64,000 bases of DNA from Castellaniella sp. Lineage in GTDB: Bacteria > Pseudomonadota > Gammaproteobacteria > Burkholderiales > Burkholderiaceae_B. The notes below the pieces were generated by a model that did no database searches, was not told the origin of the DNA, and saw only the letters and a list, made by a program, of their open reading frames with translations. The stretch is taken from positions 1 through 64,000 of the forward strand of contig JAHRWZ010000049.1 of the NCBI GenBank assembly GCA_019104865.1. Reading direction: 5' to 3'. The position numbers and the translations under genes were made by a program. Of the stretch, positions 1 to 64,000 are shown piece after piece (the first letter of the stretch is position 1; each line of letters begins with the position of its first letter).

Positions 1-702
<702 letters not shown>

Positions 703-752
703 GGAGGAACTCCTGTACGTAGAAATTGAGAAATGCGGGGGCAAGGCGGGTG

Positions 753-779
753 TTAGCACTCAACCCCATCGAGTGCTAA
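753..779 (-). promoter_or_regulatory. CIRCE operator (HrcA binding site)
   Basis: The arms TTAGCACTC (753-761) and GAGTGCTAA (771-779) are a perfect inverted repeat with a 9-bp spacer, identical to the consensus for the heat-shock repressor HrcA. It lies between the groES start and its promoter, which is the standard position for blocking transcription until heat stress inactivates HrcA. Confidence 0.97.
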
Positions 780-806
780 TTATAGGGATGATTTCCCCCT
801 TTTCAA
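779..806 (-). promoter_or_regulatory. Sigma-70 promoter of groESL
   Basis: Read on the minus strand there is TTGAAA (801-806), a 16-bp spacer and a perfect TATAAT (779-784). The -10 box abuts the CIRCE element, so HrcA binding would cover the transcription start. No sigma-32 promoter was identified. Confidence 0.85.
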
Positions 807-1221
807 GGGGAGCGCGAAGGAAGTTACATTTGGCGTGATGTTTTGACAGCTGTCGTGTCGAACGCTGTCAAACGCCACTGAGTTTGGAACTTCCGCCGCT
901 CAGTTTGGAACTCAGAAAAACACCTAGAGCGAGTGCTGATGCGGGATCCCAGTCAAAAATGGGACTGAGGTAGGCTTCAAGAAAACCTTGTTTTGGTGGT
1001 TTTCTGGGCTTGGATGCCCTTTTCGGGGCAGACCAGCTATGTTGGCTGCTTTCGGCCAACTGCAGTCCATCACTGCACTGAAGACCGAAGGCTGCAAAGC
1101 AGCAGAAAGCCGACGCTCAGCCTAAATCTTTACGACATTTTTACGTACCAATCGCCAGAATGGACAGCGTTTTTACACAGGTTGCCCTAGTCTTAAGCCA
1201 TCCCGTTATCGGAAACACAAA
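807..1221. other. Intergenic region with mobile-element end and repeat relics
   Basis: No gene is supported in these 415 bp. At 866-882 there is a TGTCAAACGCCACTGAG sequence that resembles the terminal repeat of the 180-bp elements near 6.8 and 10.3 kb, followed by two copies of CAGTTTGGAACT-like sequence (881-913). At 1047-1058 there is a CTGCTTTCGGCC core of the dispersed repeat family described at 5.3-5.7 kb. The kdpD-like gene promoter presumably lies after about 1130, but no clear -35/-10 pair was found. Confidence 0.55.
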
Positions 1222-2751
1222 ATGCCATTCGATACCTCAAGCGCTGAGAAGAATTACAGTAGTGCACAGCGCATTACGCTGACGGTAACAGCGTGTGCAG
1301 GGACGACCCTCTTGGCAACACTACTGCTCGGCTATCTCGATTTGGCCAACATCGTGATGCTCTTTTTGCTCACGGTTCTGGTTGTTGCAGTGAAGCTAGG
1401 TCGCAATGCAGCCATCCTGGCATCGGTCATCAGCGTTCTCTGCTTCGATTTCTTTTTCGTACCACCCCGTTTCTCATTGGTGGTAAGCAATATCCAATAC
1501 CTGGTCACCTTTATTGTGATGTTGGTGACGGCACTGATCACCACGCATTTCACCTCGGTGCTTCGTCAACGGGCGCAAGAGGCGGGCCAGCGTGAGCAGC
1601 GTACCCAGGCGCTTTATCAACTCGCCAAGCAGTTGGCCGGTGCGCTGACCATCGAGCATGTGGTCGAAATTACCGATAGCTTTGTCCGTTCGCAGCTACC
1701 TGCCCGCTCCAGCGTGCTGATTCCCGACGAGACAAGTAAAACGCTGAGCACTGCTCATGCCCGATTCGACCTGCCGATAGAAACCCATCTCGCTCATATA
1801 GCCTTTGAGAGCGGGAATTTTGTTCGCAGCGACGAGGTGCGTGGCTTGGGCTATGCCTCATTGTATTTCCCGCTCAAGGCTTCGATGCGTTTGCAAGGCG
1901 TGCTCGCTGTGAGCTTTGACGGACAACCGGGAGAGCCCAGCGACGAATCGTTGCCTTTGCTGGATGCATTGGCTTCCTTGGTGGCCGTTGCCCTGGAGCG
2001 CCTGCATTACGTTGCAGTTGCTCAGGAGACGGAGGTAAAGATGCTGACTGAACGCCTGCGTAGTTCAATTTTGTCGGCGCTATCCCACGATTTGCGGACC
2101 CCATTGACCGCAATGGTCGGCCTCGCTGATTCCTTATTTCTGGTCAAACCGACATTGCCGAAGACCGCCTTGGAAACCGCACAAGCACTGCATGAGCAGG
2201 CCAACCGTCTGGCCGGCCTAGTTGGCAACCTGCTGGACATGGCGCGACTCAATGCAGGCGAAGTAACGCTGCGGCGCGAATGGCAACCCCTGGAGGAGGT
2301 GGTTGGGGCCAGCATCAAACTGTTAAGTCCCGCGCTGGCTGGGCACCCGGTTAAGGTAATGCTGGACAAGGAGCTGCCTTTGCTGGAGTTCGATGCGGTG
2401 CTCATTGAGCGGGTGCTGTGCAACCTGCTGGAAAATGCGTCCAAGTATTCACCGCCGAACGCCACGATTGAATTGCAAGCGATACAAACTGGTTCCATTG
2501 TTGAAATAGCTGTACTCGACCAAGGACCTGGCTTTCCCGGCCATCGCCGTGATGAGCTTTTCAACATGTTTGTGCGAGGCCATAGCGAATCCGGCAAGCC
2601 GGGCACGGGTCTGGGTCTGGCTATTTGTAAGGCAATCGTCGAGGCCCATGGCGGCACGATTGAAGCCGATAACCAACCCGCGGGCGGTGCGCGGATTCGC
2701 TTCACCTTGCCAGTGGGTAACCCTCCGATTATCGAGGAGGAGCCGGTATGA
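1222..2751 (+). CDS. KdpD-like sensor histidine kinase lacking the N-terminal sensor domains
   Basis: This 509-residue membrane kinase probably phosphorylates the KdpE-like regulator that follows. Residues about 17-115 hold four hydrophobic segments of the DUF4118 membrane module of KdpD. Next come a GAF-like region (about 130-265), a HisKA box with LSHDLRTPLTAM (His289), and a HATPase domain with NLLENASKYS, DQGPGFPG and GTGLGLAI. Full-length KdpD is about 900 residues; the N-terminal KdpD and USP-like cytoplasmic domains are absent. The ORF starts cleanly with no coding similarity upstream, so this is a short form rather than an obvious frameshift. Its stop overlaps the kdpE start (ATGA), which indicates translational coupling. 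Confidence 0.85.
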   Translation: MPFDTSSAEKNYSSAQRITLTVTACAGTTLLATLLLGYLDLANIVMLFLLTVLVVAVKLGRNAAILASVISVLCFDFFFVPPRFSLVVSNIQYLVTFIVMLVTALITTHFTSVLRQRAQEAGQREQRTQALYQLAKQLAGALTIEHVVEITDSFVRSQLPARSSVLIPDETSKTLSTAHARFDLPIETHLAHIAFESGNFVRSDEVRGLGYASLYFPLKASMRLQGVLAVSFDGQPGEPSDESLPLLDALASLVAVALERLHYVAVAQETEVKMLTERLRSSILSALSHDLRTPLTAMVGLADSLFLVKPTLPKTALETAQALHEQANRLAGLVGNLLDMARLNAGEVTLRREWQPLEEVVGASIKLLSPALAGHPVKVMLDKELPLLEFDAVLIERVLCNLLENASKYSPPNATIELQAIQTGSIVEIAVLDQGPGFPGHRRDELFNMFVRGHSESGKPGTGLGLAICKAIVEAHGGTIEADNQPAGGARIRFTLPVGNPPIIEEEPV

Positions 2752-3437
2752 CCACGATGGCCAAGGTGCTCATCATTGAAGACGAAAAGGAGATACGCCG
2801 CTTCATTCGCGTTGCCGTCGAAGAGGAAGGTTGCCAGGTCGCCGAAGCGGAAACCATGGCGCAGGGCTTACTGGAAGCTGGCGCGAGACAACCTGAACTG
2901 CTCATTCTCGATTTGGGCTTGCCGGATGGAAACGGAATCGACTTGATACGAGACCTACGTGGCTGGTCCGATATTCCCGTGCTGATTCTCTCGGCCCGCT
3001 CGCAGGAGAACGACAAGATTGATGCGCTGGATGCAGGCGCCGATGACTACCTGACCAAACCCTTTAGTGTCGGCGAATTGCGAGCGCGTGTCAGAGCCTT
3101 GCTCCGGCGGCGCAGCCGTAGCCCGGAGGCGGCTTCGCCCATCATCGAATTCGGGCAGGTTATTGTCGATTTGTCGCGTCGCCTGGTGATGCGAGGCGGG
3201 GCTGATGTGCATCTGACGCCCATTGAATATCGCCTACTGACGGTACTGGTTGGCCATCCCGGCAAGGTGCTGACACAGCGCAACCTGCTACGCGAAATCT
3301 GGGGGCCGTCGTATGTCGAAAGCAGTCATTACCTCCGTGTCTATGTCGGACACCTCCGACAAAAACTGGAAGACGACCCAACACAACCCAAACACTTTCT
3401 GACGGAAACTGGTGTGGGCTATCGCTTCCAGCCGTAA
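2748..3437 (+). CDS. kdpE: KdpE-like OmpR-family response regulator
   Basis: This 229-residue transcription factor has an N-terminal receiver domain (acidic pocket EDE, phospho-acceptor Asp55 in LLILDLGLPDG, Lys in DDYLTKPF) and a C-terminal winged helix (LTPIEYRLLTVLVGHPGKVLTQ ... ESSHYLRVYVGHLRQKLE). It matches KdpE throughout. It overlaps the kinase gene by 4 bp and is followed directly by kup. No kdpFABC genes are nearby, so its target is probably kup itself or a distant operon. This is inferred from gene order. Confidence 0.9.
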   Translation: MTTMAKVLIIEDEKEIRRFIRVAVEEEGCQVAEAETMAQGLLEAGARQPELLILDLGLPDGNGIDLIRDLRGWSDIPVLILSARSQENDKIDALDAGADDYLTKPFSVGELRARVRALLRRRSRSPEAASPIIEFGQVIVDLSRRLVMRGGADVHLTPIEYRLLTVLVGHPGKVLTQRNLLREIWGPSYVESSHYLRVYVGHLRQKLEDDPTQPKHFLTETGVGYRFQP

Positions 3438-3446
3438 GTGAGAATT

Positions 3447-5327
3447 ATGCAAACTGAACAAGACAAGACGCGTCTTGCAACGCTGACATTGGCCGCACTC
3501 GGCATCGTGTATGGTGACATTGGCACAAGTCCCCTTTATTCCATCAAGGAGGTATTCGGAAATGTGCACCACCCTGTACCGATTACCCCGGAAAACGTCC
3601 TAGGCATTCTTTCGCTCTTCTTCTGGTCGCTCATCATCGTCGTGACCGTGAAGTACGTCTCCTTCATTATGCGCGCCAACAATAAGGGTGAAGGCGGCAT
3701 TATTGCCTTGATGACGCTTGCGCTGCACAAGGGAACGCCTGGCACCTGGCAGCAGAAACTACTGATCATGCTGGGCTTGTTCGGCGCTGCGCTGTTCTAC
3801 GGCGATGGCGTCATTACCCCCGCCATTTCGGTACTCTCCGCCGTTGAAGGTCTGGAAATCATCACGCCAGCCTTCAAGCCATACATCTTGCCTATCTCGT
3901 TGACCATCCTCATCGGCCTGTTTCTCTTTCAGCGGCGGGGAACCGCCAGTGTGGGTGCTTTATTCGGGCCGGTGATGGCGTTGTGGTTTGCCGTGCTGGC
4001 CGCATTTGGCGCGTTGGCTATCGTTGAAAACCCATCAGTCTTGGCGGCTATCAATCCGCTCCACGCCGTTCAGTTCCTCACGAGCAATTCCTTGCTAGGA
4101 TTTTTTGCTCTCGGTGCAGTTGTTCTGTGTATTACCGGTGCAGAAGCCCTTTATGCGGACATGGGGCACTTCGGCGCCAAATCGATTCAATACGCCTGGC
4201 TTGGCTATGTGATGCCCGCTCTGCTCATCAACTATTTTGGCCAAGGCGCCTTGCTCCTGGCCGACCCGAGTGTCATCGAAAACCCGTTCTATCTCTTGGC
4301 CCCGGAATGGGCGCGCTATCCGCTGGTGATTCTGGCCACGGTGGCAACCGTCATTGCCTCGCAGGCTGTTATTTCCGGTGCTTTCTCCATCACCCGTCAA
4401 GCAATCCAGCTGGGCTATATGCCGCGCCTTGAAATTCGGCATACCTCGGAGAAGGAGATTGGCCAGATTTACCTGCCAGCCATCAACTGGTTATTGCTGA
4501 TTTCCGTCATTGCTCTGGTGCTGGAATTCCGCTCGTCGTCTAACCTGGCAGCCGCCTACGGTATTGCGGTAACCGGCACGATGTTGATTACCAACGTGCT
4601 CGCGATTGCTGTTGCTGTTCGGCTGTGGGATTGGAGACCAACACGAGCCATTCTAGGTGCTTTGCCCTTTATCTGCATCGACCTCGGGTTCTTCCTCGCC
4701 AACTCGGTGAAGATTCCAGATGGAGGTTGGTTCCCACTGGCTTTTGGCTTGGCCATTTTCATCCTGCTGACCACCTGGAAGCGGGGGCGTGAACTGCTAT
4801 CTCGTCGCTTGGCCGATCAAGCCGTGGAGCTAAAACCATTCGTATCGAACATCGTCGAGGGGGGGGTGGAACGAGTGCTTGGCACGGCGGTCTTTATGAC
4901 GCAGAATCCGGAAAATGTTCCCCATGCCCTCTTGCATAGCTTGAAACACTACAAGGCGCTGCATAAGCAAGTCGTGATTCTGAGCGTGCAGGTCTTTGAT
5001 GTGCCCTATGTGCCGGATGTAGACCGTGTCGAGGTGAAGCGGCTTCCTGGCAACTTCAATCAGGTGACGGTTCAATATGGCTTCAAGGATGAGCCAGATG
5101 TTCCAGCGGCTCTTTTGATGTGCGCCGAGGCTGGCTTGCAACTCGATATGATGGACACGTCGTTCTTCCTTGGCAGGGAAACATTGATACCGAAATTTCA
5201 GTCAGAAATGGCCTATTGGCGGGCACTGCTGTTCATTGCTATGTTTCGGAATGCCGGTAGTGCGACTGCTTTCTTCAAGATTCCATCAAATCGTGTCGTG
5301 GAGCTTGGGTCGCAGGTAGTGCTTTGA
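3447..5327 (+). CDS. kup: Low-affinity potassium uptake protein Kup
   Basis: This proton-coupled K+ importer of the inner membrane (KUP/HAK/KT family) has about 12 transmembrane segments and a cytoplasmic tail, and its 626 residues match the usual 620-630. Diagnostic stretches are GIVYGDIGTSPLYSIKEVF at the N-terminus, NNKGEGGIIALMTLA, and GDGVITPAISVLSAVEGLE. The start could be the GTG immediately after the kdpE stop (3438) or the ATG at 3447; the latter is preferred because it gives the typical N-terminus MQTEQDKTRLATLTL. It is the third gene of a kinase-regulator-transporter operon. Confidence 0.93.
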   Translation: MQTEQDKTRLATLTLAALGIVYGDIGTSPLYSIKEVFGNVHHPVPITPENVLGILSLFFWSLIIVVTVKYVSFIMRANNKGEGGIIALMTLALHKGTPGTWQQKLLIMLGLFGAALFYGDGVITPAISVLSAVEGLEIITPAFKPYILPISLTILIGLFLFQRRGTASVGALFGPVMALWFAVLAAFGALAIVENPSVLAAINPLHAVQFLTSNSLLGFFALGAVVLCITGAEALYADMGHFGAKSIQYAWLGYVMPALLINYFGQGALLLADPSVIENPFYLLAPEWARYPLVILATVATVIASQAVISGAFSITRQAIQLGYMPRLEIRHTSEKEIGQIYLPAINWLLLISVIALVLEFRSSSNLAAAYGIAVTGTMLITNVLAIAVAVRLWDWRPTRAILGALPFICIDLGFFLANSVKIPDGGWFPLAFGLAIFILLTTWKRGRELLSRRLADQAVELKPFVSNIVEGGVERVLGTAVFMTQNPENVPHALLHSLKHYKALHKQVVILSVQVFDVPYVPDVDRVEVKRLPGNFNQVTVQYGFKDEPDVPAALLMCAEAGLQLDMMDTSFFLGRETLIPKFQSEMAYWRALLFIAMFRNAGSATAFFKIPSNRVVELGSQVVL

Positions 5328-5700
5328 TAAGCAACGACTGCTTTCAGGCATATACCGAACGTTAGTTGGTGGCGGTCCCAAAGTCTGATTTGGGTCGAAA
5401 GCAGCCCTCTACAAATGACTGCTTCCGACCCATTGCAGCCGTTCGGACTTCGCCGAGCTATGACTGCTGCGCAGCGATCGCTGCAACAAGCTGAACTTCT
5501 GGTCTGGGCAGCATTGCAGTCATTGGGCAACCGAGACCGAAGCGGCAGGAATGACCGCTGTGGAAGGTATTGCAGACATCGTCACTGTCGGCACTCAGTC
5601 CACTCTGCTTCGGCCGGTCTAATGACTGCTCCTCAAGGCTTCGAGCTCGCGCAAGCGACCCAAAGCTGCCAACCCGATAAAAGCTCCAAAGCCGTCATTT
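5328..5700. repeat. Cluster of GACTGCT / GGTCGAAAGCAG-type dispersed repeats
   Basis: The spacer after kup has no credible gene. It holds several degenerate copies of a short palindromic unit: GACTGCTTTC near 5336, GGGTCGAAAGCAG (5392-5404), TGACTGCTTCCGACC (5416-5430), TGACTGCTGC near 5461, TGACCGCTG near 5551 and TGACTGCT (5623-5630). The cores CTGCTTTCGGCC and GGCCGAAAGCAG are reverse complements, so the units can form hairpins, as REP-like elements do. Related cores appear at 1047, 6652, 6975 and 10121. Confidence 0.6.
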
Positions 5701-5985
5701 AACTGGTTGCGGCGCAGACAGGATGGTGAATGTCGCAGTGGTCCTGCGGGGCGTTACAGCGGCGAAGCAGTGCTGGCCCATATCCGGGCCATCCATGCCG
5801 AAGTCAAGGGCGAATATGGCTGGCCACGCATGCACAAAGAACTGCAGGCCTGCGGCATCCGGGTGGGAAAAGACCGGGTACGCAAGCTGATGCAGCAGCA
5901 CGGCATACGGCCAAGGCCAAACTCTCGTTTACCTTGGTATGGCTGGTGGGGAGCTGGTCAGGACGAAGACATCCTCTCTTGTTGA
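5701..5985 (+). pseudogene. IS3-family transposase (OrfB) fragment
   Basis: The translation from 5701 includes RYSGEAVLAHIRAIHAEVKG, EYGWPRMHKELQACGIRVGK and RVRKLMQQHGIRPR. This is the HTH/linker part of an IS3-group OrfB transposase just before the DDE core. Similarity stops at about 5920, and the remaining residues (PNSRLPWYGWWGAG...) are out of register. The DDE catalytic domain and OrfA are missing, so this is a dead relic of roughly 75 codons. It marks the left part of the accessory strip. Confidence 0.8.
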
Positions 5986-6063
5986 GAGGTTCAATGATGT
6001 GCCGACCGGCGTATGGTTTGTGGCGGTCATCTTAATTTCTTCGTTGTAGAAAACTGAGTAAAT

Positions 6064-6273
6064 TTAACGGCTGTGGTCACCTCCGACGGTGCCTCGGCGG
6101 GATTGTGGCTGGTTCGATCCGCCGATTTGGCTTTCTCGATCACTGCGGCTCTGTGGCGTGCGGCGTCCCTGATTCAGTTGCGTTGGGTCTTGCTCACCTA
6201 GTTTGTTAGTGTCGTTGGACACCTTGCCTGTGTGAGTTTGTTGCTTGTCTGCGGGGCCATGGTTCTTGCTCAT
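6064..6273 (-). CDS. Small hydrophilic hypothetical protein (69 aa)
   Basis: The gene encodes MSKNHGPADKQQTHTGKVSN and then a strongly polar sequence rich in Gln, Ser, Arg, Asn and Gly, with no hydrophobic segment and no Cys. It is probably intrinsically disordered. The start is well supported: on the minus strand AGGAG lies 6 nt before the ATG. I do not recognise the family and assign no function. It sits alone between an IS3 relic and repeats, so it could be passenger DNA. Confidence 0.6.
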   Translation of the reverse strand: MSKNHGPADKQQTHTGKVSNDTNKLGEQDPTQLNQGRRTPQSRSDRESQIGGSNQPQSRRGTVGGDHSR

Positions 6274-7069
6274 GAGAAACTCCTAAGCTAATGGGACAGG
6301 ACAACGTCGCCATCCAATCACACCGTACATCGAATGTTGGGCGCATGCAAACTCTGAATCGCCCGAGTCTCCATAGCCGGGAAGCTGCCTTACTCCTACC
6401 TACCAAAATCGAACTAAGGAAGTCTCCATTGGGTTGAGTTCGGCCGGTCGACTAGGGCAGAAGGAGTCGCTTAAAGGCCCTCAGTCCAGCGGCGCTTTGC
6501 GAGCGACTGATCAGGAAGGAGCAGCGGTCATCGGGCGTGGCGTCTCTCGTATGACAGGTTCTGGCCTCGGCCGCCGTTCAACTGCCGAACCTGACCGACA
6601 GCACTCAGCCTGTATCTGTCGTTTGAAGGTGAACTGCGGCCGTCCGCTTCTGGCCGAAAGCAGCCGCTCACGTTGAACAATCCGGAAAGTTCAGAACTAA
6701 GCGGTGGAAAGTACGGAAAGTTCAGAATTTAACGACCAGGTTGTTCGAGACTCGATGGTGGTTTCCCCGTAACGTACTGATTTCAAAGAGGTGACGGTTC
6801 AGAGCTCAGTGACGTTCGACATCACTCAAGTCTGAACTGTCCCTCGCAGCTAGATCCAAGGCTGGCGCGGCTTGCAGGCCGATTCGGGGGCGTAACGTAC
6901 TAACGTCAAATGCAGGGCTATCAGCCTGATAGTTGCGTTTTTCCGATTGTCTGACGGTTAAGCAGGTTCAAAGGCTTTTATCGGCCAGAAGCAGTCACTT
7001 GGCATCGGAATCCACAAGCCGTCATTGGCAAGCTGCCTTTGTAAAAGGTACTCGACTCTTTTCTCACTT
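6274..7069. other. Intergenic strip with repeats, no supported gene
   Basis: About 800 bp without a credible coding region; an 80-codon open frame at 6434-6676 has no ribosome site and runs into the repeat. The strip contains the left copy of the 180-bp direct repeat (6642-6821), a TGAACTGTCCCTCGC tract after it, and another GGCCAGAAGCAGTCA core near 6983. Base composition and the repeat content suggest inserted and decayed DNA. Confidence 0.5.
6642..6821. repeat. 180-bp direct repeat, left copy (probable mobile-element end)
   Basis: This aligns without gaps to 10111-10290 (constant offset 3469 bp) with about 16 mismatches, or 91% identity; nearly all differences are transitions. Within the repeat is a duplicated unit AAAGTTCAGAA (6696 and 6717 regions), and it ends in CTCAGTGACGTTCGACA. 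Multiple internal sub-repeats at a CA-ending terminus resemble IS21-type ends; this family assignment is inference. The two copies bracket the arsenic and DHFR-like genes. Confidence 0.85.
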
Positions 7070-7097
7070 AATACATTAATTCAACAATTGATGTATT
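7070..7097 (+). promoter_or_regulatory. Probable ArsR operator (imperfect palindrome)
   Basis: Arms AATACATTAATT (7070-7081) and AATTGATGTATT (7086-7097) are inverted repeats with a single mismatch, separated by CAAC. The site ends 8 bp before the arsR ATG, where autorepressing ArsR proteins bind. With the operator so close there is no room for a strong Shine-Dalgarno sequence, so the mRNA may be leaderless or weakly translated. Confidence 0.75.
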
Positions 7098-7105
7098 ATT
7101 AAATT

Positions 7106-7429
7106 ATGCAAGAAGCAAACGTCATCAGTTCACTATCTGCTCTGGCCCACGAAGCCCGATTGCGCATATTTCGCGCCCTTGTTGTGGCCGGTCCTGAAGG
7201 CCTGACACCCAGTGCGTTAGCTGAGCAATTGGGCCTTGCTCCGAATGCCCTGTCCTTTCATCTGAAAGAGCTTTTTCATGCCGACCTGATAAGCCAGGAG
7301 CGGCAGGGACGAAATATGCTCTATCGCGCTGCGTTCCCCGTCATGAACGACCTGCTGGCGTATCTCACGGAGAACTGCTGCCAAGGCGCGGGCTGCATTG
7401 ATGACGCAGCAACGTCATGTCAGTGCTAG
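7106..7429 (+). CDS. arsR: ArsR-family arsenic-responsive repressor
   Basis: This 107-residue winged-helix repressor dissociates from DNA on binding As(III) or Sb(III). The DNA-binding part is LTPSALAEQLGLAPNALSFH. The recognition helix lacks the ELCVCDL metalloid site of the classical E. coli type. Instead a Cys-rich tail holds Cys91, Cys92 and Cys97 plus Cys105 and Cys107, resembling the C-terminal three-Cys site described for Acidithiobacillus ferrooxidans ArsR. It is the first gene of the ars cluster, preceded by a palindromic operator, and ends 53 bp before arsC. Confidence 0.9.
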   Translation: MQEANVISSLSALAHEARLRIFRALVVAGPEGLTPSALAEQLGLAPNALSFHLKELFHADLISQERQGRNMLYRAAFPVMNDLLAYLTENCCQGAGCIDDAATSCQC

Positions 7430-7482
7430 GCGTCGTCTTTTTGCTCCCCTGTTCCCTCCCCTCAGTCCTGCTGCTAAAAACC

Positions 7483-7989
7483 ATGTCTGATAACAACGCT
7501 CCACTGAACGTTTTATTCCTGTGCACCCACAACTCGGCACGCAGTATCCTGGCCGAGGCCTTGCTCAATAATATGGGGCAGGGCCGTTTCAAGGCCTATT
7601 CGGCAGGCAGCAGCCCCCGAGAGAATCAGCAACCCAACCCGCTGGGACTGCAAGTGCTTCAAAAGGCTGGAGTCTCGGTGGAAGGCCTGCGCAGCAAGAG
7701 CTGGGATGAATTTGCTGTGCCTGGTGCACCGCACATGGATCTCATCATCACCGTCTGCGACAACGCAGCAGGGGAAGTTTGTCCGATTTGGCCTGGTCAC
7801 CCCGCTACGGCGCATTGGGGCTACCCGGACCCCTCAGAAGGTGATCTCTCTGACGATGCAAAGCTGGAAGCCTTCAGACAGACCATGCGCATGATCCGTC
7901 GTCGCCTGGAGTTGTTGGTGAACCTTCCGGGGCAAAAGCTGGAACAAGCAATGCTCCAGTCCACGGCGCGTGAACTCTCTTCGCACTAA
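7483..7989 (+). CDS. arsC: Arsenate reductase ArsC, low-molecular-weight phosphatase type
   Basis: This 168-residue enzyme reduces arsenate to arsenite in the cytosol using a thioredoxin- or glutaredoxin-type Cys relay. The P-loop CTHNSARS (Cys14 to Arg20) follows VLFLC, as in the LMW-PTPase fold, and the pattern AYSAGSSP and DLIITVCD are typical. The open frame extends upstream to 7417 inside arsR, but the ATG at 7483 gives the conserved start. A perfect 15-bp tandem duplication (7981-8010) covers the stop codon. Confidence 0.9.
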
Positions 7990-8010
7990 ATCTCGTCGCA
8001 CTAAATCTCG
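7981..8010. repeat. 15-bp tandem duplication over the arsC stop codon
   Basis: TCGCACTAAATCTCG occurs twice in direct succession (7981-7995 and 7996-8010). The first copy contains the arsC stop codon TAA. The duplication marks the deletion junction at which arsB sequence resumes a few bases later. Confidence 0.9.
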
Positions 8011-8012
8011 AT

Positions 8013-8366
8013 AGCCCATTTGCAATCCAGACCTTTGTCGCGGTCATCATCATCAGCCTTTTGCTGGATGAGGCTGGTTTCTGCGAGTGGGCCGCTTTGC
8101 ACTTTGCCCGCTGGGGTGGCGGCAGCGGAGTCAAGCTGTTTGCTTTCATCGTGTTGCTGGGTGCCGCCGTGTCGGCGCTATTTGCCAACGACGGAGCGGC
8201 CCTGATTCTCACGCCCATCGTGATGGCCATGCTCGTGGCACTGGGCTTTTCTCCGGCAGCAACGCTGGCGTTTGTCATGGCCGCCGGATTTATTGCAGAC
8301 ACGGCGAGCCTGCCGCTGATCGTCTCCAATTTGGTGAATATCGTATTTGTCATGCGTCTGCTTTAG
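8013..8366 (+). pseudogene. arsB: arsB arsenite efflux pump, internal fragment
   Basis: Starting at about residue 60 of the usual protein, the frame reads [20 protein letters not shown], then [20 protein letters not shown] and [20 protein letters not shown]. These are strongly conserved segments of the ArsB Na+/H+-antiporter-like pump. The normal protein is about 430 residues; here only about 117 codons remain. The N-terminal 60 residues are missing at the arsC junction, and the C-terminal two thirds are lost after SNLVNIV, where the frame ends with unrelated codons. The pump cannot be functional. Confidence 0.9.
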
Positions 8367-8435
8367 GGTGCAGACGCACGTGGTAGCTCAGGTTACAAGG
8401 CGCTCGTGGCAAGCACAAATTACCGCCGTCGTTTC

Positions 8436-9083
8436 TTAGTTCTTCCTTAGCACGATGTGGGTTGCGGATTCGGTTGGCACGTGCTCGATGCAACGAAATC
8501 CTAGGCTTGGCAGGTCAAGTCCTGCGAACAAAGATTCACCCGATCCGAGCAATACCGGGGATATCGCCAGGTGCATCTCGTCGATCAAGCCAGCGCGCAA
8601 ATACTCGCGAATAGTCGCCACGCCACCCCCTAGACGCACATCCCTGCCGTTTGCTTCTCGGCGGGCTTGAGCGTAAGCGGACTCAATGCCGTCGGTGACA
8701 AAATAAAAGGTAGTGCCACCTTTCATCTCCAGCGGCGCGCGGGGATGATGGGTTAACACGAACACGGGGACATGGTACGGAGGCTCCTCTCCCCACCAGC
8801 CTTTCCACTCGTCGTCCAACCATGGTCCACGGATTGGGCCGAACATGTTCCGGCCCAGGATCCAGGCGCCGACGTTCACAAAGCCGCGGGCAGCAAAATC
8901 TTCGTCTGGACCAGCTACGCCTTTGCTTTCGTCTCCCATCATGCGTTGGAACGTGCGAGTGCCGAAGAACCATTGATGTAGCGTCTGCGCGCGCTCACCC
9001 ATTGGATTTTCCAGGCTCTGGTTCATGCCTGCTCCAAAGCCATCGAGCGATATGGTGAAGCCTTTTACCTTTAGTTCGGACAT
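8436..9083 (-). CDS. Dihydrofolate-reductase-like (RibD C-terminal domain) protein
   Basis: This 215-residue protein belongs to the RibD_C / DHFR-like oxidoreductase family (probable NAD(P)H-dependent, substrate unknown). Recognisable parts are KGFTISLDGFGAG at the N-terminus, GAWILGRNMFGPIRGPW, the nucleotide-binding DVRLGGGVATIREYLRAGLI and DEMHLAISPVLLGSGESLF. The ATG at 9081-9083 is preferred over the GTG at 9086 because AAGGAG lies 5 nt upstream of it. A second family member follows at 9317, also on this strand. Confidence 0.88.
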   Translation of the reverse strand: MSELKVKGFTISLDGFGAGMNQSLENPMGERAQTLHQWFFGTRTFQRMMGDESKGVAGPDEDFAARGFVNVGAWILGRNMFGPIRGPWLDDEWKGWWGEEPPYHVPVFVLTHHPRAPLEMKGGTTFYFVTDGIESAYAQARREANGRDVRLGGGVATIREYLRAGLIDEMHLAISPVLLGSGESLFAGLDLPSLGFRCIEHVPTESATHIVLRKN

Positions 9084-9316
9084 CACATCTCCTTGTAGCC
9101 TGCGTCCAGATTCCTACTGGTCGCAGGCAGACTCCCTGTTTTGGCGCGAATCGGCGAACCCCGCTGTAAGACTCTCAATGCAAGGTAACCGGGGGCGATT
9201 CGGTCCCTGTAATGACCCAATACTTCCTGCTCAGTTTATGCGGCTAAGGCAAATGCCCGGCTCACGGAAATGAAGATGGAGTGCGGATAGAGTCGAGGAA
9301 TTCGTGGGGAACTGCC

Positions 9317-9985
9317 TCAGTCCGCCCCGCGTACCAGTTTCGCGCGCCTTTCCACTTCCTTCGCGCTCGGCTTGGTCTGCGAAAACGATCCGAGCGGGAC
9401 GTCGCCGGCTGGCACGTAGGTGCTCATCACAACGCCGGTAGTCGAGGTTTGCGAAGCGACAAGGCGCAGCGCAGCGGGCTTCGCGCCAGCTTCGAACAGC
9501 CGCTTACCGCACCCGAGCACGACGGGGAAGGTCCACACGTTGTACTCGTCGATCAGCGATGCGCCCTGCAACGTCTGGATCAGGTTGCCGCTGCCGATGA
9601 TCTGCAGGTCTTGTCCTGGCTCTGCCTTGAGCGCCGCGACCGCCGAGATAACGTCGCCGCGTAGGAGCGTTGCGTTGTTCCAATACAGCTTCTCCAGCGT
9701 GCGCGAGGCGACGTACTTCCTGGTCGCATTGAAGGTCCGCGCAATCGGGTCGTCGACTGGCTGGTACGGCCAGTGCGCCTCGAAGATCTCATAGGTCCTG
9801 CGACCGAGTACGAGCTCACGGTCCTTAGCGTCGAAGCCGTTCATGGAGCGGCCCATGATCTCGTCCCAGTAGCTGAACGTCCAGCCGCCGAAGACGAAAC
9901 TGCCGGAGGGGTCTTCCTCTGGACCGCCCGGCGCCTGCATAACGCCGTCGAGCGAGACGAAGGTGGATGCGATGAGCTTTCTCAT
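9317..9985 (-). CDS. Dihydrofolate-reductase-like (RibD C-terminal domain) protein, second copy
   Basis: This 222-residue DHFR-fold protein has MRKLIASTFVSLDGVMQAPG at its start, LVLGRRTYEIFEAHWPYQP, LQIIGSGNLIQTL and DEYNVWTFPVVLGCGKRLF. The start at 9983-9985 has GGAG 7 nt upstream; a 12-codon longer frame lacks a site. It is only distantly similar to the neighbour at 8436, so the pair is not a recent duplication. The gene lies inside the region bracketed by the 180-bp repeats. Such proteins are often annotated as deaminase-reductases, but the substrate is unknown. Confidence 0.88.
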   Translation of the reverse strand: MRKLIASTFVSLDGVMQAPGGPEEDPSGSFVFGGWTFSYWDEIMGRSMNGFDAKDRELVLGRRTYEIFEAHWPYQPVDDPIARTFNATRKYVASRTLEKLYWNNATLLRGDVISAVAALKAEPGQDLQIIGSGNLIQTLQGASLIDEYNVWTFPVVLGCGKRLFEAGAKPAALRLVASQTSTTGVVMSTYVPAGDVPLGSFSQTKPSAKEVERRAKLVRGAD

Positions 9986-10110
9986 GGGGCGACTCCGTGG
10001 GTTGAGAGGATCGAGCACCCCACAATTCTACGCACTTGCTTCTGCCACAGCGCGGTGCCCGAACTCCGCGAAACGGCCGTCGTTGGCTTGAGAATGCCAG
10101 TTGGGCGGAT

Positions 10111-10290
10111 GTCCGATTCTGGCCGAAAGCAGCCGCTCACGTTGAACAATCCGGAAAGTTCAGAACTAAGCTGTGGAAAGTACGGAAAATTCAGAACTCA
10201 ACGACCAGGTTGTTCGAAATTCAATAGTGATTTTCCTGTAACGTACTGATTTCAAAGAGGCGGCGGTTCAGGGCTCAGTGGCGTTCGACA
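10111..10290. repeat. 180-bp direct repeat, right copy (probable mobile-element end)
   Basis: This partners 6642-6821 at about 91% identity, in the same orientation and without gaps. It again begins near a GGCCGAAAGCAG core, has two AAAGTTCAGAAC / AAATTCAGAACT sub-repeats and ends in CTCAGTGGCGTTCGACA. The reverse complement of that end, TGTCGAACGCCACTGAG, differs by one base from the sequence at 866-882. Right of the repeat the sequence passes directly into the carotenoid oxygenase gene. Confidence 0.85.
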
Positions 10291-10370
10291 GCTGGCCGGG
10301 TGCCCGCCTCAGTTTACTTTCCGCCGGGGCTACAGGACAATGCAGCGACAGCCCCCTATCCGGAGCCCGG

Positions 10371-11798
10371 ATGACGCAAGCCGCCCCGCCTTCTGGACAG
10401 CCATGGCTTTCGGGCCTGGCCGCCACCCTCGAAATCGAGCATGATTATCGTCCGCGCGTGGCAGGCCGGTTGCCTGCCGCCCTGCGCGGCACACTCTACC
10501 GCAACGGTCCGGGGCGCTTCGACCGGAGCGGCATGCGCAAGCGGCACCTGCTTGACGGCGACGGCATGATCCAGGCCTTCGATTTTGACGGGGATGGTGT
10601 GCGTTATCGCAACCGCTACGTGCGCACCGTGAAATTCCTCGAGGAGCAACAGGTGGGCCGCTATACCCGGCCGACCTGGACTACGCGCGCACCCGGCGGC
10701 CCCTGGCGCAACGCGGGCAATCGCATCCGCTCGCAGGCGGGCGTCACCGTGCTGCTCAAGAACGACCGCCTATACGCCTTCGACGAGGTCGGCCAGCCCT
10801 ACGGACTTGATCCGCGCACGCTCCAGACGCTCGGCGAACAGGTGCTCGGGCCCGCCGGGGTGTCCCTGGACTACAAGGCTCACACCAAGACGGACCCGAA
10901 TACCGGCGACTGGGTGCTGGTCGCCTTCCAGCACGGCCTGCGCAACCACATCCATCTGGTGGAACACGCGGCCGACGGCACACTGAGACGCCACCAGCGT
11001 ATCGTCTCGCCGCGCGCTTCCTACATCCACGACTGGTTCCTGACTGAACACCACGTCCTGATCCTGCTGCATCCGATCGAGTTGTCCCTGCCGGGTTACC
11101 TCGCGGGCCTGCGCAGCTTCACGGAAAGCCTCCACTGGGATGCATCCCGCGGCAACCTGCTGCTGGTGATTGACCGGTCGGGGCAGGCCCCCGTCAGCAT
11201 CCTCGAGGCGCCCGCCAGCTTCATGTGGCACAGCCTGAACGCCTACGAGCAGGGCGGGGCGATCGTGGCGGATTTCGTCGGCTACGACGCGCCCGACCAT
11301 TTCATCGGCGAACAGGCGGCATTTCGGCAAATCATGACGGGTGCCATAGGCGAGGCTCGCCATCCCGGCCTGCTGCGCCGCTACGTGATTGATCCGGTGC
11401 GTCGGCGGATCACCGAGGACATCCTCTGCGAGCGCAATTGCGAATTTCCCATCGTTGACCCGTGCGCCGCCACACGCGTCCACCGGTATGCCTACGTCAC
11501 CACCGCGCCCGGGCCGTCGGTATTCCACAGCGGCCTGGCGCGCGTCGACACGGCCGACGGCCGCGCCGAAGTCATCGATCTGGGGCCCCGGACCCATCTG
11601 GGCGAGCCGATATTCGTCGCCGATCCGGCGGCGCGGGACGAGCGCGGATGGCTGCTTTCCCTGGGCCTGGATGGCGACAGCGGAACGTCCTTCCTAGGCG
11701 TCTTTGCCAGCGACGCACTGGCCGACGGACCGGTGGCGCGCATCTGGCTGGAGCACCCCACGCCGCTGAGCTTTCACGGATACTGGCAATCGGCATGA
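10371..11798 (+). CDS. Carotenoid cleavage oxygenase (RPE65 / lignostilbene dioxygenase family)
   Basis: This 475-residue non-heme iron dioxygenase cleaves a C=C bond of a carotenoid or a stilbene-type compound. The four iron-binding histidines are visible: His171 (DYKAHTKTDP), His220 (SYIHDWF), His287 (FMWHSLNAYE) and His469 (LSFHGYWQ). The N-terminal LRGTLYRNGPGRF and LDGDGMIQAF are family hallmarks. The frame is open back to 10278 inside the repeat, but the ATG at 10371 has GGAG 5 nt upstream. Its stop overlaps the next ATG (ATGA). No phytoene or lycopene genes lie in the window, so the substrate cannot be read from context. Confidence 0.9.
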   Translation: MTQAAPPSGQPWLSGLAATLEIEHDYRPRVAGRLPAALRGTLYRNGPGRFDRSGMRKRHLLDGDGMIQAFDFDGDGVRYRNRYVRTVKFLEEQQVGRYTRPTWTTRAPGGPWRNAGNRIRSQAGVTVLLKNDRLYAFDEVGQPYGLDPRTLQTLGEQVLGPAGVSLDYKAHTKTDPNTGDWVLVAFQHGLRNHIHLVEHAADGTLRRHQRIVSPRASYIHDWFLTEHHVLILLHPIELSLPGYLAGLRSFTESLHWDASRGNLLLVIDRSGQAPVSILEAPASFMWHSLNAYEQGGAIVADFVGYDAPDHFIGEQAAFRQIMTGAIGEARHPGLLRRYVIDPVRRRITEDILCERNCEFPIVDPCAATRVHRYAYVTTAPGPSVFHSGLARVDTADGRAEVIDLGPRTHLGEPIFVADPAARDERGWLLSLGLDGDSGTSFLGVFASDALADGPVARIWLEHPTPLSFHGYWQSA

Positions 11799-12259
11799 CT
11801 CCTCGTACTTCTTTCGCCACCCCGATCCACGGCCTCGCATGTATGCTGCTCGTCACGGCCCTTGCCTGGCTCTCGCCGGCCTACGCGGCGGACCTCCACA
11901 TCCAGGTGATGGGCGCCCGCAGCGCGGGGGGCCACATCGCCATCGCGCTGTTCGCCGCACCCGGGGCGGGATTTCCCTTTGACGACCGTTTGGCGTTCCA
12001 CCGCGTGCGCGTGCCTGTCGACGAGGCCAGCGGCCTGTGCGCCACCACGATCCAGGATCTGCCCGAGGGCCGGTATGCCGTTGCCCTCTACCATGACGTC
12101 GACGACAGTGGCACGCTTGAAACCAGCCTGTTGGGCCGACCCAAGAAACCCTACGGGTATTCCAACAACCCCAAGCCCGCGATGCGCGCCGCACGCTTCG
12201 AAGAAGCCCGCTTCGAATTGCCCAGGGATGGCACGTCGATTGCCATCGAGCTGCAGTAA
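11795..12259 (+). CDS. DUF2141-domain exported protein
   Basis: This 154-residue protein has an N-terminal signal peptide (hydrophobic LACMLLVTALAWLSPAYA, likely cleavage before ADLHIQV) and a DUF2141 beta-rich domain: GHIAIALFAAP, LPEGRYAVALYHDVDDSGTL, and KKPYGYSNNPKP. The family is periplasmic or secreted and of unknown function. The ATG overlaps the carotenoid-oxygenase stop, so the two genes are translationally coupled and may act on the same lipid-soluble material. That link is inferred from coupling only. Confidence 0.88.
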   Translation: MTPRTSFATPIHGLACMLLVTALAWLSPAYAADLHIQVMGARSAGGHIAIALFAAPGAGFPFDDRLAFHRVRVPVDEASGLCATTIQDLPEGRYAVALYHDVDDSGTLETSLLGRPKKPYGYSNNPKPAMRAARFEEARFELPRDGTSIAIELQ

Positions 12260-12365
12260 GGCGGCCTTGGAATAAATTACCCGAACATCTTGCCATGAAT
12301 CTCAAGGTCTAGGGATGATCTTATTATTAAATTGATTACTTGTCCCCGGGAAGAAAAATATAACA

Positions 12366-12623
12366 AACCCCATCGTTGATCTTCAACACCCGACCAAAAA
12401 AACCCCACTGGCGTTAGCCGAGTAAATTCGTCGGCAGCATGCCGATAACCATGAGTTCAAAATCAACATCTGGACGGGTGCTTCCACGGCGCTCGAGCTT
12501 GATGGCGCCTTGGCCGAGGTCGATGGTAAACAGCCAAATCGCGGCCAGCACACCCTGCATATTCTCTCCGAGGCGCTCAGCTGGCACGATCGGCTTGAAC
12601 AGACGGGAACCATGAAAAAGTAG
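12366..12623 (+). pseudogene. Acetyl-CoA hydrolase / CoA-transferase gene remnant
   Basis: The forward frame reads PTKKTPLALAE, a TAA stop, IRRQHADNHEFKINIW, then TGASTALELDGALAEVDGKQ, then HTLHILSEALSWHDRLEQTG and TMKK before TAG at 12621. The first part matches residues about 35-85 of class I CoA-transferases; the second matches their extreme C-terminus. The central 380 or so codons are deleted and CAA appears mutated to TAA (12423). A leftward 112-codon frame over the same bases is a shadow. An intact, divergent family member lies at 45440-46948. Confidence 0.72.
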
Positions 12624-13062
12624 GTTCGCTGCGGCCAAGTCCGGCCTCAGAATAGTCGCTCGTTGCGATAAGGAAGCTCTCGAGGTTGCATAAGTATGTT
12701 TCACGGTGATTAAGCCAGACCAAGAAAAACCATTTTTAATATTTTCTAACATGCATTCGACTTTTTATGTTTCGGTGTATGTCGTAGAGATCCAATTTTT
12801 TAGGTTATACCAGGGGGCGTATTATTGGTTACCCCTGATTCATTTCAACGGCAATGAAAATTTTTAGAAATAAATTTGCTGTTCGGTCCTTCTAGGATTC
12901 AGTGGCTTGTTACCGAGCCTTTTGGCTGGTACTGAGCCGGAATCAGTTTTATCTATATGTCCGCCCGTAAACGGTCAACGTATTTCGATTTGGTGGCGAG
13001 TTCCTTGTCTGCGGGTGTCGATTTCTAGTGTCTGCGACACGACCAAAACAGTGAGGGTTCCC
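12624..13062. promoter_or_regulatory. AT-rich leader/promoter region of the capsule operon
   Basis: These 440 bp are visibly more AT-rich than the flanking genes, particularly 12720-12880, with runs such as TTTTTAATATTTTC and AGAAATAAATTTG. No gene is supported. It must hold the promoter of the capsule operon; a TATTAT near 12823 is a possible -10 but no convincing -35 partner was found. AT-richness upstream of a capsule locus suggests horizontal origin or silencing by an H-NS-like protein (inference). Confidence 0.45.
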
Positions 13063-14340
13063 GTGGTAAAGAAGATTGCAGTGTGTGGCCTCGGATATGT
13101 CGGCCTACCCGTGGCAGTGGCATTTTCCAGATGCTTCGATGTCGTCGGCTTCGATGTGGACAAGCGGAGAATCGCACGGCTGAAAGAGGGAGATGACTGG
13201 ACCGGCGAGATCGGACGCGACGTATTGCTTGCGTCGACCTTGCAGTTCACCGATCAGCTGCAGGAATTGCAGGGGTGCGGCTTTTTCGTGGTGGCCGTCC
13301 CGACGCCCGTCGATGAGAAGAATAATCCCGATTTTTCCCTGCTGGTCCGGGCTTGCCAGTCGCTAGGTTCCGTGCTGCGTCCCGGCTGCATCGTGGTGTT
13401 CGAATCGACTGTTCACCCCGGTGCCACGGAAGAAATCTGCGGCCCCGAGCTTGAAAAGGCGTCGGGCCTGCGCTGCGGCATCGACTTCAAGCTCGGCTAC
13501 AGCCCGGAACGGATCAATCCGGGCGACCGCAAGCATCCGCTCGAGAAAATCGTCAAGATCGTCTCCGGTCAGGATGCGGAATCGCTGGAAGTGATTGCCG
13601 GCGTTTACGAACGGATTATTGACGCAGGCGTGCACCGCGCCTCCTCCATCAAGGTGGCCGAGGCGGCAAAAGTGCTAGAGAATACGCAGCGCGATATCAA
13701 TATCGCCCTGATGAACGAGGTGTCGAAGATCTGCGATCTGGTCGGCATTCGCACCTCGGAGGTCCTGGCGGCCGCCGGCACCAAGTGGAACTTCCTGAAG
13801 TTCACGCCGGGCCTGGTGGGCGGCCATTGCATCGGCGTTGATCCGTACTACCTGACGTCCAAAGCCCAGGAACTGGGCTATCACCCCGAAGTCATTTTGT
13901 CGGGCCGTCGTATCAACGACGGCATGGCGTCGCATGTTGCCTCGCGCCTGGTGCAGACCCTGGCGCGCAATGGTCGTCTGAACGTGAAAACCCGTGTTGG
14001 CATCCTGGGCATGACGTTCAAGGAGAACGTCCCCGACATTCGGAACTCGAAGGTCGTCGATCTCTACAACGCTCTTGGCCAATACGGCATTACCCCGGTC
14101 GCTTGTGATCCGATGGCCGATCCGGACCAGATGGAGCATGAGTACGGCATCAAGCTCGTTGGGCGTGACCAGTTCTGCGACATGGACGTCTTGATCCTGG
14201 CTGTGCCGCATGACGAAACCATGGACTCCATCTGGGGCGACCTGCCGCAACTGGTCAAGACCGGCGGGATGGTGTGCGACTTGAAGTCCGTCCTGGACAC
14301 GAAACGGCTTCCGACCGACCTCTCGTACTGGACTCTCTAA
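13063..14340 (+). CDS. tviB: Nucleotide-sugar dehydrogenase TviB (UDP-HexNAc 6-dehydrogenase)
   Basis: This 425-residue cytoplasmic enzyme oxidises UDP-N-acetylhexosamine at C6 with 2 NAD+, giving the uronic acid precursor of a Vi-type polysaccharide. It shows the Rossmann motif IAVCGLGYVGLPVA, ESTVHPGATEEICGP, the catalytic-Cys segment GLVGGHCIGVDPYYLT, and MTFKENVPDIRNSKVVD. The last two match TviB/WbpO. The GTG at 13063 is chosen because GAGG lies 6 nt upstream and it gives the family length; the frame is open upstream to 12907. It opens the capsule operon. Confidence 0.9.
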   Translation: MVKKIAVCGLGYVGLPVAVAFSRCFDVVGFDVDKRRIARLKEGDDWTGEIGRDVLLASTLQFTDQLQELQGCGFFVVAVPTPVDEKNNPDFSLLVRACQSLGSVLRPGCIVVFESTVHPGATEEICGPELEKASGLRCGIDFKLGYSPERINPGDRKHPLEKIVKIVSGQDAESLEVIAGVYERIIDAGVHRASSIKVAEAAKVLENTQRDINIALMNEVSKICDLVGIRTSEVLAAAGTKWNFLKFTPGLVGGHCIGVDPYYLTSKAQELGYHPEVILSGRRINDGMASHVASRLVQTLARNGRLNVKTRVGILGMTFKENVPDIRNSKVVDLYNALGQYGITPVACDPMADPDQMEHEYGIKLVGRDQFCDMDVLILAVPHDETMDSIWGDLPQLVKTGGMVCDLKSVLDTKRLPTDLSYWTL

Positions 14341-14379
14341 GTCCACGCCCGTTACCCATCACTACAGGAGAGACCCTGA

Positions 14380-16860
14380 ATGACTGTCTTTGCCATCGCT
14401 CCGATAGGAACCTGCCGCATCCATACGCCGCTGCGCGATGCCCTGGGACGCTACCCGATCAACTTGCAGCTCGGCCGCAACTACGGTTTTGTGCATACGG
14501 CCGCCGAAGCGCTTCAACAGGCGCGATTCATGTTCGGCCAGGCCGACATACCCGCCGACGTCCAGCGCGTGATCTTCCGGCCTTCGAATGGCGAGCAGGC
14601 TCGCCGCGGCACGCACAAGCCGGCCGACCTGTACATGGTCGAGCTGTCTTCGCGCAAGCTCCTGACCATTGACGGCTTTCCCATCCAATCCAACTACCTG
14701 GTCCGCTATTTCAGCGAGTTCTTCGCCGATCGGGCGCGTACCCGCCAGTTCTGGTCCATGGCCAACGCTCAATGTCTTGTCGAGCGTCGCGCCATGCTGG
14801 ACGAGGATCCGGTCTTCAAGAGCCTCAACGCGGACGACCGAGACTTGCTCGCGCGCATCGTCAGGCGCGATCAGACCGACGAGGAGATCGAGCAGGAAAT
14901 GCGTCAGCTCATCGAGCTGCTGGATAGGGACAAGGTGGTGTTCGTCACGCATGTCAATGCCACTACGCCGGACAACGTGGCTATCGAACAGCGGGCGCAA
15001 CTGATCGCTGCCGTGACCGCCGCCGCCCAGCGCACCGGCGTGCCTTGCTACGATCCGACGCCGCTGATGAACAAGATCGGCCAGGCCGACGCGATGGAGG
15101 ACGGTGGGCTCGACCTGACGCACTACACCCCGGTCTTTGCCGAGCGCCTGTACATGGACTGGTACAAAAACTTCATACGTCCGAGGATGGGCACGTCCAC
15201 CCCGCAGCCTGTGGTGCCAAAACTTGCCGCCGACGAGAGCGTCGAGCGCATCGAGAAGCTCTGGGATTCCGGCGACTTGCGAGACGCCTCGTGCCGCGTG
15301 CGCGAAGTGCTTCGCCGCTACCCCCAGTTGCCCGATCACGTGCTGCTGCTCTCGCGGATCCAGGAAGAACTGGGCGATTACGAGGGCTCGCTGGCGCTGC
15401 TGGGCGGCATGGATGGCGTCCAGGCATCGGGCAGCAAGGCCGAACACATCCTGATGCGAAACAAGTTCAAGCTGGGTTGTCATGACGTGGCGTACTCGTT
15501 GGCGACCAGCCTGCTGGGCGACGAGATCGAAACGCCGGAAATCGTCCGGATCGCGGCGGTGTCCGCTGGCCATCTGGGCTACATGGACGAAAGCCTGGGC
15601 TTCTGGAAGCAGTTGTTCCGTATCTCCTCGCCTCGGGACGCGACGGCGATCGAAGCGGCCGACACGGTGCTTGCGTTGCTGCAGGCCGCCGGCGACATGG
15701 AAGCGGCCATCCGCTGGGTTCATGAGGTCCGCGCGGTGCTCCCCGGTCATGGGCGCGGCTTTGCGGTGCTGTGGCGTGATCGGTTGCTGGCTGGCGACCG
15801 CGACGCGCTGCGGGACCTGGCCTCGGAGCATCCCGCGCTGGAGGACGCCGACGTTCTGGAACTGGTCAAGGAAGCCTCGTGGCGAGGTTGCATCATGGCC
15901 GCGGCAACGCTGGTGGCGTCTTGCGGCCTGGCCAAGAGCGAGCAGGAGGAAATCGGCGCATGGCTGCGGACGCAGTCTTCAACCTGGTCCGAGGAAGGCA
16001 ATCGCGCACTGGAGGAAGGACGCCTGCGCGACGCGGCCGAGCGCGTCTGCGCGCACCGTCTGCTGAACCCCCACGAGCTGGCCGGTGTGCGGGCGCAGCG
16101 GGCGTTTGAGCGCGCGATGCGCTTGGGTGTTCGCGCCGCGCTGGTGGCTGGCAATTACAAGGAAGTGATCGACCTGACCAACCTGGCCATCGACACCCAT
16201 GTGGATTTCCCCGAGCTGCACGCCATGCGCGGCCGCGCCGCCGATGCGCTGGGTGACAAGAAGACCGCGATGCGACATCTGGCGCGGGCCGCCGCTGGCG
16301 AGTCCGCGCCGCTCAGCACCAAGCTGCACTATGCGCGGGTCGCGTTCAACGGTGGCTGGTTCGGTGAAGCCATCGACGCGTACAAGGACGTGCTCGCCCA
16401 TTCGTCCGCCGACCAGAGTGCCAGGGACGAAGCGCAGCGCCAGCTCGGCAGGCTGGGCCCGCGTGCGATTCGCGGCGCCCGCCAGATTCTGTCCCAGGGG
16501 GATCATCAGGCCGCCTGGAACCTGCTCGACCGCGTCGCCCAGTCGTGGCCCGAGATGGAGGAAGTCGCTCACGAAAAGCGGCGCATCCTGGCCTATCTGT
16601 ACGCCGAAGCGCGCGCGCTGGAATCGTCGAGCACGACCGAGCGTCTGGCGCTGGGCGAGCGCATCGTGAATCTCGTGCCCGACGATCCCGTCGGCCTGCG
16701 TTTGGCAGCCGTGGGCGCCATGCGCCTGCGCCGCTTCGAGCAGGCCTTGCCGTACTGGAAAAAACTGCGGGAGCGTTCCGATAGTCCGGCGCAGTTCGAC
16801 CGTTACATCGAGCGCTGCTCGGTGTGGATCGAGAAGCTCAACCGGAGGAAGGCGGCATGA
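14380..16860 (+). CDS. tviD: Vi polysaccharide biosynthesis protein TviD-like
   Basis: This 826-residue protein is close to the 831 of Salmonella TviD. Residues 1-270 look like an SGNH/WcbI-type esterase-acyltransferase domain: block I APIGTCRIHTPL, a possible oxyanion Asn193 in VTHVNATT, and the catalytic dyad DLTH (Asp245, His248). The rest (about 285-820) is a helical TPR-like array rich in Ala, Leu and Arg. TviD in Salmonella is linked to O-acetylation and polymer synthesis. AGGAGAG lies 8 nt before the start, and the stop overlaps the next ATG (ATGA). Confidence 0.82.
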   Translation: MTVFAIAPIGTCRIHTPLRDALGRYPINLQLGRNYGFVHTAAEALQQARFMFGQADIPADVQRVIFRPSNGEQARRGTHKPADLYMVELSSRKLLTIDGFPIQSNYLVRYFSEFFADRARTRQFWSMANAQCLVERRAMLDEDPVFKSLNADDRDLLARIVRRDQTDEEIEQEMRQLIELLDRDKVVFVTHVNATTPDNVAIEQRAQLIAAVTAAAQRTGVPCYDPTPLMNKIGQADAMEDGGLDLTHYTPVFAERLYMDWYKNFIRPRMGTSTPQPVVPKLAADESVERIEKLWDSGDLRDASCRVREVLRRYPQLPDHVLLLSRIQEELGDYEGSLALLGGMDGVQASGSKAEHILMRNKFKLGCHDVAYSLATSLLGDEIETPEIVRIAAVSAGHLGYMDESLGFWKQLFRISSPRDATAIEAADTVLALLQAAGDMEAAIRWVHEVRAVLPGHGRGFAVLWRDRLLAGDRDALRDLASEHPALEDADVLELVKEASWRGCIMAAATLVASCGLAKSEQEEIGAWLRTQSSTWSEEGNRALEEGRLRDAAERVCAHRLLNPHELAGVRAQRAFERAMRLGVRAALVAGNYKEVIDLTNLAIDTHVDFPELHAMRGRAADALGDKKTAMRHLARAAAGESAPLSTKLHYARVAFNGGWFGEAIDAYKDVLAHSSADQSARDEAQRQLGRLGPRAIRGARQILSQGDHQAAWNLLDRVAQSWPEMEEVAHEKRRILAYLYAEARALESSSTTERLALGERIVNLVPDDPVGLRLAAVGAMRLRRFEQALPYWKKLRERSDSPAQFDRYIERCSVWIEKLNRRKAA

Positions 16861-18914
16861 GTGCGCCGCTGGTTGCCCAGCAAGTGGACGCCCCGTCCGA
16901 TCTTCAACAGGTTCAAGCGCAGTTGGCGGACATCGTTGCAGGATCGGGGCGGGTTCAAGTTGCACAGGAAAATCTGACTCGGGCGCAGGCGCTGGCCCAG
17001 GATCACATGGAGGACTCGAAGGTCCGCTTTCTGCTGCTTCGCTTGCAGGAGTCGGCGGGCTTGAACGAGGGCATGGCCGAGCAATGGGAGACCTTGTTGC
17101 AGGAATGCCTGGACGATCTGCAGATCGTCCGCCATTGCGCCACGCGACTCGTGAAGGAACGGCGCGTCGAAGAGGCCATGGCGCTGATCGATCGTCATCT
17201 GCCCGAGGCAACGAGCAATGCCGACCGTCTGTTCTCGCGGGCAAAACTGTTAAGCGATATCCGCGCGCACGAACAGTCCGATGCGTTGTTCCGACGGTTG
17301 ATCTCGCAACATACGGACCGCAACATGCGTGCCGAGTTTGCCAAGCGCCTGCGCAAACGCGGCTTGCTGGCTGACGCGTTCGAGGTGATCGCGCCGGTGG
17401 TCAAACACCTGGCGCCCGGCAGCAAGGCGGCCGAACTCGCCGAGGGGCTGGCAAGCGACTATGCGTTCTACCAGCGCTTCGAATCCGAAGACGCGCTGGC
17501 GGGAAAAGACGTCCGGATCGTGTCGATGAAACATGCGATCCTGCACTTTCGCAACCGGAAAATCGCCGAGCATGGGCTGGATAAGACCGTTTCCGTGGCG
17601 CTGGTCACCGGCAGTCTGGGCCCCGGCGGCGCCGAACGGCAACTGACGCGCCTGGCCGGCGAGCTGACCCGTATGGCCAAATCTCGCCGCCGGCGGCCTT
17701 CCGCCGATATTCCTCTGCGGCCCAAGAAGGTCGAAGTGCTGGTCAAACAGCACACCGAACCGACGGGATCGCCCAAGAAGCAGGATGATTTCTTCCTTCC
17801 CGTCCTGGTCAAAGCGCACATTCCGGTCACGGAGATCAACCGGCTGCCGGCCATTTCGGTGTCTCACCAGACCGTTCCCGAAGGAAGCCTGGTCCGTTTG
17901 CTGGAACAATTGCCCCCGCCTGTCCACTATGGCGTGACGCGACTTGCGCCGGTGTTGCGGGCCAACCCGTTCGATGTGGTGAGCCTGTGGCAGGACGGCA
18001 CCTGCCTGTTCGGCGCGCTGGCGGCGTTGCTGGCGGGCACGCCGACCATCCACCTGGTGTTCCGTGGCTTGCCGCCGAACATCCGCAAGGATCGCTTCCG
18101 CGAGGAGTATCCGGAACTGTATCAGGCCCTGGCCCAGGTGCCAGGCGTGGTCTTCGTCAGCAACAGCCGCAAGGCTGCGCAAGCCTACTCGGAATGGCTG
18201 GACATTCCGATCGAGCGCTTCCACATCCTGTACAACGGCGTGCCCGACTTGCCGACCGATGCGTCGGCCGCCGACAAGGCAATGTGGAAGGCCTTTCATG
18301 CCAGCACGGACAACGCCACGGAGACGATCGGCGGCGTGTTCCGGCTAGAACCGGACAAGCGGCCGCAGCTGTGGATCAAGCTGGCCGCGCTGTATCTGAA
18401 GGAACGCCCGCATGCGCGCTTTGTCATCGTGGGAGACGGGCGCTTGCGCGAGAACATCGAGGCGCTGGCGCAAGAGCTGCATGTGACCGACCGGCTGTTG
18501 CTGGTGGGCTTGTCCAACCATGTCGGCTATTGGTATTCGCAGATGGACGCCAGCGTGCTGCTGTCGCGCTACGAAGGTTTGCCGAACGTGCTGATCGAGG
18601 CCCAGTTGCTGGGGGTTCCCGTGATCTCGACGCCGGCCGGCGGCGCGGGCGAGTGCTTCGTGGAAAACGAGACGGGCCACCTGCTCAGCGACGTCGTTCA
18701 TCCGGACTTGCATGAGGCGTGCGAGAAGGTCACATCGATGGTGGATAAGGCGCGCAGCAATGAGGACTTGGGGGTGCATAGCCGTCGTCGGGCACAGAAG
18801 CTGTTTTCGCTGGAGGCAATGCTCACCAAGTTCCTGAGCCTGTGCATGCCCGACCTGTCCGGGAACAGCGATCGCATCGATCTCGCGCCGTCCGTGCACC
18901 TGATGCGAGCGTGA
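16857..18914 (+). CDS. tviE: Vi polysaccharide polymerising glycosyltransferase TviE-like (GT4)
   Basis: This 685-residue protein is the likely polymerase for the GalNAcA-type chain. An N-terminal helical repeat region (1 to about 230) precedes a GT-B fold: VTGSLGPGGAERQLTRLA near residue 255, an acceptor half, and a GT4 donor half with FVIVGDG and the EX7E motif EGLPNVLIE near 570. Salmonella TviE has 578 residues; here the extra length is mostly N-terminal. The start at 16857 follows GGAGGA and overlaps tviD by 4 bp, so both should be made in fixed ratio. Confidence 0.85.
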   Translation: MSAPLVAQQVDAPSDLQQVQAQLADIVAGSGRVQVAQENLTRAQALAQDHMEDSKVRFLLLRLQESAGLNEGMAEQWETLLQECLDDLQIVRHCATRLVKERRVEEAMALIDRHLPEATSNADRLFSRAKLLSDIRAHEQSDALFRRLISQHTDRNMRAEFAKRLRKRGLLADAFEVIAPVVKHLAPGSKAAELAEGLASDYAFYQRFESEDALAGKDVRIVSMKHAILHFRNRKIAEHGLDKTVSVALVTGSLGPGGAERQLTRLAGELTRMAKSRRRRPSADIPLRPKKVEVLVKQHTEPTGSPKKQDDFFLPVLVKAHIPVTEINRLPAISVSHQTVPEGSLVRLLEQLPPPVHYGVTRLAPVLRANPFDVVSLWQDGTCLFGALAALLAGTPTIHLVFRGLPPNIRKDRFREEYPELYQALAQVPGVVFVSNSRKAAQAYSEWLDIPIERFHILYNGVPDLPTDASAADKAMWKAFHASTDNATETIGGVFRLEPDKRPQLWIKLAALYLKERPHARFVIVGDGRLRENIEALAQELHVTDRLLLVGLSNHVGYWYSQMDASVLLSRYEGLPNVLIEAQLLGVPVISTPAGGAGECFVENETGHLLSDVVHPDLHEACEKVTSMVDKARSNEDLGVHSRRRAQKLFSLEAMLTKFLSLCMPDLSGNSDRIDLAPSVHLMRA

Positions 18915-18944
18915 TTGGCGATCGCTCTTTTTGCCGCCAGGCCG

Positions 18945-19012
18945 CCCTAAGGCAAAAAGCGCCCCCTTGGGGGCAGCAAGCCGAAGGCGCAGCGTGGGGG
19001 TTTTTCCAAGCG
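18945..19012. repeat. GC-rich hairpin repeat between tviE and vexA
   Basis: The spacer contains GCCCCCTTGGGGGCAGC (inverted GCCCCC/GGGGGC around 18960-18976), then GCCGAAGGCGCAGCGTGGGG. This resembles a dispersed intergenic repeat seen in Bordetella/Achromobacter-type genomes. It separates synthesis genes (tviB-E) from export genes (vexA-E) and could partially terminate or stabilise the mRNA. The family link is from memory, not from a search. Confidence 0.6.
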
Positions 19013-19031
19013 GCTGAAGTGGAATGATCTT

Positions 19032-20189
19032 ATGCAAATGAAAGCCCTGACCCTGAACGCGCGGCGCCACACGACCCTGACCATGCTGCTGCTTGCCGCA
19101 CTGACACTCACGGGTTGTCAACTTCCGCGGTCCGGCCCCATGCTAAGTGAAATGATGGGGGCTCACGATGACAAGGACGTCATCGTGATGCCTGTGTCGC
19201 GCGAACTTGCACAGCAGAGCCGGGATCCCGAGGTGGCCAATTTTCCCGTACGCTACCGCGACCTGACACAAGCGGGATTCGACCGGCTGGTGCCTGGCGA
19301 CGGCATCAACATCAAGGTGTGGGAGCGCGGTGACCTGGGCGTGTTCGCGGCGGACCCGTCCGGCGTGAGCGACCTGGGAAACCATGAAATCGACCGTTCG
19401 GGCCATGTCTCGTTCCCCATCCTCGGCAAGTTTCGGGCCGAGGGCCTGACCCTCGGACAGCTGCATGACGCCGTGATGGCGCGCCTGAGCAAGCTTGTCG
19501 TGGGCGCCGACGTCAGTGTGACACGCGCTGCCGACGAACGTGGGCAGGTGGTGACGGTGCAGGGAAACCTGACCAAGCCCGGCATGTATCCCATCACGCA
19601 GACCTCCCAGCGCCTGAGCAGCGCGCTGGCGCAGGCCGCGCCGGTCCAAGAGAATCCCGAGCAACTGATCATCAGCCTGCGCCGCGACAAGCAGGTGGCG
19701 TCGGTGCGGCTGTCGGATATCTACCGGAACCAGAACAACGACATCCTGTTGCGATCGGGCGATGTCATTACCGTTTATGACTCCAAGGAGTTCCTGACCG
19801 TGCTGGGAGCTGCCGGCACCCAAGGGCGCGTGGCCATCAGCAAGCGCAATTACAGCGTGCTGGATGCGCTGGCCGATTCCAGGGGGCTGGACGACAAACT
19901 GGCGGATCCGCGTTCCGTGTTCCTGTTCACACCCGCAAAGGCCGGGGTGGCCGGCAAGCCGGACAAGCTGCCTGTGGTCTACCAGTTTGACCTGACCCGT
20001 CCGGAGCAGGTGGCGCTGGCGCGCGAATTCACAGTGCACGAAGGCCAGGCGATCTATATTTCGGACGCGCCATTCACGCAGGTGCAGAAGGTCCTGTCGG
20101 CCTTCCGCTTCACGATGAGCGCGGGCTTCAGCGCCACGAAGAACATCGACAACGATACGGGCGCCGGCGCGTCCGCGCCAGCCCAATAG
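19032..20189 (+). CDS. vexA: Outer-membrane capsule export lipoprotein VexA (Wza/KpsD family)
   Basis: This 385-residue outer-membrane polysaccharide export protein has a lipoprotein signal with lipobox LTLTGC (Cys29). A PES domain follows: RLVPGDGINIKVWERGDLGV, DRSGHVSFPILGKFRAEGLT, then SLBB-like repeats with QVVTVQGNLTKPGMYPI and LLRSGDVITVYD. Salmonella VexA is 355 residues. It forms the translocation channel for the capsule. The next gene starts one base after its stop, so it is co-translated with the permease gene. Confidence 0.9.
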   Translation: MQMKALTLNARRHTTLTMLLLAALTLTGCQLPRSGPMLSEMMGAHDDKDVIVMPVSRELAQQSRDPEVANFPVRYRDLTQAGFDRLVPGDGINIKVWERGDLGVFAADPSGVSDLGNHEIDRSGHVSFPILGKFRAEGLTLGQLHDAVMARLSKLVVGADVSVTRAADERGQVVTVQGNLTKPGMYPITQTSQRLSSALAQAAPVQENPEQLIISLRRDKQVASVRLSDIYRNQNNDILLRSGDVITVYDSKEFLTVLGAAGTQGRVAISKRNYSVLDALADSRGLDDKLADPRSVFLFTPAKAGVAGKPDKLPVVYQFDLTRPEQVALAREFTVHEGQAIYISDAPFTQVQKVLSAFRFTMSAGFSATKNIDNDTGAGASAPAQ

Positions 20190-20190
20190 C

Positions 20191-21537
20191 ATGTCGAAGA
20201 GCAACGAGGAGCGGATCAAAGGCTGGCGATCGCGCCGAAAAGGCGGAAACTATACGGTAGGGTCCGGAGTCGCCGACTGGCGGCTGGATCCGGCCGCGCT
20301 GTTCGAAGCCAGGGCCACGCCGGCCGTGTTGTTCAAACCCCTGCTTGCCCGCTTGCAGGGTGAGCCGCACGATTCCGTGGCGGCCCGGCGGGCGGTGTAT
20401 GAGGCGGTGCAGGCGGAGCTGGAGGCGGAGATCGCGCGCAGCGCGGTCGACGAAAACCTGGCCGGTTTTTCCCGGCGGCGCCTGCGCATCATCGTGCGCC
20501 TCCTGGAACAGGACATCCGCGCGGGCGTGGCGGTATTCGAGCCGGGCTACATGCCGGCCAAGCTGGTGGCCGAGGACGAGCGCCTGGCCGTGGCGCATGC
20601 GCGGCGCGTGGAGCGACGCAAGCAGGACGAGGCGCGTGAAGCGCGGCGCCATGCATCACGCAACGACATTGCGCTGGAAATCGAGGTGGAGCAGGACGAA
20701 GCGGGCGATCTGGCGATCCTGCGGGACCGGTTGCGCGTCTTGCACGAAGGGCGCCCGCCGGACATGGCCGGCAAGGCCCGGCCAGCCGGGCGCACGCTGA
20801 TGGCGATGTTCATCTATCAGTTGCGTGAGATGCAGGGCGAGAGCCGCATCGCTTTGGTGTGGGCGCTGGTCGGTCCCGTGGTGCTGCTGACCTTGATTTC
20901 GTCGCTGTATATCCTGATGGGTACGCATTACATCATGGGCATGGACGTGCAGACGTTCGCGCTGTTGGGGGCGACGACCTGGATCATGTTCCGGCAGATC
21001 GCCTTCCGGAGCAGCACGGCCTATGTGTCGGCCCGCGGCCTGCTGAACTTCCAGGGCGTCACGCCCTTGATGTGCGCGCTGGTGCAGTCGCTGATCTATG
21101 TGTCGGTCTATCTGGTGGTGTTCGCGGTGCTGATCGGCGCGGGCCACGCGCTAGGCCTCATTACCTTGCCGGTCAGCTGGGCCGGCTTCATGCTTTTCGT
21201 CGTTCTGATGGGGTGTTGCGGCGCGGCGATGGGGTTGCTGTTCGGAACGATCGCGACTTTCTGGCGCTTCTTTCTGCGGCTTGCGCCGATTATCGAACGT
21301 TTTCTGCAGATCTTCGCGTCCGTCTTTTTCGTATCGGAACAGTTTCCGGAGCAATTGCGCCCGTGGGTGCTCTGGTCGCCGTTCGCGCATGGCATGCAGT
21401 TGCTGCGTTCGGCTTACTTCCCCGCGTACCAGTCGCACGATGCCAGCCTGGGCTATTTCCTGACCTCGCTGGTATTCCTGATGGTGGTCGCCCTGATGGT
21501 CGAGACCCTGGCCCGCCCCCGTGTCCAGCCGATGTGA
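20191..21537 (+). CDS. vexB: Capsule ABC exporter permease VexB with extra N-terminal domain
   Basis: This 448-residue protein contains a C-terminal ABC-2 permease of about 255 residues (from LMAMFIYQLREMQGESRIAL onward, six hydrophobic segments, conserved MFRQIAFRSSTAYVSARGLL), matching KpsM/VexB, normally about 260 residues. In front are about 190 hydrophilic, highly charged residues with no transmembrane segment (for example RRLRIIVRLLEQDIRAGVAV and ARRVERRKQDEAREARR), predicted helical and cytoplasmic. The fused region has no motif I recognise. An internal start near 20800 would give a normal-length permease, but no strong ribosome site was seen there. Confidence 0.85.
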   Translation: MSKSNEERIKGWRSRRKGGNYTVGSGVADWRLDPAALFEARATPAVLFKPLLARLQGEPHDSVAARRAVYEAVQAELEAEIARSAVDENLAGFSRRRLRIIVRLLEQDIRAGVAVFEPGYMPAKLVAEDERLAVAHARRVERRKQDEAREARRHASRNDIALEIEVEQDEAGDLAILRDRLRVLHEGRPPDMAGKARPAGRTLMAMFIYQLREMQGESRIALVWALVGPVVLLTLISSLYILMGTHYIMGMDVQTFALLGATTWIMFRQIAFRSSTAYVSARGLLNFQGVTPLMCALVQSLIYVSVYLVVFAVLIGAGHALGLITLPVSWAGFMLFVVLMGCCGAAMGLLFGTIATFWRFFLRLAPIIERFLQIFASVFFVSEQFPEQLRPWVLWSPFAHGMQLLRSAYFPAYQSHDASLGYFLTSLVFLMVVALMVETLARPRVQPM

Positions 21538-21564
21538 GGTAGAACCTGTGCGAGGCCCCTTTTA

Positions 21565-22302
21565 ATGTTGACAGACCCAGGGAAGATTATCCAGTTCAAT
21601 GGCGTGACCGACGAGCCGTATGTCTTCGGCCGCCGGCAAGCGCTGCTGGCTCATGCCCATCTCGATATCCCGGTCGGGCGCTATGCCTTGCTGTCGCACG
21701 TACCGGAAATGCATCGCCATCTGTTGGACGTACTGTGCGGCTTGCGTCCGCCGAGCCGGGGCTTCGTCAAGCATGATTGCACCGTGTCGTGGGCGATCGG
21801 CCGGCAAGGCTTCATTCGCGGCAAGGCAACCGGCCTGAGCATGATCGATTTCGTCAGTGAAATGTACGAGATCGACGCCGATGCGACGCACGAGCTGGTT
21901 GCGGACCTGATCAGCGATCCCAAATGCCTGGCCAAGCCCATGGAACATTGGCCGCTCTACGCGCGGCAGGAGTTTTCGTTCGCCCTGGCGCTGGCGCCGG
22001 CGTTCGACGTCTACGTGATCGAAGGGAGCATTCCCTTCGAGCCCTGCCGTTTCACGCGCCTCTGGCTCGCCCTGTTCGAAGAACGGCTGGTGAGCCGGAC
22101 TCTTATTTTCTCCAGCTACCGCCAGAATCAGTTGGCGGACTATTGTTTCAAAGGTTTGATCTATGAACGAAGCGCGCTCCGCATCGACGACGACCTCGAC
22201 CAGTGCATCAGCAGGTTTCCCCCGCGACGATCGCGAAGCGACTCCGGAACACATGGAGAAGACCTCGGCGACGGCATCGACGAGGGCCAGCTCGGGTTCT
22301 GA
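21565..22302 (+). CDS. vexC: Degenerate KpsT/VexC-type ABC subunit without catalytic motifs
   Basis: This 245-residue protein aligns with KpsT along its length: LDIPVGRYALLSHVPEMHRH in the place of the P-loop, VSWAIGRQGFIRGKATGLSM for the Q-loop region, and LALAPAFDVYVIEG for Walker B. The P-loop GxxxxGK[ST] is gone, the signature position reads PLYARQEFSFAL instead of YSSGMR, Walker B lacks the DE pair, and the H-loop His is replaced in IFSSYRQNQLAD. It sits between permease and co-polymerase genes, where the ATPase belongs. ATP hydrolysis looks impossible as written. The last 30 or so residues run over the vexD start and may be unconserved. Confidence 0.75.
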   Translation: MLTDPGKIIQFNGVTDEPYVFGRRQALLAHAHLDIPVGRYALLSHVPEMHRHLLDVLCGLRPPSRGFVKHDCTVSWAIGRQGFIRGKATGLSMIDFVSEMYEIDADATHELVADLISDPKCLAKPMEHWPLYARQEFSFALALAPAFDVYVIEGSIPFEPCRFTRLWLALFEERLVSRTLIFSSYRQNQLADYCFKGLIYERSALRIDDDLDQCISRFPPRRSRSDSGTHGEDLGDGIDEGQLGF

Positions 22303-23455
22303 AGACGGGTCGGAGATCGAGCGTCGTCGCCGCGAGCGGCAGTCGGCGCTGCGCGAGCGCCGCCGCCATCGCTGGATCAACGCCCTGATCGTCGTGGCGC
22401 CGGTGGCGTTCGCCTTGGTCTACGTGTATTTCTTCGCCACGCCGCGCTATGAGGCGGAGTCACGGTTCTTCGTGCAGTCGGCATCCGTCCAGCAAGGCGG
22501 CGCGGGCGCTGCGGCTGGTCTGCTCACCACGGGAAATGCGGGCGGCATGCTCGGCGGCTTCGTGGATGGGTGGGCGGTCGCCGACTTTGTGAAGTCGCGT
22601 GACAGCATGCAGCAGCTCGACCAGCAGGTCGGCCTGCGTCGTTATCTGACAAACGCCGGGTTGGACCCGCTCAATCATCTTTCCGAGGATTCCAGCGAGG
22701 ACGAGCTGTATCGAGCTTACCAGGCGTCGGTGCATGTCTCGTTCAACGCATTGGAGCAGATCGATGTGCTGCGGGTCAGCGCGTTTTCCCCGGAAGACGC
22801 GGCCACGCTGTCCAAGGCGCTGATCGGCCTGGCCGAGAAATTCGTCAGCACCATGAACGAGAAGGGCGTTGCCGACAAGCTGGCGGTGAGCCAGGAGTCG
22901 GTCAGGCTGGCGGAGGAGAAGGCACTCGCGGCCCGGGATGCGCTGACGGCATGGCGCACGGCGCATGGAAACGTCGACCCCGCCGCCACGGTGTCGATGC
23001 TGTTGAATCTGTCCAGTCAGCTGGAAGGGGAGCTCAGCACCGCGCAGATCAGGCTGGACAAGATTCAGGCCCTGGGTAACGAAGAACACTTCATGCTCGA
23101 GCCGGCCGAGCTGCAAGTCGCCGCCCTGAAAAAGCGGCTCGCGTCCGTGCGCTATCGCCTGAGCGGAGACGACAATGCGGAAGCCAAGCAGCTCAAATCC
23201 TACGAGGCGCTGCGCAATGCCCAGGCGTTCGCGGATTCAAACCTGACCCTCGCGCAGCAGTCGTACCAACAGGCAATGACGGACGCTTTACGCTTGCAGC
23301 GATATCTGTCCATCATCGCGCAACCGGTTCCCACGGACCGGCCTAGCAGCCCGCGCACGGCTCTTCTGTTGTTGCAGGCGCTGGCGCTGGGCTTCGTGCT
23401 CATGTTCATCGCTCGCGTGACGATGGCTTTGTTGAGAGGACTGCGTCATGGTTGA
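22163..23455 (+). CDS. vexD: Capsule export polysaccharide co-polymerase VexD (KpsE family)
   Basis: This 430-residue inner-membrane protein spans the periplasm between the ABC exporter and the VexA channel. A polar Ser/Thr/Arg-rich N-terminal tail leads to TM1 (about 72-92, INALIVVAPVAFALVYVYFF), the PCP1 segment PRYEAESRFFVQS, a coiled-coil domain and TM2 near 402-424 after the conserved PVPTDRPSSPRT. The ATG at 22163 has AAAGG 8 nt upstream but overlaps vexC by 140 bp; an in-frame ATG at 22253 would reduce this to 50 bp. Salmonella VexD has 434 residues. Confidence 0.88.
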   Translation: MNEARSASTTTSTSASAGFPRDDREATPEHMEKTSATASTRASSGSEDGSEIERRRRERQSALRERRRHRWINALIVVAPVAFALVYVYFFATPRYEAESRFFVQSASVQQGGAGAAAGLLTTGNAGGMLGGFVDGWAVADFVKSRDSMQQLDQQVGLRRYLTNAGLDPLNHLSEDSSEDELYRAYQASVHVSFNALEQIDVLRVSAFSPEDAATLSKALIGLAEKFVSTMNEKGVADKLAVSQESVRLAEEKALAARDALTAWRTAHGNVDPAATVSMLLNLSSQLEGELSTAQIRLDKIQALGNEEHFMLEPAELQVAALKKRLASVRYRLSGDDNAEAKQLKSYEALRNAQAFADSNLTLAQQSYQQAMTDALRLQRYLSIIAQPVPTDRPSSPRTALLLLQALALGFVLMFIARVTMALLRGLRHG

Positions 23456-25367
23456 TACGGCGATGGAGAATCGCCGGCCTGTGGCTGGCACCGATTCGCA
23501 GGGCGCCACCGCCCGCTTGCGCGAGATCATCGGGCTGATCCGCGGCGCGGCCGACCCCGAGCGCGACATGGCCGCGCTCGAACCTGCGTTGCGACAGGCC
23601 AAGGACGGTTGGCGTGATGTCCGGCGATTGCTGGTTTCGCCCTTCGTGCGCGAAGGCCGGTTCGGACCCGCGATCGCCGCGCTGGGCGTACTGATTGCCG
23701 TCCATCCCTCGCGCGTCGAAGACCGCCGCCTGCTCGCCAGTCTTTTCGGGCGCATGGAGCAGTGGGATAGGGCGATTGTCGAGGCGGACGCCGCCGCTGG
23801 CATCGAGCCCCGCAACGCGGCGGTGCACGCCGTGCGGATTCAATTACGCGTGCAGGGGGGGCGGGAGGCCGAGGCGGCGGAAGTTGGCCGCGCGACCCTT
23901 GCCCTGGCCCAAAGCGAGCCGGGCGAAGCGTACGCCTGGATGATGGCTTTCGTGCGCAACGGTGATGTCGCCGAGGCGGCGGGCATCGCGGCGGCGCTGG
24001 ATCCGGAAAAGCTGCCGAACGGACGCGTGGCGACGATGGCCGTGCGAGCTCTGATAGAGGATGGCCGCACTGTGGCGGCGATCCGGTTTGGCGATACCGC
24101 ACTGTGCGCGGGCCACGATTGCGCGGCGCTGCGTTCGTCGCTAGGCCTCGCGCATCTGCGGCGCGGCACTTCAGCCGATCGCAAGGTGCATGCGGTGGCG
24201 CATTTCGAAGCAGGCTTGCAGGCAGCGCCGGCGGACGTGAGGCTGTTGACGCTTTATGGGGAAACCCTGCTGCGCGCCGGCCGCTACAACGAAGCGGCGC
24301 CGCCGCTGGCGCGAGCACTGGAACTGGCGCCGGAACTGGAGCAGACCCGCGCCCTGTATGCCCGTGCGCTGCGCCACACCCTGCAGTATGGCGATGCGGC
24401 CGATCAGTGGATGAGACTGGTCGAGAAGTCCCCGGACAAGTTGCTGTGGCAGCGGGCCGCCATCGGCGCGCTCACGCAGGCGGGTCGTCATGAGGAGGCG
24501 GAGGCGCTGTTCTCGCGATACATCGCCACGCGCAGCGCGCGGCTGCCGGGCACGTTCCAGGAAGCCCTGGCCCGCATGGAAGCAAAACTGGATACCGTGC
24601 CCATTCCGCAGGCGCGGCTGGATTGGGCCTGGTCGCTGCGCGGCGACACATCCATCGATCGCGCGGCCTGGGAGCGCCGGGCGCGCTGGGGCCATATGAT
24701 CGACCATCTGCTGCTCGACTGGCTCGAATGCCGCGAGGAACGCGCCGAAGAGGCCATGCATCTGCTGGGCGAACTCGATACCGGCGAGCGCTTTTTTGCG
24801 CCGTTGCTGGCGGCCGGACGCGGTGTCGTGGTCGCCACGGCGCACGTGGGCCCCATGTACGCCGGCTTGATGGCCATGGAACTGGTGGGCATTCCGTCCC
24901 GCTGGCTGGCGACGGCGCCCAGCATTGCCAGAAGCAGTTATTCCGAAGCGCTGATCTCCACCGCCGACCAGACCGAGGCCCAGGTTGCCAAGGCCTGCAT
25001 GCGTGCGATCAACGAGGGCTATGTGCTGTGTCTGGCCATCGATGGGGCAATCAATCCCGCCGCGCCGCGCACGACCTTCGAAGGGCAGGACGTGACGTAC
25101 TCCGGTTTTGCGTCCCATCTGGCGTACCGCCTGAAAGTGCCCTCGGTGTTCTACGTGCCCCGCTGGGAGAACGGGCGCATGTCCTACACGCTGGAGATGT
25201 TGCCGGCGGCCAATCCGGGCGAGGATGCGCAAGCCTATTCGCTGCGCTGGCAGAAGGCGTATTTCGAACGGCTTCGTGAACACTTGGCCAGTGAACCGGA
25301 AAATCTGCGCCTGAGCGGCGGTATCTGGCGTCATGTGACGTCCGCGGATCGGTCCGCGCAAGAATAG
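23448..25367 (+). CDS. vexE: VexE-like capsule terminus acyltransferase
   Basis: This 639-residue protein (Salmonella VexE 658) has an N-terminal helical TPR-like region (to about 430) and a C-terminal LpxL/LABLAT-type acyltransferase domain (GRGVVVATAHVGPMYAGLMA; AIDGAINPAAPRTTF; YRLKVPSVFYVP). VexE is known in Salmonella to be needed for the lipid anchor at the reducing end of Vi. The usual HX4(D/E) motif appears as His466-VGPM-Tyr, so the catalytic acid is absent. It overlaps vexD by 8 bp and is followed by the lyase gene after 12 bp. Confidence 0.82.
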   Translation: MVDTAMENRRPVAGTDSQGATARLREIIGLIRGAADPERDMAALEPALRQAKDGWRDVRRLLVSPFVREGRFGPAIAALGVLIAVHPSRVEDRRLLASLFGRMEQWDRAIVEADAAAGIEPRNAAVHAVRIQLRVQGGREAEAAEVGRATLALAQSEPGEAYAWMMAFVRNGDVAEAAGIAAALDPEKLPNGRVATMAVRALIEDGRTVAAIRFGDTALCAGHDCAALRSSLGLAHLRRGTSADRKVHAVAHFEAGLQAAPADVRLLTLYGETLLRAGRYNEAAPPLARALELAPELEQTRALYARALRHTLQYGDAADQWMRLVEKSPDKLLWQRAAIGALTQAGRHEEAEALFSRYIATRSARLPGTFQEALARMEAKLDTVPIPQARLDWAWSLRGDTSIDRAAWERRARWGHMIDHLLLDWLECREERAEEAMHLLGELDTGERFFAPLLAAGRGVVVATAHVGPMYAGLMAMELVGIPSRWLATAPSIARSSYSEALISTADQTEAQVAKACMRAINEGYVLCLAIDGAINPAAPRTTFEGQDVTYSGFASHLAYRLKVPSVFYVPRWENGRMSYTLEMLPAANPGEDAQAYSLRWQKAYFERLREHLASEPENLRLSGGIWRHVTSADRSAQE

Positions 25368-25379
25368 GGAGGGGCTTCT

Positions 25380-26594
25380 ATGTTTGCACGAAAGAATGCG
25401 ATGACATGGCTGCTGGTGTCGGTGCTGGCCGCACTATATGGCGGCCCGGCGACAGCCGGGGAGCAGTGCGCGGCGCCGGATGAACATTGCCCATTCGTGT
25501 CCGCGCTGTTGCAGGAGCGCGAGGGCTATGGCGCCAGTGCCACGGGCGGGCTGGGCGGCAAGTTTGTCGAGGTGACATCGGACCGGAACGCGGGGCCCGG
25601 CACGCTGCGCGCCGCGCTGAAGCACGCCCGCAAAGGGCCGACGTGGATACGCTTCGCCTCCGACATGACCGTCGTCCTGGATTCGCAGTTGCGCGTGCCG
25701 TCCGACACGACAATAGACGGACGCGGCAAGCGGGTGGTCTTGATCGATGACGGGTTGGGCGTCTATGGAAGCCGGAACGTCATCCTGACGCATCTGACGA
25801 TAGACGGGCGCCTGAACCGATTCACGCAAGCCGTGAACGTGGCCAACGGCAGCCGCGACGTGTGGGTTGACCACATGGACCTGTCGCGGATGTCCGACCG
25901 CCTGCTCAATGTGAAGAACGGTTCGACCGACGTGACGATCTCGTGGACCAAGTTCCACGACTCGGACAAGGTCATGCTGCTGAACAACATTACCTCGAAG
26001 AACCTGTTTCAGAACTACCAGCGCGATTCGATCGCGCGCGTGACGCTGCACCACAACTATTTCTTCAACACCGTGCAGCGCAATCCCAGGGCGCAGTTCG
26101 GCACCTTCCACCTGTTCAATAACCTGGTGGAGAATTGGGATTTCTATGGCATGAGCTTCAGTCTGGAGGCCAAGGCCCTGGTCGAAGGAAACATCTTCAA
26201 CAACGACTCCCGGCGCAAGTGTGTGGAGCCCGAGTTCTTCCCCACGGTGGAAGGCATTGATGTGAATTACTGTCGCTATATCTCCATCGCGCCCGGACGC
26301 AGTGCGCTGGATAACGGCGAATCCGATCGCGAGGCCTACGAGAAACTGAAATCCCGGTATGGCTATACCCGCGACTACAAGGCCTTTCTGCGGTTGAAAG
26401 ACAACCTGTATCTTGGCGATGCGAAGCCGGTGCTGCGGGACTACCGCCCCGAATCGGCTCCGACGCCTTCGTATTGCTACGGTTATGAAAAGCCGACGCA
26501 GGGTCTGGCCGAGAAAATACGCAAGTTCGCGGGCAACACGTCCGTGGATACCCCGCTGCCTGAATCGCGCACGGGCGTGGGTTGTCCAGGCTGA
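25380..26594 (+). CDS. vexL: Periplasmic polysaccharide lyase, pectate-lyase fold (VexL-type Vi depolymerase)
   Basis: This 404-residue enzyme has a signal peptide (MTWLLVSVLAALYGGPATAG) and a right-handed beta-helix of the pectate lyase 1 family: TTIDGRGKRVVLIDDGLGVY, VWVDHMDLSRMSDRLLNV, VTISWTKFHDSDKVMLL and the Arg-containing HHNYFFNTVQRNPRAQFG. It is the last gene of the Vi-type operon, 12 bp after vexE, with GGGAGG before its ATG. Vi polymer is a pectin-like chain of acetylated GalNAcA, and a periplasmic Vi lyase called VexL is described from Achromobacter denitrificans. It probably trims polymer that stalls in the periplasm. Confidence 0.86.
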   Translation: MFARKNAMTWLLVSVLAALYGGPATAGEQCAAPDEHCPFVSALLQEREGYGASATGGLGGKFVEVTSDRNAGPGTLRAALKHARKGPTWIRFASDMTVVLDSQLRVPSDTTIDGRGKRVVLIDDGLGVYGSRNVILTHLTIDGRLNRFTQAVNVANGSRDVWVDHMDLSRMSDRLLNVKNGSTDVTISWTKFHDSDKVMLLNNITSKNLFQNYQRDSIARVTLHHNYFFNTVQRNPRAQFGTFHLFNNLVENWDFYGMSFSLEAKALVEGNIFNNDSRRKCVEPEFFPTVEGIDVNYCRYISIAPGRSALDNGESDREAYEKLKSRYGYTRDYKAFLRLKDNLYLGDAKPVLRDYRPESAPTPSYCYGYEKPTQGLAEKIRKFAGNTSVDTPLPESRTGVGCPG

Positions 26595-26633
26595 AACCCG
26601 CCGGGGCCAATGAATGCCAGAGAAATGCTGTTT

Positions 26634-28649
26634 TCAAACCGGCGTGTGCGGCAGCTCCTCCAAGGGCGCTGCCGGCGGCAAGCCCGTGGCTTCGCAGATC
26701 TCTTTTTCATTCAGCGTCTCGCGCTCGAGCAGGGCTTGCACCAGCGCATCCAGCGCACGGCGATGCTCACGCAGCAGCGTCAGGGCCTTGCTGTGGCATT
26801 CCGAGATAATGGCTTGGACTTCGGCATCGACCAGGCTTGCCGTCTGCTCGCTGAGCGTCGGCCCGCCGCCGTACGTATTGCCGAGATAAGGATTCTGCCG
26901 TTCCGCAAGCTGAACCATACCCAGTTTGTCGCTCATTCCCCAACGCGTGACCATATTGCGCGCCAGACCGGTGGCCTGCTCGATATCGTTCTCGGCGCCT
27001 GTCGTGCGGGTGCCGTACACGACTTCCTCGGCTGCCCGGCCGCCCAGCATGCCGACGATGCGGGCGTGCAGGTAGGCCTCGGGGTAGTTGTAGCGGTCAG
27101 ATGAGGGGCGTTGATACGTGACGCCCAGCGCCTGGCCTCGCGGTACGATGGTCACCCGGTGCACCGGGTCGGCACCGGCCACCAACAAGCCCAGAATCGC
27201 GTGTCCGCTTTCATGGTAAGCAATGCGTTCGCGGTCCGCGTGGCTCAGAATCAACGGCCGTTCCGGCCCCAGCATGATCTTTTCAAGTGAGTCATCGAAG
27301 TCTTTCTGGGTGACGGAATCCTGTTCGCGTCGGGCAGCCAGCAAGGCCGCCTCGTTCACCAGGTTCTTGAGATCCGCGCCCGACAAACCGGGCGTTGCCT
27401 CCGCCACCTGCGCAAGGCTGGTATCCTCCGCCAGAGGTACTTTGCGGGTGTGTACCTTCAGGATTGCCTGCCTGCCGTTCTTGTCCGGCAGGTTCACCAC
27501 CACGCGGCGGTCGAAGCGGCCCGCTCGCAGCAAAGCCTTGTCGAGGATGTCAGGTTGGTTGGTGGCGGCAAGTACGATGACGCCTTCGCGCCCCGAAAAG
27601 CCATCCATTTCCGTCAGGATCTGATTGAGCGTCTGTTCTTGTTCGCTCGTCCCGCCGATCGCCACCTGGCCGCGCGCGCGGCCAATGGAATCAATCTCGT
27701 CAATGAAAATGATGGACGGTGCATGCTCGCGAGCCTGCCGGAACAGATCGCGTACCCGTGCCGCGCCCACACCGACGATCATCTCGACGAATTCCGCCGC
27801 GCTCATGGAAAAGAACGGTACCCCGGCTTCTCCGGCCACGGCCTTGGCGAGCAAGGTCTTGCCGGTGCCCGGGGCGCCGACGAGCAACACCCCCTTGGGC
27901 GCGGAGCCGCCCAGACGCGAATATTTTTCCGGATCTTTGAGGAAATCGACGATCTCGACAAGCTCGTTCTCGGCTTCGTCGATGCCCGCCACATCGTCGA
28001 ACGTGACCCGATGCACGGTATCCTGATCATAGCGGCGCGCTTTGCTTTTGCCCATGCCAAAAGCCGCGCCCATCCCCCCGCCACCCTGTGTCGCACGCCG
28101 GTACATCCAGACATAGAAGGCGATGATGATCAGCGCGGGCCCGAAGCCGTACAGCAAGGTCCCCATCAAGTTGCTTGTCTGGATCGGTACGGCCTGGATC
28201 TCGACCTTGTGCTCATTCAGGAAACGCTCGAACCCCGGGTCGATAAACGTCGGCAGGATGCTCTCGAATGTGTGCGACGTACGAGGGCTGCTTTCCGAGC
28301 CGACTGCCGGCGAGCCCCCACCCGAAGCACCAGGGGACGGCCAGGTGAAGGGGTGCACGAAACGGCCTTCGATACGGTCACCCTGGCTATAGATGGCGGT
28401 CACGTTGCCCTGCGTAACCTGCGCTTTGAAAACGGTATACGGTATTGTGATGGGCGTTTCCTCGCCCGGCGTGAAAAACCGCATCAACGCATAATTGACT
28501 GCCAGCACGACTAGAAACAGCCACCAGATGCGGCCAGGATGCAGCCCCCCCGGCTGTCCACCCTGGCCTGGCGCTGAAGGGCGTCCTGCCGGCGCCCCGC
28601 GTGGCGCATCGGTACGATTGGGCGAACGGCTTGCCTTGGACCATTTCAT
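26634..28649 (-). CDS. ftsH: ATP-dependent zinc metalloprotease FtsH (second-type paralog)
   Basis: This 671-residue membrane AAA+ protease has a Pro/Gly-rich N-terminus, TM1 ([15 protein letters not shown]), a periplasmic domain, and TM2 near residue 165. The AAA module has GAPGTGKT (Walker A), [15 protein letters not shown] (Walker B) and [13 protein letters not shown], and the zinc site [10 protein letters not shown] lies near residue 475. The start at 28647-28649 has AAGGA 6 nt upstream; the frame extends further without support. It is not beside rlmE and folP, as the housekeeping copy usually is, and has an atypical N-terminal stretch, so it is likely an additional copy. Confidence 0.93.
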
Positions 28650-29008
28650 GCAGATTCCTTGCGTATGAGATGTTTGCAAGAAGGCGGCGCTGTGCAAAGC
28701 GTAGACCGGGCAGGTAAATCCGGCCTGTCCCGTCTGTGCGGGAGAGAAAAGGTTATCAGATATTTTGGGCGCGACGTGGCCCAGGAAGTCATCGATCGCC
28801 GCCAAAGACTTGGCGCCCAGGCTTGCGCAAGCAGCACCTGCCTGGATGATCGAATGTCATTCATATCAAAAAATGCATTTATAGCCACAAAATAATTATC
28901 AAATGAGTTTGTGCCCCTGCTAGGATGACATCGTGAGTGGGGCGTTAAAACTCTGGTCGCCAGGATGCCCCGAAGTCGCCTTGATAACCTTTTAAAGGAA
29001 CTTCCCCC
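28650..29008. promoter_or_regulatory. Divergent promoter region between ftsH and the hydrolase/ABC operon
   Basis: This 359-bp spacer carries no supported gene. The middle (28850-28905) is AT-rich, with ATTCATATCAAAAAATGCATTTATAG-like sequence and AATAATTATC, which fits a promoter for the rightward operon. An AAAGGA ribosome site precedes the ATG at 29009. Confidence 0.4.
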
Positions 29009-29734
29009 ATGTCGGACAAACTGGAACAAGTACTGGAAGCCGCTTTCGCCGAAGCAACCCGCCGTTACCAGGACCGGGGTTTCCAGCGCCGCGTCGGCTT
29101 TGGCAATCGGCCGGCGTTGATCAGCGTCGATCTGGCCAATGCCTGGACGCGTCCCGGGAATCCATTCACTTGCGAGCATGTCGATGACCAGATCATTCCC
29201 TCCATGCAGGCGCTGTTAAAAGGCTTCCGCAAGTACAACTTACCGGTCGTCCATGTCACGACCTGCTACGAGATCACAGACCGTCATAACCCTAATACTG
29301 ATATGGGCTTGTGGCACAATAAGATCCCCATTGATGTGGTCAATCAGAGCAACCCCGATATCTGGGCGATCGACTCGCGCATCGCGCCTGTCGAAGGCGA
29401 ACTGACGCTGATCAAGAAACGCGCCAGCGCTTTTCACGGTACCTACCTGGCCGGATACCTGCGTGCCGCGGGGGTGGATACGATCCTGGTGACCGGTGTG
29501 ACCGCCTCGGCCTGCGTACGCGAGACGATCTGCGACGGCCTCGCTGACGGCTTCCGCACGATTGCCGTCAAGGAAGCCATCGGGGATCGTGTCCCTGGCG
29601 CCGTACTCTGGAATTTGTTCGATATCGATGCAAAGTTCGGCGACGTTGAAACCACTGAAACCTGCCTGCAGTACCTCGATCGTGTCGGCCAAGCCGCCGC
29701 GGAAGCTAGTTCACACGCTCGCCGCGTTGCGTGA
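29009..29734 (+). CDS. Isochorismatase-family cysteine hydrolase (N-carbamoylsarcosine-amidase-like)
   Basis: This 241-residue cytoplasmic amidohydrolase has the family triad Asp41 (ISVDLANAW), Lys137 (LIKKRASAFHGTYLAG) and the nucleophile Cys169 (VTGVTASACVRET), with the non-proline cis-peptide region GVTAS before the Cys. The long N-terminal helix (MSDKLEQVLEAAFAEATRRY) and the YEITDRHNPNTD loop point to the N-carbamoylsarcosine amidohydrolase-like subgroup, which cleaves carbamoyl or amide groups. It precedes an ABC importer and a dipeptidase, suggesting that the imported solute is an amide. Confidence 0.85.
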   Translation: MSDKLEQVLEAAFAEATRRYQDRGFQRRVGFGNRPALISVDLANAWTRPGNPFTCEHVDDQIIPSMQALLKGFRKYNLPVVHVTTCYEITDRHNPNTDMGLWHNKIPIDVVNQSNPDIWAIDSRIAPVEGELTLIKKRASAFHGTYLAGYLRAAGVDTILVTGVTASACVRETICDGLADGFRTIAVKEAIGDRVPGAVLWNLFDIDAKFGDVETTETCLQYLDRVGQAAAEASSHARRVA

Positions 29735-29903
29735 ACGGCCAAGGATTTCGATAAGGGCGGTTCGTTGCGCAATGCGGCGGGCCCCGATTGGAGCGACAGC
29801 ACGTCAAATTGTAGTTGCAAGGAAATGGATAGAAATCTTATCGATTGAACTTAGTTAGAACTATACAAGGCGGAATAATCTGCCGATTGTCCAGGAGACA
29901 AGC

Positions 29904-30971
29904 ATGAAATACACCCCAAGCCAAGCTTCCATGACAATGTCCAGGAGAGACATCATCCGTAGTTTGGGCGCCGCCGGATTGCTGGCCATGGCGCCAAAAC
30001 TTTCTTTTGCCGCTGGTGGCACGCTGGTGGTTTCAAACTGGGGTGGCGACTGGAATGACCGCACGATCCGCTACGTCGAAAAGCCCCTTGTCGAGAGTCA
30101 GGGCATTCGTATCGTCCGCGACCTGGGGGTGGAAGCGGACAGGAAGGCCAAAGTACTTGCAGAGCGGCGCTTGCCCCGTGGGACGATCGATGTGATGCAC
30201 ATCAATCAGGGCGATGCCTACGAACTACACAACTATGGGGTTTTGGCAGACCTGGACAAGTCGAAGATCTCGAATTTCGCCAGCGTTCCTGAGCAATTGC
30301 AAACGATGCCGTACTTCGTGCCGTGGCTGTATAGCGGCGTGGTCATCATATTCAACAAGGACAAGGTCCCTGATCCTCCCAAGTCGTACAAGGAGCTGTG
30401 GGACAAGAAATGGCTAGGCAAGCTGGGTCTGACCAATCAGCTCTACTTCAACTATGTCATGATGGCCAGCCTGGTCGCCAGCGGCAAGGTCAACGATGGT
30501 GAAGCCGGGATGAAGCAACTACTTGAACTCAAGAAGTTGACGGAACCCAAGATCTACGCCACGCATCAGCACCTTCAGTCCGCGCTTCTGACTGGCGAAG
30601 TCGATATTGCGGTGAATTACAAGGCTCGGGGCCTGCAGTGGATCCATGACGGAGCGCCTCTGAATATCCAGTTTCCTGGGGGCGGGGCGATTAGCGTCAT
30701 GTTCGGTGCTTCATTGCTCAAAAAGGCGCCCAACCTCGATGCGGCATATGTCTATTTAAATGCCATGCTGGACAAGCGCGCGATGGCGGGCTTGGCACAA
30801 GCCAGCTTCTACGCGCCGGCGAACGCCAACGCGGAACTTCCGGAGGACGTGCGCGCAAAGATCGATTTCTCTTCCGAAGAACGGGGCTTGCTGCATATGC
30901 CCGACTATCCGTATGTGGCAAAGAATACGGCGGCGTGGCTTGAATGGTGGAACAAAAGCATCGCAGTCTGA
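29904..30971 (+). CDS. PotD/F-like ABC substrate-binding protein, Tat-exported
   Basis: This 355-residue periplasmic binding protein has a twin-arginine signal (SRRDIIRSLGAAGLLAMAPK) and a mature part starting near AGGTLVVSNWGGDW. The fold is the spermidine/putrescine-type SBP family (LVVSNWGGDWNDRT, DVMHINQGDAYELHNYGVLA, YFVPWLYSGVVIIFNKDKV). The ligand cannot be read from the sequence; the family also binds opines, polyamines and other cations. It is 170 bp after the hydrolase and leads the transport genes. Confidence 0.87.
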   Translation: MKYTPSQASMTMSRRDIIRSLGAAGLLAMAPKLSFAAGGTLVVSNWGGDWNDRTIRYVEKPLVESQGIRIVRDLGVEADRKAKVLAERRLPRGTIDVMHINQGDAYELHNYGVLADLDKSKISNFASVPEQLQTMPYFVPWLYSGVVIIFNKDKVPDPPKSYKELWDKKWLGKLGLTNQLYFNYVMMASLVASGKVNDGEAGMKQLLELKKLTEPKIYATHQHLQSALLTGEVDIAVNYKARGLQWIHDGAPLNIQFPGGGAISVMFGASLLKKAPNLDAAYVYLNAMLDKRAMAGLAQASFYAPANANAELPEDVRAKIDFSSEERGLLHMPDYPYVAKNTAAWLEWWNKSIAV

Positions 30972-30988
30972 ACGCATAGGGGAGAATC

Positions 30989-31891
30989 ATGGCTGTGACA
31001 AGCTTTTCCGTCAGTCCTTCCGTTGCCATGCCCATCAAACGGAAGCGCAAATCACCTGTGTTCAATCTGGTTGCTCCGGCAACCCTTCTGGTGGTGTTTG
31101 GGCTGTTGGCGCCACTGCTGCTGATGTTTCGCTACAGCTTCAACAAGTTTGTGCCAGCCGAGTTGATGGTCTCCACATTCACGCTGGAGAACTACAGCAA
31201 GTTTTTCGGTGACCGCTTTTACCAGGATGTTCTGCTTGTCACCCTGGGTATGTCCGCCGCATCGACCGCCATCTGCCTGATGCTCGGGTTTCCGGTGGCC
31301 TACTTCTTGGCCCGTATCGCGTCGGATCGATGGAAATCCGTGTTCTTCATCATGATTGTCCTGCCATTGCTGATGGGCAATGCGGTGCGCACGGCGGCAT
31401 GGATGCTGGTTTTGGGAGACAAGGGGCTGTTGTCGACCATGGCGGGATATGTTGGTTTGTCGCTGGAAAAAGTGATGTACACGCCCACCGCCGTCCTGGT
31501 AGGGCTGGTGTCTGTGCTCTTGCCCTTCATGATCATCATCCTTCTAGGCACGATACAGAGCATAGACAGCAACCTGGAGCACGCGGCCGAGAGCCTTGGA
31601 GCTCGTCATCTGACGGTCGTGCGTCGCGTCCTACTTCCCCTGGCCATGCCCGGCTTGCTTACCGGCACCATGTTGTGCTTCATCCTGGCCATGAATGCCT
31701 ATGCCACGCCGGTACTGCTCGGCGGACCCCAGTTTCATATGATGGCGCCGGAAATCTACCAGCAGGTCACCAAAGCCATGAACTGGCCGTTCGGGGCTGC
31801 GCTGGCATTTGCCCTGATGGCCGTCACCTTGGTGCTGGTGGTTGTAATGACGGCGGTCACTCAGCGTCATTATCGTAAATGGAGCGAGTGA
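30989..31891 (+). CDS. PotB-like ABC permease
   Basis: This 300-residue inner-membrane subunit has about six transmembrane helices and the EAA loop HAAESLGARHLTVVRRVLLPLAMPGLL that couples to the ATPase (the usual EAAxxxG motif reads AAESLGA). A GGGGAGA ribosome site lies just before the ATG at 30989, 17 bp after the binding-protein gene. It is the first of two permeases forming the heterodimeric channel of this importer. Confidence 0.9.
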   Translation: MAVTSFSVSPSVAMPIKRKRKSPVFNLVAPATLLVVFGLLAPLLLMFRYSFNKFVPAELMVSTFTLENYSKFFGDRFYQDVLLVTLGMSAASTAICLMLGFPVAYFLARIASDRWKSVFFIMIVLPLLMGNAVRTAAWMLVLGDKGLLSTMAGYVGLSLEKVMYTPTAVLVGLVSVLLPFMIIILLGTIQSIDSNLEHAAESLGARHLTVVRRVLLPLAMPGLLTGTMLCFILAMNAYATPVLLGGPQFHMMAPEIYQQVTKAMNWPFGAALAFALMAVTLVLVVVMTAVTQRHYRKWSE

Positions 31892-31946
31892 TGCATGAAA
31901 ACATTCGCAGCACGTTGTGTGCGCTGGTTGTATTGGGGGCTGAATC

Positions 31947-32750
31947 ATGAACACGCTATCGAACAAGGTTTATCTATTCCTGTCCATCGGTTCCGTTGCA
32001 TTCATCGTTTTGCCGCTGGCTGTCATCATCTGGGCAAGTTTCTTCTCCAATCAGATCCTGACATTCCCGCCCGAAGGCTACACGACGGCGTGGTATGTGC
32101 GAGCTTGGGGCATGGATCCATTTCGCGAGGGCTTTCTGGTGAGTATGGAAGTTGCCGCCATTGCGACGGTCATCAGCCTGATACTGGGCATCCCGGCCAG
32201 CCTGGCCATTGTGCGCTATCAGTTTCCGGGCAGGGATTCCATCCAGACGGTGCTGATGTCTCCGCTTATTGTGCCGGGGATCGTTGGCGGAGCCTCCCTA
32301 TTCATGGCTTTCATCGAGTTCGAAATCATTTCGGACGTTCAGATCGCAGGTACGGTTGGCGGGCTTCTGATTGCACACGCCTTGATTGCATTGCCCTGGA
32401 CCGTGAAGCTGGTGACCTCTTCATTGATTGGTGCAAACCGGTCTATCGAAGAGGCCGCGGCAAGTCTGGGCGCATCGCCTTTGACTGTATTCTGGCGTGT
32501 GACCTTGCCTACGATTCGGGCAGGCGTGATTGCGGCGGCCCTGTTTTCGTTTGTGATTTCATTCATCGATTTGGAAAGATCTCTCTTTCTGGTGGGACCG
32601 GGGCGCACGACGCTCCAGATTGCCTTGATCAACTATCTTGAATGGAATCTGGATTCCACGGTGGCGGCAGTGGCGACCGTCCAGATGCTGATCGTCGGGA
32701 CGCTGCTGCTGATCAGTGACCGCTATGTGAAGTTGAGCCGTGTTTTCTAA
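31947..32750 (+). CDS. PotC-like ABC permease
   Basis: This 267-residue permease, with about six membrane segments, has the EAA loop EEAAASLGASPLTVFWRVTL. It follows the PotB-like gene after 55 bp; the frame of another 248-codon ORF in the same DNA is a shadow. A GGGGGCTG sequence before the ATG serves as a modest ribosome site. It pairs with the preceding permease. Confidence 0.9.
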   Translation: MNTLSNKVYLFLSIGSVAFIVLPLAVIIWASFFSNQILTFPPEGYTTAWYVRAWGMDPFREGFLVSMEVAAIATVISLILGIPASLAIVRYQFPGRDSIQTVLMSPLIVPGIVGGASLFMAFIEFEIISDVQIAGTVGGLLIAHALIALPWTVKLVTSSLIGANRSIEEAAASLGASPLTVFWRVTLPTIRAGVIAAALFSFVISFIDLERSLFLVGPGRTTLQIALINYLEWNLDSTVAAVATVQMLIVGTLLLISDRYVKLSRVF

Positions 32751-32780
32751 CGCAATGACTTTTGAGAAAAGGCGAGAGAT

Positions 32781-33851
32781 ATGTCAGACGTAATTCTTCA
32801 AGCTCTATCGAAACAGTTCGGTAACAGCACGGCCGTCGATCACATCTCGCTGAACATTCGTTCCGGCGAGCTAGTCACATTGCTCGGACCTTCGGGATGC
32901 GGCAAGACCACCACTCTGCGCATGCTGGGCGGATTCATCCGCCCGACCAGCGGCCAGATCCTGGTGGGGGGACGCAATGTGACCGATCTGCCGCCCAATC
33001 TGCGCAACATGGGTTTCGGTTTTCAGAATTACGCGCTCTTCCCGCATATGACCGTGGCTGCCAATGTGGCGTTCGGACTGGAGATGCGGCGCGTGCGGAA
33101 GGACGAAATCCGAAAGAAGGTCAATGCCGCGCTGGACCGGGTCCGGCTGCGCGAGTTTGCGGAGCGCATGCCCAAGGCGCTTTCTGGTGGACAGCAGCAG
33201 CGCGTCGCGCTGGCTCGTGCTCTGGTGATAGAGCCGGATGTACTCTTGCTCGACGAACCGCTGTCCAACCTCGATGCAAATCTGCGGCAGGGCCTGAAGA
33301 ACGAAATTCGCGAGATTCAGCGCTCAATGGGTATCACCACTGTGTTCGTGACACATGATCAGGACGAAGCGCTCAGCGTGTCGGACCGGGTGGTGGTCAT
33401 GCGCAACGGGCGTGTGGAGCAGTCGGGGTCCCCGGATGAGATCTTCGATACGCCCGCTTCCCAGTTCGTGGCGGAGTTCATGGGGGTCACGAACATACTG
33501 CACGGACGTGTGGAGAGCCCGGGCGCATTCCGGGTGGATAGCGGGGACCTCGTTCCGGCCGCTTCGGCTGGCGATGATGGAAAAGTCGTGATGGCGCTAC
33601 GTCCCGAACGCATCCAGATCGGTGATGCCCAGGACGCTGCTGGCGGGGGTGCCTTGAAGGCGAAGATCCGGCTAGTGACCTATAGGGGCCTGGTGATTGA
33701 TTATCAAGTTCGTACGGAGTCGGGGATGGTTCTGACTGCGCGGCGCCAGGCACCGGTGATCGGCGGTCCCACGGTTCTGCCCCAGGGGCAGGATGTGCGG
33801 CTGTCATGGCACAGTGACGCCGGCGTGCTGGTACCCGCCAGCGGCGCGTAA
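32781..33851 (+). CDS. PotA-like ABC transporter ATPase
   Basis: This 356-residue ATPase powers the importer encoded just upstream. It has Walker A GPSGCGKTT, Q-loop GFGFQNYALFPHM, signature LSGGQQQRVALARAL, Walker B LLLDEPLSNLD and the switch His in TTVFVTHDQDEAL, followed by a TOBE domain (ALRPERIQIG). It shows no unusual residues, in contrast to the VexC protein. It closes the transport block. Confidence 0.94.
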   Translation: MSDVILQALSKQFGNSTAVDHISLNIRSGELVTLLGPSGCGKTTTLRMLGGFIRPTSGQILVGGRNVTDLPPNLRNMGFGFQNYALFPHMTVAANVAFGLEMRRVRKDEIRKKVNAALDRVRLREFAERMPKALSGGQQQRVALARALVIEPDVLLLDEPLSNLDANLRQGLKNEIREIQRSMGITTVFVTHDQDEALSVSDRVVVMRNGRVEQSGSPDEIFDTPASQFVAEFMGVTNILHGRVESPGAFRVDSGDLVPAASAGDDGKVVMALRPERIQIGDAQDAAGGGALKAKIRLVTYRGLVIDYQVRTESGMVLTARRQAPVIGGPTVLPQGQDVRLSWHSDAGVLVPASGA

Positions 33852-33879
33852 CGTGTCTATCGAACAGGGAGAACGCGCC

Positions 33880-34851
33880 ATGGGGCCCATGCACGATGAC
33901 AGCATCGTCATCGATGGTCTGATCGTTGCCAAGTGGGATCGGTCCATTTTTGAAGACATGAGGAAAGGCGGACTGAGCGCCGCCAGTTGCACGGTATCCA
34001 TCTGGGAGGGGTTCCGGGATACTGTGGCGAACATTGCGGATATGAAGAAACTGATTCGTGATAATGCGGAACTGGTGACCCTGGTGCGCACTGCCAATGA
34101 TATCCGCCAGGCGAAAAAGGAAGGCAGGACCGGCATCATTCTCAGCTTTCAGAATTCGTATGCGTTCGAGGATCTGCTCGGCAGCATCGAGGCGTTTGCC
34201 GACATGGGTGTGCGTGTCGTACAGCTTTGCTACAACACGCAGAACTTGGTCGGTACCGGTTGTTATGAGCGTGATGGCGGTCTTTCGGGCTATGGACGTG
34301 AAGTCATCGGGGAGTTGAACCGCTGCGGCGTGATGGTCGACCTGTCGCATGTCGGGGCGAACACCTCCCGCGAAGCTATTCTTGCTTCGAGCAAGCCAGT
34401 GTGCTATTCGCACTGTCTGCCCTCGGGGCTCAAGGATCACCCGCGCAATAAAAGCGATGAAGAACTGCAGTTTATCGCCCATCATGGCGGTTTTGTGGGA
34501 GTCACCATGTTTTCCCCATTTCTGCGCAGGGGGATCGAGGCGGATGTTCACGACTATGTTGAAGCTTTCGACTACGTGATCAATCTGATTGGCGATGATT
34601 GCGTGGGCATCGGCAGCGACTTCACCCAAGGCTACGATAAAGGCTTCTTCGACTGGATCACGCATGACAAGGGCCGCTATCGGCGTTTGACTGACTTCGG
34701 TACCATTCTCAACCCCGAAGGCATCCGCACGATCGGTGAATTTCCCAACCTGACCCGGGCGATGGAGCAGGCAGGCTGGCCGGGGTCTCGCATTGAAAAG
34801 GTGCTGGGGTTGAACTGGATGCGCTACTACGATGAAGTCTGGAGTGGCTGA
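33880..34851 (+). CDS. M19-family dipeptidase paralog
   Basis: This 323-residue metal-dependent hydrolase belongs to the renal (membrane) dipeptidase family. Ligands seen are the Glu in SFQNSYAFEDLL, His in MVDLSHVG and His in YSHCLPSGLKDHPRN, plus the Asp in IGSDFTQGY. The usual N-terminal HxD (DGHNDL) is replaced by DGLIVAKWDRSIFED. A similar HxD-less subgroup occurs beside amine and choline catabolism genes in Pseudomonas, to my knowledge. GGGAG lies 8-9 nt before the ATG at 33880. It is the last gene of the uptake and hydrolysis operon. Confidence 0.85.
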   Translation: MGPMHDDSIVIDGLIVAKWDRSIFEDMRKGGLSAASCTVSIWEGFRDTVANIADMKKLIRDNAELVTLVRTANDIRQAKKEGRTGIILSFQNSYAFEDLLGSIEAFADMGVRVVQLCYNTQNLVGTGCYERDGGLSGYGREVIGELNRCGVMVDLSHVGANTSREAILASSKPVCYSHCLPSGLKDHPRNKSDEELQFIAHHGGFVGVTMFSPFLRRGIEADVHDYVEAFDYVINLIGDDCVGIGSDFTQGYDKGFFDWITHDKGRYRRLTDFGTILNPEGIRTIGEFPNLTRAMEQAGWPGSRIEKVLGLNWMRYYDEVWSG

Positions 34852-34954
34852 GCTTCGGCAAAATGAGCATTGCTTGTGATCGCCTGTGCACGGCCGCACC
34901 GATGCCGCTGCTCACGGTGCTGGTGGGCATCCATGGCCTGGCGCGGAAGGGGTG

Positions 34955-35395
34955 TCAGGGCTTGATCTGAGCCCGGATCTCGCCCGCCTGGTGCGCGGCG
35001 CTATGCACGTTGACATACAGATCGCCCGCCTTGTAGGCTTTGTACTGCGCATCGGTCAGCTTGGCGTTCGCCGGTACGACCCATTCGGTGTCCCCCTTCT
35101 TTTCCAGGGGGATGATGACGGGACCGTTCTTGCCGGCGGCGGCTTCGTGGATGTGCGCCATGGTGGCCGCCACGCCCGACGTCATGATGCTGCCCCTGAC
35201 GGATCGGTCGGCGTTGATGGTGATCGTACCTTCGCCCTTGGCCGAGGTGGTGACGGCGGGAACTTCCTGGGTGCCGCTGAGCATCACCTTGCTTTGATCC
35301 GCCAGGGCAACGCCGCCGGCGGTCAACGTGCCGATGATGGCACTGCTTGCCAGAACTACAAGGTGACATTTCGAGAAAATCGGTTTTTTGCTCAT
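34955..35395 (-). CDS. CHRD-domain exported protein
   Basis: This 146-residue protein has a signal peptide (HLVVLASSAIIGTLTAGGVA) and one CHRD domain: VMLSGTQEVPAVTTSAKGEG, ATMAHIHEAAAGKNGPVII and the C-terminal YVNVHSAAHQAGEIRAQI. The family has a beta-sandwich and is found in exported bacterial proteins and chordin; its bacterial function is unclear. AGGAG lies 8 nt before the start. It is immediately downstream of the sigma-factor gene on the same strand and may be its target. Confidence 0.9.
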   Translation of the reverse strand: MSKKPIFSKCHLVVLASSAIIGTLTAGGVALADQSKVMLSGTQEVPAVTTSAKGEGTITINADRSVRGSIMTSGVAATMAHIHEAAAGKNGPVIIPLEKKGDTEWVVPANAKLTDAQYKAYKAGDLYVNVHSAAHQAGEIRAQIKP

Positions 35396-35573
35396 CGGGA
35401 TGCTCCTGGATCTGAATGACCCGTGTTCGGGGCGGGCGGGGAACGGATGAATCGAACCTGGGCCTGGGTCTCGCGCGCCTACCGTGGATGCTTAACCCTA
35501 CATCCATTCAGGTTATGCGCGCAATCGGGTAGATGCATGAGCGTGTCTGGCCTTCGCGTTGCCCAGTACCCGC

Positions 35574-36086
35574 CTATTGCGGGGCCAGCAGATATTCCCG
35601 GACCAGTTCCCGGGCCCGGTGCAGACGGCTTTTCACCGCGCCGTGCGGTTCTTCCAGCCGGTCGGCGATTTCCGCAATGGTCAGTTCCTCGAAATCGCGC
35701 AGCAGGATGACCTCGAGATAATGTGCCGGCAGCGATTCCAGCGCATGGGCAAGATCGATCCTCAACTCGTCGGTTGGCCTGTGCAACAATTTCGCTTCCG
35801 CAAGTTCATCCGGAAGCGGTTCGTACCGAAACATCATCCGGGACAGTTTTCCGCACTCGCGCTTGACCACGGTAAAAAGCCACGAGGAGAACGCCATCGC
35901 CGCTTTCAGGCCCCTGACCTTGCGGGCAATGATCAGCAAGGATTCCTGAACTGCGTCATCGACATCGCTGGGCTGACAGTGCCTGCGCGCGTAGCGGCGC
36001 ACGTCCGCCTGGCAGACGGCGATCGCCGTTGAATCGCCCGTTTGCGCCGCCATGATGAGGTTGTCGCGGTCATGCGTATCGGTCAT
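35574..36086 (-). CDS. ECF-type RNA polymerase sigma factor
   Basis: This 170-residue sigma-70-family regulator has region 2 (QPSDVDDAVQESLLIIARKV, FSSWLFTVVKREC) and region 4 (LPAHYLEVILLRDFEELTIA, HGAVKSRLHRARELVREYL). The ATG at 36084-36086 has AGGAG 7 nt upstream, while a longer frame to 36170 is unsupported. No anti-sigma factor gene is adjacent. The CHRD gene lies downstream in the same direction after 178 bp. Confidence 0.92.
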   Translation of the reverse strand: MTDTHDRDNLIMAAQTGDSTAIAVCQADVRRYARRHCQPSDVDDAVQESLLIIARKVRGLKAAMAFSSWLFTVVKRECGKLSRMMFRYEPLPDELAEAKLLHRPTDELRIDLAHALESLPAHYLEVILLRDFEELTIAEIADRLEEPHGAVKSRLHRARELVREYLLAPQ

Positions 36087-36188
36087 GGTCTGGCTCCTGT
36101 CCTGTGGCATCGCGAAAGCGGCACCTTCGGTCGCTGAGTGGCCGGGGTCACGAAGGCCCTGCGCTTTCATAGAGCTTGCAAGCGGTCG

Positions 36189-36416
36189 AATGGGTTCGGA
36201 CCAACACGATTATTGTCCGGCTATCCGTCCTGGGGCGCACTGGTGTTTTGCGCTCTGCAAGCGATCGTGGCCGCCACCTATGACTGAGCCCGGATTTCGA
36301 CTACGCTGCTGTTCTGGGCCACCTTCGTTCAGACGCGGCCCCTGGGGGCGACGCTGGGGTATTTTCTCGACAGGCCGCTGAGTGCTGGCGGACTGGAACT
36401 GGGCCGCCATTTCTGA
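36189..36416 (+). pseudogene. C-terminal remnant of a COG4705-type membrane protein
   Basis: The frame reads YPSWGALVFCALQAIVAATY, a TGA stop at 36285, then RISTTLLFWATFVQTRPLGA, then TLGYFLDRPLSAGGLELGRH up to TGA at 36414. The stretch FWATFVQTRPLGATLG is characteristic of the end of COG4705 membrane proteins. The N-terminal three quarters are absent and the frame has an internal stop, so it is a decayed gene. It ends 8 bp before the MFS gene start. Confidence 0.5.
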
Positions 36417-36424
36417 AAGGATGC

Positions 36425-37624
36425 ATGAACATGGCGGTTGCCATCCCGCGTGGGGTCTGGGTGCTGGGTTTCGTCAGTCTGTTGATGGACGTATCGTCCG
36501 AGCTCATCCACAGTCTGTTGCCGATGTTCATGATCACGACACTGGGGGCCAGCGCCTTGGAAGTCGGTTGGGTGGAAGGCCTGGCCGAATCGACGGCGCT
36601 TATCGTCAAGGTGTTCTCCGGGGTGCTCAGCGATTATCTGGGCAGGCGCAAGGGGCTGGCCGTGTTCGGCTATGCCCTGGCTGCGCTGACAAAGCCGCTG
36701 TTTGCGCTGGCGCCCACCGTGGGGGTCGTCCTGACCGCGCGGCTGCTGGATCGTGTCGGCAAGGGGATTCGGGGCGCTCCCCGCGATGCGCTCGTGGCGG
36801 ATCTGACGCCGGCGAACATCCGGGGTGCCGCCTTTGGCTTGCGCCAGACGCTGGACGCCGTCGGCGCGACGCTGGGGCCGCTGCTGGCGGTCGGCCTGAT
36901 GCTGCTGTGGTCCGATCACTTCCGGACGGTTTTCTGGATCGCGGTCATTCCCGGGCTTGCCAGCGCAGCGCTGCTGGCCTTCGGCCTGAGAGAGCCCGCT
37001 GCCGCGGGCAACAAAGCGAAGCGCACCAACCCGATCCGGCGCGAAAACCTTCGCCGGCTGACGTCGCCGTATTGGTGGGTGGTCATCATGGGGGCCGTCT
37101 TCACGCTGGCCCGATTCAGCGAGGCCTTCCTGGTGCTGCGAGCGCAGCAAAGCGGCATCGCCATGGCTCTGGTGCCGCTGGCGATCGTCGCCATGAACCT
37201 GGCTTTCTCCCTATCGGCATATCCCTTCGGCAAACTGTCGGACCGCATGAGCCACCGTAGTCTGCTGGCATTGGGTCTCGGGGTGATGATCGTGGCCGAT
37301 CTGTTGCTGGCATCCAGCAGTCATTGGACGATCGTCCTGGCCGGGACCATTCTGTGGGGCATTCACCTGGGTGCGACCCAGGGGCTGCTGGCGACCATGG
37401 TGGCCGAGGTCGCCCCGGCCGATCTGCGCGGCACCGCGTATGGCGTCTTCAACCTGGTCTGCGGCCTGGCGATGCTCTTTGCCAGCGTGATTGCCGGCCT
37501 GCTGTGGGACCGGTTCGGGGCGCCGGTCACCTTTTACGCTGGGGCGGGCTTTTGCGTGATCGCGCTGGCGCTGTTGGCAAGCCGGGCCCGCGCGCGCAGG
37601 CTCGGTCTGGATCAGCGGCCGTAG
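36425..37624 (+). CDS. MFS-family transporter
   Basis: This 399-residue inner-membrane transporter has about 12 helices. The N-terminal half contains MDVSSELIHSLLPMFMITTL, VLSDYLGRRKGLAVFGYALA (the MFS loop motif) and RLLDRVGKGIRGAPRDALVA. This pattern is common in MFS proteins annotated as multidrug or metal-related, and the substrate is not evident. AAAGG is 4 nt before the ATG. Its 3' end overlaps the leftward MFS gene by 13 bp. Confidence 0.9.
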   Translation: MNMAVAIPRGVWVLGFVSLLMDVSSELIHSLLPMFMITTLGASALEVGWVEGLAESTALIVKVFSGVLSDYLGRRKGLAVFGYALAALTKPLFALAPTVGVVLTARLLDRVGKGIRGAPRDALVADLTPANIRGAAFGLRQTLDAVGATLGPLLAVGLMLLWSDHFRTVFWIAVIPGLASAALLAFGLREPAAAGNKAKRTNPIRRENLRRLTSPYWWVVIMGAVFTLARFSEAFLVLRAQQSGIAMALVPLAIVAMNLAFSLSAYPFGKLSDRMSHRSLLALGLGVMIVADLLLASSSHWTIVLAGTILWGIHLGATQGLLATMVAEVAPADLRGTAYGVFNLVCGLAMLFASVIAGLLWDRFGAPVTFYAGAGFCVIALALLASRARARRLGLDQRP

Positions 37625-38967
37625 GCGCTGCTTTCGGGGTTGTCCAGCGTCGAATGACGGCGGTTGTCATGCATCGCCAGGATCGCCGTCAGTCCGCACA
37701 CCGCGATGGCCACCATATACCAGGGGAACACACCGCCGACGCCCTGGTTCTTCATGAACAGCGCGACATATTCGGCCGATCCGCCGAACAGGGAATTGCC
37801 GATGGCGTAAGTGAAACCGACTCCCAGGCCCCGTACGTGGGCAGGGAACATCTCGGCCTTCACGATGCCCGAGATCGAGGTGTAGAAGCTCAGGAAGACC
37901 ATCGCCAGCAGGATCAGCAGGCCCACCGCCACAGGCGACTGCTGTCTGCCGATTGCCGCCAGCAGGGGAACGGGCAGAATGATCATGCCGGCAACGAAGA
38001 TCAGCATCGAGTTCTTGCGGCCGATGCGGTCCGACACCATGCCGACCAAGGGCTGCATCAGCATGAAGACCAGCAGGCAGACGGTCATGATCTCGGCGAC
38101 CAGGCCCTTGCTCAGGCCGGCCGTGTTGATCAGATACTTCTGCATGTAGGTGGTGAAGACGTAGAACGCCAGCGAGCCGATGCAGGTGATGCCCAGCACC
38201 ACCCAGAATGCGCGGGGATAGCGCATGACCTCGGTAAAGGATCCGGACCCGGCGCGGTGGCGATCCTTCGTGGTGGTGGTCTCTTCCAGGCCGGAGCGCA
38301 GCCACAGGGACACCAGTGCGGCGAGCGCTCCGATCACGAAGGGCAGGCGCCACCAGCCCGCCGAGATCTGATCGCTGCCCAGGGTGTGCGTCATGATGAC
38401 GGCGAGCAGGCTCGCCAGCAGTTGGCCGCCGATCAGCGTCACATACTGGAAGGACGAGAAGAAGCCGCGGCGCCCCCGCTGGGCAACCTCGGACATGTAA
38501 GTGGCCGTCGATCCATATTCACCACCCACCGAGATTCCCTGGATGCAGCGCATCAGGATCAGCAGCGCCGGGGCCAGGCCGCCGACGGTGGACGCGGTCG
38601 GCAGAAGCGCCAGGCCGAGTGATCCGAGTCCCATCATCAGGATGGAGACGACCATGGCGCGCTTGCGGCCGTAGCGATCGGACATGCGGCCAAACAGGTA
38701 GCCGCCGACCGGCCGCATCAGAAAGCCGATGAAGAAGACGCCGGCGGCCTGCATGTAGGCGCCGGTCTGCCCGACGCCGGTGAAGAACTGCTCCGCGAAA
38801 TAGACGCTGAAGAAAGCGTAGGTGTAGAAGTCGAACCATTCGACCAGATTGCCGCTGGACGCGGCGAGGATGGCCTTGACCACCTTGCGGGTCGAGGGAT
38901 TGTCGTCATGGGCCGTCTGCACGGCGGCGTCGAGGCCGCCCGTCAGTCGGTTTGTCGCTGTTGTCAT
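37612..38967 (-). CDS. MHS-family MFS transporter (alpha-ketoglutarate/proline permease type)
   Basis: This 451-residue proton symporter belongs to the metabolite:H+ symporter family (KgtP, ProP). Hallmarks are SSGNLVEWFDFYTYAFFSVY, FGRMSDRYGRKRAMV, RCIQGISVGGEYGSTATYMS and the RGRRGFFSSFQ loop. The likely substrate is a dicarboxylate such as 2-oxoglutarate. The DctB/DctR-like pair diverges from it at 39203, which would fit a substrate-induced transporter. The 235-bp gap to 39203 should hold both promoters, but no clear boxes were found. Confidence 0.92.
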   Translation of the reverse strand: MTTATNRLTGGLDAAVQTAHDDNPSTRKVVKAILAASSGNLVEWFDFYTYAFFSVYFAEQFFTGVGQTGAYMQAAGVFFIGFLMRPVGGYLFGRMSDRYGRKRAMVVSILMMGLGSLGLALLPTASTVGGLAPALLILMRCIQGISVGGEYGSTATYMSEVAQRGRRGFFSSFQYVTLIGGQLLASLLAVIMTHTLGSDQISAGWWRLPFVIGALAALVSLWLRSGLEETTTTKDRHRAGSGSFTEVMRYPRAFWVVLGITCIGSLAFYVFTTYMQKYLINTAGLSKGLVAEIMTVCLLVFMLMQPLVGMVSDRIGRKNSMLIFVAGMIILPVPLLAAIGRQQSPVAVGLLILLAMVFLSFYTSISGIVKAEMFPAHVRGLGVGFTYAIGNSLFGGSAEYVALFMKNQGVGGVFPWYMVAIAVCGLTAILAMHDNRRHSTLDNPESSAYGR

Positions 38968-39202
38968 GTGTGTGAACTCCTGGGAGTTCCCCTGCGCCCG
39001 CGCAGGCTGCCGGGCTGTCTCCTGGTTTGTCCATGCCCAAGTGAGCAGGGGATATTGTGGCTGGAGTATCTATCCGCGCAGGCGGTGGCGCATCCGGAGC
39101 TTTCACGGTGCCGATCTCCGTAGAACTACGCAGGTCGGCTGCTCGGTAGAGGCAGCCGGGGCGGCTGTGCTATTTTGTTTCCATCCAGGTGCCGCCACGC
39201 CC

Positions 39203-41338
39203 ATGAGCCCGATTTCCCGCTTCCCCGTCCTGCGTTTCTGGCGCTGGGGCCTTGCCGCCCTGGTCGGCCTGTTGCTGATCCTGGTGGCCGGGCGCTGGTC
39301 CCAGGATCAGGAACTCAATCTCCGCGAGGCCAGTCTGCGCCAGGCGTCCGATGCCTATGTCCTGGCCCTGCGCGGTATCGTCGAGAAATACGGCGATCTA
39401 CCTTACGTGGTTGCGCGCCATCCGGATGTCTTGGCGTTGCTGCGGGATCCCGCGGACCGGGGCCAGGTAACCCGGGTCGATCGCTACCTGGCCGACCTGC
39501 AGCGACAGACCGGTGCGGAGGTCCTGTACGTGGTGGACTCCCAGGGGCTGACGCTGGCCGCAGGCAACTGGGATCAGCCGACCACCTTCGTCGGACACTC
39601 TTATCGTTTGCGGCCCTATTTCCAGGACGCATTGGGCGGACGGCGTGGCCTGTTTTACGGCGTGGGACTGACGACGGGCCAGCCGGGCCTGTTCATCGCG
39701 GAACCCGTCCGGGATGCGGGCGCCATTGCCGGCGTGGTGGTTGTGAAGCTCGGGTTGGAGCGGGTCGAGCAGGCTTGGTCGCGTGCGACGGATCCGGTTT
39801 TGCTGCAGGATCGTCACGGTATCGTATTCCTCAGTTCGGTCCCCGACTGGTTGTACCGGGCCGACCGGGATCTGGCGCCTGCCGATCTGGAATGGCTGCA
39901 CCAGCATGCCCAGTACGGTGCGCGGGATCGCTTCGAACGCTTGCCCTGGCAGTTTGAGCAGGATGCCGATCTGCCGGGCTTGCTGATCCGGACCCGGCTG
40001 GATGGGCGGCCGCTCGAGCTGCTGGCCTTGCGCACGCACCTGCCTGAGCTCGGCTGGACGCTGACCGTGACCGGAAACCTCGATGAGGTCTGGCGGTCTC
40101 GCCTGAAAGCCGAGATCATTGCCGCGCTGGTGGCCACCGTGCTGCTGCTGGGCCTGGTGTCCTGGCGTCAGCGTGAGAAACGGTATGCCGAGCAGCGCCA
40201 GGCCCGTGTCGAGCTGGAACGACGCGTCGAGGATCGCACCCGCGATCTCGAAGAAGCCCATGCCTTTCGCAAATCGATGGAAGATTCCCTGCTGGTCGGC
40301 ATGCGGGCCCACGATTCGGAAGGCCGCGTGATCTACGTGAATCGCGCCCTGTGCGAGATGGTCGGGTTCCCCCAGGACGAGTTGCTGGGCTGCGTGCCGC
40401 CCTATCCTTACTGGCATCCCGATGATGTGGCGCAGCTGCTGCGTGAACACGAGGCTACGCGAAATGGCGGGGTGCCGCATGGGTTCGAGACGCGATTCCG
40501 CCACCGGGACGGTCACGAGGTGATCTGCATGGTCTATGCCGCGCCGCTGATCGATGCCCGGGGCCTGTACCGCGGCTGGATGAGTTCCATCGTGGACATC
40601 ACCGCACAGAAGCAGGCCGAGGCCCGCCAGCGCGAGCAGGAGCGTCAGCTGCAGCACAGCGCGCGGCTGGCCAGTGTCGGCGAGATGGCTTCGACAATCG
40701 CTCACGATCTCAATCAGCCCTTGATGGCCTTGTCCAACTTCGCGCTGGCCGCTCGCGCCATGGCGGATCCGGACCTGTCGCCGATGATAGCAACCGCGCT
40801 GGACGGGATCGTGGAGCAGGCGACCCGGGCGAGCGACATCGTCCGGCGGGTCCGGGTTTTCATCAATCCGCAGCGCGCCGTCTACGAAACATTGGCCATC
40901 AATGAATTGGTGGAGCATGCCCACGCGTTGTTGCTGCCCGAACTGCAGCGTAGCCGGGTGGTCGTCGTCAGCGATCTGGCCGCCGGTCTGCCGCCGGTGC
41001 GTGGCGATCGGGTGCTGCTCGAACAAGTTCTGGTCAATCTGATCCAGAATGCGGTCCAGGCGATGCGTGAGACGCCACCTTCCAGGCGACGCATCGAACT
41101 GAGCTCGCATCGGGAAGGCGGGGTGGTGGAAATCCGGGTGGCCGATCAGGGACCTGGGATCCCCGCCGACCGGATGGAGCAAATTTTTCTGCCATTTTTC
41201 AGCACCCGGCCGGATGGTCTGGGGCTGGGCCTGAAGATCTGCCGCACCATCATCGAGGCTCACAGCGGCCGCCTGTGGGTCGCCAATCGTCTGGCGGGCG
41301 GCGCCGCCTTCACGTTCACATTGCCGATCAATCCATGA
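39203..41338 (+). CDS. DctB-like membrane sensor histidine kinase with PAS domain
   Basis: This 711-residue kinase has TM1 (about 12-28), a periplasmic tandem-PAS sensor (about 30-300, with YVVDSQGLTLAAGNW and TFVGHSYRLRPYFQDALGG, typical of DctB-type sensors), and TM2 near 305-325. A coiled coil and a cytoplasmic PAS domain (IYVNRALCEMVGFPQDELLG) follow, then HisKA with IAHDLNQPLMAL (His501) and a HATPase (NLIQNAVQAM, DQGPGIP, GLGLGLKI). The ATG at 39203 gives the natural N-terminus; a longer frame is open upstream. Its stop overlaps the regulator start. Confidence 0.9.
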   Translation: MSPISRFPVLRFWRWGLAALVGLLLILVAGRWSQDQELNLREASLRQASDAYVLALRGIVEKYGDLPYVVARHPDVLALLRDPADRGQVTRVDRYLADLQRQTGAEVLYVVDSQGLTLAAGNWDQPTTFVGHSYRLRPYFQDALGGRRGLFYGVGLTTGQPGLFIAEPVRDAGAIAGVVVVKLGLERVEQAWSRATDPVLLQDRHGIVFLSSVPDWLYRADRDLAPADLEWLHQHAQYGARDRFERLPWQFEQDADLPGLLIRTRLDGRPLELLALRTHLPELGWTLTVTGNLDEVWRSRLKAEIIAALVATVLLLGLVSWRQREKRYAEQRQARVELERRVEDRTRDLEEAHAFRKSMEDSLLVGMRAHDSEGRVIYVNRALCEMVGFPQDELLGCVPPYPYWHPDDVAQLLREHEATRNGGVPHGFETRFRHRDGHEVICMVYAAPLIDARGLYRGWMSSIVDITAQKQAEARQREQERQLQHSARLASVGEMASTIAHDLNQPLMALSNFALAARAMADPDLSPMIATALDGIVEQATRASDIVRRVRVFINPQRAVYETLAINELVEHAHALLLPELQRSRVVVVSDLAAGLPPVRGDRVLLEQVLVNLIQNAVQAMRETPPSRRRIELSSHREGGVVEIRVADQGPGIPADRMEQIFLPFFSTRPDGLGLGLKICRTIIEAHSGRLWVANRLAGGAAFTFTLPINP

Positions 41339-41934
41339 AAGACATTCCGCTGACCCTGTATGTCGTGGACGATGACGAAGCGCTGCGTCGCTCTCTGCTG
41401 ATGCTGCTGTTTTCCCAGGGGGTGCCGGTCCAGTCGTTTGCTTCCGGAGAGGAATTCCTGGCCTCGGTGGACATGCGCCGGCCAGGTTGCGTGATCCTGG
41501 ATCTGCGCCTGGGCGGGATCAGCGGGCTGGAAGTGCTGGATCGTCTGCGTCATGCGCACAGCCCACTGGTCAGCCTGTTCCTGTCCGGTCATGGCGACAT
41601 TCCCACGGCGCTGGAGGCCGTGCGGCTGGGCGCTCATGACTGGGTGGTCAAACCCGATACTCAGCAGTTGCTGGAAAAATTGCCCGCTGCGTTGGCCGAA
41701 GCCCGCGCCCGCAGCGAGGCCCTACGGCGCTGGGGCGAACTGACGCCACGCGAACGCGAGGTTGCCCATTGGGTCGGCCTGGGGCAGCCCAACAAGGAAA
41801 TCGCCCGGCTGCTGGTTCCTCCGTGCAGCCCGCGCTCGGTTGAGACCCATCGCGCCAGTATCTTCGACAAGTTGGCGGTCGCCAATGACAATGAGTTGGG
41901 GCGCTGGCTGGCGTCTCACCCCTGGCTGGCCTGA
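41335..41934 (+). CDS. FixJ/DctR-like response regulator
   Basis: This 199-residue regulator has a receiver domain (VVDDDEALRRS, phospho-acceptor Asp56 in CVILDLRLGG, Lys in DWVVKPD) and a LuxR-type HTH (LTPREREVAHWVGLGQPNKE, PRSVETHRASIFDKL). The HTH carries a short insertion (LLVPPCSPRSVE) relative to the usual VSPRTVE. It overlaps the kinase gene (ATGA) and is its partner. The target is probably the divergent MHS transporter (inference). Confidence 0.9.
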   Translation: MKDIPLTLYVVDDDEALRRSLLMLLFSQGVPVQSFASGEEFLASVDMRRPGCVILDLRLGGISGLEVLDRLRHAHSPLVSLFLSGHGDIPTALEAVRLGAHDWVVKPDTQQLLEKLPAALAEARARSEALRRWGELTPREREVAHWVGLGQPNKEIARLLVPPCSPRSVETHRASIFDKLAVANDNELGRWLASHPWLA

Positions 41935-41952
41935 AGCGCCAGCGGTTTCTCG

Positions 41953-42004
41953 ATAGTTATTTTCAATCTATAATATAAAAACTATCAATTTTACTAATTT
42001 ATAG
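41953..42004 (+). promoter_or_regulatory. AT-rich ahpC promoter region with OxyR-like ATAG/CTAT boxes
   Basis: Between the regulator gene and ahpC lies an AT-rich strip with ATAG (41953), CTAT (41968), CTAT (41982) and ATAG (42001), of which ATAG-N7-CTAC at 42001-42015 fits an OxyR half-site. The spacing of the other boxes does not follow the ATAG-N7-CTAT pattern, so OxyR control is a reasonable guess and not proven. Confidence 0.4.
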
Positions 42005-42069
42005 GAATTGCCTACACTGGGTTCGTTGCCACTGAGGCCACTTCTCCAACCACTGAACAAGGAGCACTC

Positions 42070-42633
42070 ATGTCCCTGATCAACACCACGATCAAGCCCT
42101 TCAAAGCCAACGCCTACCATAACGGTAAGTTCGTCGAAGTCAGCGAGCAGACTGTGGCTGGCAAGTGGTCGGTGTTCGTTTTCTACCCGGCCGACTTCAC
42201 CTTCGTGTGCCCGACCGAACTCGAAGACCTCGCGGATCATTACGCCGAATTCCAGAAGCTGGGCGTGGAAGTCTATTCCGTGTCCACCGACACCCACTTT
42301 GCGCACAAGGCCTGGCACGACACGTCCGACGCCATCAAAAAGGTCAACTACCCGATGATCGGCGATCCGACCCATCTGCTGTCGCGCAACTTCGATGTGT
42401 TGATCGAAGAAGAAGGCGTGGCCCTGCGCGGTACCTTCGTGATCAACCCGGCGGGTGAAATCAAGGTCCTGGAGATCCACGACAACGGCATCGGCCGCGA
42501 TGCGTCCGAGCTGCTGCGCAAGGTCAAGGCCGCCCAGTACATCGCCAGCCACCCGGGCGAAGTTTGCCCGGCCAAGTGGGAAGAAGGCGCCAAGACCCTG
42601 ACCCCGTCCCTGGATCTGGTCGGCAAGATCTGA
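42070..42633 (+). CDS. ahpC: Alkyl hydroperoxide reductase subunit C (peroxiredoxin)
   Basis: This 187-residue typical 2-Cys peroxiredoxin detoxifies H2O2 and organic hydroperoxides and is recycled by AhpF. Peroxidatic Cys47 lies in [11 protein letters not shown] and the resolving Cys166 in GEVCPAKW; the GGVGEI-type loop reads [11 protein letters not shown]. It starts with AAGGAG 5 nt upstream. A terminator-like hairpin separates it from ahpF, allowing more AhpC than AhpF. Confidence 0.97.
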
Positions 42634-42699
42634 TCGCAGCCTGTGAGCGGTAGCTGCGTGCCTGCACAGCAGGACCGCAGTCCGCGTGCAGGATGATCG

Positions 42700-42738
42700 G
42701 ACCGGCCGGCCCGATTTCAACCCTGGCCGGTCTTTTTT
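42700..42738 (+). terminator. Terminator-like hairpin between ahpC and ahpF
   Basis: Stem GACCGGCC (42700-42707) with GGCCGGTC (42725-42732) is followed by six T (42733-42738). It lies 67 bp after the ahpC stop and likely gives partial termination before ahpF. Confidence 0.75.
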
Positions 42739-42812
42739 CCCGCTGGCAATGTCTGGCGACACGTCGCCACGACGTGTCGGCGGGGAGTGATTTTTTCCAA
42801 AAAGGTGTGGAT

Positions 42813-44387
42813 ATGCTGGATGCGAACCTCAAAGGACAATTAGGAACCTATCTCGAACGGGTGACACAACCCGTCGAGCTGCGCGCCTCCCTGGACGGCA
42901 GCACCCAATCGCAGGAACTGCGCGCCTTTCTGGAAGACATTGCGGGCTTGTCCGACAAACTGTCTCTGGTCGAAACCACGGCTGCGGACGGACGCGTGCC
43001 GTCGTTCGAGATCGCCCGTGCGGGGACCGATGTGGCAGTGCGTTTCGCGGGGATACCCCTGGGTCACGAATTCACCTCGCTGGTGCTGGCCCTGCTGCAG
43101 GTCGGCGGCCACCCGCCGAAGCTCGATGATGCCGTGATCGAACAGATCCGGGATCTGCCCGGCGACTACCGGTTCGAAACCTATTTTTCCCTGTCGTGCC
43201 AGAATTGCCCGGATGTGGTCCAGGCGCTGAACGCGATGTCGGTTGTCAACCCGCGCATTCGTCACGTGGCCATCGATGGGGCGCTGTTTCAGGACGAAGT
43301 GAACAAGCGCGAGGTCCTGTCCGTGCCGGCGGTGTTCCTGAATGGCGAATTGTTCCATCAGGGGCGCGCCGGTGTCGAGGAATTGCTGGTCAAGCTGGAC
43401 GTCGGCAATGACGACGCCAAGGTCGAAGCCCTGAACGCCCGCGAAGAATTCGACGTGCTGGTCGTGGGTGGGGGCCCGGCGGGTGCGGCTGCCGCTGTCT
43501 ACGCGGCACGCAAGGGCATCCGCACCGGGGTCGTGGCCGAGCGATTCGGTGGCCAGGTGCTCGATACTATGGCCATCGAGAACTACATCTCCGTGCTGGA
43601 GACCGAAGGGCCGAAGTTCGGCGTCGCGCTGGAACAGCACGTCAAGGCTTACGAGGTCGACATCATGAACCTGCAGCGGGCCACGCGCCTGGTGCCGGGG
43701 AAATCCATTCAGGTGGAATTGGCCAGCGGCGCGGTGCTGAAGGCCAAGAACGTGATCCTGTCCACGGGCGCCCGCTGGCGCCAGATCAATGTGCCTGGCG
43801 AGGACGAATACCGGAATCGTGGCGTGGCCTACTGCCCGCATTGCGACGGCCCGCTGTTCAAGGGCAAGCGTGTGGCGGTGATCGGCGGTGGCAATTCGGG
43901 TGTCGAGGCGGCTATCGACCTGGCTGGCATCGTGGGTCATGTCACCCTGATCGAGTTCGGCGATGCTTTGCGGGCTGATGCGGTGCTGCAGCGCAAACTG
44001 CGCAGCCTGGCCAATGTTACCGTCCTGACATCGGCGCAGACCACGGAAATCCATGGCGACGGCAAGCGCGTCATCGCCCTGAGCTACAAGGACCGGACGA
44101 GCGGCGACACGCATCGTGTCGAACTGGATGGCGTGTTCATCCAGATTGGTCTGGTGCCCAATACCGAATGGCTCAAGGGGGCGGTGGATCTGACGGCGCA
44201 CGGCGAGATCGTGGTCGATGCGCGCGGCCAGACGTCCGTCCCGGGCGTGTTCGCGGCGGGCGACGCGACGACGGTGCCGTACAAGCAGATCATCATCGCC
44301 GCAGGCGATGGCGCCAAGGCCGCTTTGTCCGCCTTCGACCATCTGATCCGCAGTTCGGTGTCCGACGCGGAAGAGGCGGCTGCCTGA
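42813..44387 (+). CDS. ahpF: Alkyl hydroperoxide reductase subunit F
   Basis: This 524-residue flavoprotein transfers electrons from NADH to AhpC. The N-terminal tandem thioredoxin-like domain carries the redox Cys pair SCQNC, followed by a FAD domain ([20 protein letters not shown]), the CPHCDG active-site disulfide and an NADH domain ([16 protein letters not shown]). Length and order match AhpF. The ATG at 42813 has AAAGG upstream; earlier in-frame codons lack a site and overlap the terminator. Confidence 0.96.
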
Positions 44388-44407
44388 TTCCGTGGGGCAA
44401 GCGGGCC

Positions 44408-45328
44408 TCAGGATGGGCTGTTCGTCTCCGTCCGAGGCCAGGGGCCGCCGATGCGGGCTTCGCACAGGTCCACCCAGGCCTGGGCCGCGTGCCCGAGCCT
44501 GGACCATGCGACCGGGGATAGCAGTGCGACGTCCCAGCTAAGATCGGGCGGCCCCAAGGGCCGCGTCTGCAGACCCTGTGATTCTGGATGGTCGATGAAG
44601 GGTTCGGGCAGCAGCGCAATGCCCATCCCCGCCTGGGCCATGGACAGGGTCCAGTCCCATTGGCTGCTGCGGGCTATCGTGTACGGCGTGATGCCGGCGG
44701 CCTCGAACTGGCGGTCCAGCAGCCGCGCCAGCGCGAAGTCGTCGCTGGTCAGGACCAGCGGACGTCCCTGGAGGTGGCGCACCTGCGGGTTTGGCGGCAA
44801 TGTCCGCATGAGGTCCGGGTGTCCGATCGCGAGAATCCTGAATCGCGCCACCCTCTGAGCGTGCAGTGCCAAGCCGGTTGCGATCGGCATGAGACTGAAC
44901 CCCAGGTCGAGCTGGCCATTGGCAATCTGGCGTTCCACTTCCTGGCCCGTGTCCTCATGCAGGACGACTTCGATGCGCGGATACCGTTCGCGGTATTCCT
45001 TCAGTACGCTCGTAAAGAGACGGTTGATCATGGGGGGCAGGCCTAGCCGCAGCTGCCCCAGATCCAGGGCCTGCGCCCGCGCGACATCGCGCATCAGGCC
45101 CGCGTGGGCGGCCAGGATCTCCTGGCCCCGGGCGTACACGATGCGGCCGATATCGGTCAGTTGCGCCGGCCGTCTGTCGCGATCCAGCAGGGGGGACCCG
45201 ATCTCGTCCTCGATCAGGCGGATCATTTTGCTGATGGTCGATTGTGTGACGCCCAGCGTCGCCGCCGCCCGGGAGAAATTCCCGCGCCGGGCGGTCTCGA
45301 TGAAATAGGTCAGGGCTTTCAGATCCAT
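44408..45328 (-). CDS. LysR-family transcriptional regulator
   Basis: This 306-residue regulator has the N-terminal winged HTH (LKALTYFIETARRGNFSRAA, LGVTQSTISKMIRLIEDEI) and a C-terminal effector-binding domain. It diverges from the CoA-transferase gene, so it probably controls that gene in response to a CoA ester or acid (the usual LysR arrangement; the inducer is unknown). The start at 45326-45328 gives the MDLKALTYF N-terminus. No strong ribosome site was seen. Confidence 0.9.
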   Translation of the reverse strand: MDLKALTYFIETARRGNFSRAAATLGVTQSTISKMIRLIEDEIGSPLLDRDRRPAQLTDIGRIVYARGQEILAAHAGLMRDVARAQALDLGQLRLGLPPMINRLFTSVLKEYRERYPRIEVVLHEDTGQEVERQIANGQLDLGFSLMPIATGLALHAQRVARFRILAIGHPDLMRTLPPNPQVRHLQGRPLVLTSDDFALARLLDRQFEAAGITPYTIARSSQWDWTLSMAQAGMGIALLPEPFIDHPESQGLQTRPLGPPDLSWDVALLSPVAWSRLGHAAQAWVDLCEARIGGPWPRTETNSPS

Positions 45329-45348
45329 CCGTGGTCTACGGCACAACT

Positions 45349-45385
45349 ATGAATAATAAGAATAGTGTATCTTCATTTGATTCAT
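45349..45385 (+). promoter_or_regulatory. Divergent promoter with possible LysR site
   Basis: The AT-rich gap between the LysR gene and the CoA-transferase has inverted hexamers ATGAAT (45349-45354) and ATTCAT (45380-45385). It is placed where an activator of the divergent gene would bind. Spacing does not match the T-N11-A consensus well, so this is a weak candidate. Confidence 0.3.
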
Positions 45386-45439
45386 TATGGCGATGATAAT
45401 CTGTCATCCATCATCCTATGAAAATTCGAGGAGACCGTG

Positions 45440-46948
45440 ATGATGGATCGTTTGCAATGCCCTGGGCTGCAATCCCGGCTGATGTCGGCTACCCAGGCGG
45501 CCGAATTGTTTCGTGACGGCATGACCGTCGGCATGAGCGGCTTCACGCGTGCCGGGGACTGCAAGGCGCTGCCTGCCGCCCTGGCGCGACGGGCGGCGCA
45601 TGAGACGCTGCGGTTGAATCTGATCACGGGGGCCTCGTTGGGCAACGACAGCGACGGGCTCATGGCCGAGGCCGGCTTGCTGGCGCGCCGCATGCCGTTC
45701 CAGGCGGATGTCCGGTTGCGCCGTATGATCAATGCCGGCCAGGTGATGTTCATCGACCAGCATTTATCGGAAACCGCCGAACAACTGCGTGCCGGCCATC
45801 TGCCGGCCATCGACATCGCCGTCATCGAGGCGGTGGCGATCCTGCCGGACGGGGGGATCGTGCCGTCGATGTCCGTGGGCAATTCCGCCACTTTCGTCGC
45901 CCAGGCCCGTCAGGTCATTGTCGAACTCAATACGGCGCTGCCCCTGGAATTGATGGGGTTGCACGATATTTACCAGCCCGGATCGCGCCCTGGCCGCCAG
46001 CCGATCCCCCTGACGGCCGTCGACCAGCGGATCGGCTCGATTGCCATTCCGGTGGATCCGCAGCGTATTGTGGCCATCGTTCACACCGATCATCAGGATA
46101 GCCCCTCCACCGTGCTGCCGCCCGATCAGGAGACCCGGGCGATCGCGCGGCACATCGTGCGGTTCTTGCAGCAGGAGGTGGATGCGGGGCGGCTGACCGA
46201 TACGCTGCTGCCACTGCAGGTCGGAATCGGCACCATCGCCAACGCGGTCGTGCATGGCCTGGTCGATTCTCCGTTTCGTGACCTGCAGATGTATTCCGAG
46301 GTCCTGCAGGACAGCGCCATCGCGCTGCTCGATGCAGGACTCGTGTCCTTTGCCTCGGCTTCCTCGATTACGCTGTCGGCCCCCGTCTATCAGCATTTTC
46401 TGGAACACTTGGCCGATTATGCCGGGCGTATCGTCCTGCGTCCCCAGGAAATCAGCAACCATTGCGAGATTCTGCGCCGCCTGGGCATCATCGCCATCAA
46501 TACTGCCCTGGAGTTCGACCTGTATGGCAACGTGAACTCCACACACGTCGGCGGCACGCGCATGATGAACGGCATCGGCGGCTCGGGCGATTTCGCGCGC
46601 CAGGCGCACTTGTCCATCTTCGTGAGCAAGTCGACGGCCAAGCAAGACGCGATCTCCAGCGTCGTCCCGATGGTGGCGCATGTCGATCATACCGAACACG
46701 ACGTCGATATCCTCGTCACGGAATGGGGGCTTGCGGACCTGCGCAATCTTGCGCCCCGGGAACGGGCGCCGCGGATCATCGAGTGCTGCGCGCATCCCGA
46801 TTATCGGGACGCGCTTCGCGATTACTTCGAGCGGGCGTGCGCGCAGGGCGGGCAGACGCCCCATCTGCTGGGCGAGGCTCTTTCCTGGCACGAGCGGTAT
46901 GCCGCGACCGGCTCGATGCGCCACATGCCCGAGGTGTCGCAGGCCTGA
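45440..46948 (+). CDS. Class I acetyl/propionyl-CoA hydrolase or succinyl-CoA:acetate CoA-transferase
   Basis: This 502-residue CoA-transferase has GMTVGMSGFTRAGDCKALPA at the N-terminal CoA site, the Glu-containing segment MYSEVLQDSAIAL that carries the covalent CoA thioester in this class, and GNVNSTHVGGTRMMNGIGGS. It either hydrolyses acyl-CoA or transfers CoA between acetate or propionate and succinate; sequence alone does not decide. The ATG at 45440 has AGGAG 6 nt upstream. The LysR gene diverges from it. A deleted relative lies at 12366-12623. Confidence 0.9.
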   Translation: MMDRLQCPGLQSRLMSATQAAELFRDGMTVGMSGFTRAGDCKALPAALARRAAHETLRLNLITGASLGNDSDGLMAEAGLLARRMPFQADVRLRRMINAGQVMFIDQHLSETAEQLRAGHLPAIDIAVIEAVAILPDGGIVPSMSVGNSATFVAQARQVIVELNTALPLELMGLHDIYQPGSRPGRQPIPLTAVDQRIGSIAIPVDPQRIVAIVHTDHQDSPSTVLPPDQETRAIARHIVRFLQQEVDAGRLTDTLLPLQVGIGTIANAVVHGLVDSPFRDLQMYSEVLQDSAIALLDAGLVSFASASSITLSAPVYQHFLEHLADYAGRIVLRPQEISNHCEILRRLGIIAINTALEFDLYGNVNSTHVGGTRMMNGIGGSGDFARQAHLSIFVSKSTAKQDAISSVVPMVAHVDHTEHDVDILVTEWGLADLRNLAPRERAPRIIECCAHPDYRDALRDYFERACAQGGQTPHLLGEALSWHERYAATGSMRHMPEVSQA

Positions 46949-47011
46949 CCATGGGCGGCGGCCGCGCATTAAAATAGCCAGCTTCATTCTGCTCGATCGA
47001 AGGATCTTGCC

Positions 47012-47650
47012 ATGCTGGCGCACTATGGGGTTGTGGATATCTGGACCTATCTGGCCGGGACGATTTTCATCATCCTGCTGCCTGGGCCCAATTCCCTGTT
47101 CGTGCTGGCGACCGGCGCGGGCAGGGGCGTGCGCGCGGGATACCAGGCGGCCTGCGGGGTGTTTCTGGGGGATTCCATCCTGATGACCCTGACGGCGGCG
47201 GGCGCGGCGTCCGTGCTCAGGCTGCTGCCCGTGCTGTTCTTTGTGCTGAAGGCAGCCGGCGCGGTGTACCTCGGTTATCTGGGAATCCGGCTGCTGCTGT
47301 CCGCCTGGCGCCCGGCGCACGGCGCGGCGCGGACGGTGCATGGCGTGGCTGCGGGCAATCCCTTTCACAAGGCGCTGTTGCTCAGCCTGCTCAATCCCAA
47401 GGCGATCCTGTTCCTGCTGTCGTTTTTCGTGCAATTCGTCGATCCGGCCTATTCACACCCCGCAATCCCGTTCTTGATCCTGGCCGCGATTCTGCAGGCC
47501 TGCAGCGTGCTTTATCTGTCCGTGCTGATCTTCGGGGGTGCGCGCCTGGCGGCCGCCTTCCGCCGCCGTCAGGGTCTGGCACGCGTCGGTAGCGGGCTGG
47601 TCGGGATCCTGTTCCTGTGGTTCGCCGGCCGCATGGCCGTCGAGGCCTGA
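47012..47650 (+). CDS. LysE/RhtB-family amino acid exporter (LeuE-like)
   Basis: This 212-residue inner-membrane exporter has six helices. The N-terminal TIFIILLPGPNSLFVLATGA and RGVRAGYQAACGVFLGDSIL are typical of the RhtB/LeuE subgroup, and NPKAILFLLSFFVQFVDP is the conserved central loop. The exported amino acid is unknown. It is likely transcribed separately, 63 bp after the CoA-transferase. Confidence 0.9.
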   Translation: MLAHYGVVDIWTYLAGTIFIILLPGPNSLFVLATGAGRGVRAGYQAACGVFLGDSILMTLTAAGAASVLRLLPVLFFVLKAAGAVYLGYLGIRLLLSAWRPAHGAARTVHGVAAGNPFHKALLLSLLNPKAILFLLSFFVQFVDPAYSHPAIPFLILAAILQACSVLYLSVLIFGGARLAAAFRRRQGLARVGSGLVGILFLWFAGRMAVEA

Positions 47651-47753
47651 TACGGGCGGATCGTCACCGGGTGTCGCTTCCGCGCGGCTGGCCGTCCTGG
47701 ACCGGCAGGGCTGCAGCCCGTCTCTGACAACCATCATCACGCTGGGTTAATAT

Positions 47754-47776
47754 TCATCATTCACCAATCATGATGA
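47754..47776. promoter_or_regulatory. Inverted repeat upstream of the nucleoside/sugar ABC operon
   Basis: TCATCAT (47754-47760) and ATGATGA (47770-47776) form a perfect 7-bp inverted repeat with a 9-bp spacer, sitting in the 291-bp gap before the importer genes. The binding protein cannot be named from sequence. Confidence 0.4.
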
Positions 47777-47846
47777 TCCGGTGTCAGTCCCTGGACACGA
47801 CCGTGTGGCGGGACTGACGGTTCGTGCTGTTCAGGCTGGCCCACCC

Positions 47847-47872
47847 GCCTAGGGGTTTTTCCCCTTTAGGCC
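47847..47872. terminator. Hairpin in the leader of the ABC operon
   Basis: GCCTAGGGG (47847-47855), loop TTTTT and CCCCTTTAGGC (47861-47871) can pair with a two-base bulge. It is 70 bp before the first ABC gene and has no clear T-run after it. It may be the end of the lysE-type transcript or an attenuator. I do not recognise a known riboswitch class. Confidence 0.45.
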
Positions 47873-47941
47873 GCCTTATCTATCCTGAGTAGAATTTTTC
47901 GAATCCGGCAGTTTCACGAATGATTCGAACAGGGTACCCGC

Positions 47942-49501
47942 ATGCCGCCGCGATTGGCATTACGTCAAATCACCAAGACCTATCCCGCAGTCCGCGCCAA
48001 CGATGCGGTCGACCTGACGGTGCAGCCCGGCGAGATCCATGCCGTGCTGGGGGAAAATGGCGCGGGGAAGTCCACCCTGATGAAGATCATCTACGGTGTC
48101 GTGCGACCTGACTCCGGTGCCGTGGAATGGGATGGCCAGGCCGTCCAGATCGCCAATCCGGCCGCGGCCCGGGCTCTCGGGCTGGGGATGGTGTTCCAGC
48201 ATTTTTCTCTGTTCGATACCCTGACCGTTGCGGAAAACATTGCCCTGGGCCTGCCGCCGGATACGGACCTGGACGCGCTGGCCGAACGCATCAAACAGAC
48301 GGCCGGGCAGTATGGCCTGGATGTCGAACCCAATCGGCACGTCCATACCTTGTCAGTGGGCGAGCGCCAGCGGGTCGAGATCGTGCGCGCGCTGCTGGGC
48401 AAACCACGGCTGCTGATCCTTGATGAACCGACCTCGGTGTTGACGCCCCAAGCCGTGCAGCGGCTCTTCGAGGTCCTGCGCCAGCTGGCGGCCGAAGGCT
48501 GCAGCATCCTGTACATCAGCCACAAGCTCGACGAAATCCGCAGCCTGTGTCATCGATGCACGGTCATGCGCGCGGGCAGGGTGACTGGTGTGTGCGATCC
48601 CCGCGAGGAAACCGAGGCCAGTCTGTCGCGTCTGATGATCGGCGCCGACCTGCCCGTGCAGCAGCGCCAGGCTCGGCCGTCCGGGCCTGTGCTGCTGCGG
48701 GTCACAGGCCTCGACCTGCCTCGGGCTCATCCGTTCGCGGTGCCTTTGTCGGGTATCGCGTTCAACTTGCATGCCGGCGAAATCCTCGGGGTTGCCGGGG
48801 TGTCGGGCAATGGCCAGCAGGAATTGATGGCGGTACTCTCAGGAGAGGACCGCAGGGCGGCGGATGCCGCCATTCACCTCGACGGGACGCCCATGGGCCG
48901 GCGCTCGGCGGCCTGGCGGCGGGCACAGGGCCTGGCATTCGTGCCTGAAGAACGCCTGGGGCGTGGCGCGGTACCCGAACTCAGCCTGGCGCGCAACCTG
49001 CTGTTGTCCCATCAGGGGGCGGATACCGTCCGGCACGGCTGGATCCGCTCGGGCATGGTGCATCAGCTCACCGAGGGCATCATCCGCCGGTTTCACGTCA
49101 AGGCCGCGGGTCCGCATGCGCTGGCGGGCAGCCTGTCGGGCGGCAACCTGCAGAAATTCATCGTTGGCCGGGAAGTGGTGCGCCGCCCCCGGCTGCTGCT
49201 TATTGCCCAGCCGACCTGGGGGGTGGATGTCGGCGCGGCGGCCCAGATCCGGGGCGAACTGCTGGCCCTGCGCGACGCGGGTTGCGCCATCCTGCTGATC
49301 TCCGAGGAGCTCGACGAATTGTTCGAATTGTCTGATCGACTGGTGGTCATGGCCAAGGGGCGCCTGTCGCCGCCCATCGAACGCGCACAAGCCAGCCGCG
49401 AGCTCATTGGCCAATGGATGAGCGGCCTGTGGCCGGACCCGGTCGCAGCCGCGGCCTTCCCGGGTCCGACCGGGGCTGTGCCGGGGACCCTCCATGCTTG
49501 A
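47942..49501 (+). CDS. BMP-type ABC transporter ATPase (two fused ATPase domains)
   Basis: This 519-residue protein contains two ABC domains. The first has Walker A GENGAGKST, signature TLSVGERQRVEIVRALL and Walker B LLILDEPTSVLT. The second has the degenerate P-loop GVSGNGQQELMAVLSG and signature LSGGNLQKFIVGREV, as is normal for the RbsA/YufO/NupA class. It powers uptake of nucleosides or purine-type ligands in the BMP family. The second gene overlaps its end by 8 bp. Confidence 0.92.
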   Translation: MPPRLALRQITKTYPAVRANDAVDLTVQPGEIHAVLGENGAGKSTLMKIIYGVVRPDSGAVEWDGQAVQIANPAAARALGLGMVFQHFSLFDTLTVAENIALGLPPDTDLDALAERIKQTAGQYGLDVEPNRHVHTLSVGERQRVEIVRALLGKPRLLILDEPTSVLTPQAVQRLFEVLRQLAAEGCSILYISHKLDEIRSLCHRCTVMRAGRVTGVCDPREETEASLSRLMIGADLPVQQRQARPSGPVLLRVTGLDLPRAHPFAVPLSGIAFNLHAGEILGVAGVSGNGQQELMAVLSGEDRRAADAAIHLDGTPMGRRSAAWRRAQGLAFVPEERLGRGAVPELSLARNLLLSHQGADTVRHGWIRSGMVHQLTEGIIRRFHVKAAGPHALAGSLSGGNLQKFIVGREVVRRPRLLLIAQPTWGVDVGAAAQIRGELLALRDAGCAILLISEELDELFELSDRLVVMAKGRLSPPIERAQASRELIGQWMSGLWPDPVAAAAFPGPTGAVPGTLHA

Positions 49502-50558
49502 GCTTATTCCACGGGCCGAACCCTCGCGCCGGATGGCCTGGCTGTCGCCGCTGCTGGCCCTGGCCCTGACAGCCCTGTGCGGTGTCTTCATGTTCCTGGC
49601 AGTCGGCAAATCGCCTCTGCAGGGATTGTGGGTCTTCTTCATCGAACCCATCAGCAGTCTGCGCGGCTGGTCCGAAATCGGCGTGAAGGTGGCGCCTTTG
49701 CTGCTGTGCGCCGTTGGCCTGGCCCTGTGCTTTCGCGCCAATATCTTCAATATCGGCGCCGAAGGCCAGCTGGTGATCGGCGCGGCGACGGCGGGTGCCT
49801 TCATCCTGCAGTTCGATGATGGACAGGGTGGTGGGGGCGGGCCGTTCATGATCGCGCTGGCACTGCTGGCGGGGGCGATCGGCGGCGCGTTCTGGGCGTC
49901 GCTGGTAGCGTGGCTGCGGGACCGCTACCACGCCAACGAAATCCTGGTGTCCCTGATGCTGGTCTACGTCGCTCAGCTGCTGCTCAGCTATCTGGTGCAT
50001 GGCGTGATGCGCGACCCGGATGGTTTCGGCTTTCCCCAATCCCGTCTTTTCGATGCGGGGTTCCTGTTGCCGGTCTGGCCCGGTACCCGCCTGCATCTGG
50101 GGATCGTCTTCGCCTTGGTCGCCGCTTTGGCTGCCTGGTTGATGCTGTCGCGGCTGTTTGCCGGCTACCGCCTGACCGTCGGCGGGCTGGCGCCGTTGGC
50201 CGCCCGCTATGCCGGGTTCTCCTCGCGCCGTGCATTGTGGGGCTGTATGCTGGGTTCCGGCGCTCTGGCCGGGGTGGCGGGGGCTTGCGAGATCATGGGG
50301 CCCATCGGCCAGGTGACGCCGTCGGTGTCACCGGGTTATGGCTTCGCCGCCATCATCGTGGCATTTGTCGGGCGCCTGCACCCCATCGGGGTCATCTTCG
50401 CCAGCTTCATCATGGCGCTGTTCTACATCGGCGGCGAACTGTCGCAGACCCGTCTGGGCATGCCCAACGCCATCACGGGGATCTTCCAGGGCATCCTGCT
50501 GTTTTCGCTGCTGGCCTGCGATGTCCTGATCCACCAACGACTGCGCTGGAGAGGCTGA
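49494..50558 (+). CDS. ABC transporter permease (BMP family, first subunit)
   Basis: This 354-residue permease has about nine hydrophobic segments and the segment CFRANIFNIGAEGQLVIGAA that defines the BPD_transp_2 family (sugar/nucleoside importers). It overlaps the ATPase gene by 8 bp and is 3 bp from the next permease, so the operon is translationally coupled. Confidence 0.92.
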   Translation: MLELIPRAEPSRRMAWLSPLLALALTALCGVFMFLAVGKSPLQGLWVFFIEPISSLRGWSEIGVKVAPLLLCAVGLALCFRANIFNIGAEGQLVIGAATAGAFILQFDDGQGGGGGPFMIALALLAGAIGGAFWASLVAWLRDRYHANEILVSLMLVYVAQLLLSYLVHGVMRDPDGFGFPQSRLFDAGFLLPVWPGTRLHLGIVFALVAALAAWLMLSRLFAGYRLTVGGLAPLAARYAGFSSRRALWGCMLGSGALAGVAGACEIMGPIGQVTPSVSPGYGFAAIIVAFVGRLHPIGVIFASFIMALFYIGGELSQTRLGMPNAITGIFQGILLFSLLACDVLIHQRLRWRG

Positions 50559-50561
50559 CCC

Positions 50562-51479
50562 ATGGACGCACTGGCTCCCCTGATCGCCGCAGCCATGAAT
50601 GCCGGCACCCCGCTCATGCTGGCGGCGCTCGGCCTGCTGATCAATGAAAAATCCGGGGTGATCAACCTCGGTTCCGAAGGCATGATGCTGGTGGCGGCCG
50701 CTCTTGGTTTCGCCATGACTGTGCAGACCGGCAGCTCCGCGCTGGGCTTTGTCAGCGGTGCGCTTGCCGGGGCCCTGATGGCGGGGCTGTTCGCCTGGCT
50801 GGTCGTCTGGCTGGGCGCCAATCAGGTGGCCTGTGGCCTGGCCCTGTCGCTGTTCGGGGTGGGGGTCTCGGCCTCCATCGGTCTGCCCTATGTCGGGGCC
50901 ACAATCAAGGCGTCCTCCTGGTCGGTGCCATTTCTGGCCGACCTGCCTTTCGTCGGGCCGGCGCTCTTCCAGCACCATCCCCTGGTCTACGGGGCGCTGG
51001 CGCTGGCATTGGCGCTGGCCTTCTTCCTGTACCGCACCCGGGCGGGGCTGGTGCTGCGGGCGGTGGGCGAATCGCCAGAATCCGCGCATGCGCTGGGCTA
51101 TCCGGTGCGGCGCATCCGCCTGGCGGCGCTGCTGTTCGGCGGGGCCTGCTGCGGCCTGGCTGGCGCCTTCATGTCGCTGGTCTATACACCGATGTGGGTG
51201 GAAAACATGGTCTCCGGGCGCGGCTGGATCGCCCTGGCGCTGACGCCCTTCGCCACCTGGCGCCCTCTGCGGGTGCTGGTGGGTGCGTATCTGTTCGGGG
51301 GCATCACGATCCTGACCTTCCACATGCAGGCTCTGGGCGTGCCGATCGCCTCGCAACTGCTGTCCATGCTGCCCTATCTGGCCACGATCTTCGTGCTGGT
51401 CCTCATTTCCCGCAACGTGGACTGGATCCGCATCAACATGCCCGCGTCCCTGGGGCGCGTCTTCAACCCCAACAGCTGA
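50562..51479 (+). CDS. ABC transporter permease (BMP family, second subunit)
   Basis: This 305-residue inner-membrane permease has the family segment EKSGVINLGSEGMMLVAAAL and CGLAGAFMSLVYTPMWVENM. It pairs with the preceding permease to form the channel of the nucleoside/simple-sugar importer. It starts 3 bp after the previous stop. The binding-protein gene follows after 65 bp. Confidence 0.92.
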   Translation: MDALAPLIAAAMNAGTPLMLAALGLLINEKSGVINLGSEGMMLVAAALGFAMTVQTGSSALGFVSGALAGALMAGLFAWLVVWLGANQVACGLALSLFGVGVSASIGLPYVGATIKASSWSVPFLADLPFVGPALFQHHPLVYGALALALALAFFLYRTRAGLVLRAVGESPESAHALGYPVRRIRLAALLFGGACCGLAGAFMSLVYTPMWVENMVSGRGWIALALTPFATWRPLRVLVGAYLFGGITILTFHMQALGVPIASQLLSMLPYLATIFVLVLISRNVDWIRINMPASLGRVFNPNS

Positions 51480-51544
51480 TTCCGCGTTTCCATTCTTTTT
51501 GATTCACTGCCATCCGCCGATTTCGAACCCGGAGATCCTCTCTC

Positions 51545-52630
51545 ATGAAAAACCATCTGATTCGCCATACGCTGGCAGCTGCGACCGCCGCGGCATGCCT
51601 TTGGGCCGCCGGGCCCGCCGTCGCCCAGGAGCCCCTGAAGATCGGCTTTGTCTACGTCAGTCCGGTGGGCGAGGCCGGCTGGTCCTGGCAGCAGGACCAG
51701 GGCCGCAAATACATGGAAAAGCAGCTGGGCGACAAGATCAAGACCCAGTACGTCGAGGATGTGCCTGAGGGCGCCGACGCCGAGCGGGTCATCCGCGATC
51801 TGGCCCAACAGGGCAACAAGCTGATCTTCACCACGTCCTTCGGCTTCATGAACCCAACGATCAAGGTCGCCAAGCAGTTCCCGGACGTGAAGTTCGTGCA
51901 TTCGACCGGCTACAAGACAGCCCCGAATGTGGCCACCACGAATGCCCGTTTCTACCAGGCGCGTTACGTGGCGGGCGTGCTGGCCGGCCACAAGACCCAG
52001 ACCGGGGTGGTCGGTTATGTCGGCGCCTATCCGATTCCCGAGGTCCTGCAGGGCATCAATGCTTTCACGCGCGGCCTGCGCAGCGTGAAACCAGACGCCA
52101 CCGTGCGCGTCATCATGGTCAACAGCTGGTTCGATCCGGGCAAGGAACGCGATGCGGCCCTGGCTCTGCTGGACCAGGGTGCTGACATCGTCACGCACCA
52201 CACCGACTCCACCGCCACCGTGCAGGCCGCCGAGGAACGCGGCAAGTGGGCGATCGCCTATCATTCCGACATGTCGAAATTCGGCCCGCATGCCCAATTG
52301 GCGGCCGTGACTCATCATTGGGGTCCCTATTTCACCCGCGAAGCGCAGGCGGTCCTGGACGGCACCTGGAAGCCCGATCAAGTCTGGGGCGGCTTCAAGG
52401 AACACATGGTTGACGTGGAAGGCTTCGGCCCCGCCGTGGACGACGCCCTGAAGGCGCAGGTCAAGGAAAAAGAGGCCGCCATCGCCGACGGTACGCTGAA
52501 CGTCTTTGCAGCGCCGATCAAGACCAACGAGGGTAAGGTTGTGCTGGCTGAAGGTGCGCTCGACGACAAAGGTCTGAACGCGATGAACTACTACGTCGAA
52601 GGCGTCGTCGGGAAATTGCAAAAGAACTAA
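51545..52630 (+). CDS. BMP-family ABC substrate-binding protein
   Basis: This 361-residue periplasmic protein has a signal peptide (TLAAATAAACLWAAGPAVA, cleaved before QEPLKIGF). The Med/BMP fold shows IGFVYVSPVGEAGWSWQQDQ, LIFTTSFGFMNPTIKVAKQF, GYVGAYPIPEVLQGINAF and the C-terminal GGFKEHMVDVEGFGPAV. Relatives bind nucleosides or purines (PnrA, NupN), so the same is likely here, but the ligand is inferred. It closes the importer operon. Confidence 0.9.
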   Translation: MKNHLIRHTLAAATAAACLWAAGPAVAQEPLKIGFVYVSPVGEAGWSWQQDQGRKYMEKQLGDKIKTQYVEDVPEGADAERVIRDLAQQGNKLIFTTSFGFMNPTIKVAKQFPDVKFVHSTGYKTAPNVATTNARFYQARYVAGVLAGHKTQTGVVGYVGAYPIPEVLQGINAFTRGLRSVKPDATVRVIMVNSWFDPGKERDAALALLDQGADIVTHHTDSTATVQAAEERGKWAIAYHSDMSKFGPHAQLAAVTHHWGPYFTREAQAVLDGTWKPDQVWGGFKEHMVDVEGFGPAVDDALKAQVKEKEAAIADGTLNVFAAPIKTNEGKVVLAEGALDDKGLNAMNYYVEGVVGKLQKN

Positions 52631-52680
52631 TGGCCCTCACGCTGCGCGGTCGGTCTCGGATAGCAGCATAGCCCCACCTC

Positions 52681-52741
52681 GCGGCTTGCAAGCCGCTCGG
52701 ATTCGCCAAGCATAGATCAGTCCGCAGGGACTGATCTATGC
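52681..52741. terminator. Bidirectional hairpin terminator region
   Basis: GCGGCTTGCAAGCCGC (52681-52696) is a 16-bp perfect palindrome. GCATAGATCAGTCC (52710-52723) pairs perfectly with GGACTGATCTATGC (52728-52741) around loop GCAG. They lie between the convergent binding-protein and thioesterase genes and can end transcription from both sides. Confidence 0.7.
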
Positions 52742-52767
52742 CCGGGCTCATCCCGGCGGCAAAAAAA

Positions 52768-53226
52768 CTAGGCTGTCTTGCGGGGGACCGACCAGGTGCT
52801 CATCACCTGGGCCACCGGTTCTCCGCCGCTCTCGGGCAGCAGCAAGACCTCACCGGTCGTCATGCGGCCGGTTTTCAATATGCGGGCCTGCGCCAGAACG
52901 CCGCCTGCGGGCGCGCCGCGCAGGAAATGGATCGTCAGGCTGGCGGTGACGGCTTCCGGGATCCCGGTTGCGCTGACGACCGCCGCATACAGCGCCAGGT
53001 CGGCCAGACCCATCAGCATGGGGCCCGCCACGATGCCGCCCAACCGCTGGTTGTCCGGGCTGGGAGGCAGGCGCAGCGTGGCCTGTCCGTAGCGGATCTC
53101 TTGCACCTCGATACCCAACACCGCTGCGAACGGATGCAGGCGCTCGAGCAGGTTGCGAAATTCCTCGACCGTGATGTGCGACACGGGGGGCGACGCCGTA
53201 TCGGCCAAAGCGGAAAGTTTCGACAT
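52768..53226 (-). CDS. PaaI-type hotdog-fold thioesterase
   Basis: This 152-residue protein is a PaaI/4HBT-family acyl-CoA thioesterase: HPFAAVLGIEVQEIRYGQAT, NQRLGGIVAGPMLMGLADLA (active-site loop), TASLTIHFLRGAP and RMTTGEVLLL. The ATG at 53224-53226 is preferred; earlier in-frame starts overlap the divergent PCu(A)C gene. The substrate is not known. No strong ribosome site was seen. Confidence 0.85.
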   Translation of the reverse strand: MSKLSALADTASPPVSHITVEEFRNLLERLHPFAAVLGIEVQEIRYGQATLRLPPSPDNQRLGGIVAGPMLMGLADLALYAAVVSATGIPEAVTASLTIHFLRGAPAGGVLAQARILKTGRMTTGEVLLLPESGGEPVAQVMSTWSVPRKTA

Positions 53227-53327
53227 GGCGCAAACGAGAGCTGAAAAGCCGATAGTACACTGGTCCGGCTGTAGGTTTCGCGAGGCCATGGTGGCGTATC
53301 GCGGCTCAGAACGTGATGGATAGTGAA

Positions 53328-53849
53328 ATGAACAGAATGTTGACACACGCCTTGGGTCTGTCCGCCGGGCTGTTGCTGGCCTCCTCGGCATGGGCGGCGG
53401 CGGGGCATGACGGCCTTATGGCGCAGGCGGCCTCGGCCGAGCTGCCGGTGTCCTCCACGGTGACGGCGTCCGACTGCTGGATCCGTCAAATTCCGGCGCC
53501 CGCGCCCTCAGGCGGGTTTCTGGTGATTCATAATGCGGGGACGCAACCCGCCGTGCTCAATGGAGTCAGCTCGCCCGACTACGGGATGGTCATGATGCAT
53601 GAAACCACCCAGAAAAACGGCATGAGCAGGATGTCCATGGTCCATCAGGTCACGGTGCCGGCCGGCGGGCAGCTGGAACTCAAGCCCGGCAGCTACCACC
53701 TGATGCTGGAAAAGGCGCGCGATGGGCTGAAGGTCGGCGATCAGGTCCGTGTCGACTTCACCGTGGCGGATGGCCAGCGGCTGTCGGCGCAATGCGAGAT
53801 CCAGCCGGCAAGGGCGATGCCCAGAATGCGGGGACACATGAAGTACTGA
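53328..53849 (+). CDS. PCu(A)C periplasmic copper chaperone
   Basis: This 173-residue exported protein has a signal peptide (THALGLSAGLLLASSAWA) and a PCu(A)C domain: SDCWIRQIPAPAPSGGFLVI, MMHETTQKNGMSRMSMV and the copper-loop residues LKPGSYHLMLEK. Members bind Cu(I) through two Met and two His residues and deliver it to cytochrome oxidase. The position of the His/Met pairs (MMHE, SYHLML) fits. It diverges from the thioesterase gene. Confidence 0.9.
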   Translation: MNRMLTHALGLSAGLLLASSAWAAAGHDGLMAQAASAELPVSSTVTASDCWIRQIPAPAPSGGFLVIHNAGTQPAVLNGVSSPDYGMVMMHETTQKNGMSRMSMVHQVTVPAGGQLELKPGSYHLMLEKARDGLKVGDQVRVDFTVADGQRLSAQCEIQPARAMPRMRGHMKY

Positions 53850-53880
53850 TCTCGGGGCAGGGCTCCGGCAGCGTTGTCCG

Positions 53881-54711
53881 CTATGCGCTCAGGGCCCTGG
53901 CGGTTTCAATGAATTCCAGCACGGTGCGATTGAATGCCCTGGGGTTCGCCAGGTTCATGCCGTGGGCGGACAGCGCGATCCGCGCCCGTCGGGCGTGCGG
54001 CAGCAGCTGCTGCAGACGGTCCTGGCGGGTGCCGTATTTGGCCGGGCTGTTCGATCCCCCCACGAGCAGCAAGGGGCATCTCAGGGCGGCGGCATCCCGC
54101 AGCCGGACGGGCGTATTGGCTTCCAGAATCTGGGACACCAGGGTGGCCGCGTTGTCTCGCGTCATGTCCTTGAACCAGCCGACCATCTTGCGCCAGGTGT
54201 CGGGGCCGTTGACTGTGTCGATGAACTCCTGCAGCGCGTCTTCAGTGTCGCCGGCGCGCAACTGATCCACTGTCCGTGCATAGAATGGCGGGGTTTCCGG
54301 CTCGTCGTCGAACCGGAACGCCGGGTCGGCCAGCACCAGGGTGCGGCACAGATCGGGCGCCTGCGTGGCAAAAGCCATGGCGACCTGGGCGCCACGCGAA
54401 TGGCCGATGACATGTACCCCATCAGCAACATTCAGCGTGCGCGCCAGCTGGATCAGATCCTGCGCATGCGCCGCGATCCGGTAGCCGGGCTGCGGGTGCG
54501 GTTGGCGATCGGGCCAGCAGCCACGCAGGCTGGGCGCCAGGACGTGATGCGTGGCCGCAAAGGCCGGAATCTGCCAGCGCCAGTAGCGATAATCGCATAG
54601 CGACCCGTGAATCAGCAGGATGGGTTCGCCCTGTCCAGCCTGCGTGTAGTGCAGGCTGCCACCCGGCAATGCCAGGGTGTCGTGCGGCAGGTCCGGCGTC
54701 GGTCGTGTCAC
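53881..54711 (-). CDS. Alpha/beta-hydrolase fold protein
   Basis: This 276-residue hydrolase has the oxyanion HG in LLIHGSLCDYRYW, the nucleophile elbow GHSRGAQVAMAFA (Ser in GHSRG), the acid region LLLVGGSNSPAKYG and the catalytic His in ALSAHGMNLANP. The substrate is unknown. The GTG start overlaps the cpoB stop (GTGA), so it is co-translated with the tol-pal genes, although a functional link is not obvious. Confidence 0.88.
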   Translation of the reverse strand: MTRPTPDLPHDTLALPGGSLHYTQAGQGEPILLIHGSLCDYRYWRWQIPAFAATHHVLAPSLRGCWPDRQPHPQPGYRIAAHAQDLIQLARTLNVADGVHVIGHSRGAQVAMAFATQAPDLCRTLVLADPAFRFDDEPETPPFYARTVDQLRAGDTEDALQEFIDTVNGPDTWRKMVGWFKDMTRDNAATLVSQILEANTPVRLRDAAALRCPLLLVGGSNSPAKYGTRQDRLQQLLPHARRARIALSAHGMNLANPRAFNRTVLEFIETARALSA

Positions 54712-55400
54712 AGCAGCTTCAGCCGGCTTTTGGCGGTTTCGGCGGCGGAGCTGCGAGGGTAGTCCTTGATGATCCGCTGCAGGCTGGCCTTGGCGCCCTT
54801 CATGTCGTTGAGTTCGATCTGATCGGCGGCGACCACCAGCAGCGCGTCCGGTGCGCGGGCGTCGTCCGGGTGTTTCTTGACCAGGGATTGCATGGTCTGG
54901 ATCGAGTTCTTGAAGTCTTTCGAGGCGTACTGACTGCTGCCCAGGTAGAACAGGGCATCGGTCGCCAGCTGGCTGTCGGGGTAGGACTGGACAAAGGTTG
55001 CAAAACCAGAGGCAGCGTCTTTGTAGCGGCCGTTGCGGTACTGATCCGCCGCCGCCTGGTAGGCAGCCTGTTGTTGCGGATCGCCCGTCTGCTGACCCTG
55101 CTGGGCCTGCTGCTGGGGTGCGTTTCCCTGGCCGGCCGCCGACTGGCGGCTGAGCTGACCCAGTTCTTCGACACGTCCGCGCAAGGTGGCGATTTCCTGG
55201 CTCATCAGATCCATCTGGTCCGCCAGCTGCAGCCGGGCCTGTTGGTTCTGGGACTGCATCTGCTGGATCTGCGTGCGCAGTTCCAGGATGGCGCGTCGTG
55301 CGTCGTCGTCGGCAAAGGCATGCGCGGCGGGCGCGGCCAGCATGAGAGCAAACAGCGCCGAGACGGACAGTGCGTTCAGGCGGTGGGGCAGTGCGTGCAT
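54708..55400 (-). CDS. cpoB: Tol-Pal system protein CpoB (YbgF)
   Basis: This 230-residue periplasmic protein has a signal peptide (ending in AAPAAHA), an N-terminal coiled coil (RRAILELRTQIQQMQSQNQQ) and C-terminal TPR repeats (YQAAADQYRNGRYKDAASGF, ALFYLGSSQYASKDFKNS). CpoB links Tol function to PBP1B-driven septal wall synthesis. A Gln-rich linker joins the two parts. It follows pal, separated by a hairpin terminator. Confidence 0.93.
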   Translation of the reverse strand: MHALPHRLNALSVSALFALMLAAPAAHAFADDDARRAILELRTQIQQMQSQNQQARLQLADQMDLMSQEIATLRGRVEELGQLSRQSAAGQGNAPQQQAQQGQQTGDPQQQAAYQAAADQYRNGRYKDAASGFATFVQSYPDSQLATDALFYLGSSQYASKDFKNSIQTMQSLVKKHPDDARAPDALLVVAADQIELNDMKGAKASLQRIIKDYPRSSAAETAKSRLKLL

Positions 55401-55461
55401 GGATCGGTTCCTTCAGTCCAGAATGACCTCGCGGCCAATAAGTTCACGAGGCAAATGAAAA

Positions 55462-55485
55462 CGCCGTAGCGTTGCCGCTACGGCG
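55462..55485 (-). terminator. Terminator-like hairpin after pal
   Basis: CGCCGTAGCG (55462-55471) and CGCTACGGCG (55476-55485) form a perfect 10-bp stem with a TTGC loop. On the minus strand it is followed by TTTTC. It lies between pal and cpoB and may lower expression of the downstream genes. Confidence 0.75.
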
Positions 55486-55506
55486 CTATTGCAACCGAGG
55501 TGCGGA

Positions 55507-56001
55507 TCAACGCTGATAGTCGATGTCGGCGCGACGGTTCTCGGCGTAGTCGGCTTCGGTGTTGCCCTGAGCCTTCGGACGTTCCTTACCGTAGCTGATG
55601 GCTTCCATCTGGTTGGCGTTGACACCCAGAAGCTTCATCGCACGTGCTACGGCATCCGAACGGCGCTGGCCCAGAGCCAGATTATATTCGGAGCTGCCGC
55701 GGGCATCGGTGTTGCCTTCGATACGGACTTTCTGGTTGGGATGGCCAGTCAGATAGTTGGAATGCATTTCGACCACGCTACGATACTGCTCGGGGATCGT
55801 GTAGCTGTTGAAGTCGAAGTAGACCGAGCGTTGTTGCGCGAGCGGGCTTTGCGGATTGAACGGATCCATGATTTGCCCAGCGGACGCCGAATTCGAGCCG
55901 GCGCCGTTGGCGCCGTTTTGATCCAGCGGCACGGAGCTGCAAGCTGCCAGGGAGGCGGCAAAAGCGGCTATGGTCAGAGTCCTGGTGATGCGCGAGCTCA
56001 T
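55507..56001 (-). CDS. pal: Peptidoglycan-associated lipoprotein Pal
   Basis: This 164-residue outer-membrane lipoprotein has lipobox LAAC (Cys21) and an OmpA-like peptidoglycan-binding domain: VYFDFNSYTI, HPNQKVRIEGNTDARGSSEY and NLALGQRRSDAVARAMKLLG, with the Asp/Arg residues for meso-DAP contact. It ties the outer membrane to the wall and pulls in at division. The upstream TolB gene is 39 bp away. Confidence 0.96.
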   Translation of the reverse strand: MSSRITRTLTIAAFAASLAACSSVPLDQNGANGAGSNSASAGQIMDPFNPQSPLAQQRSVYFDFNSYTIPEQYRSVVEMHSNYLTGHPNQKVRIEGNTDARGSSEYNLALGQRRSDAVARAMKLLGVNANQMEAISYGKERPKAQGNTEADYAENRRADIDYQR

Positions 56002-56039
56002 TTAAAGTCCTTTAGAAGAAAGAGTCACACGAGAAAAAA

Positions 56040-57347
56040 TCAATTGGTGAAAGGGCCCCAGGCGGGCTCGCGAACCTTGCCGTTGAGCACCGACAGAGTC
56101 TGTCGGACACGCCCGTCGATCGAAGTCACCGCCAGCACGCTCCTTCCGTTTTGGATCGAGCTGTAAAGCACTTGCATGCCGTTGGGGGCGTAGCTGGGAG
56201 ACTGATCGTCCGGGCCGTCCGTCAGGAGCTGTTCCGCACCCGAACTCAAGGACAAGCTTGCAATCCTGAAAGCGCCGTTTCTGCGAGTAACGTACACCAG
56301 TTGTTGCCCATCCGGCGACACCCTAGGTGAGATATTGTAACTTCCGGAGAAAGTTACGCGCTGGGCGTCCCCACCGCTGGCCGGGACTTTGTAAACCTGC
56401 GGGCTGCCGCCACGATCGCTGGTGAAGACCAGAGATTGTCCATCCCGTGTGTAGAAGGGTTCGGTGTCGATCAATGGCGAACGCATGACGCGGCGCAGAT
56501 CCGATCCATCTGCATTGATGGTGTATATCTGCGAGATGCCGTCCATTGAAAGCACGATCGCCATGTGTTTGCCATCCGGCGACCAGGCGGGCGCGCTGTT
56601 GTTGCCCTTGTAGTTGGAAATCGGCTGGCGCTGGGCCGTGGCCAACGTCTGGACATAAATGACCGATTTACCGGATTCGAAGCTGACATAGGCCAGCTTG
56701 CTGCCGTCCGGCGACCAGGCGGGCGAGATAATGGACTGTTTCGAACGCAGCATTACCTGTGGATTTTGCCCATCCGCATCAGCAATTTGTAACTCATAGC
56801 CGTTGCTGGTTTGCAACACATAAGCGATCCGGGTCGAGAAAACACCCCGTACGCCGGTGATCTTTTCGTAGATCCGATCGGCGATTTTGTGGGCGATCCG
56901 GCGCATTTCGGATTCGGTGCCGCTGAACGTGGCCTGGTCGAGTTCGGACTTGCGGACGTTGTCCACCAGCCGGTAGCTGACGGTGTACTGGCTGCCGTTT
57001 TGCGCCACCGAGCCGTAGGCCAGATAGTCTGCCCCGCGGGCCTGCCACGTGCCGTAATCGATGGCGCTCTGGACGTTGAGCTGTGCGCCTGCCGTGTTGA
57101 TCAGGCGGAATTGGCCCGAACGGGTCAGGTCGGCGCGGATGACTTCATGGGTGGACGTACCACCGGATGTGCCGGCGAAATCGGCGATGGCGATCGGATA
57201 CTGCGTGGCGCCAACGCCGGAAATATCGACGCGCAGCTGAGCCTGTGCGGTCGTGGCGGTGGCTGCGGCCAGCGCAATACCCAGACCAGCCGCCGCCGTG
57301 CGCCGCCAGAGGCGCCCGATGAAGCCGGAAGCTGTGAATACGGTCAT
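56040..57347 (-). CDS. tolB: Tol-Pal system translocation protein TolB
   Basis: This 435-residue periplasmic protein has a signal peptide (WRRTAAAGLGIALAAATATT), an N-terminal D1 domain (QLRVDISGVGATQYPIAIAD) and a six-bladed beta-propeller of WD/PD40 repeats, for example ISPAWSPDGSKLAYVSF, SAPAWSPDGKHMAIVLS and ISPRVSPDGQQLVYVTR. GGAG is 9 nt before the ATG at 57345-57347, and the frame is open further upstream. TolB connects TolA to Pal. Confidence 0.95.
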   Translation of the reverse strand: MTVFTASGFIGRLWRRTAAAGLGIALAAATATTAQAQLRVDISGVGATQYPIAIADFAGTSGGTSTHEVIRADLTRSGQFRLINTAGAQLNVQSAIDYGTWQARGADYLAYGSVAQNGSQYTVSYRLVDNVRKSELDQATFSGTESEMRRIAHKIADRIYEKITGVRGVFSTRIAYVLQTSNGYELQIADADGQNPQVMLRSKQSIISPAWSPDGSKLAYVSFESGKSVIYVQTLATAQRQPISNYKGNNSAPAWSPDGKHMAIVLSMDGISQIYTINADGSDLRRVMRSPLIDTEPFYTRDGQSLVFTSDRGGSPQVYKVPASGGDAQRVTFSGSYNISPRVSPDGQQLVYVTRRNGAFRIASLSLSSGAEQLLTDGPDDQSPSYAPNGMQVLYSSIQNGRSVLAVTSIDGRVRQTLSVLNGKVREPAWGPFTN

Positions 57348-57360
57348 GGTAACGATCTCC

Positions 57361-58485
57361 TTAGTCGTACATCCGGTAATCCACGTCAATATACGATGGA
57401 TACCGGCCGCTTGGCGGTTTGGGGAATGGGGAGCACGCCAGGATACCCTTGCGTACGGCGTCGTCAAAGCGTGTATCACCCGAGGACTGCGACAGGTCGA
57501 CGCCCTGCACCTGGCCGTTGGAAGCCAGATGCGTCCGGAAGCGGGCCGTCGGATTCCCGGAGCCGCTGCGGGGCGGAACATTGTAGATCACACCGGGCTG
57601 CACGCAGGCGCGCACTTTCGCGGCATAGCCCTCGTTGCCGCCACCGCCGCCTCGTTGATTGCGGTCGGCATTACCGTTGGGGATCCCGGCGGCCTCCATG
57701 GCGGCTCCGCGCATGGCGGCCTTCAGGGCGTCCCGTTTGGCGGCGGCGTCTTTGGCTGCTTTTTCCTTCGCGGCTTTGTCAGCTGCGGCCTTGGCGGCCG
57801 CTTCTTTGGCTGCTTTTTCCTTAGCCGCCTTGTCGGCAGCGGCTTTCTCGGCGGCGGCCTTGGCGGCTACGGCTTTTTCCGCGGCCTGCTTTTCGGCCTT
57901 CTCTTTGGCAGCCTTATCCGCAGCCGCCTTGTCGGCGGCGTCCTTGGCGGCTTTTTCCTTTGCAGCCTTGTCGGCGGCGGCCTTCGCGGCAGCTGCTTTC
58001 GCCGCCTTGGCTGCGGCTTCCTGTTCAGCCTTGGCCTTGGCCGCTTCCTCTGCTGCGAGCTTTTCGGCTTCCTCGCGCGCCTTGTGTTCCTTGGCTAATG
58101 CGATTTCCGCATCGGCTTGCGCCTTGGCGGCAGCGGCGGCCTGAGCCTGCGCGGCTGCCAGCTGCGCCTGATGCGCCGCTTCGGCCTGGGCAGCCTTCTG
58201 TGCGCTATCGTCGGGCTTGGGGGGTTCGGGGGTGGGCTTCGGTTCGGGCTTTTCGACGGGCGGTGCCTGGTCGGGTTGCTCTTCCGGCGGAGCCGCCTCG
58301 GCGACCGTGCCCTTGGCCCACAACTGGACCTGCACGGGGCCCGAATTGTTCGGCACGGACGAGAACCCCACCAGCATCAGCAGAAGCAGCAGACCATGGG
58401 CGGCCAGGGATATGATCAGGCCGCGCCGGTCGTCGCGTTCGTCCGTGGGATCCCCGGAGCCGGTCAGGCGATCGATGAGTTTCAT
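57361..58485 (-). CDS. tolA: Cell envelope protein TolA
   Basis: This 374-residue inner-membrane protein has one TM ([20 protein letters not shown]), a Pro-rich linker, a long Ala/Lys/Glu alpha-helix across the periplasm, and a C-terminal TonB_C domain ([20 protein letters not shown]) that meets TolB and Pal. The helix shows a short repeat of the type [13 protein letters not shown] that is repeated several times, so copy number could vary by slippage. The gene lies between tolR and tolB. Confidence 0.95.
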
Positions 58486-58513
58486 GATACGAAAATTCTG
58501 CCCGGACAGTGGA

Positions 58514-58948
58514 TCACTTGCGGGCTCCTGACCCGTCCTGGTTGACCAGCAGCCCGAGCTTGGCAACGCCGCCGTTGCGCAGCTGGTCCATGACATGCAT
58601 GACGGATTCGTAGGGGACTTTGCCGTCGGCCGAGATGACCACGGGGGTGTCGGGCGTGACGACGGAACGGACCTCGGCCAGCAGATTGGCCTTGTCGATG
58701 GGGCGGAACGAAGCGCCGCCCTCGCGCACGCGGATGGCGAGCGCACCCTCGGCGTCGATCTGCACCTCGACGGGCTGCGTGGGGACCTCGGAGGCGGTGC
58801 CGACCGATGGCAGCTCGATCTGTCCCGGTGTGATCATGGGCGCCGTCACCATGAAGATCACCAACAAAACCAGCATGACGTCGATATAGGGAACGACGTT
58901 GATGTCGTTCTTCATTCGACGTGCGCGGCGGTTGCTCAGCGATGTCAT
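58514..58948 (-). CDS. tolR: ExbD/TolR family biopolymer transport protein
   Basis: This 144-residue inner-membrane protein has one TM ([20 protein letters not shown]) bearing the conserved Asp of the proton path (YIDVMLVLL) and a periplasmic domain that binds peptidoglycan. It works with TolQ to harness proton-motive force. It starts one base after the tolQ stop codon (TGAGATG). Confidence 0.95.
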
Positions 58949-58949
58949 C

Positions 58950-59624
58950 TCAGTGCACCTGGCGTTGGAGAATGTTCAGGAACTCCTCCACGAAGCTCTC
59001 GAAGCGGATCGACAGGCGGTCGATCTGGTTGGTGTAGCGGTTGTAGGCCAGCACCGCCGGAATGGCGGCGAACAGGCCGATGGCCGTTGCAATCAGGGCC
59101 TCGGCGATCCCCGGCGCGACAGCGGCCAGAGTCGCCTGCTGCATCGTGGACAGGCCCATGAAGGCGTGCATGATCCCCCAGACCGTGCCCAGCAGGCCGA
59201 TGTAGGGGCTGACCGATCCGGTGGAGGCCAGGAAATTCAGGTGCGATTCCAGGCTGTCCATCTCGCGCTGAAAGGCGGCCTTCATGGCGCGGCGAGGGGC
59301 GTCCAGCAGGCTGTCGCCACGGCTGGCCGAACGGCGCGCCTTGACGAATTCGGTCATGCCCGCGTCGAAGATGCGGGCCAGCGCGCCGTGTTCGTTGCGT
59401 CGACTGGCAATCGCCTGCTGCAGCACCGTCAGGTCGCCGCCGGCCCAGAAATCATCCTCGAAGCGCCGGGTTTGCTCGTCGGCGCGTTTGAGGGCCGCTC
59501 GTTTGCTGAAGATATAGGTCCACGAGAGGACCGAGGCGCCGAGCAGGATCAACATGACGATCTGCACGGGAATACTGGCGTTGCCGATCAGAGACAGCAG
59601 CGACAAATCGCTAGAAGCTTGCAT
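58950..59624 (-). CDS. tolQ: TolQ/ExbB family proton-channel subunit
   Basis: This 224-residue protein has three TM helices: [20 protein letters not shown], then [20 protein letters not shown], and [20 protein letters not shown]. The ATG at 59622-59624 gives the natural start [17 protein letters not shown]; an open frame to 59927 is a read-through. It is 3 bp from ybgC and leads the tol-pal operon. Confidence 0.95.
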
Positions 59625-59626
59625 GG

Positions 59627-60052
59627 TTAATGAAGGGCCTTGTTCAAGAGATCCCGAATGGCGGGGGGCAGACGAATGGGTTTGAAGGTGGCGGCATGCA
59701 CAGTGCAGACTTGGACCGTGGCCGAAACCAGCAGTTCCCCATCGCGCAATGCCTGCTGGTGGAAGACCAACGTGGAGGCCCGCAGTTCGGCAACAGTGGT
59801 GCGGATGTCGATCCGATCGTCCAGGCGGGCCGGTTGCCGATAGGCAATGTCCGCATGTCTGACCACAAACATCATCTGTTCCCGGGTTGCAAGTTCGCGT
59901 TGATCCATTCCGAGCGAACGCAACCATTCCGTGCGGCCACGCTCGAAAAATTTGAGATAGTTCGCGTAATACACGACGCCACCGGTATCGGTGTCCTCGT
60001 AATATACGCGAACCGACAGTTCGCCGGTAGCGTCGCTGCTCGCTGAGTTCAT
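59627..60052 (-). CDS. ybgC: Tol-Pal-associated acyl-CoA thioesterase YbgC
   Basis: This 141-residue hotdog thioesterase has the catalytic motif [20 protein letters not shown], with Asp in EDTD and the nearby ERGRTEW. It hydrolyses acyl-CoA or acyl carrier thioesters, and its gene is the usual first member of tol-pal. AAAAAATG precedes it without a strong ribosome site. Confidence 0.93.
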
Positions 60053-60113
60053 TTTTTCGTTAATCCGTGTGACATGCGGGGGGCGGCGGTCCGGCCAGGA
60101 CCGCCGGCCGCGC

Positions 60114-61847
60114 CTACAGGGATTCCAGCATGGCCAGGATATGGTCCACGGCGGCGGCGGGTTCCACCCGCTGCGCTTGCGTGTCCCGACGAGACTGGAT
60201 CTCGATGATGCCTTCTTTCAGACCGCGCTCGCCCAGGGTCACCCGCAGGGGCACGCCGATCAGTTCCCAATCGGCGAACATGATGCCTGGCCTGGTATCC
60301 CGGTCATCCAGGATGACGTCGACGCCTTGTGCCAGCAAGGCCTGATACAGGGATTCAGCCGTGTTGCGCACGGTTTCACTTTTGCCGAGCCCGATCGGGC
60401 ACAGCACGACCTCGAAGGGCGCGATGGCGCGCGGCCATATCATGCCCCGGTCGTCGTGGTTCTGCTCGATGGCGGCGGCGGAAATCCGGCTGATGCCGAT
60501 GCCGTAGCAGCCCATCTGCATGACGGCGGGCTTGCCGTCGGTTTCCAGGAAGGTCGCGTTCAGTGCGCGCGAATACTTGTCGCCCAGGAAAAAAACGTGG
60601 CCCGCCTCGATGCCGCGCTGGATCGCCAGGGTGCCTCCCTGTGGATCCGGGTCGCCCGCCACGACGTTGCGCAAGTCGGTGACGAGGGCCGGCTCGGGCA
60701 GATCGCGACCCCAGTTCACACCGCTCAGGTGATAGCCGGCCTCGTTGGCGCCGCAGACGAAGTCACCCATGTTCGCGACCGTGCGGTCCGCGATGATGGT
60801 GATGGCCGCCGCATCCAGGCCCACAGGCCCCAGATAGCCCGGTGTGCAGTGGAAGACCGACTGGATCTCCGCCTCGGTTGCCAGACGGTAGCCGCCCTGG
60901 AGACCCGGCAGCTTGCCGACCTTGATCTCGTTCGTTTCGTGGTCGCCGCGGATGAGCAGCAGCCACAGGCGCGCGGGCTCGTCTTCCGGGTCGGTGGCCA
61001 GCACCACGGACTTCACCGTGCGCGACAGGGGCAGACCCAGCTGATCGGCCACGATCTCGCATTTGGGGGCATCGGGGGTTGCGCGCTTTTCCATCGTTTC
61101 GAGCGCCGGTTCACGAGCGGGCAGCAGGCAGGGCGCATCCGCCAGTTCGATGTTGGCGGCGTAGTCGGAGTCGGGGTTGTAGACGATCAGATCCTCGCCG
61201 GTGTCGGCGATGAGCTGGAACTCGTGGCTGCGTGAGCCGCCGATGGAGCCCGTATCGGCAGCCACAGCCCGGAAGGTCAGCCCCAGCCGGGTGAAGATGC
61301 GCTGGTAGGCCGCGTACATCGTGTCGTAGCTGGCTTGTGCCGCGGCTTCGTCGCGGTCGAAGGAATACGCGTCCTTCATGGTGAATTCGCGCCCCCGCAT
61401 CAGGCCGAAGCGCGGACGCCGCTCGTCGCGGAATTTAGTCTGGATATGGTAGAAGTTCACTGGAAGCTGGCGCCAGCTGTGGATCTCGTTGCGCGCGATG
61501 TCGGTGATGACTTCCTCCGAGGTCGGCTGCAGCACGAAGTCCCGCTGATGGCGGTCCTTGATGCGCAGCAGTTCAGCGCCGTACTGCTCCCAGCGTCCGG
61601 ATTCCTGCCACAGCTCGGCTGGCTGCACGACCGGCATCAGCAGCTCGATGGCGCCGGCGCGGTTCATTTCCTCGCGAACGATGGTCTCGATCTTGCGTAG
61701 AACCTTCAGCCCCATGGGCATGTAGGTGTAGATCCCGCCCGCGATTTTGCGGATCATGCCTGCGCGGGTCATCAGCTGATGGCTGACGACTTCGGCTTCG
61801 GCGGGGGCTTCCTTCAGGGTGTTCAGGTGATACTTGCTGGCGTACAT
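60114..61847 (-). CDS. proS: Prolyl-tRNA synthetase (bacterial type with editing domain)
   Basis: This 577-residue class II enzyme charges tRNA-Pro and edits Ala-tRNA-Pro. Motif 1 ([20 protein letters not shown]), motif 2 ([20 protein letters not shown]) and motif 3 ([17 protein letters not shown]) are present, with the INS editing domain between motifs 2 and 3. The length matches ProS type. It is divergent from rppH. Confidence 0.97.
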
Positions 61848-61914
61848 GGTAGGGATTCCGCTGGGTACGTATAATCGATGGTAATTGTATTGAATTCACA
61901 ACCGAGGTGGCCCC

Positions 61915-62496
61915 ATGTTGGATCGCGAAGGCTACCGCCCCAATGTCGGCATCATTCTTGTGAACCAGAAAAACGAGGTTTTCTGGGGCAAGCGTATCCG
62001 GGAACACGCGTGGCAGTTCCCCCAGGGCGGCATCAAGCACGGCGAAACTCCCGTGCAGGCGATGTATCGGGAACTCCACGAAGAAACCGGCCTGTGTGCC
62101 GAGCATGTCCGTATTTTGGGGCGGACCCGGGACTGGTTGCGTTATACCGTACCCGAACATTACGTGCGCCGCGAATTGCGCGGCCACTACAAAGGACAGA
62201 AGCAGATCTGGTTCCTGCTGCGCATGGTCGGTCGTGACACCGACGTGTCGTTGCGCGCCACCGATACGCCCGAATTCGATGCCTGGCGCTGGAACGCCTA
62301 CTGGGTGCCGCTGGATGCCGTCATCGAATTCAAGCGCGAGGTCTACACGCTGGCGCTCAACGAGCTGTCCAGCCTGTTGTTCCGACGGGGGCGCGAAAAC
62401 CGTTACCTGCGGCATCGCGGCCCTCGCGGCACGGCACAGACCAATCAGACTTCGGCGGTATTGCCGGGGACGCATTCCACTCAGTCCACCTCCTGA
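61915..62496 (+). CDS. rppH: RNA pyrophosphohydrolase RppH
   Basis: This 193-residue Nudix enzyme removes pyrophosphate from 5' triphosphorylated RNA to start mRNA decay. The Nudix box is [20 protein letters not shown] with TGL, and [12 protein letters not shown] start [17 protein letters not shown] is typical. A TATAAT (61870-61875) lies 40 bp upstream as a likely -10 box. It is followed by a coiled-coil gene and zapA, a common betaproteobacterial order. Confidence 0.95.
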
Positions 62497-62511
62497 TAAA
62501 GGTTAGACCGC

Positions 62512-62913
62512 ATGCTCGAAGATCTCGACGCGTTATCCCGGCGTATCCAAAAGGTCGTGCAGCTCGCCCAGGGGCTGCAGGCCGAACGTGGCACGCTTCA
62601 GGCCCGCATCCGACAACTCGAACAGGAATGCCAGTCCCTGAAAACCCAGCAAGCCCGTGAGCACGAGGAATTCACCCGCATGTCTGAACGGATCGCCCGG
62701 CACGACCAGGAACTGCAGGCCGTGCGCGATGAAACCCGGGACGAGCGCAGTTCCCTGGAGTCCCAGGTCCGGGATCACCAGTCCCGGTCCGAATCGATGC
62801 GACAGCGTCTGGTCCAGATCGAGGCCGATCGTGACCGGCTGCGTGACGCCGCCACGGGTGCCCAGCAACAGATTGAACTCATACTCGAGCGCCTGCCGGG
62901 CGCGGAGGCCTGA
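62512..62913 (+). CDS. Coiled-coil protein upstream of zapA (ZapB-like)
   Basis: This 133-residue protein is nearly all coiled coil (IRQLEQECQSLKTQQARE, EADRDRLRDAATGAQQQ), ending in QIELILERLPGAE. The end resembles TIGR02449-family proteins, which usually precede zapA and may act as ZapB-like partners. That role is inferred from position. It is 15 bp after rppH and 3 bp before zapA. Confidence 0.8.
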   Translation: MLEDLDALSRRIQKVVQLAQGLQAERGTLQARIRQLEQECQSLKTQQAREHEEFTRMSERIARHDQELQAVRDETRDERSSLESQVRDHQSRSESMRQRLVQIEADRDRLRDAATGAQQQIELILERLPGAEA

Positions 62914-62916
62914 TCC

Positions 62917-63219
62917 ATGGAACGTGTCGATGTCTCCATCCTTGGCCGCGATTACTCGCTGGCCTGCCAGTCCCAGGAAAAAGACGCCCTGCTGGCCGCT
63001 GTCCGCCAGGTGGACCAGCGCATGCTGGCCATCAAGGGCACCGGGAAAATCGTCAGCAACGAACGCATCGCGGTGATGGCCGCCATCCAGATCGCCAACG
63101 AACTTCTGTCCTTGCGCGCCCCCGATGGGCCCTTGAGTCATATTGCGTTGGGGGATTTCAGGGGTAAAATTGAGGCCATGAACGGCATGCTCGACGAAGT
63201 CCTCCGAGATGCCGTTTGA
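62917..63219 (+). CDS. zapA: Cell division protein ZapA
   Basis: This 100-residue protein stabilises the FtsZ ring. The beta-strand and helix region reads VDVSILGRDYSLACQSQEKD, and NERIAVMAAIQIANELLSL begins the C-terminal coiled coil. Length and the gene order are typical. It is the last coding gene before the 6S RNA locus. Confidence 0.93.
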   Translation: MERVDVSILGRDYSLACQSQEKDALLAAVRQVDQRMLAIKGTGKIVSNERIAVMAAIQIANELLSLRAPDGPLSHIALGDFRGKIEAMNGMLDEVLRDAV

Positions 63220-63255
63220 CGGATTTTCGCCAGATGCCATATGGCATCCGACCGT

Positions 63256-63440
63256 TTAAGTCCCTGCCGTGTTCGTGACCTGGCCATACATTCCTTGAAC
63301 CAATGCTATTTGGCATAGGTTGCTGGATTGACAGATGGGAGAGCTACCTTCATTGGATAGCCCGAAGCCTGACTGAAGGCGACCACCGTGAACCCCTGGT
63401 TCCGGGATGCCGGCCTAGACGGCACAGGTGGGGCATTTAC
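63256..63440 (+). ncRNA. ssrS: 6S RNA (ssrS)
   Basis: The segment after zapA starts with CCCTGCCGTGTTCGTGACC and contains the conserved CATTCCTTGAACC, a GAAGCCTGACTGAAGG strip and a GC-rich 3' end with ACGGCACAGGTGGGG. Position after zapA, length of about 185 nt and the TTGAACC block match betaproteobacterial 6S RNA, which traps sigma-70 RNA polymerase in stationary phase. Exact ends were not determined. Confidence 0.75.
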
Positions 63441-63445
63441 CAAAA

Positions 63446-63477
63446 GCTCGCCGTGATATGCACGGCGAGCTTTTTTT
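63446..63477 (+). terminator. Rho-independent terminator after ssrS
   Basis: GCTCGCCGTG (63446-63455) pairs perfectly with CACGGCGAGC (63461-63470), loop ATATG, followed by TTTTTTT (63471-63477). It ends the ssrS transcript immediately before the SIMPL gene. Confidence 0.95.
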
Positions 63478-63489
63478 CCGGATATCGAC

Positions 63490-64000
63490 ATGACACGCTC
63501 TCCCTTTTCCACGATACCGCTCCTGACCCTGCTCGCGCTGGGTGCCGCGCTGGCGGCACCGGTTGCCGCAACGGCCAAGGCGCAAGGCGATGACAGGCCG
63601 ACTCGGCCACAGGCCACGCTGTCGGCTCAGGCAAGCACGGAAGTTCAGCAGGACACGGTTCAGGTAACGCTGGCCGCCGAGGTCTCCGACGCGTCCCAGG
63701 AAAAAGTCTCCGACCAGCTCAATGCGCGACTGGATTCCGTCATGAAGCAGGCCCAGGGCCATCAGGGAATCGAGGCGCGCAGCGGCGCCTATCGCATCTG
63801 GCCGATGAACGACCGGGATGGCCGGGTCTCCGAATGGCGCGGGCATGCGGAAATCCTGTTGCAATCGCGTGATTTCGCGGCTGCGTCGCGGCTAGCGGCC
63901 CAACTGGCTGACCGGATGCCTATCGCGGGGCTGACATTCTCGGTGTCGCATGACCGGCAAACGGCCGAAGAGCAAAAACTGCTGGGTCAGGCCGTCACTG
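63490..64000 (+). CDS. SIMPL-domain (DUF541) exported protein, N-terminal part
   Basis: The open frame continues past the window edge. It has a signal peptide (IPLLTLLALGAALAAPVAAT) and the start of a SIMPL domain (ATLSAQASTEVQQDTVQVTL, ARSGAYRIWPMNDRDGR, SEWRGHAEILLQSRDFAA). The family is periplasmic or outer-membrane, with unclear function. The ATG at 63490 lies 13 bp after the terminator T-run, so little room is left for a promoter or strong ribosome site. Confidence 0.85.
   Translation, partial: MTRSPFSTIPLLTLLALGAALAAPVAATAKAQGDDRPTRPQATLSAQASTEVQQDTVQVTLAAEVSDASQEKVSDQLNARLDSVMKQAQGHQGIEARSGAYRIWPMNDRDGRVSEWRGHAEILLQSRDFAAASRLAAQLADRMPIAGLTFSVSHDRQTAEEQKLLGQAVT

What the first reader, a model, noticed from the sequence alone, without database searches (positions are those of the whole stretch)
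21565..22302. Capsule exporter ATPase subunit has lost every catalytic motif
The gene occupies the vexC slot and aligns with KpsT from end to end, but the P-loop reads LSHVPEMHRHLL instead of GRNGAGKSTLL. The signature region, Walker B DE and the switch His are also replaced. The open frame is intact and tightly packed in the operon, so this is not simple decay. Either it is a structural subunit that recruits another ATPase, or the exporter works with a non-standard energy source.
Basis: partly seen in the sequence, partly recalled or inferred. Interest (0 to 1): 0.85.

Follow-up and report, generated by a model that had tools for sequence, protein, structure and literature searches.

The report
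Capsule exporter with a dead motor
In a capsule-export gene cluster found in many relatives of Bordetella and Achromobacter, the subunit that should burn ATP is predicted to keep its motor-like shape but has lost all five of its ATP-handling motifs, with the replacement residues themselves conserved, so the capsule chain is likely pushed out by some other energy source.

The parts
21565..22302 (+). vexC-like gene: pseudo-NBD, 245 aa, without ATP-binding or hydrolysis motifs
21694..21720 (+). ex-Walker A, residues 44-52 (S44 115/115, P47 114, H50 112, R51 115)
21799..21834 (+). ex-Q-loop, residues 79-90 (R80, R85, G90 115/115, G86 114)
21943..21978 (+). ex-signature region, residues 127-138 (W129, P130, R134, Q135, E136)
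22006..22053 (+). ex-Walker B and D-loop, residues 148-163 (E153, G154, P157, E159, R162)
22111..22131 (+). ex-switch (H-loop) region, residues 183-189 (Y185, R186)
20191..20775 (+). VexB N-terminal extension, about 195 residues, predicted helical, seen only with pseudo-VexC
20776..21537 (+). VexB membrane domain (KpsM/ABC2_membrane-like permease)
19032..20189 (+). vexA, outer-membrane export protein
22163..23455 (+). vexD, KpsE/BexC/CtrB-type co-polymerase (true start may lie inside this frame)
23448..25367 (+). vexE acyltransferase, H466 and D532 present
   Evidence: numbering from PMC9597891
16824..18914 (+). tviE, Vi polymerase (GT4)
14380..16860 (+). tviD-like
12907..14340 (+). tviB-like nucleotide-sugar dehydrogenase
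25380..26594 (+). vexL-like polysaccharide lyase
   Evidence: the name VexL from PMC9597891 and PMC11229556 passages

Best explanation
The vexC gene of this Vi-type capsule locus encodes a conserved protein predicted to fold as an ABC motor domain that lacks all five ATP-site motifs, so the VexB-VexC exporter likely moves the capsule chain without ATP hydrolysis at VexC. Shown: loss and fixed replacement of the motifs, purifying selection, synteny, association with an extended permease, and no KpsT-type ATPase found elsewhere in four of 15 genomes. Predicted: the KpsT-like fold. Inferred: VexC stays docked on the permease as a dimeric clamp, its former ATP pocket remodelled into an arginine-rich contact or ligand surface; the extra domain of VexB replaces part of the lost coupling; and the push comes most likely from processive chain growth by TviE at the channel mouth, as in cellulose and hyaluronan synthases, with VexD and VexA carrying the chain outward. 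Our split: VexC is a non-hydrolysing pseudo-NBD, about 0.93; no other NBD substitutes for it, about 0.7; polymerisation is the main push, about 0.4.
Against: No experiment shows that this exporter works, or what drives it; Vi production in A. denitrificans is published, but the VexC of that strain was not among the sequences seen. 11 of 15 pseudo-VexC genomes do hold other hits to the VexC model, six of them KpsT-like at 68-75 bits, so sharing is possible there; and that search also rings in 4 of 14 control genomes. Generic ABC NBDs remain possible partners. G000 is only 89% complete. The locus is patchy: 15 of 150 related genomes, own included, have it and none of the eight congeners does, so it may be dispensable. 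The VexB model is poor (pLDDT 54.9), so the extension's role is a guess. In the Salmonella locus Vi stays inside without VexC (PMC3448643), so polymerisation alone does not suffice there. Proton coupling was not tested.
Confidence: 0.5

Rival explanations
1. An ordinary ABC ATPase from elsewhere in the genome energises VexB, as a homodimer replacing VexC or as a partner of VexC, and VexC is an adaptor.
For: The first look found 80-138 candidate places per genome for the VexC model in the 15 genomes, so generic NBDs are probably plentiful; six of the 15 hold a KpsT-like NBD at 68-75 bits. NBD sharing is known for some sugar importers (recalled).
Against: No NBD between tviB and vexL; no KpsT-type NBD in 4 of 15 genomes, one closed; the six KpsT-like NBDs have their own KpsM/VexB-like permease beside them (L037-L042). 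VexC lacks the signature too, so a mixed dimer should have no complete site (inference from composite sites, PMC7756269 passages).
Confidence: 0.2
2. VexC still binds a nucleotide or another ligand through the remodelled pocket (H50, R51, R85, E136, E153) and uses it for gating, perhaps as a sensor of UDP-sugar or of the acylated Vi terminus.
For: The former pocket is the most conserved region, rich in invariant Arg (R51, R80, R85, R134, R162, R186) with E136 and E159.
Against: P-loop glycines, Lys and Ser, and the signature Ser and Gly, are gone in 115 of 115; conserved pockets may serve the dimer contact alone.
Confidence: 0.15
3. VexB has become a proton-motive-force driven exporter, like SbmA/BacA-type ABC membrane domains without NBDs, with VexC as scaffold.
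For: Precedent recalled (SbmA); VexB has charged residues invariant in 30 of 30 pseudo loci, such as E217, E369 and E383, that are not among the four commonest letters in the 19 KpsM rows (which lists the four commonest only).
Against: By sequence position E369 seems to lie near the cytoplasmic end of a helix (inference); the VexB model is too weak to place it. Nothing here tests proton coupling.
Confidence: 0.12
4. Sequencing error, assembly artefact or a decaying gene.
For: The window is from a draft assembly, 89% complete, 102 contigs.
Against: Same replacements in 115 homologues from many sources, an 87% identical copy in the closed genome G010, dN/dS 0.11.
Confidence: 0.01

Closest known systems
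KpsT of Schlegelella thermodepolymerans KpsMT-KpsE (PDB 8tsh/8tsi/8tsl; PMC11041684)
   Different: KpsT has the motifs and needs its Walker B Glu (E151Q abolishes secretion, passage); here all five motifs are gone and the permease has a 195-residue N-terminal domain.
VexC of the Salmonella Typhi viaB locus (NCBIfam NF011724; PMC3448643)
   Same: Same slot in the same kind of locus, same companion genes.
   Different: Only 16.5 bits to the VexC model against a cut-off of 313. That Salmonella VexC has ordinary motifs is recalled; its sequence was not fetched.
ABC exporters with one degenerate site (TAP, TM287/288, CFTR; PMC7756269, passages)
   Same: A conserved, not decaying, degenerate nucleotide site.
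   Different: Those keep one complete site. Here the only NBD gene of the locus has lost both halves, so a homodimer has none.
SbmA/BacA (recalled)
   Same: ABC-like membrane domain working without an active NBD.
   Different: Those have no NBD-like partner; here a dead NBD is kept under strong selection.
B. pertussis KpsT (PMC4264864, passages)
   Same: KpsT-slot protein in the same family of bacteria.
   Different: Reported 40% identical to E. coli KpsT, hence apparently an ordinary ATPase of another capsule locus; its sequence was not examined.

Membership tests
KpsT/Wzt/TagH-type ABC ATPase (NBD) | ABC NBD fold closest to polysaccharide exporters | tested here: met
   AF2 pLDDT 86.6; Foldseek and VIA-align best matches KpsT, then Wzt and TagH
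KpsT/Wzt/TagH-type ABC ATPase (NBD) | Sequence homology over the domain | tested here: met
   profile to KpsT E=3e-24, positions 1-218; single protein has no Pfam match
KpsT/Wzt/TagH-type ABC ATPase (NBD) | Walker A GxxGxGK[ST] | tested here: not met
   0 of 115, 0 of 120; 24 of 24 in KpsT-type controls
KpsT/Wzt/TagH-type ABC ATPase (NBD) | Signature [YF]S[SA]G | tested here: not met
   Ser130 and Gly132 in 0 of 115
KpsT/Wzt/TagH-type ABC ATPase (NBD) | Walker B catalytic Glu | tested here: not met
   0 of 115; Gly154 in 111 of 115
KpsT/Wzt/TagH-type ABC ATPase (NBD) | Switch His and Q-loop Gln | tested here: not met
   absent in the window protein; His in 1 of 115, Gln in 0 of 115; Gln also missing in 4 of 24 controls
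KpsT/Wzt/TagH-type ABC ATPase (NBD) | ATP binding and hydrolysis | not testable with these tools
   needs purified protein
Vi capsule (tvi-vex) locus | tviB, tviD, tviE, vexA-E present and in order | tested here: met
   window; whole run in 15 of 16 named loci, tviB cut at the locus end, the sixteenth (L035) cut before vexC. Not all products pass the NCBIfam cut-offs
Vi capsule (tvi-vex) locus | UDP-sugar C4 epimerase TviC encoded | tested here: inconclusive
   best match 452-488 bits in 6 of 6 genomes (G000:C8 483.7), all below the curated cut-off of 760; the search also rings in 11 of 14 controls
VexC equivalog NF011724 | score over the curated cut-off of 313 bits | tested here: not met
   16.5 bits
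ABC exporter with one degenerate site | a second, competent NBD in the complex | tested here: inconclusive
   none in the locus; NBDs elsewhere in the genome not excluded

The most novel reading that the evidence does not exclude
A whole lineage of Vi-type capsule exporters runs as an ABC transporter with no working ABC ATPase: the sole NBD is a fixed pseudo-enzyme clamp, the permease has gained its own 195-residue coupling domain, and the growing chain itself, pushed by the TviE polymerase, drives export. The same loss of KpsT motifs is under way independently in a second Burkholderiales lineage.
Probability: 0.35. Interest if true: 0.9.

Novelty: new variant of a known kind. Interest (0 to 1): 0.78.

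Why it matters
ABC capsule export is described as ATP-driven, and a single Walker B change abolishes secretion by an ordinary KpsT system (PMC11041684 passage). A natural, conserved exporter that lacks the motifs makes a basic question testable: how much of capsule export is paid for by the ABC motor and how much by chain synthesis. It also means that proteins now named 'ATPase' or 'ATP-binding protein' in databases are very likely misnamed, and that the Vi exporters of Salmonella and of the Burkholderiales may differ in how they are energised, which bears on using Achromobacter proteins as stand-ins for the Salmonella system.

Tried and rejected
Rejected: frame or sequencing error; decay; a second NBD hidden between tviB and vexL. 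Of the 15 named loci, 13 had no match to GxxxxGK[S/T] in that stretch; L021 had one in an 82-residue reading inside vexC in another frame and one in a 182-residue reading, and L026 one across a stop. A conserved neighbouring ATPase: the FtsH-like gene and four other flank genes of the window had no match in L001-L052, but the named loci begin inside tviB and reach 10 kb past vexE, so genes left of tviB were hardly tested.

Led nowhere or weak: the VexB model (pLDDT 54.9) was too poor for a fold search, so none was run; the VexB extension has no Pfam match (best E 0.57). Two papers on Vi (PMC6003464 and the 2016 lipid-anchor paper) are not held, so what they say about VexC is unknown to us. Nine paper searches listed nothing that by title or abstract start reports a Vi exporter NBD without motifs; several lists were capped, only listings and passages of eight papers were seen, and the library holds open-licence papers only.

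Rows dropped or chosen: 5 of 120 listed homologues outside 225-265 aa before the motif tally; 12 of the 132 found were not listed; of 213 profile hits the best 120 were listed; the 24 controls are the loci fetched by then that scored 25-120 bits, lower ones left out; 51 of the 120 homologues were chosen by hand for alignment A1; L031 and L032 were dropped for tviE in the dN/dS table because of in-frame stops in the aligned stretch; L049, a low-scoring row, was left out of the trees, which used 20 and 12 hand-picked family rows. The 16 named loci were found with patterns from this window's own VexE, so they favour near relatives. Three pairs of the 30 loci are identical in the vexC stretch compared, so 27 are distinct. 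The 24 controls had no exception to Walker A, but the later order scan did: L111, followed up.

Full report
What is there. The window lies in a 3.46 Mb, 102-contig draft, 89% complete, of an Alcaligenaceae bacterium; VexB is 99% identical to that of Castellaniella sp. MT123, so the genus is probably Castellaniella (inference). It carries a Vi-type capsule run tviB (12907), tviD-like, tviE, vexA, vexB, vexC, vexD, vexE and a vexL-like lyase ending at 26594. A TviC-like epimerase gene is elsewhere (G000:C8, 483.7 bits, below the curated cut-off).

It is a family trait. 132 homologues were found (120 listed), with source names that include Bordetella, Achromobacter, Castellaniella, Paraburkholderia, Caballeronia and one Erwinia. 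In 115 aligned full-length members, canonical letters at the P-loop glycines, Lys, Ser51, the Q-loop Gln, signature Ser and Gly and catalytic Glu are found in 0 of 115; the partial exceptions are Asp153 in 20, Ser/Thr52 in 15, S/A131 in 2 and His185 in 1. The 24 KpsT-type controls are canonical there in 24 of 24, except Gln85 (20) and position 131 (22). The new residues are themselves fixed: S44, R51, R80, R85, G90, R134, E136, Y150, P157, R162 and R186 in 115 of 115, G86 in 114. Former motif neighbourhoods, chosen by hand, are more conserved than the rest (23 of 56 against 24 of 156 columns at 97% or more, p=1.3e-4, 60 non-redundant sequences). The pocket was remodelled and then held, not released.

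Selection and history. dN/dS of vexC outside the vexD overlap is 0.113, like vexA 0.106, vexB 0.122, vexD 0.112, tviE 0.115, and below vexE 0.163. In two distant complete loci VexC is better conserved than most companions: G069, VexC 62% against VexA 48, VexB 55, VexD 51, VexE 53, TviE 54, TviD 47, TviB 73, VexL 67; G703, VexC 65% against VexA 53, VexB 54, VexD 56, VexE 57, TviE 59, TviD 46, TviB 80, VexL 65. The family is one side of a fully supported branch (100/100) with a stem of several changes per site, while no single branch inside it exceeds 0.56. In 399 genomes of the order, scores fall in two groups, 3 at 431-439 bits and 31 at 61-109; in 369 of the class, 12 match and only the window's own exceeds 96 bits. 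The locus is patchy: 15 of 150 related genomes, own included, have a close VexC, none of the eight congeners among them.

The permease changed with it. All 30 pseudo loci first examined (27 distinct), and L088 from another family, have a VexB with about 195 residues before the membrane domain; the open frame upstream is 194-245 residues, and alignments to the window's VexB begin at residues 1-6 in the 30. Permeases beside KpsT-type NBDs have 8-80 open residues upstream, one (L037) 145, of which 27 follow its first Met; where BLAST aligned them, 10 loci, the match begins at residue 167 or later. The extension is modelled as helices with pLDDT of roughly 75-87 between residues 40 and 150; most of the rest of that model is unreliable. 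It has no Pfam match.

Is there another motor? The locus has no Walker A in the reading frames of its genes, here or in the 15 named loci (the few pattern matches, in two loci, lie in short or broken alternative readings). With the VexC model at E<=1e-8, 11 of 15 pseudo-VexC genomes have other hits, six at 68-75 bits that look KpsT-like and have their own permease beside them, and 4 have none: G000 (89% complete), G010 (closed), G024, G038. The same search rings in 4 of 14 control genomes. In the four, the best other hits are 27.6 bits or less at E<=1e-4, a threshold at which 14 of 14 controls ring. So an unlinked KpsT is not required. A generic NBD cannot be excluded. But an ATP site is a composite of motifs from both NBDs (PMC7756269 passages), and VexC has lost the Walker half and the signature half, so a mixed dimer should have no complete site (inference).

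Does the system work? Passages read: A. denitrificans is called a Vi producer and the locus is said to be conserved in some Bordetella and Achromobacter (PMC9597891); in A. xylosoxidans, loci for Vi capsule synthesis were among those with most insertions in a screen (PMC9430717), and a tviC mutant has a phenotype in mice (PMC10353400). VexE residues H466 and D532 are present in the window. By contrast, when the S. Typhi locus is carried by E. coli DH5alpha, vexC disruption leaves Vi in cytoplasmic bodies (PMC3448643), and in an ordinary KpsMT system E151Q abolishes secretion (PMC11041684). That the Achromobacter strains of these papers carry the pseudo-VexC is inferred: it is the form in 13 of 13 named Achromobacter and Bordetella loci with vexC in view (L023-L034, L036), loci that were found through this window's own VexE.

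Mechanism. The best reading is a structural pseudo-NBD pair that holds the VexB channel in a workable shape, with energy from elsewhere. Chain growth is the most economical source: TviE is described as working without a polyprenol carrier, similar to processive cellulose and hyaluronan synthases, and nascent Vi is protected during export, which suggests close coupling (PMC9597891 passages). Proton drive, a borrowed NBD and a ligand-sensing role are the rivals. None is shown.

A second case. L111 (G146:C9) is a KpsT-slot protein in a kps-type operon with KpsM-like, KpsE-like and outer-membrane export genes; it reads GAPGSGRST, WPMAV, DG and has no switch His. A congener, G843, is intermediate, with GAPASGRST and a changed signature but DE kept; G847, of another genus of the family, is ordinary. 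In the tree L111 falls with ordinary KpsT rows, not with pseudo-VexC (long branch, place unsure). G146 and G843 each have one further, weaker match elsewhere. So motif loss in KpsT has probably begun twice.

Verdict. Observation confirmed, first reading partly supported, novelty a new variant of a known kind; the energy source is the open and testable point.

Noticed in passing
L116:11751-12431 (G146:C9) and L126 (G843:C30:61966-62631): A second, apparently independent, graded loss of KpsT motifs in a kps-type (non-Vi) operon: G847 ordinary, G843 partly lost, G146 mostly lost.
   Followed up: partly
20191-20775: VexB N-terminal extension of about 195 residues, seen only beside pseudo-VexC; no Pfam match, helical in the model.
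   Followed up: partly
G000:C8:6189-7196; L085 (G013): The TviC-like epimerase gene is unlinked in the window's genome, but G013 has a second copy between vexE and vexL; in G010 no tviB match lies within the 34 kb read around tviD-vexL.
   Followed up: partly
22163-22302: The open frame of vexD overlaps the last 140 nt of vexC; R221 of VexC in that stretch is invariant (115 of 115), so the real vexD start is probably further in.
   Followed up: no
26634-28805: An FtsH-type protease gene follows the lyase convergently, with no match in the loci searched.
   Followed up: partly
P0087, P0106, P0120: Some database copies of pseudo-VexC look frame-shifted, two of them running on into VexD-like sequence, probably sequencing errors.
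   Followed up: no
family: Source names call these proteins 'ATPase', 'P-loop NTPase' or 'capsular polysaccharide transport system ATP-binding protein' although no P-loop is present.
   Followed up: no
G001-G008: None of the eight congeners has a close VexC, so the locus is patchy within the genus.
   Followed up: no
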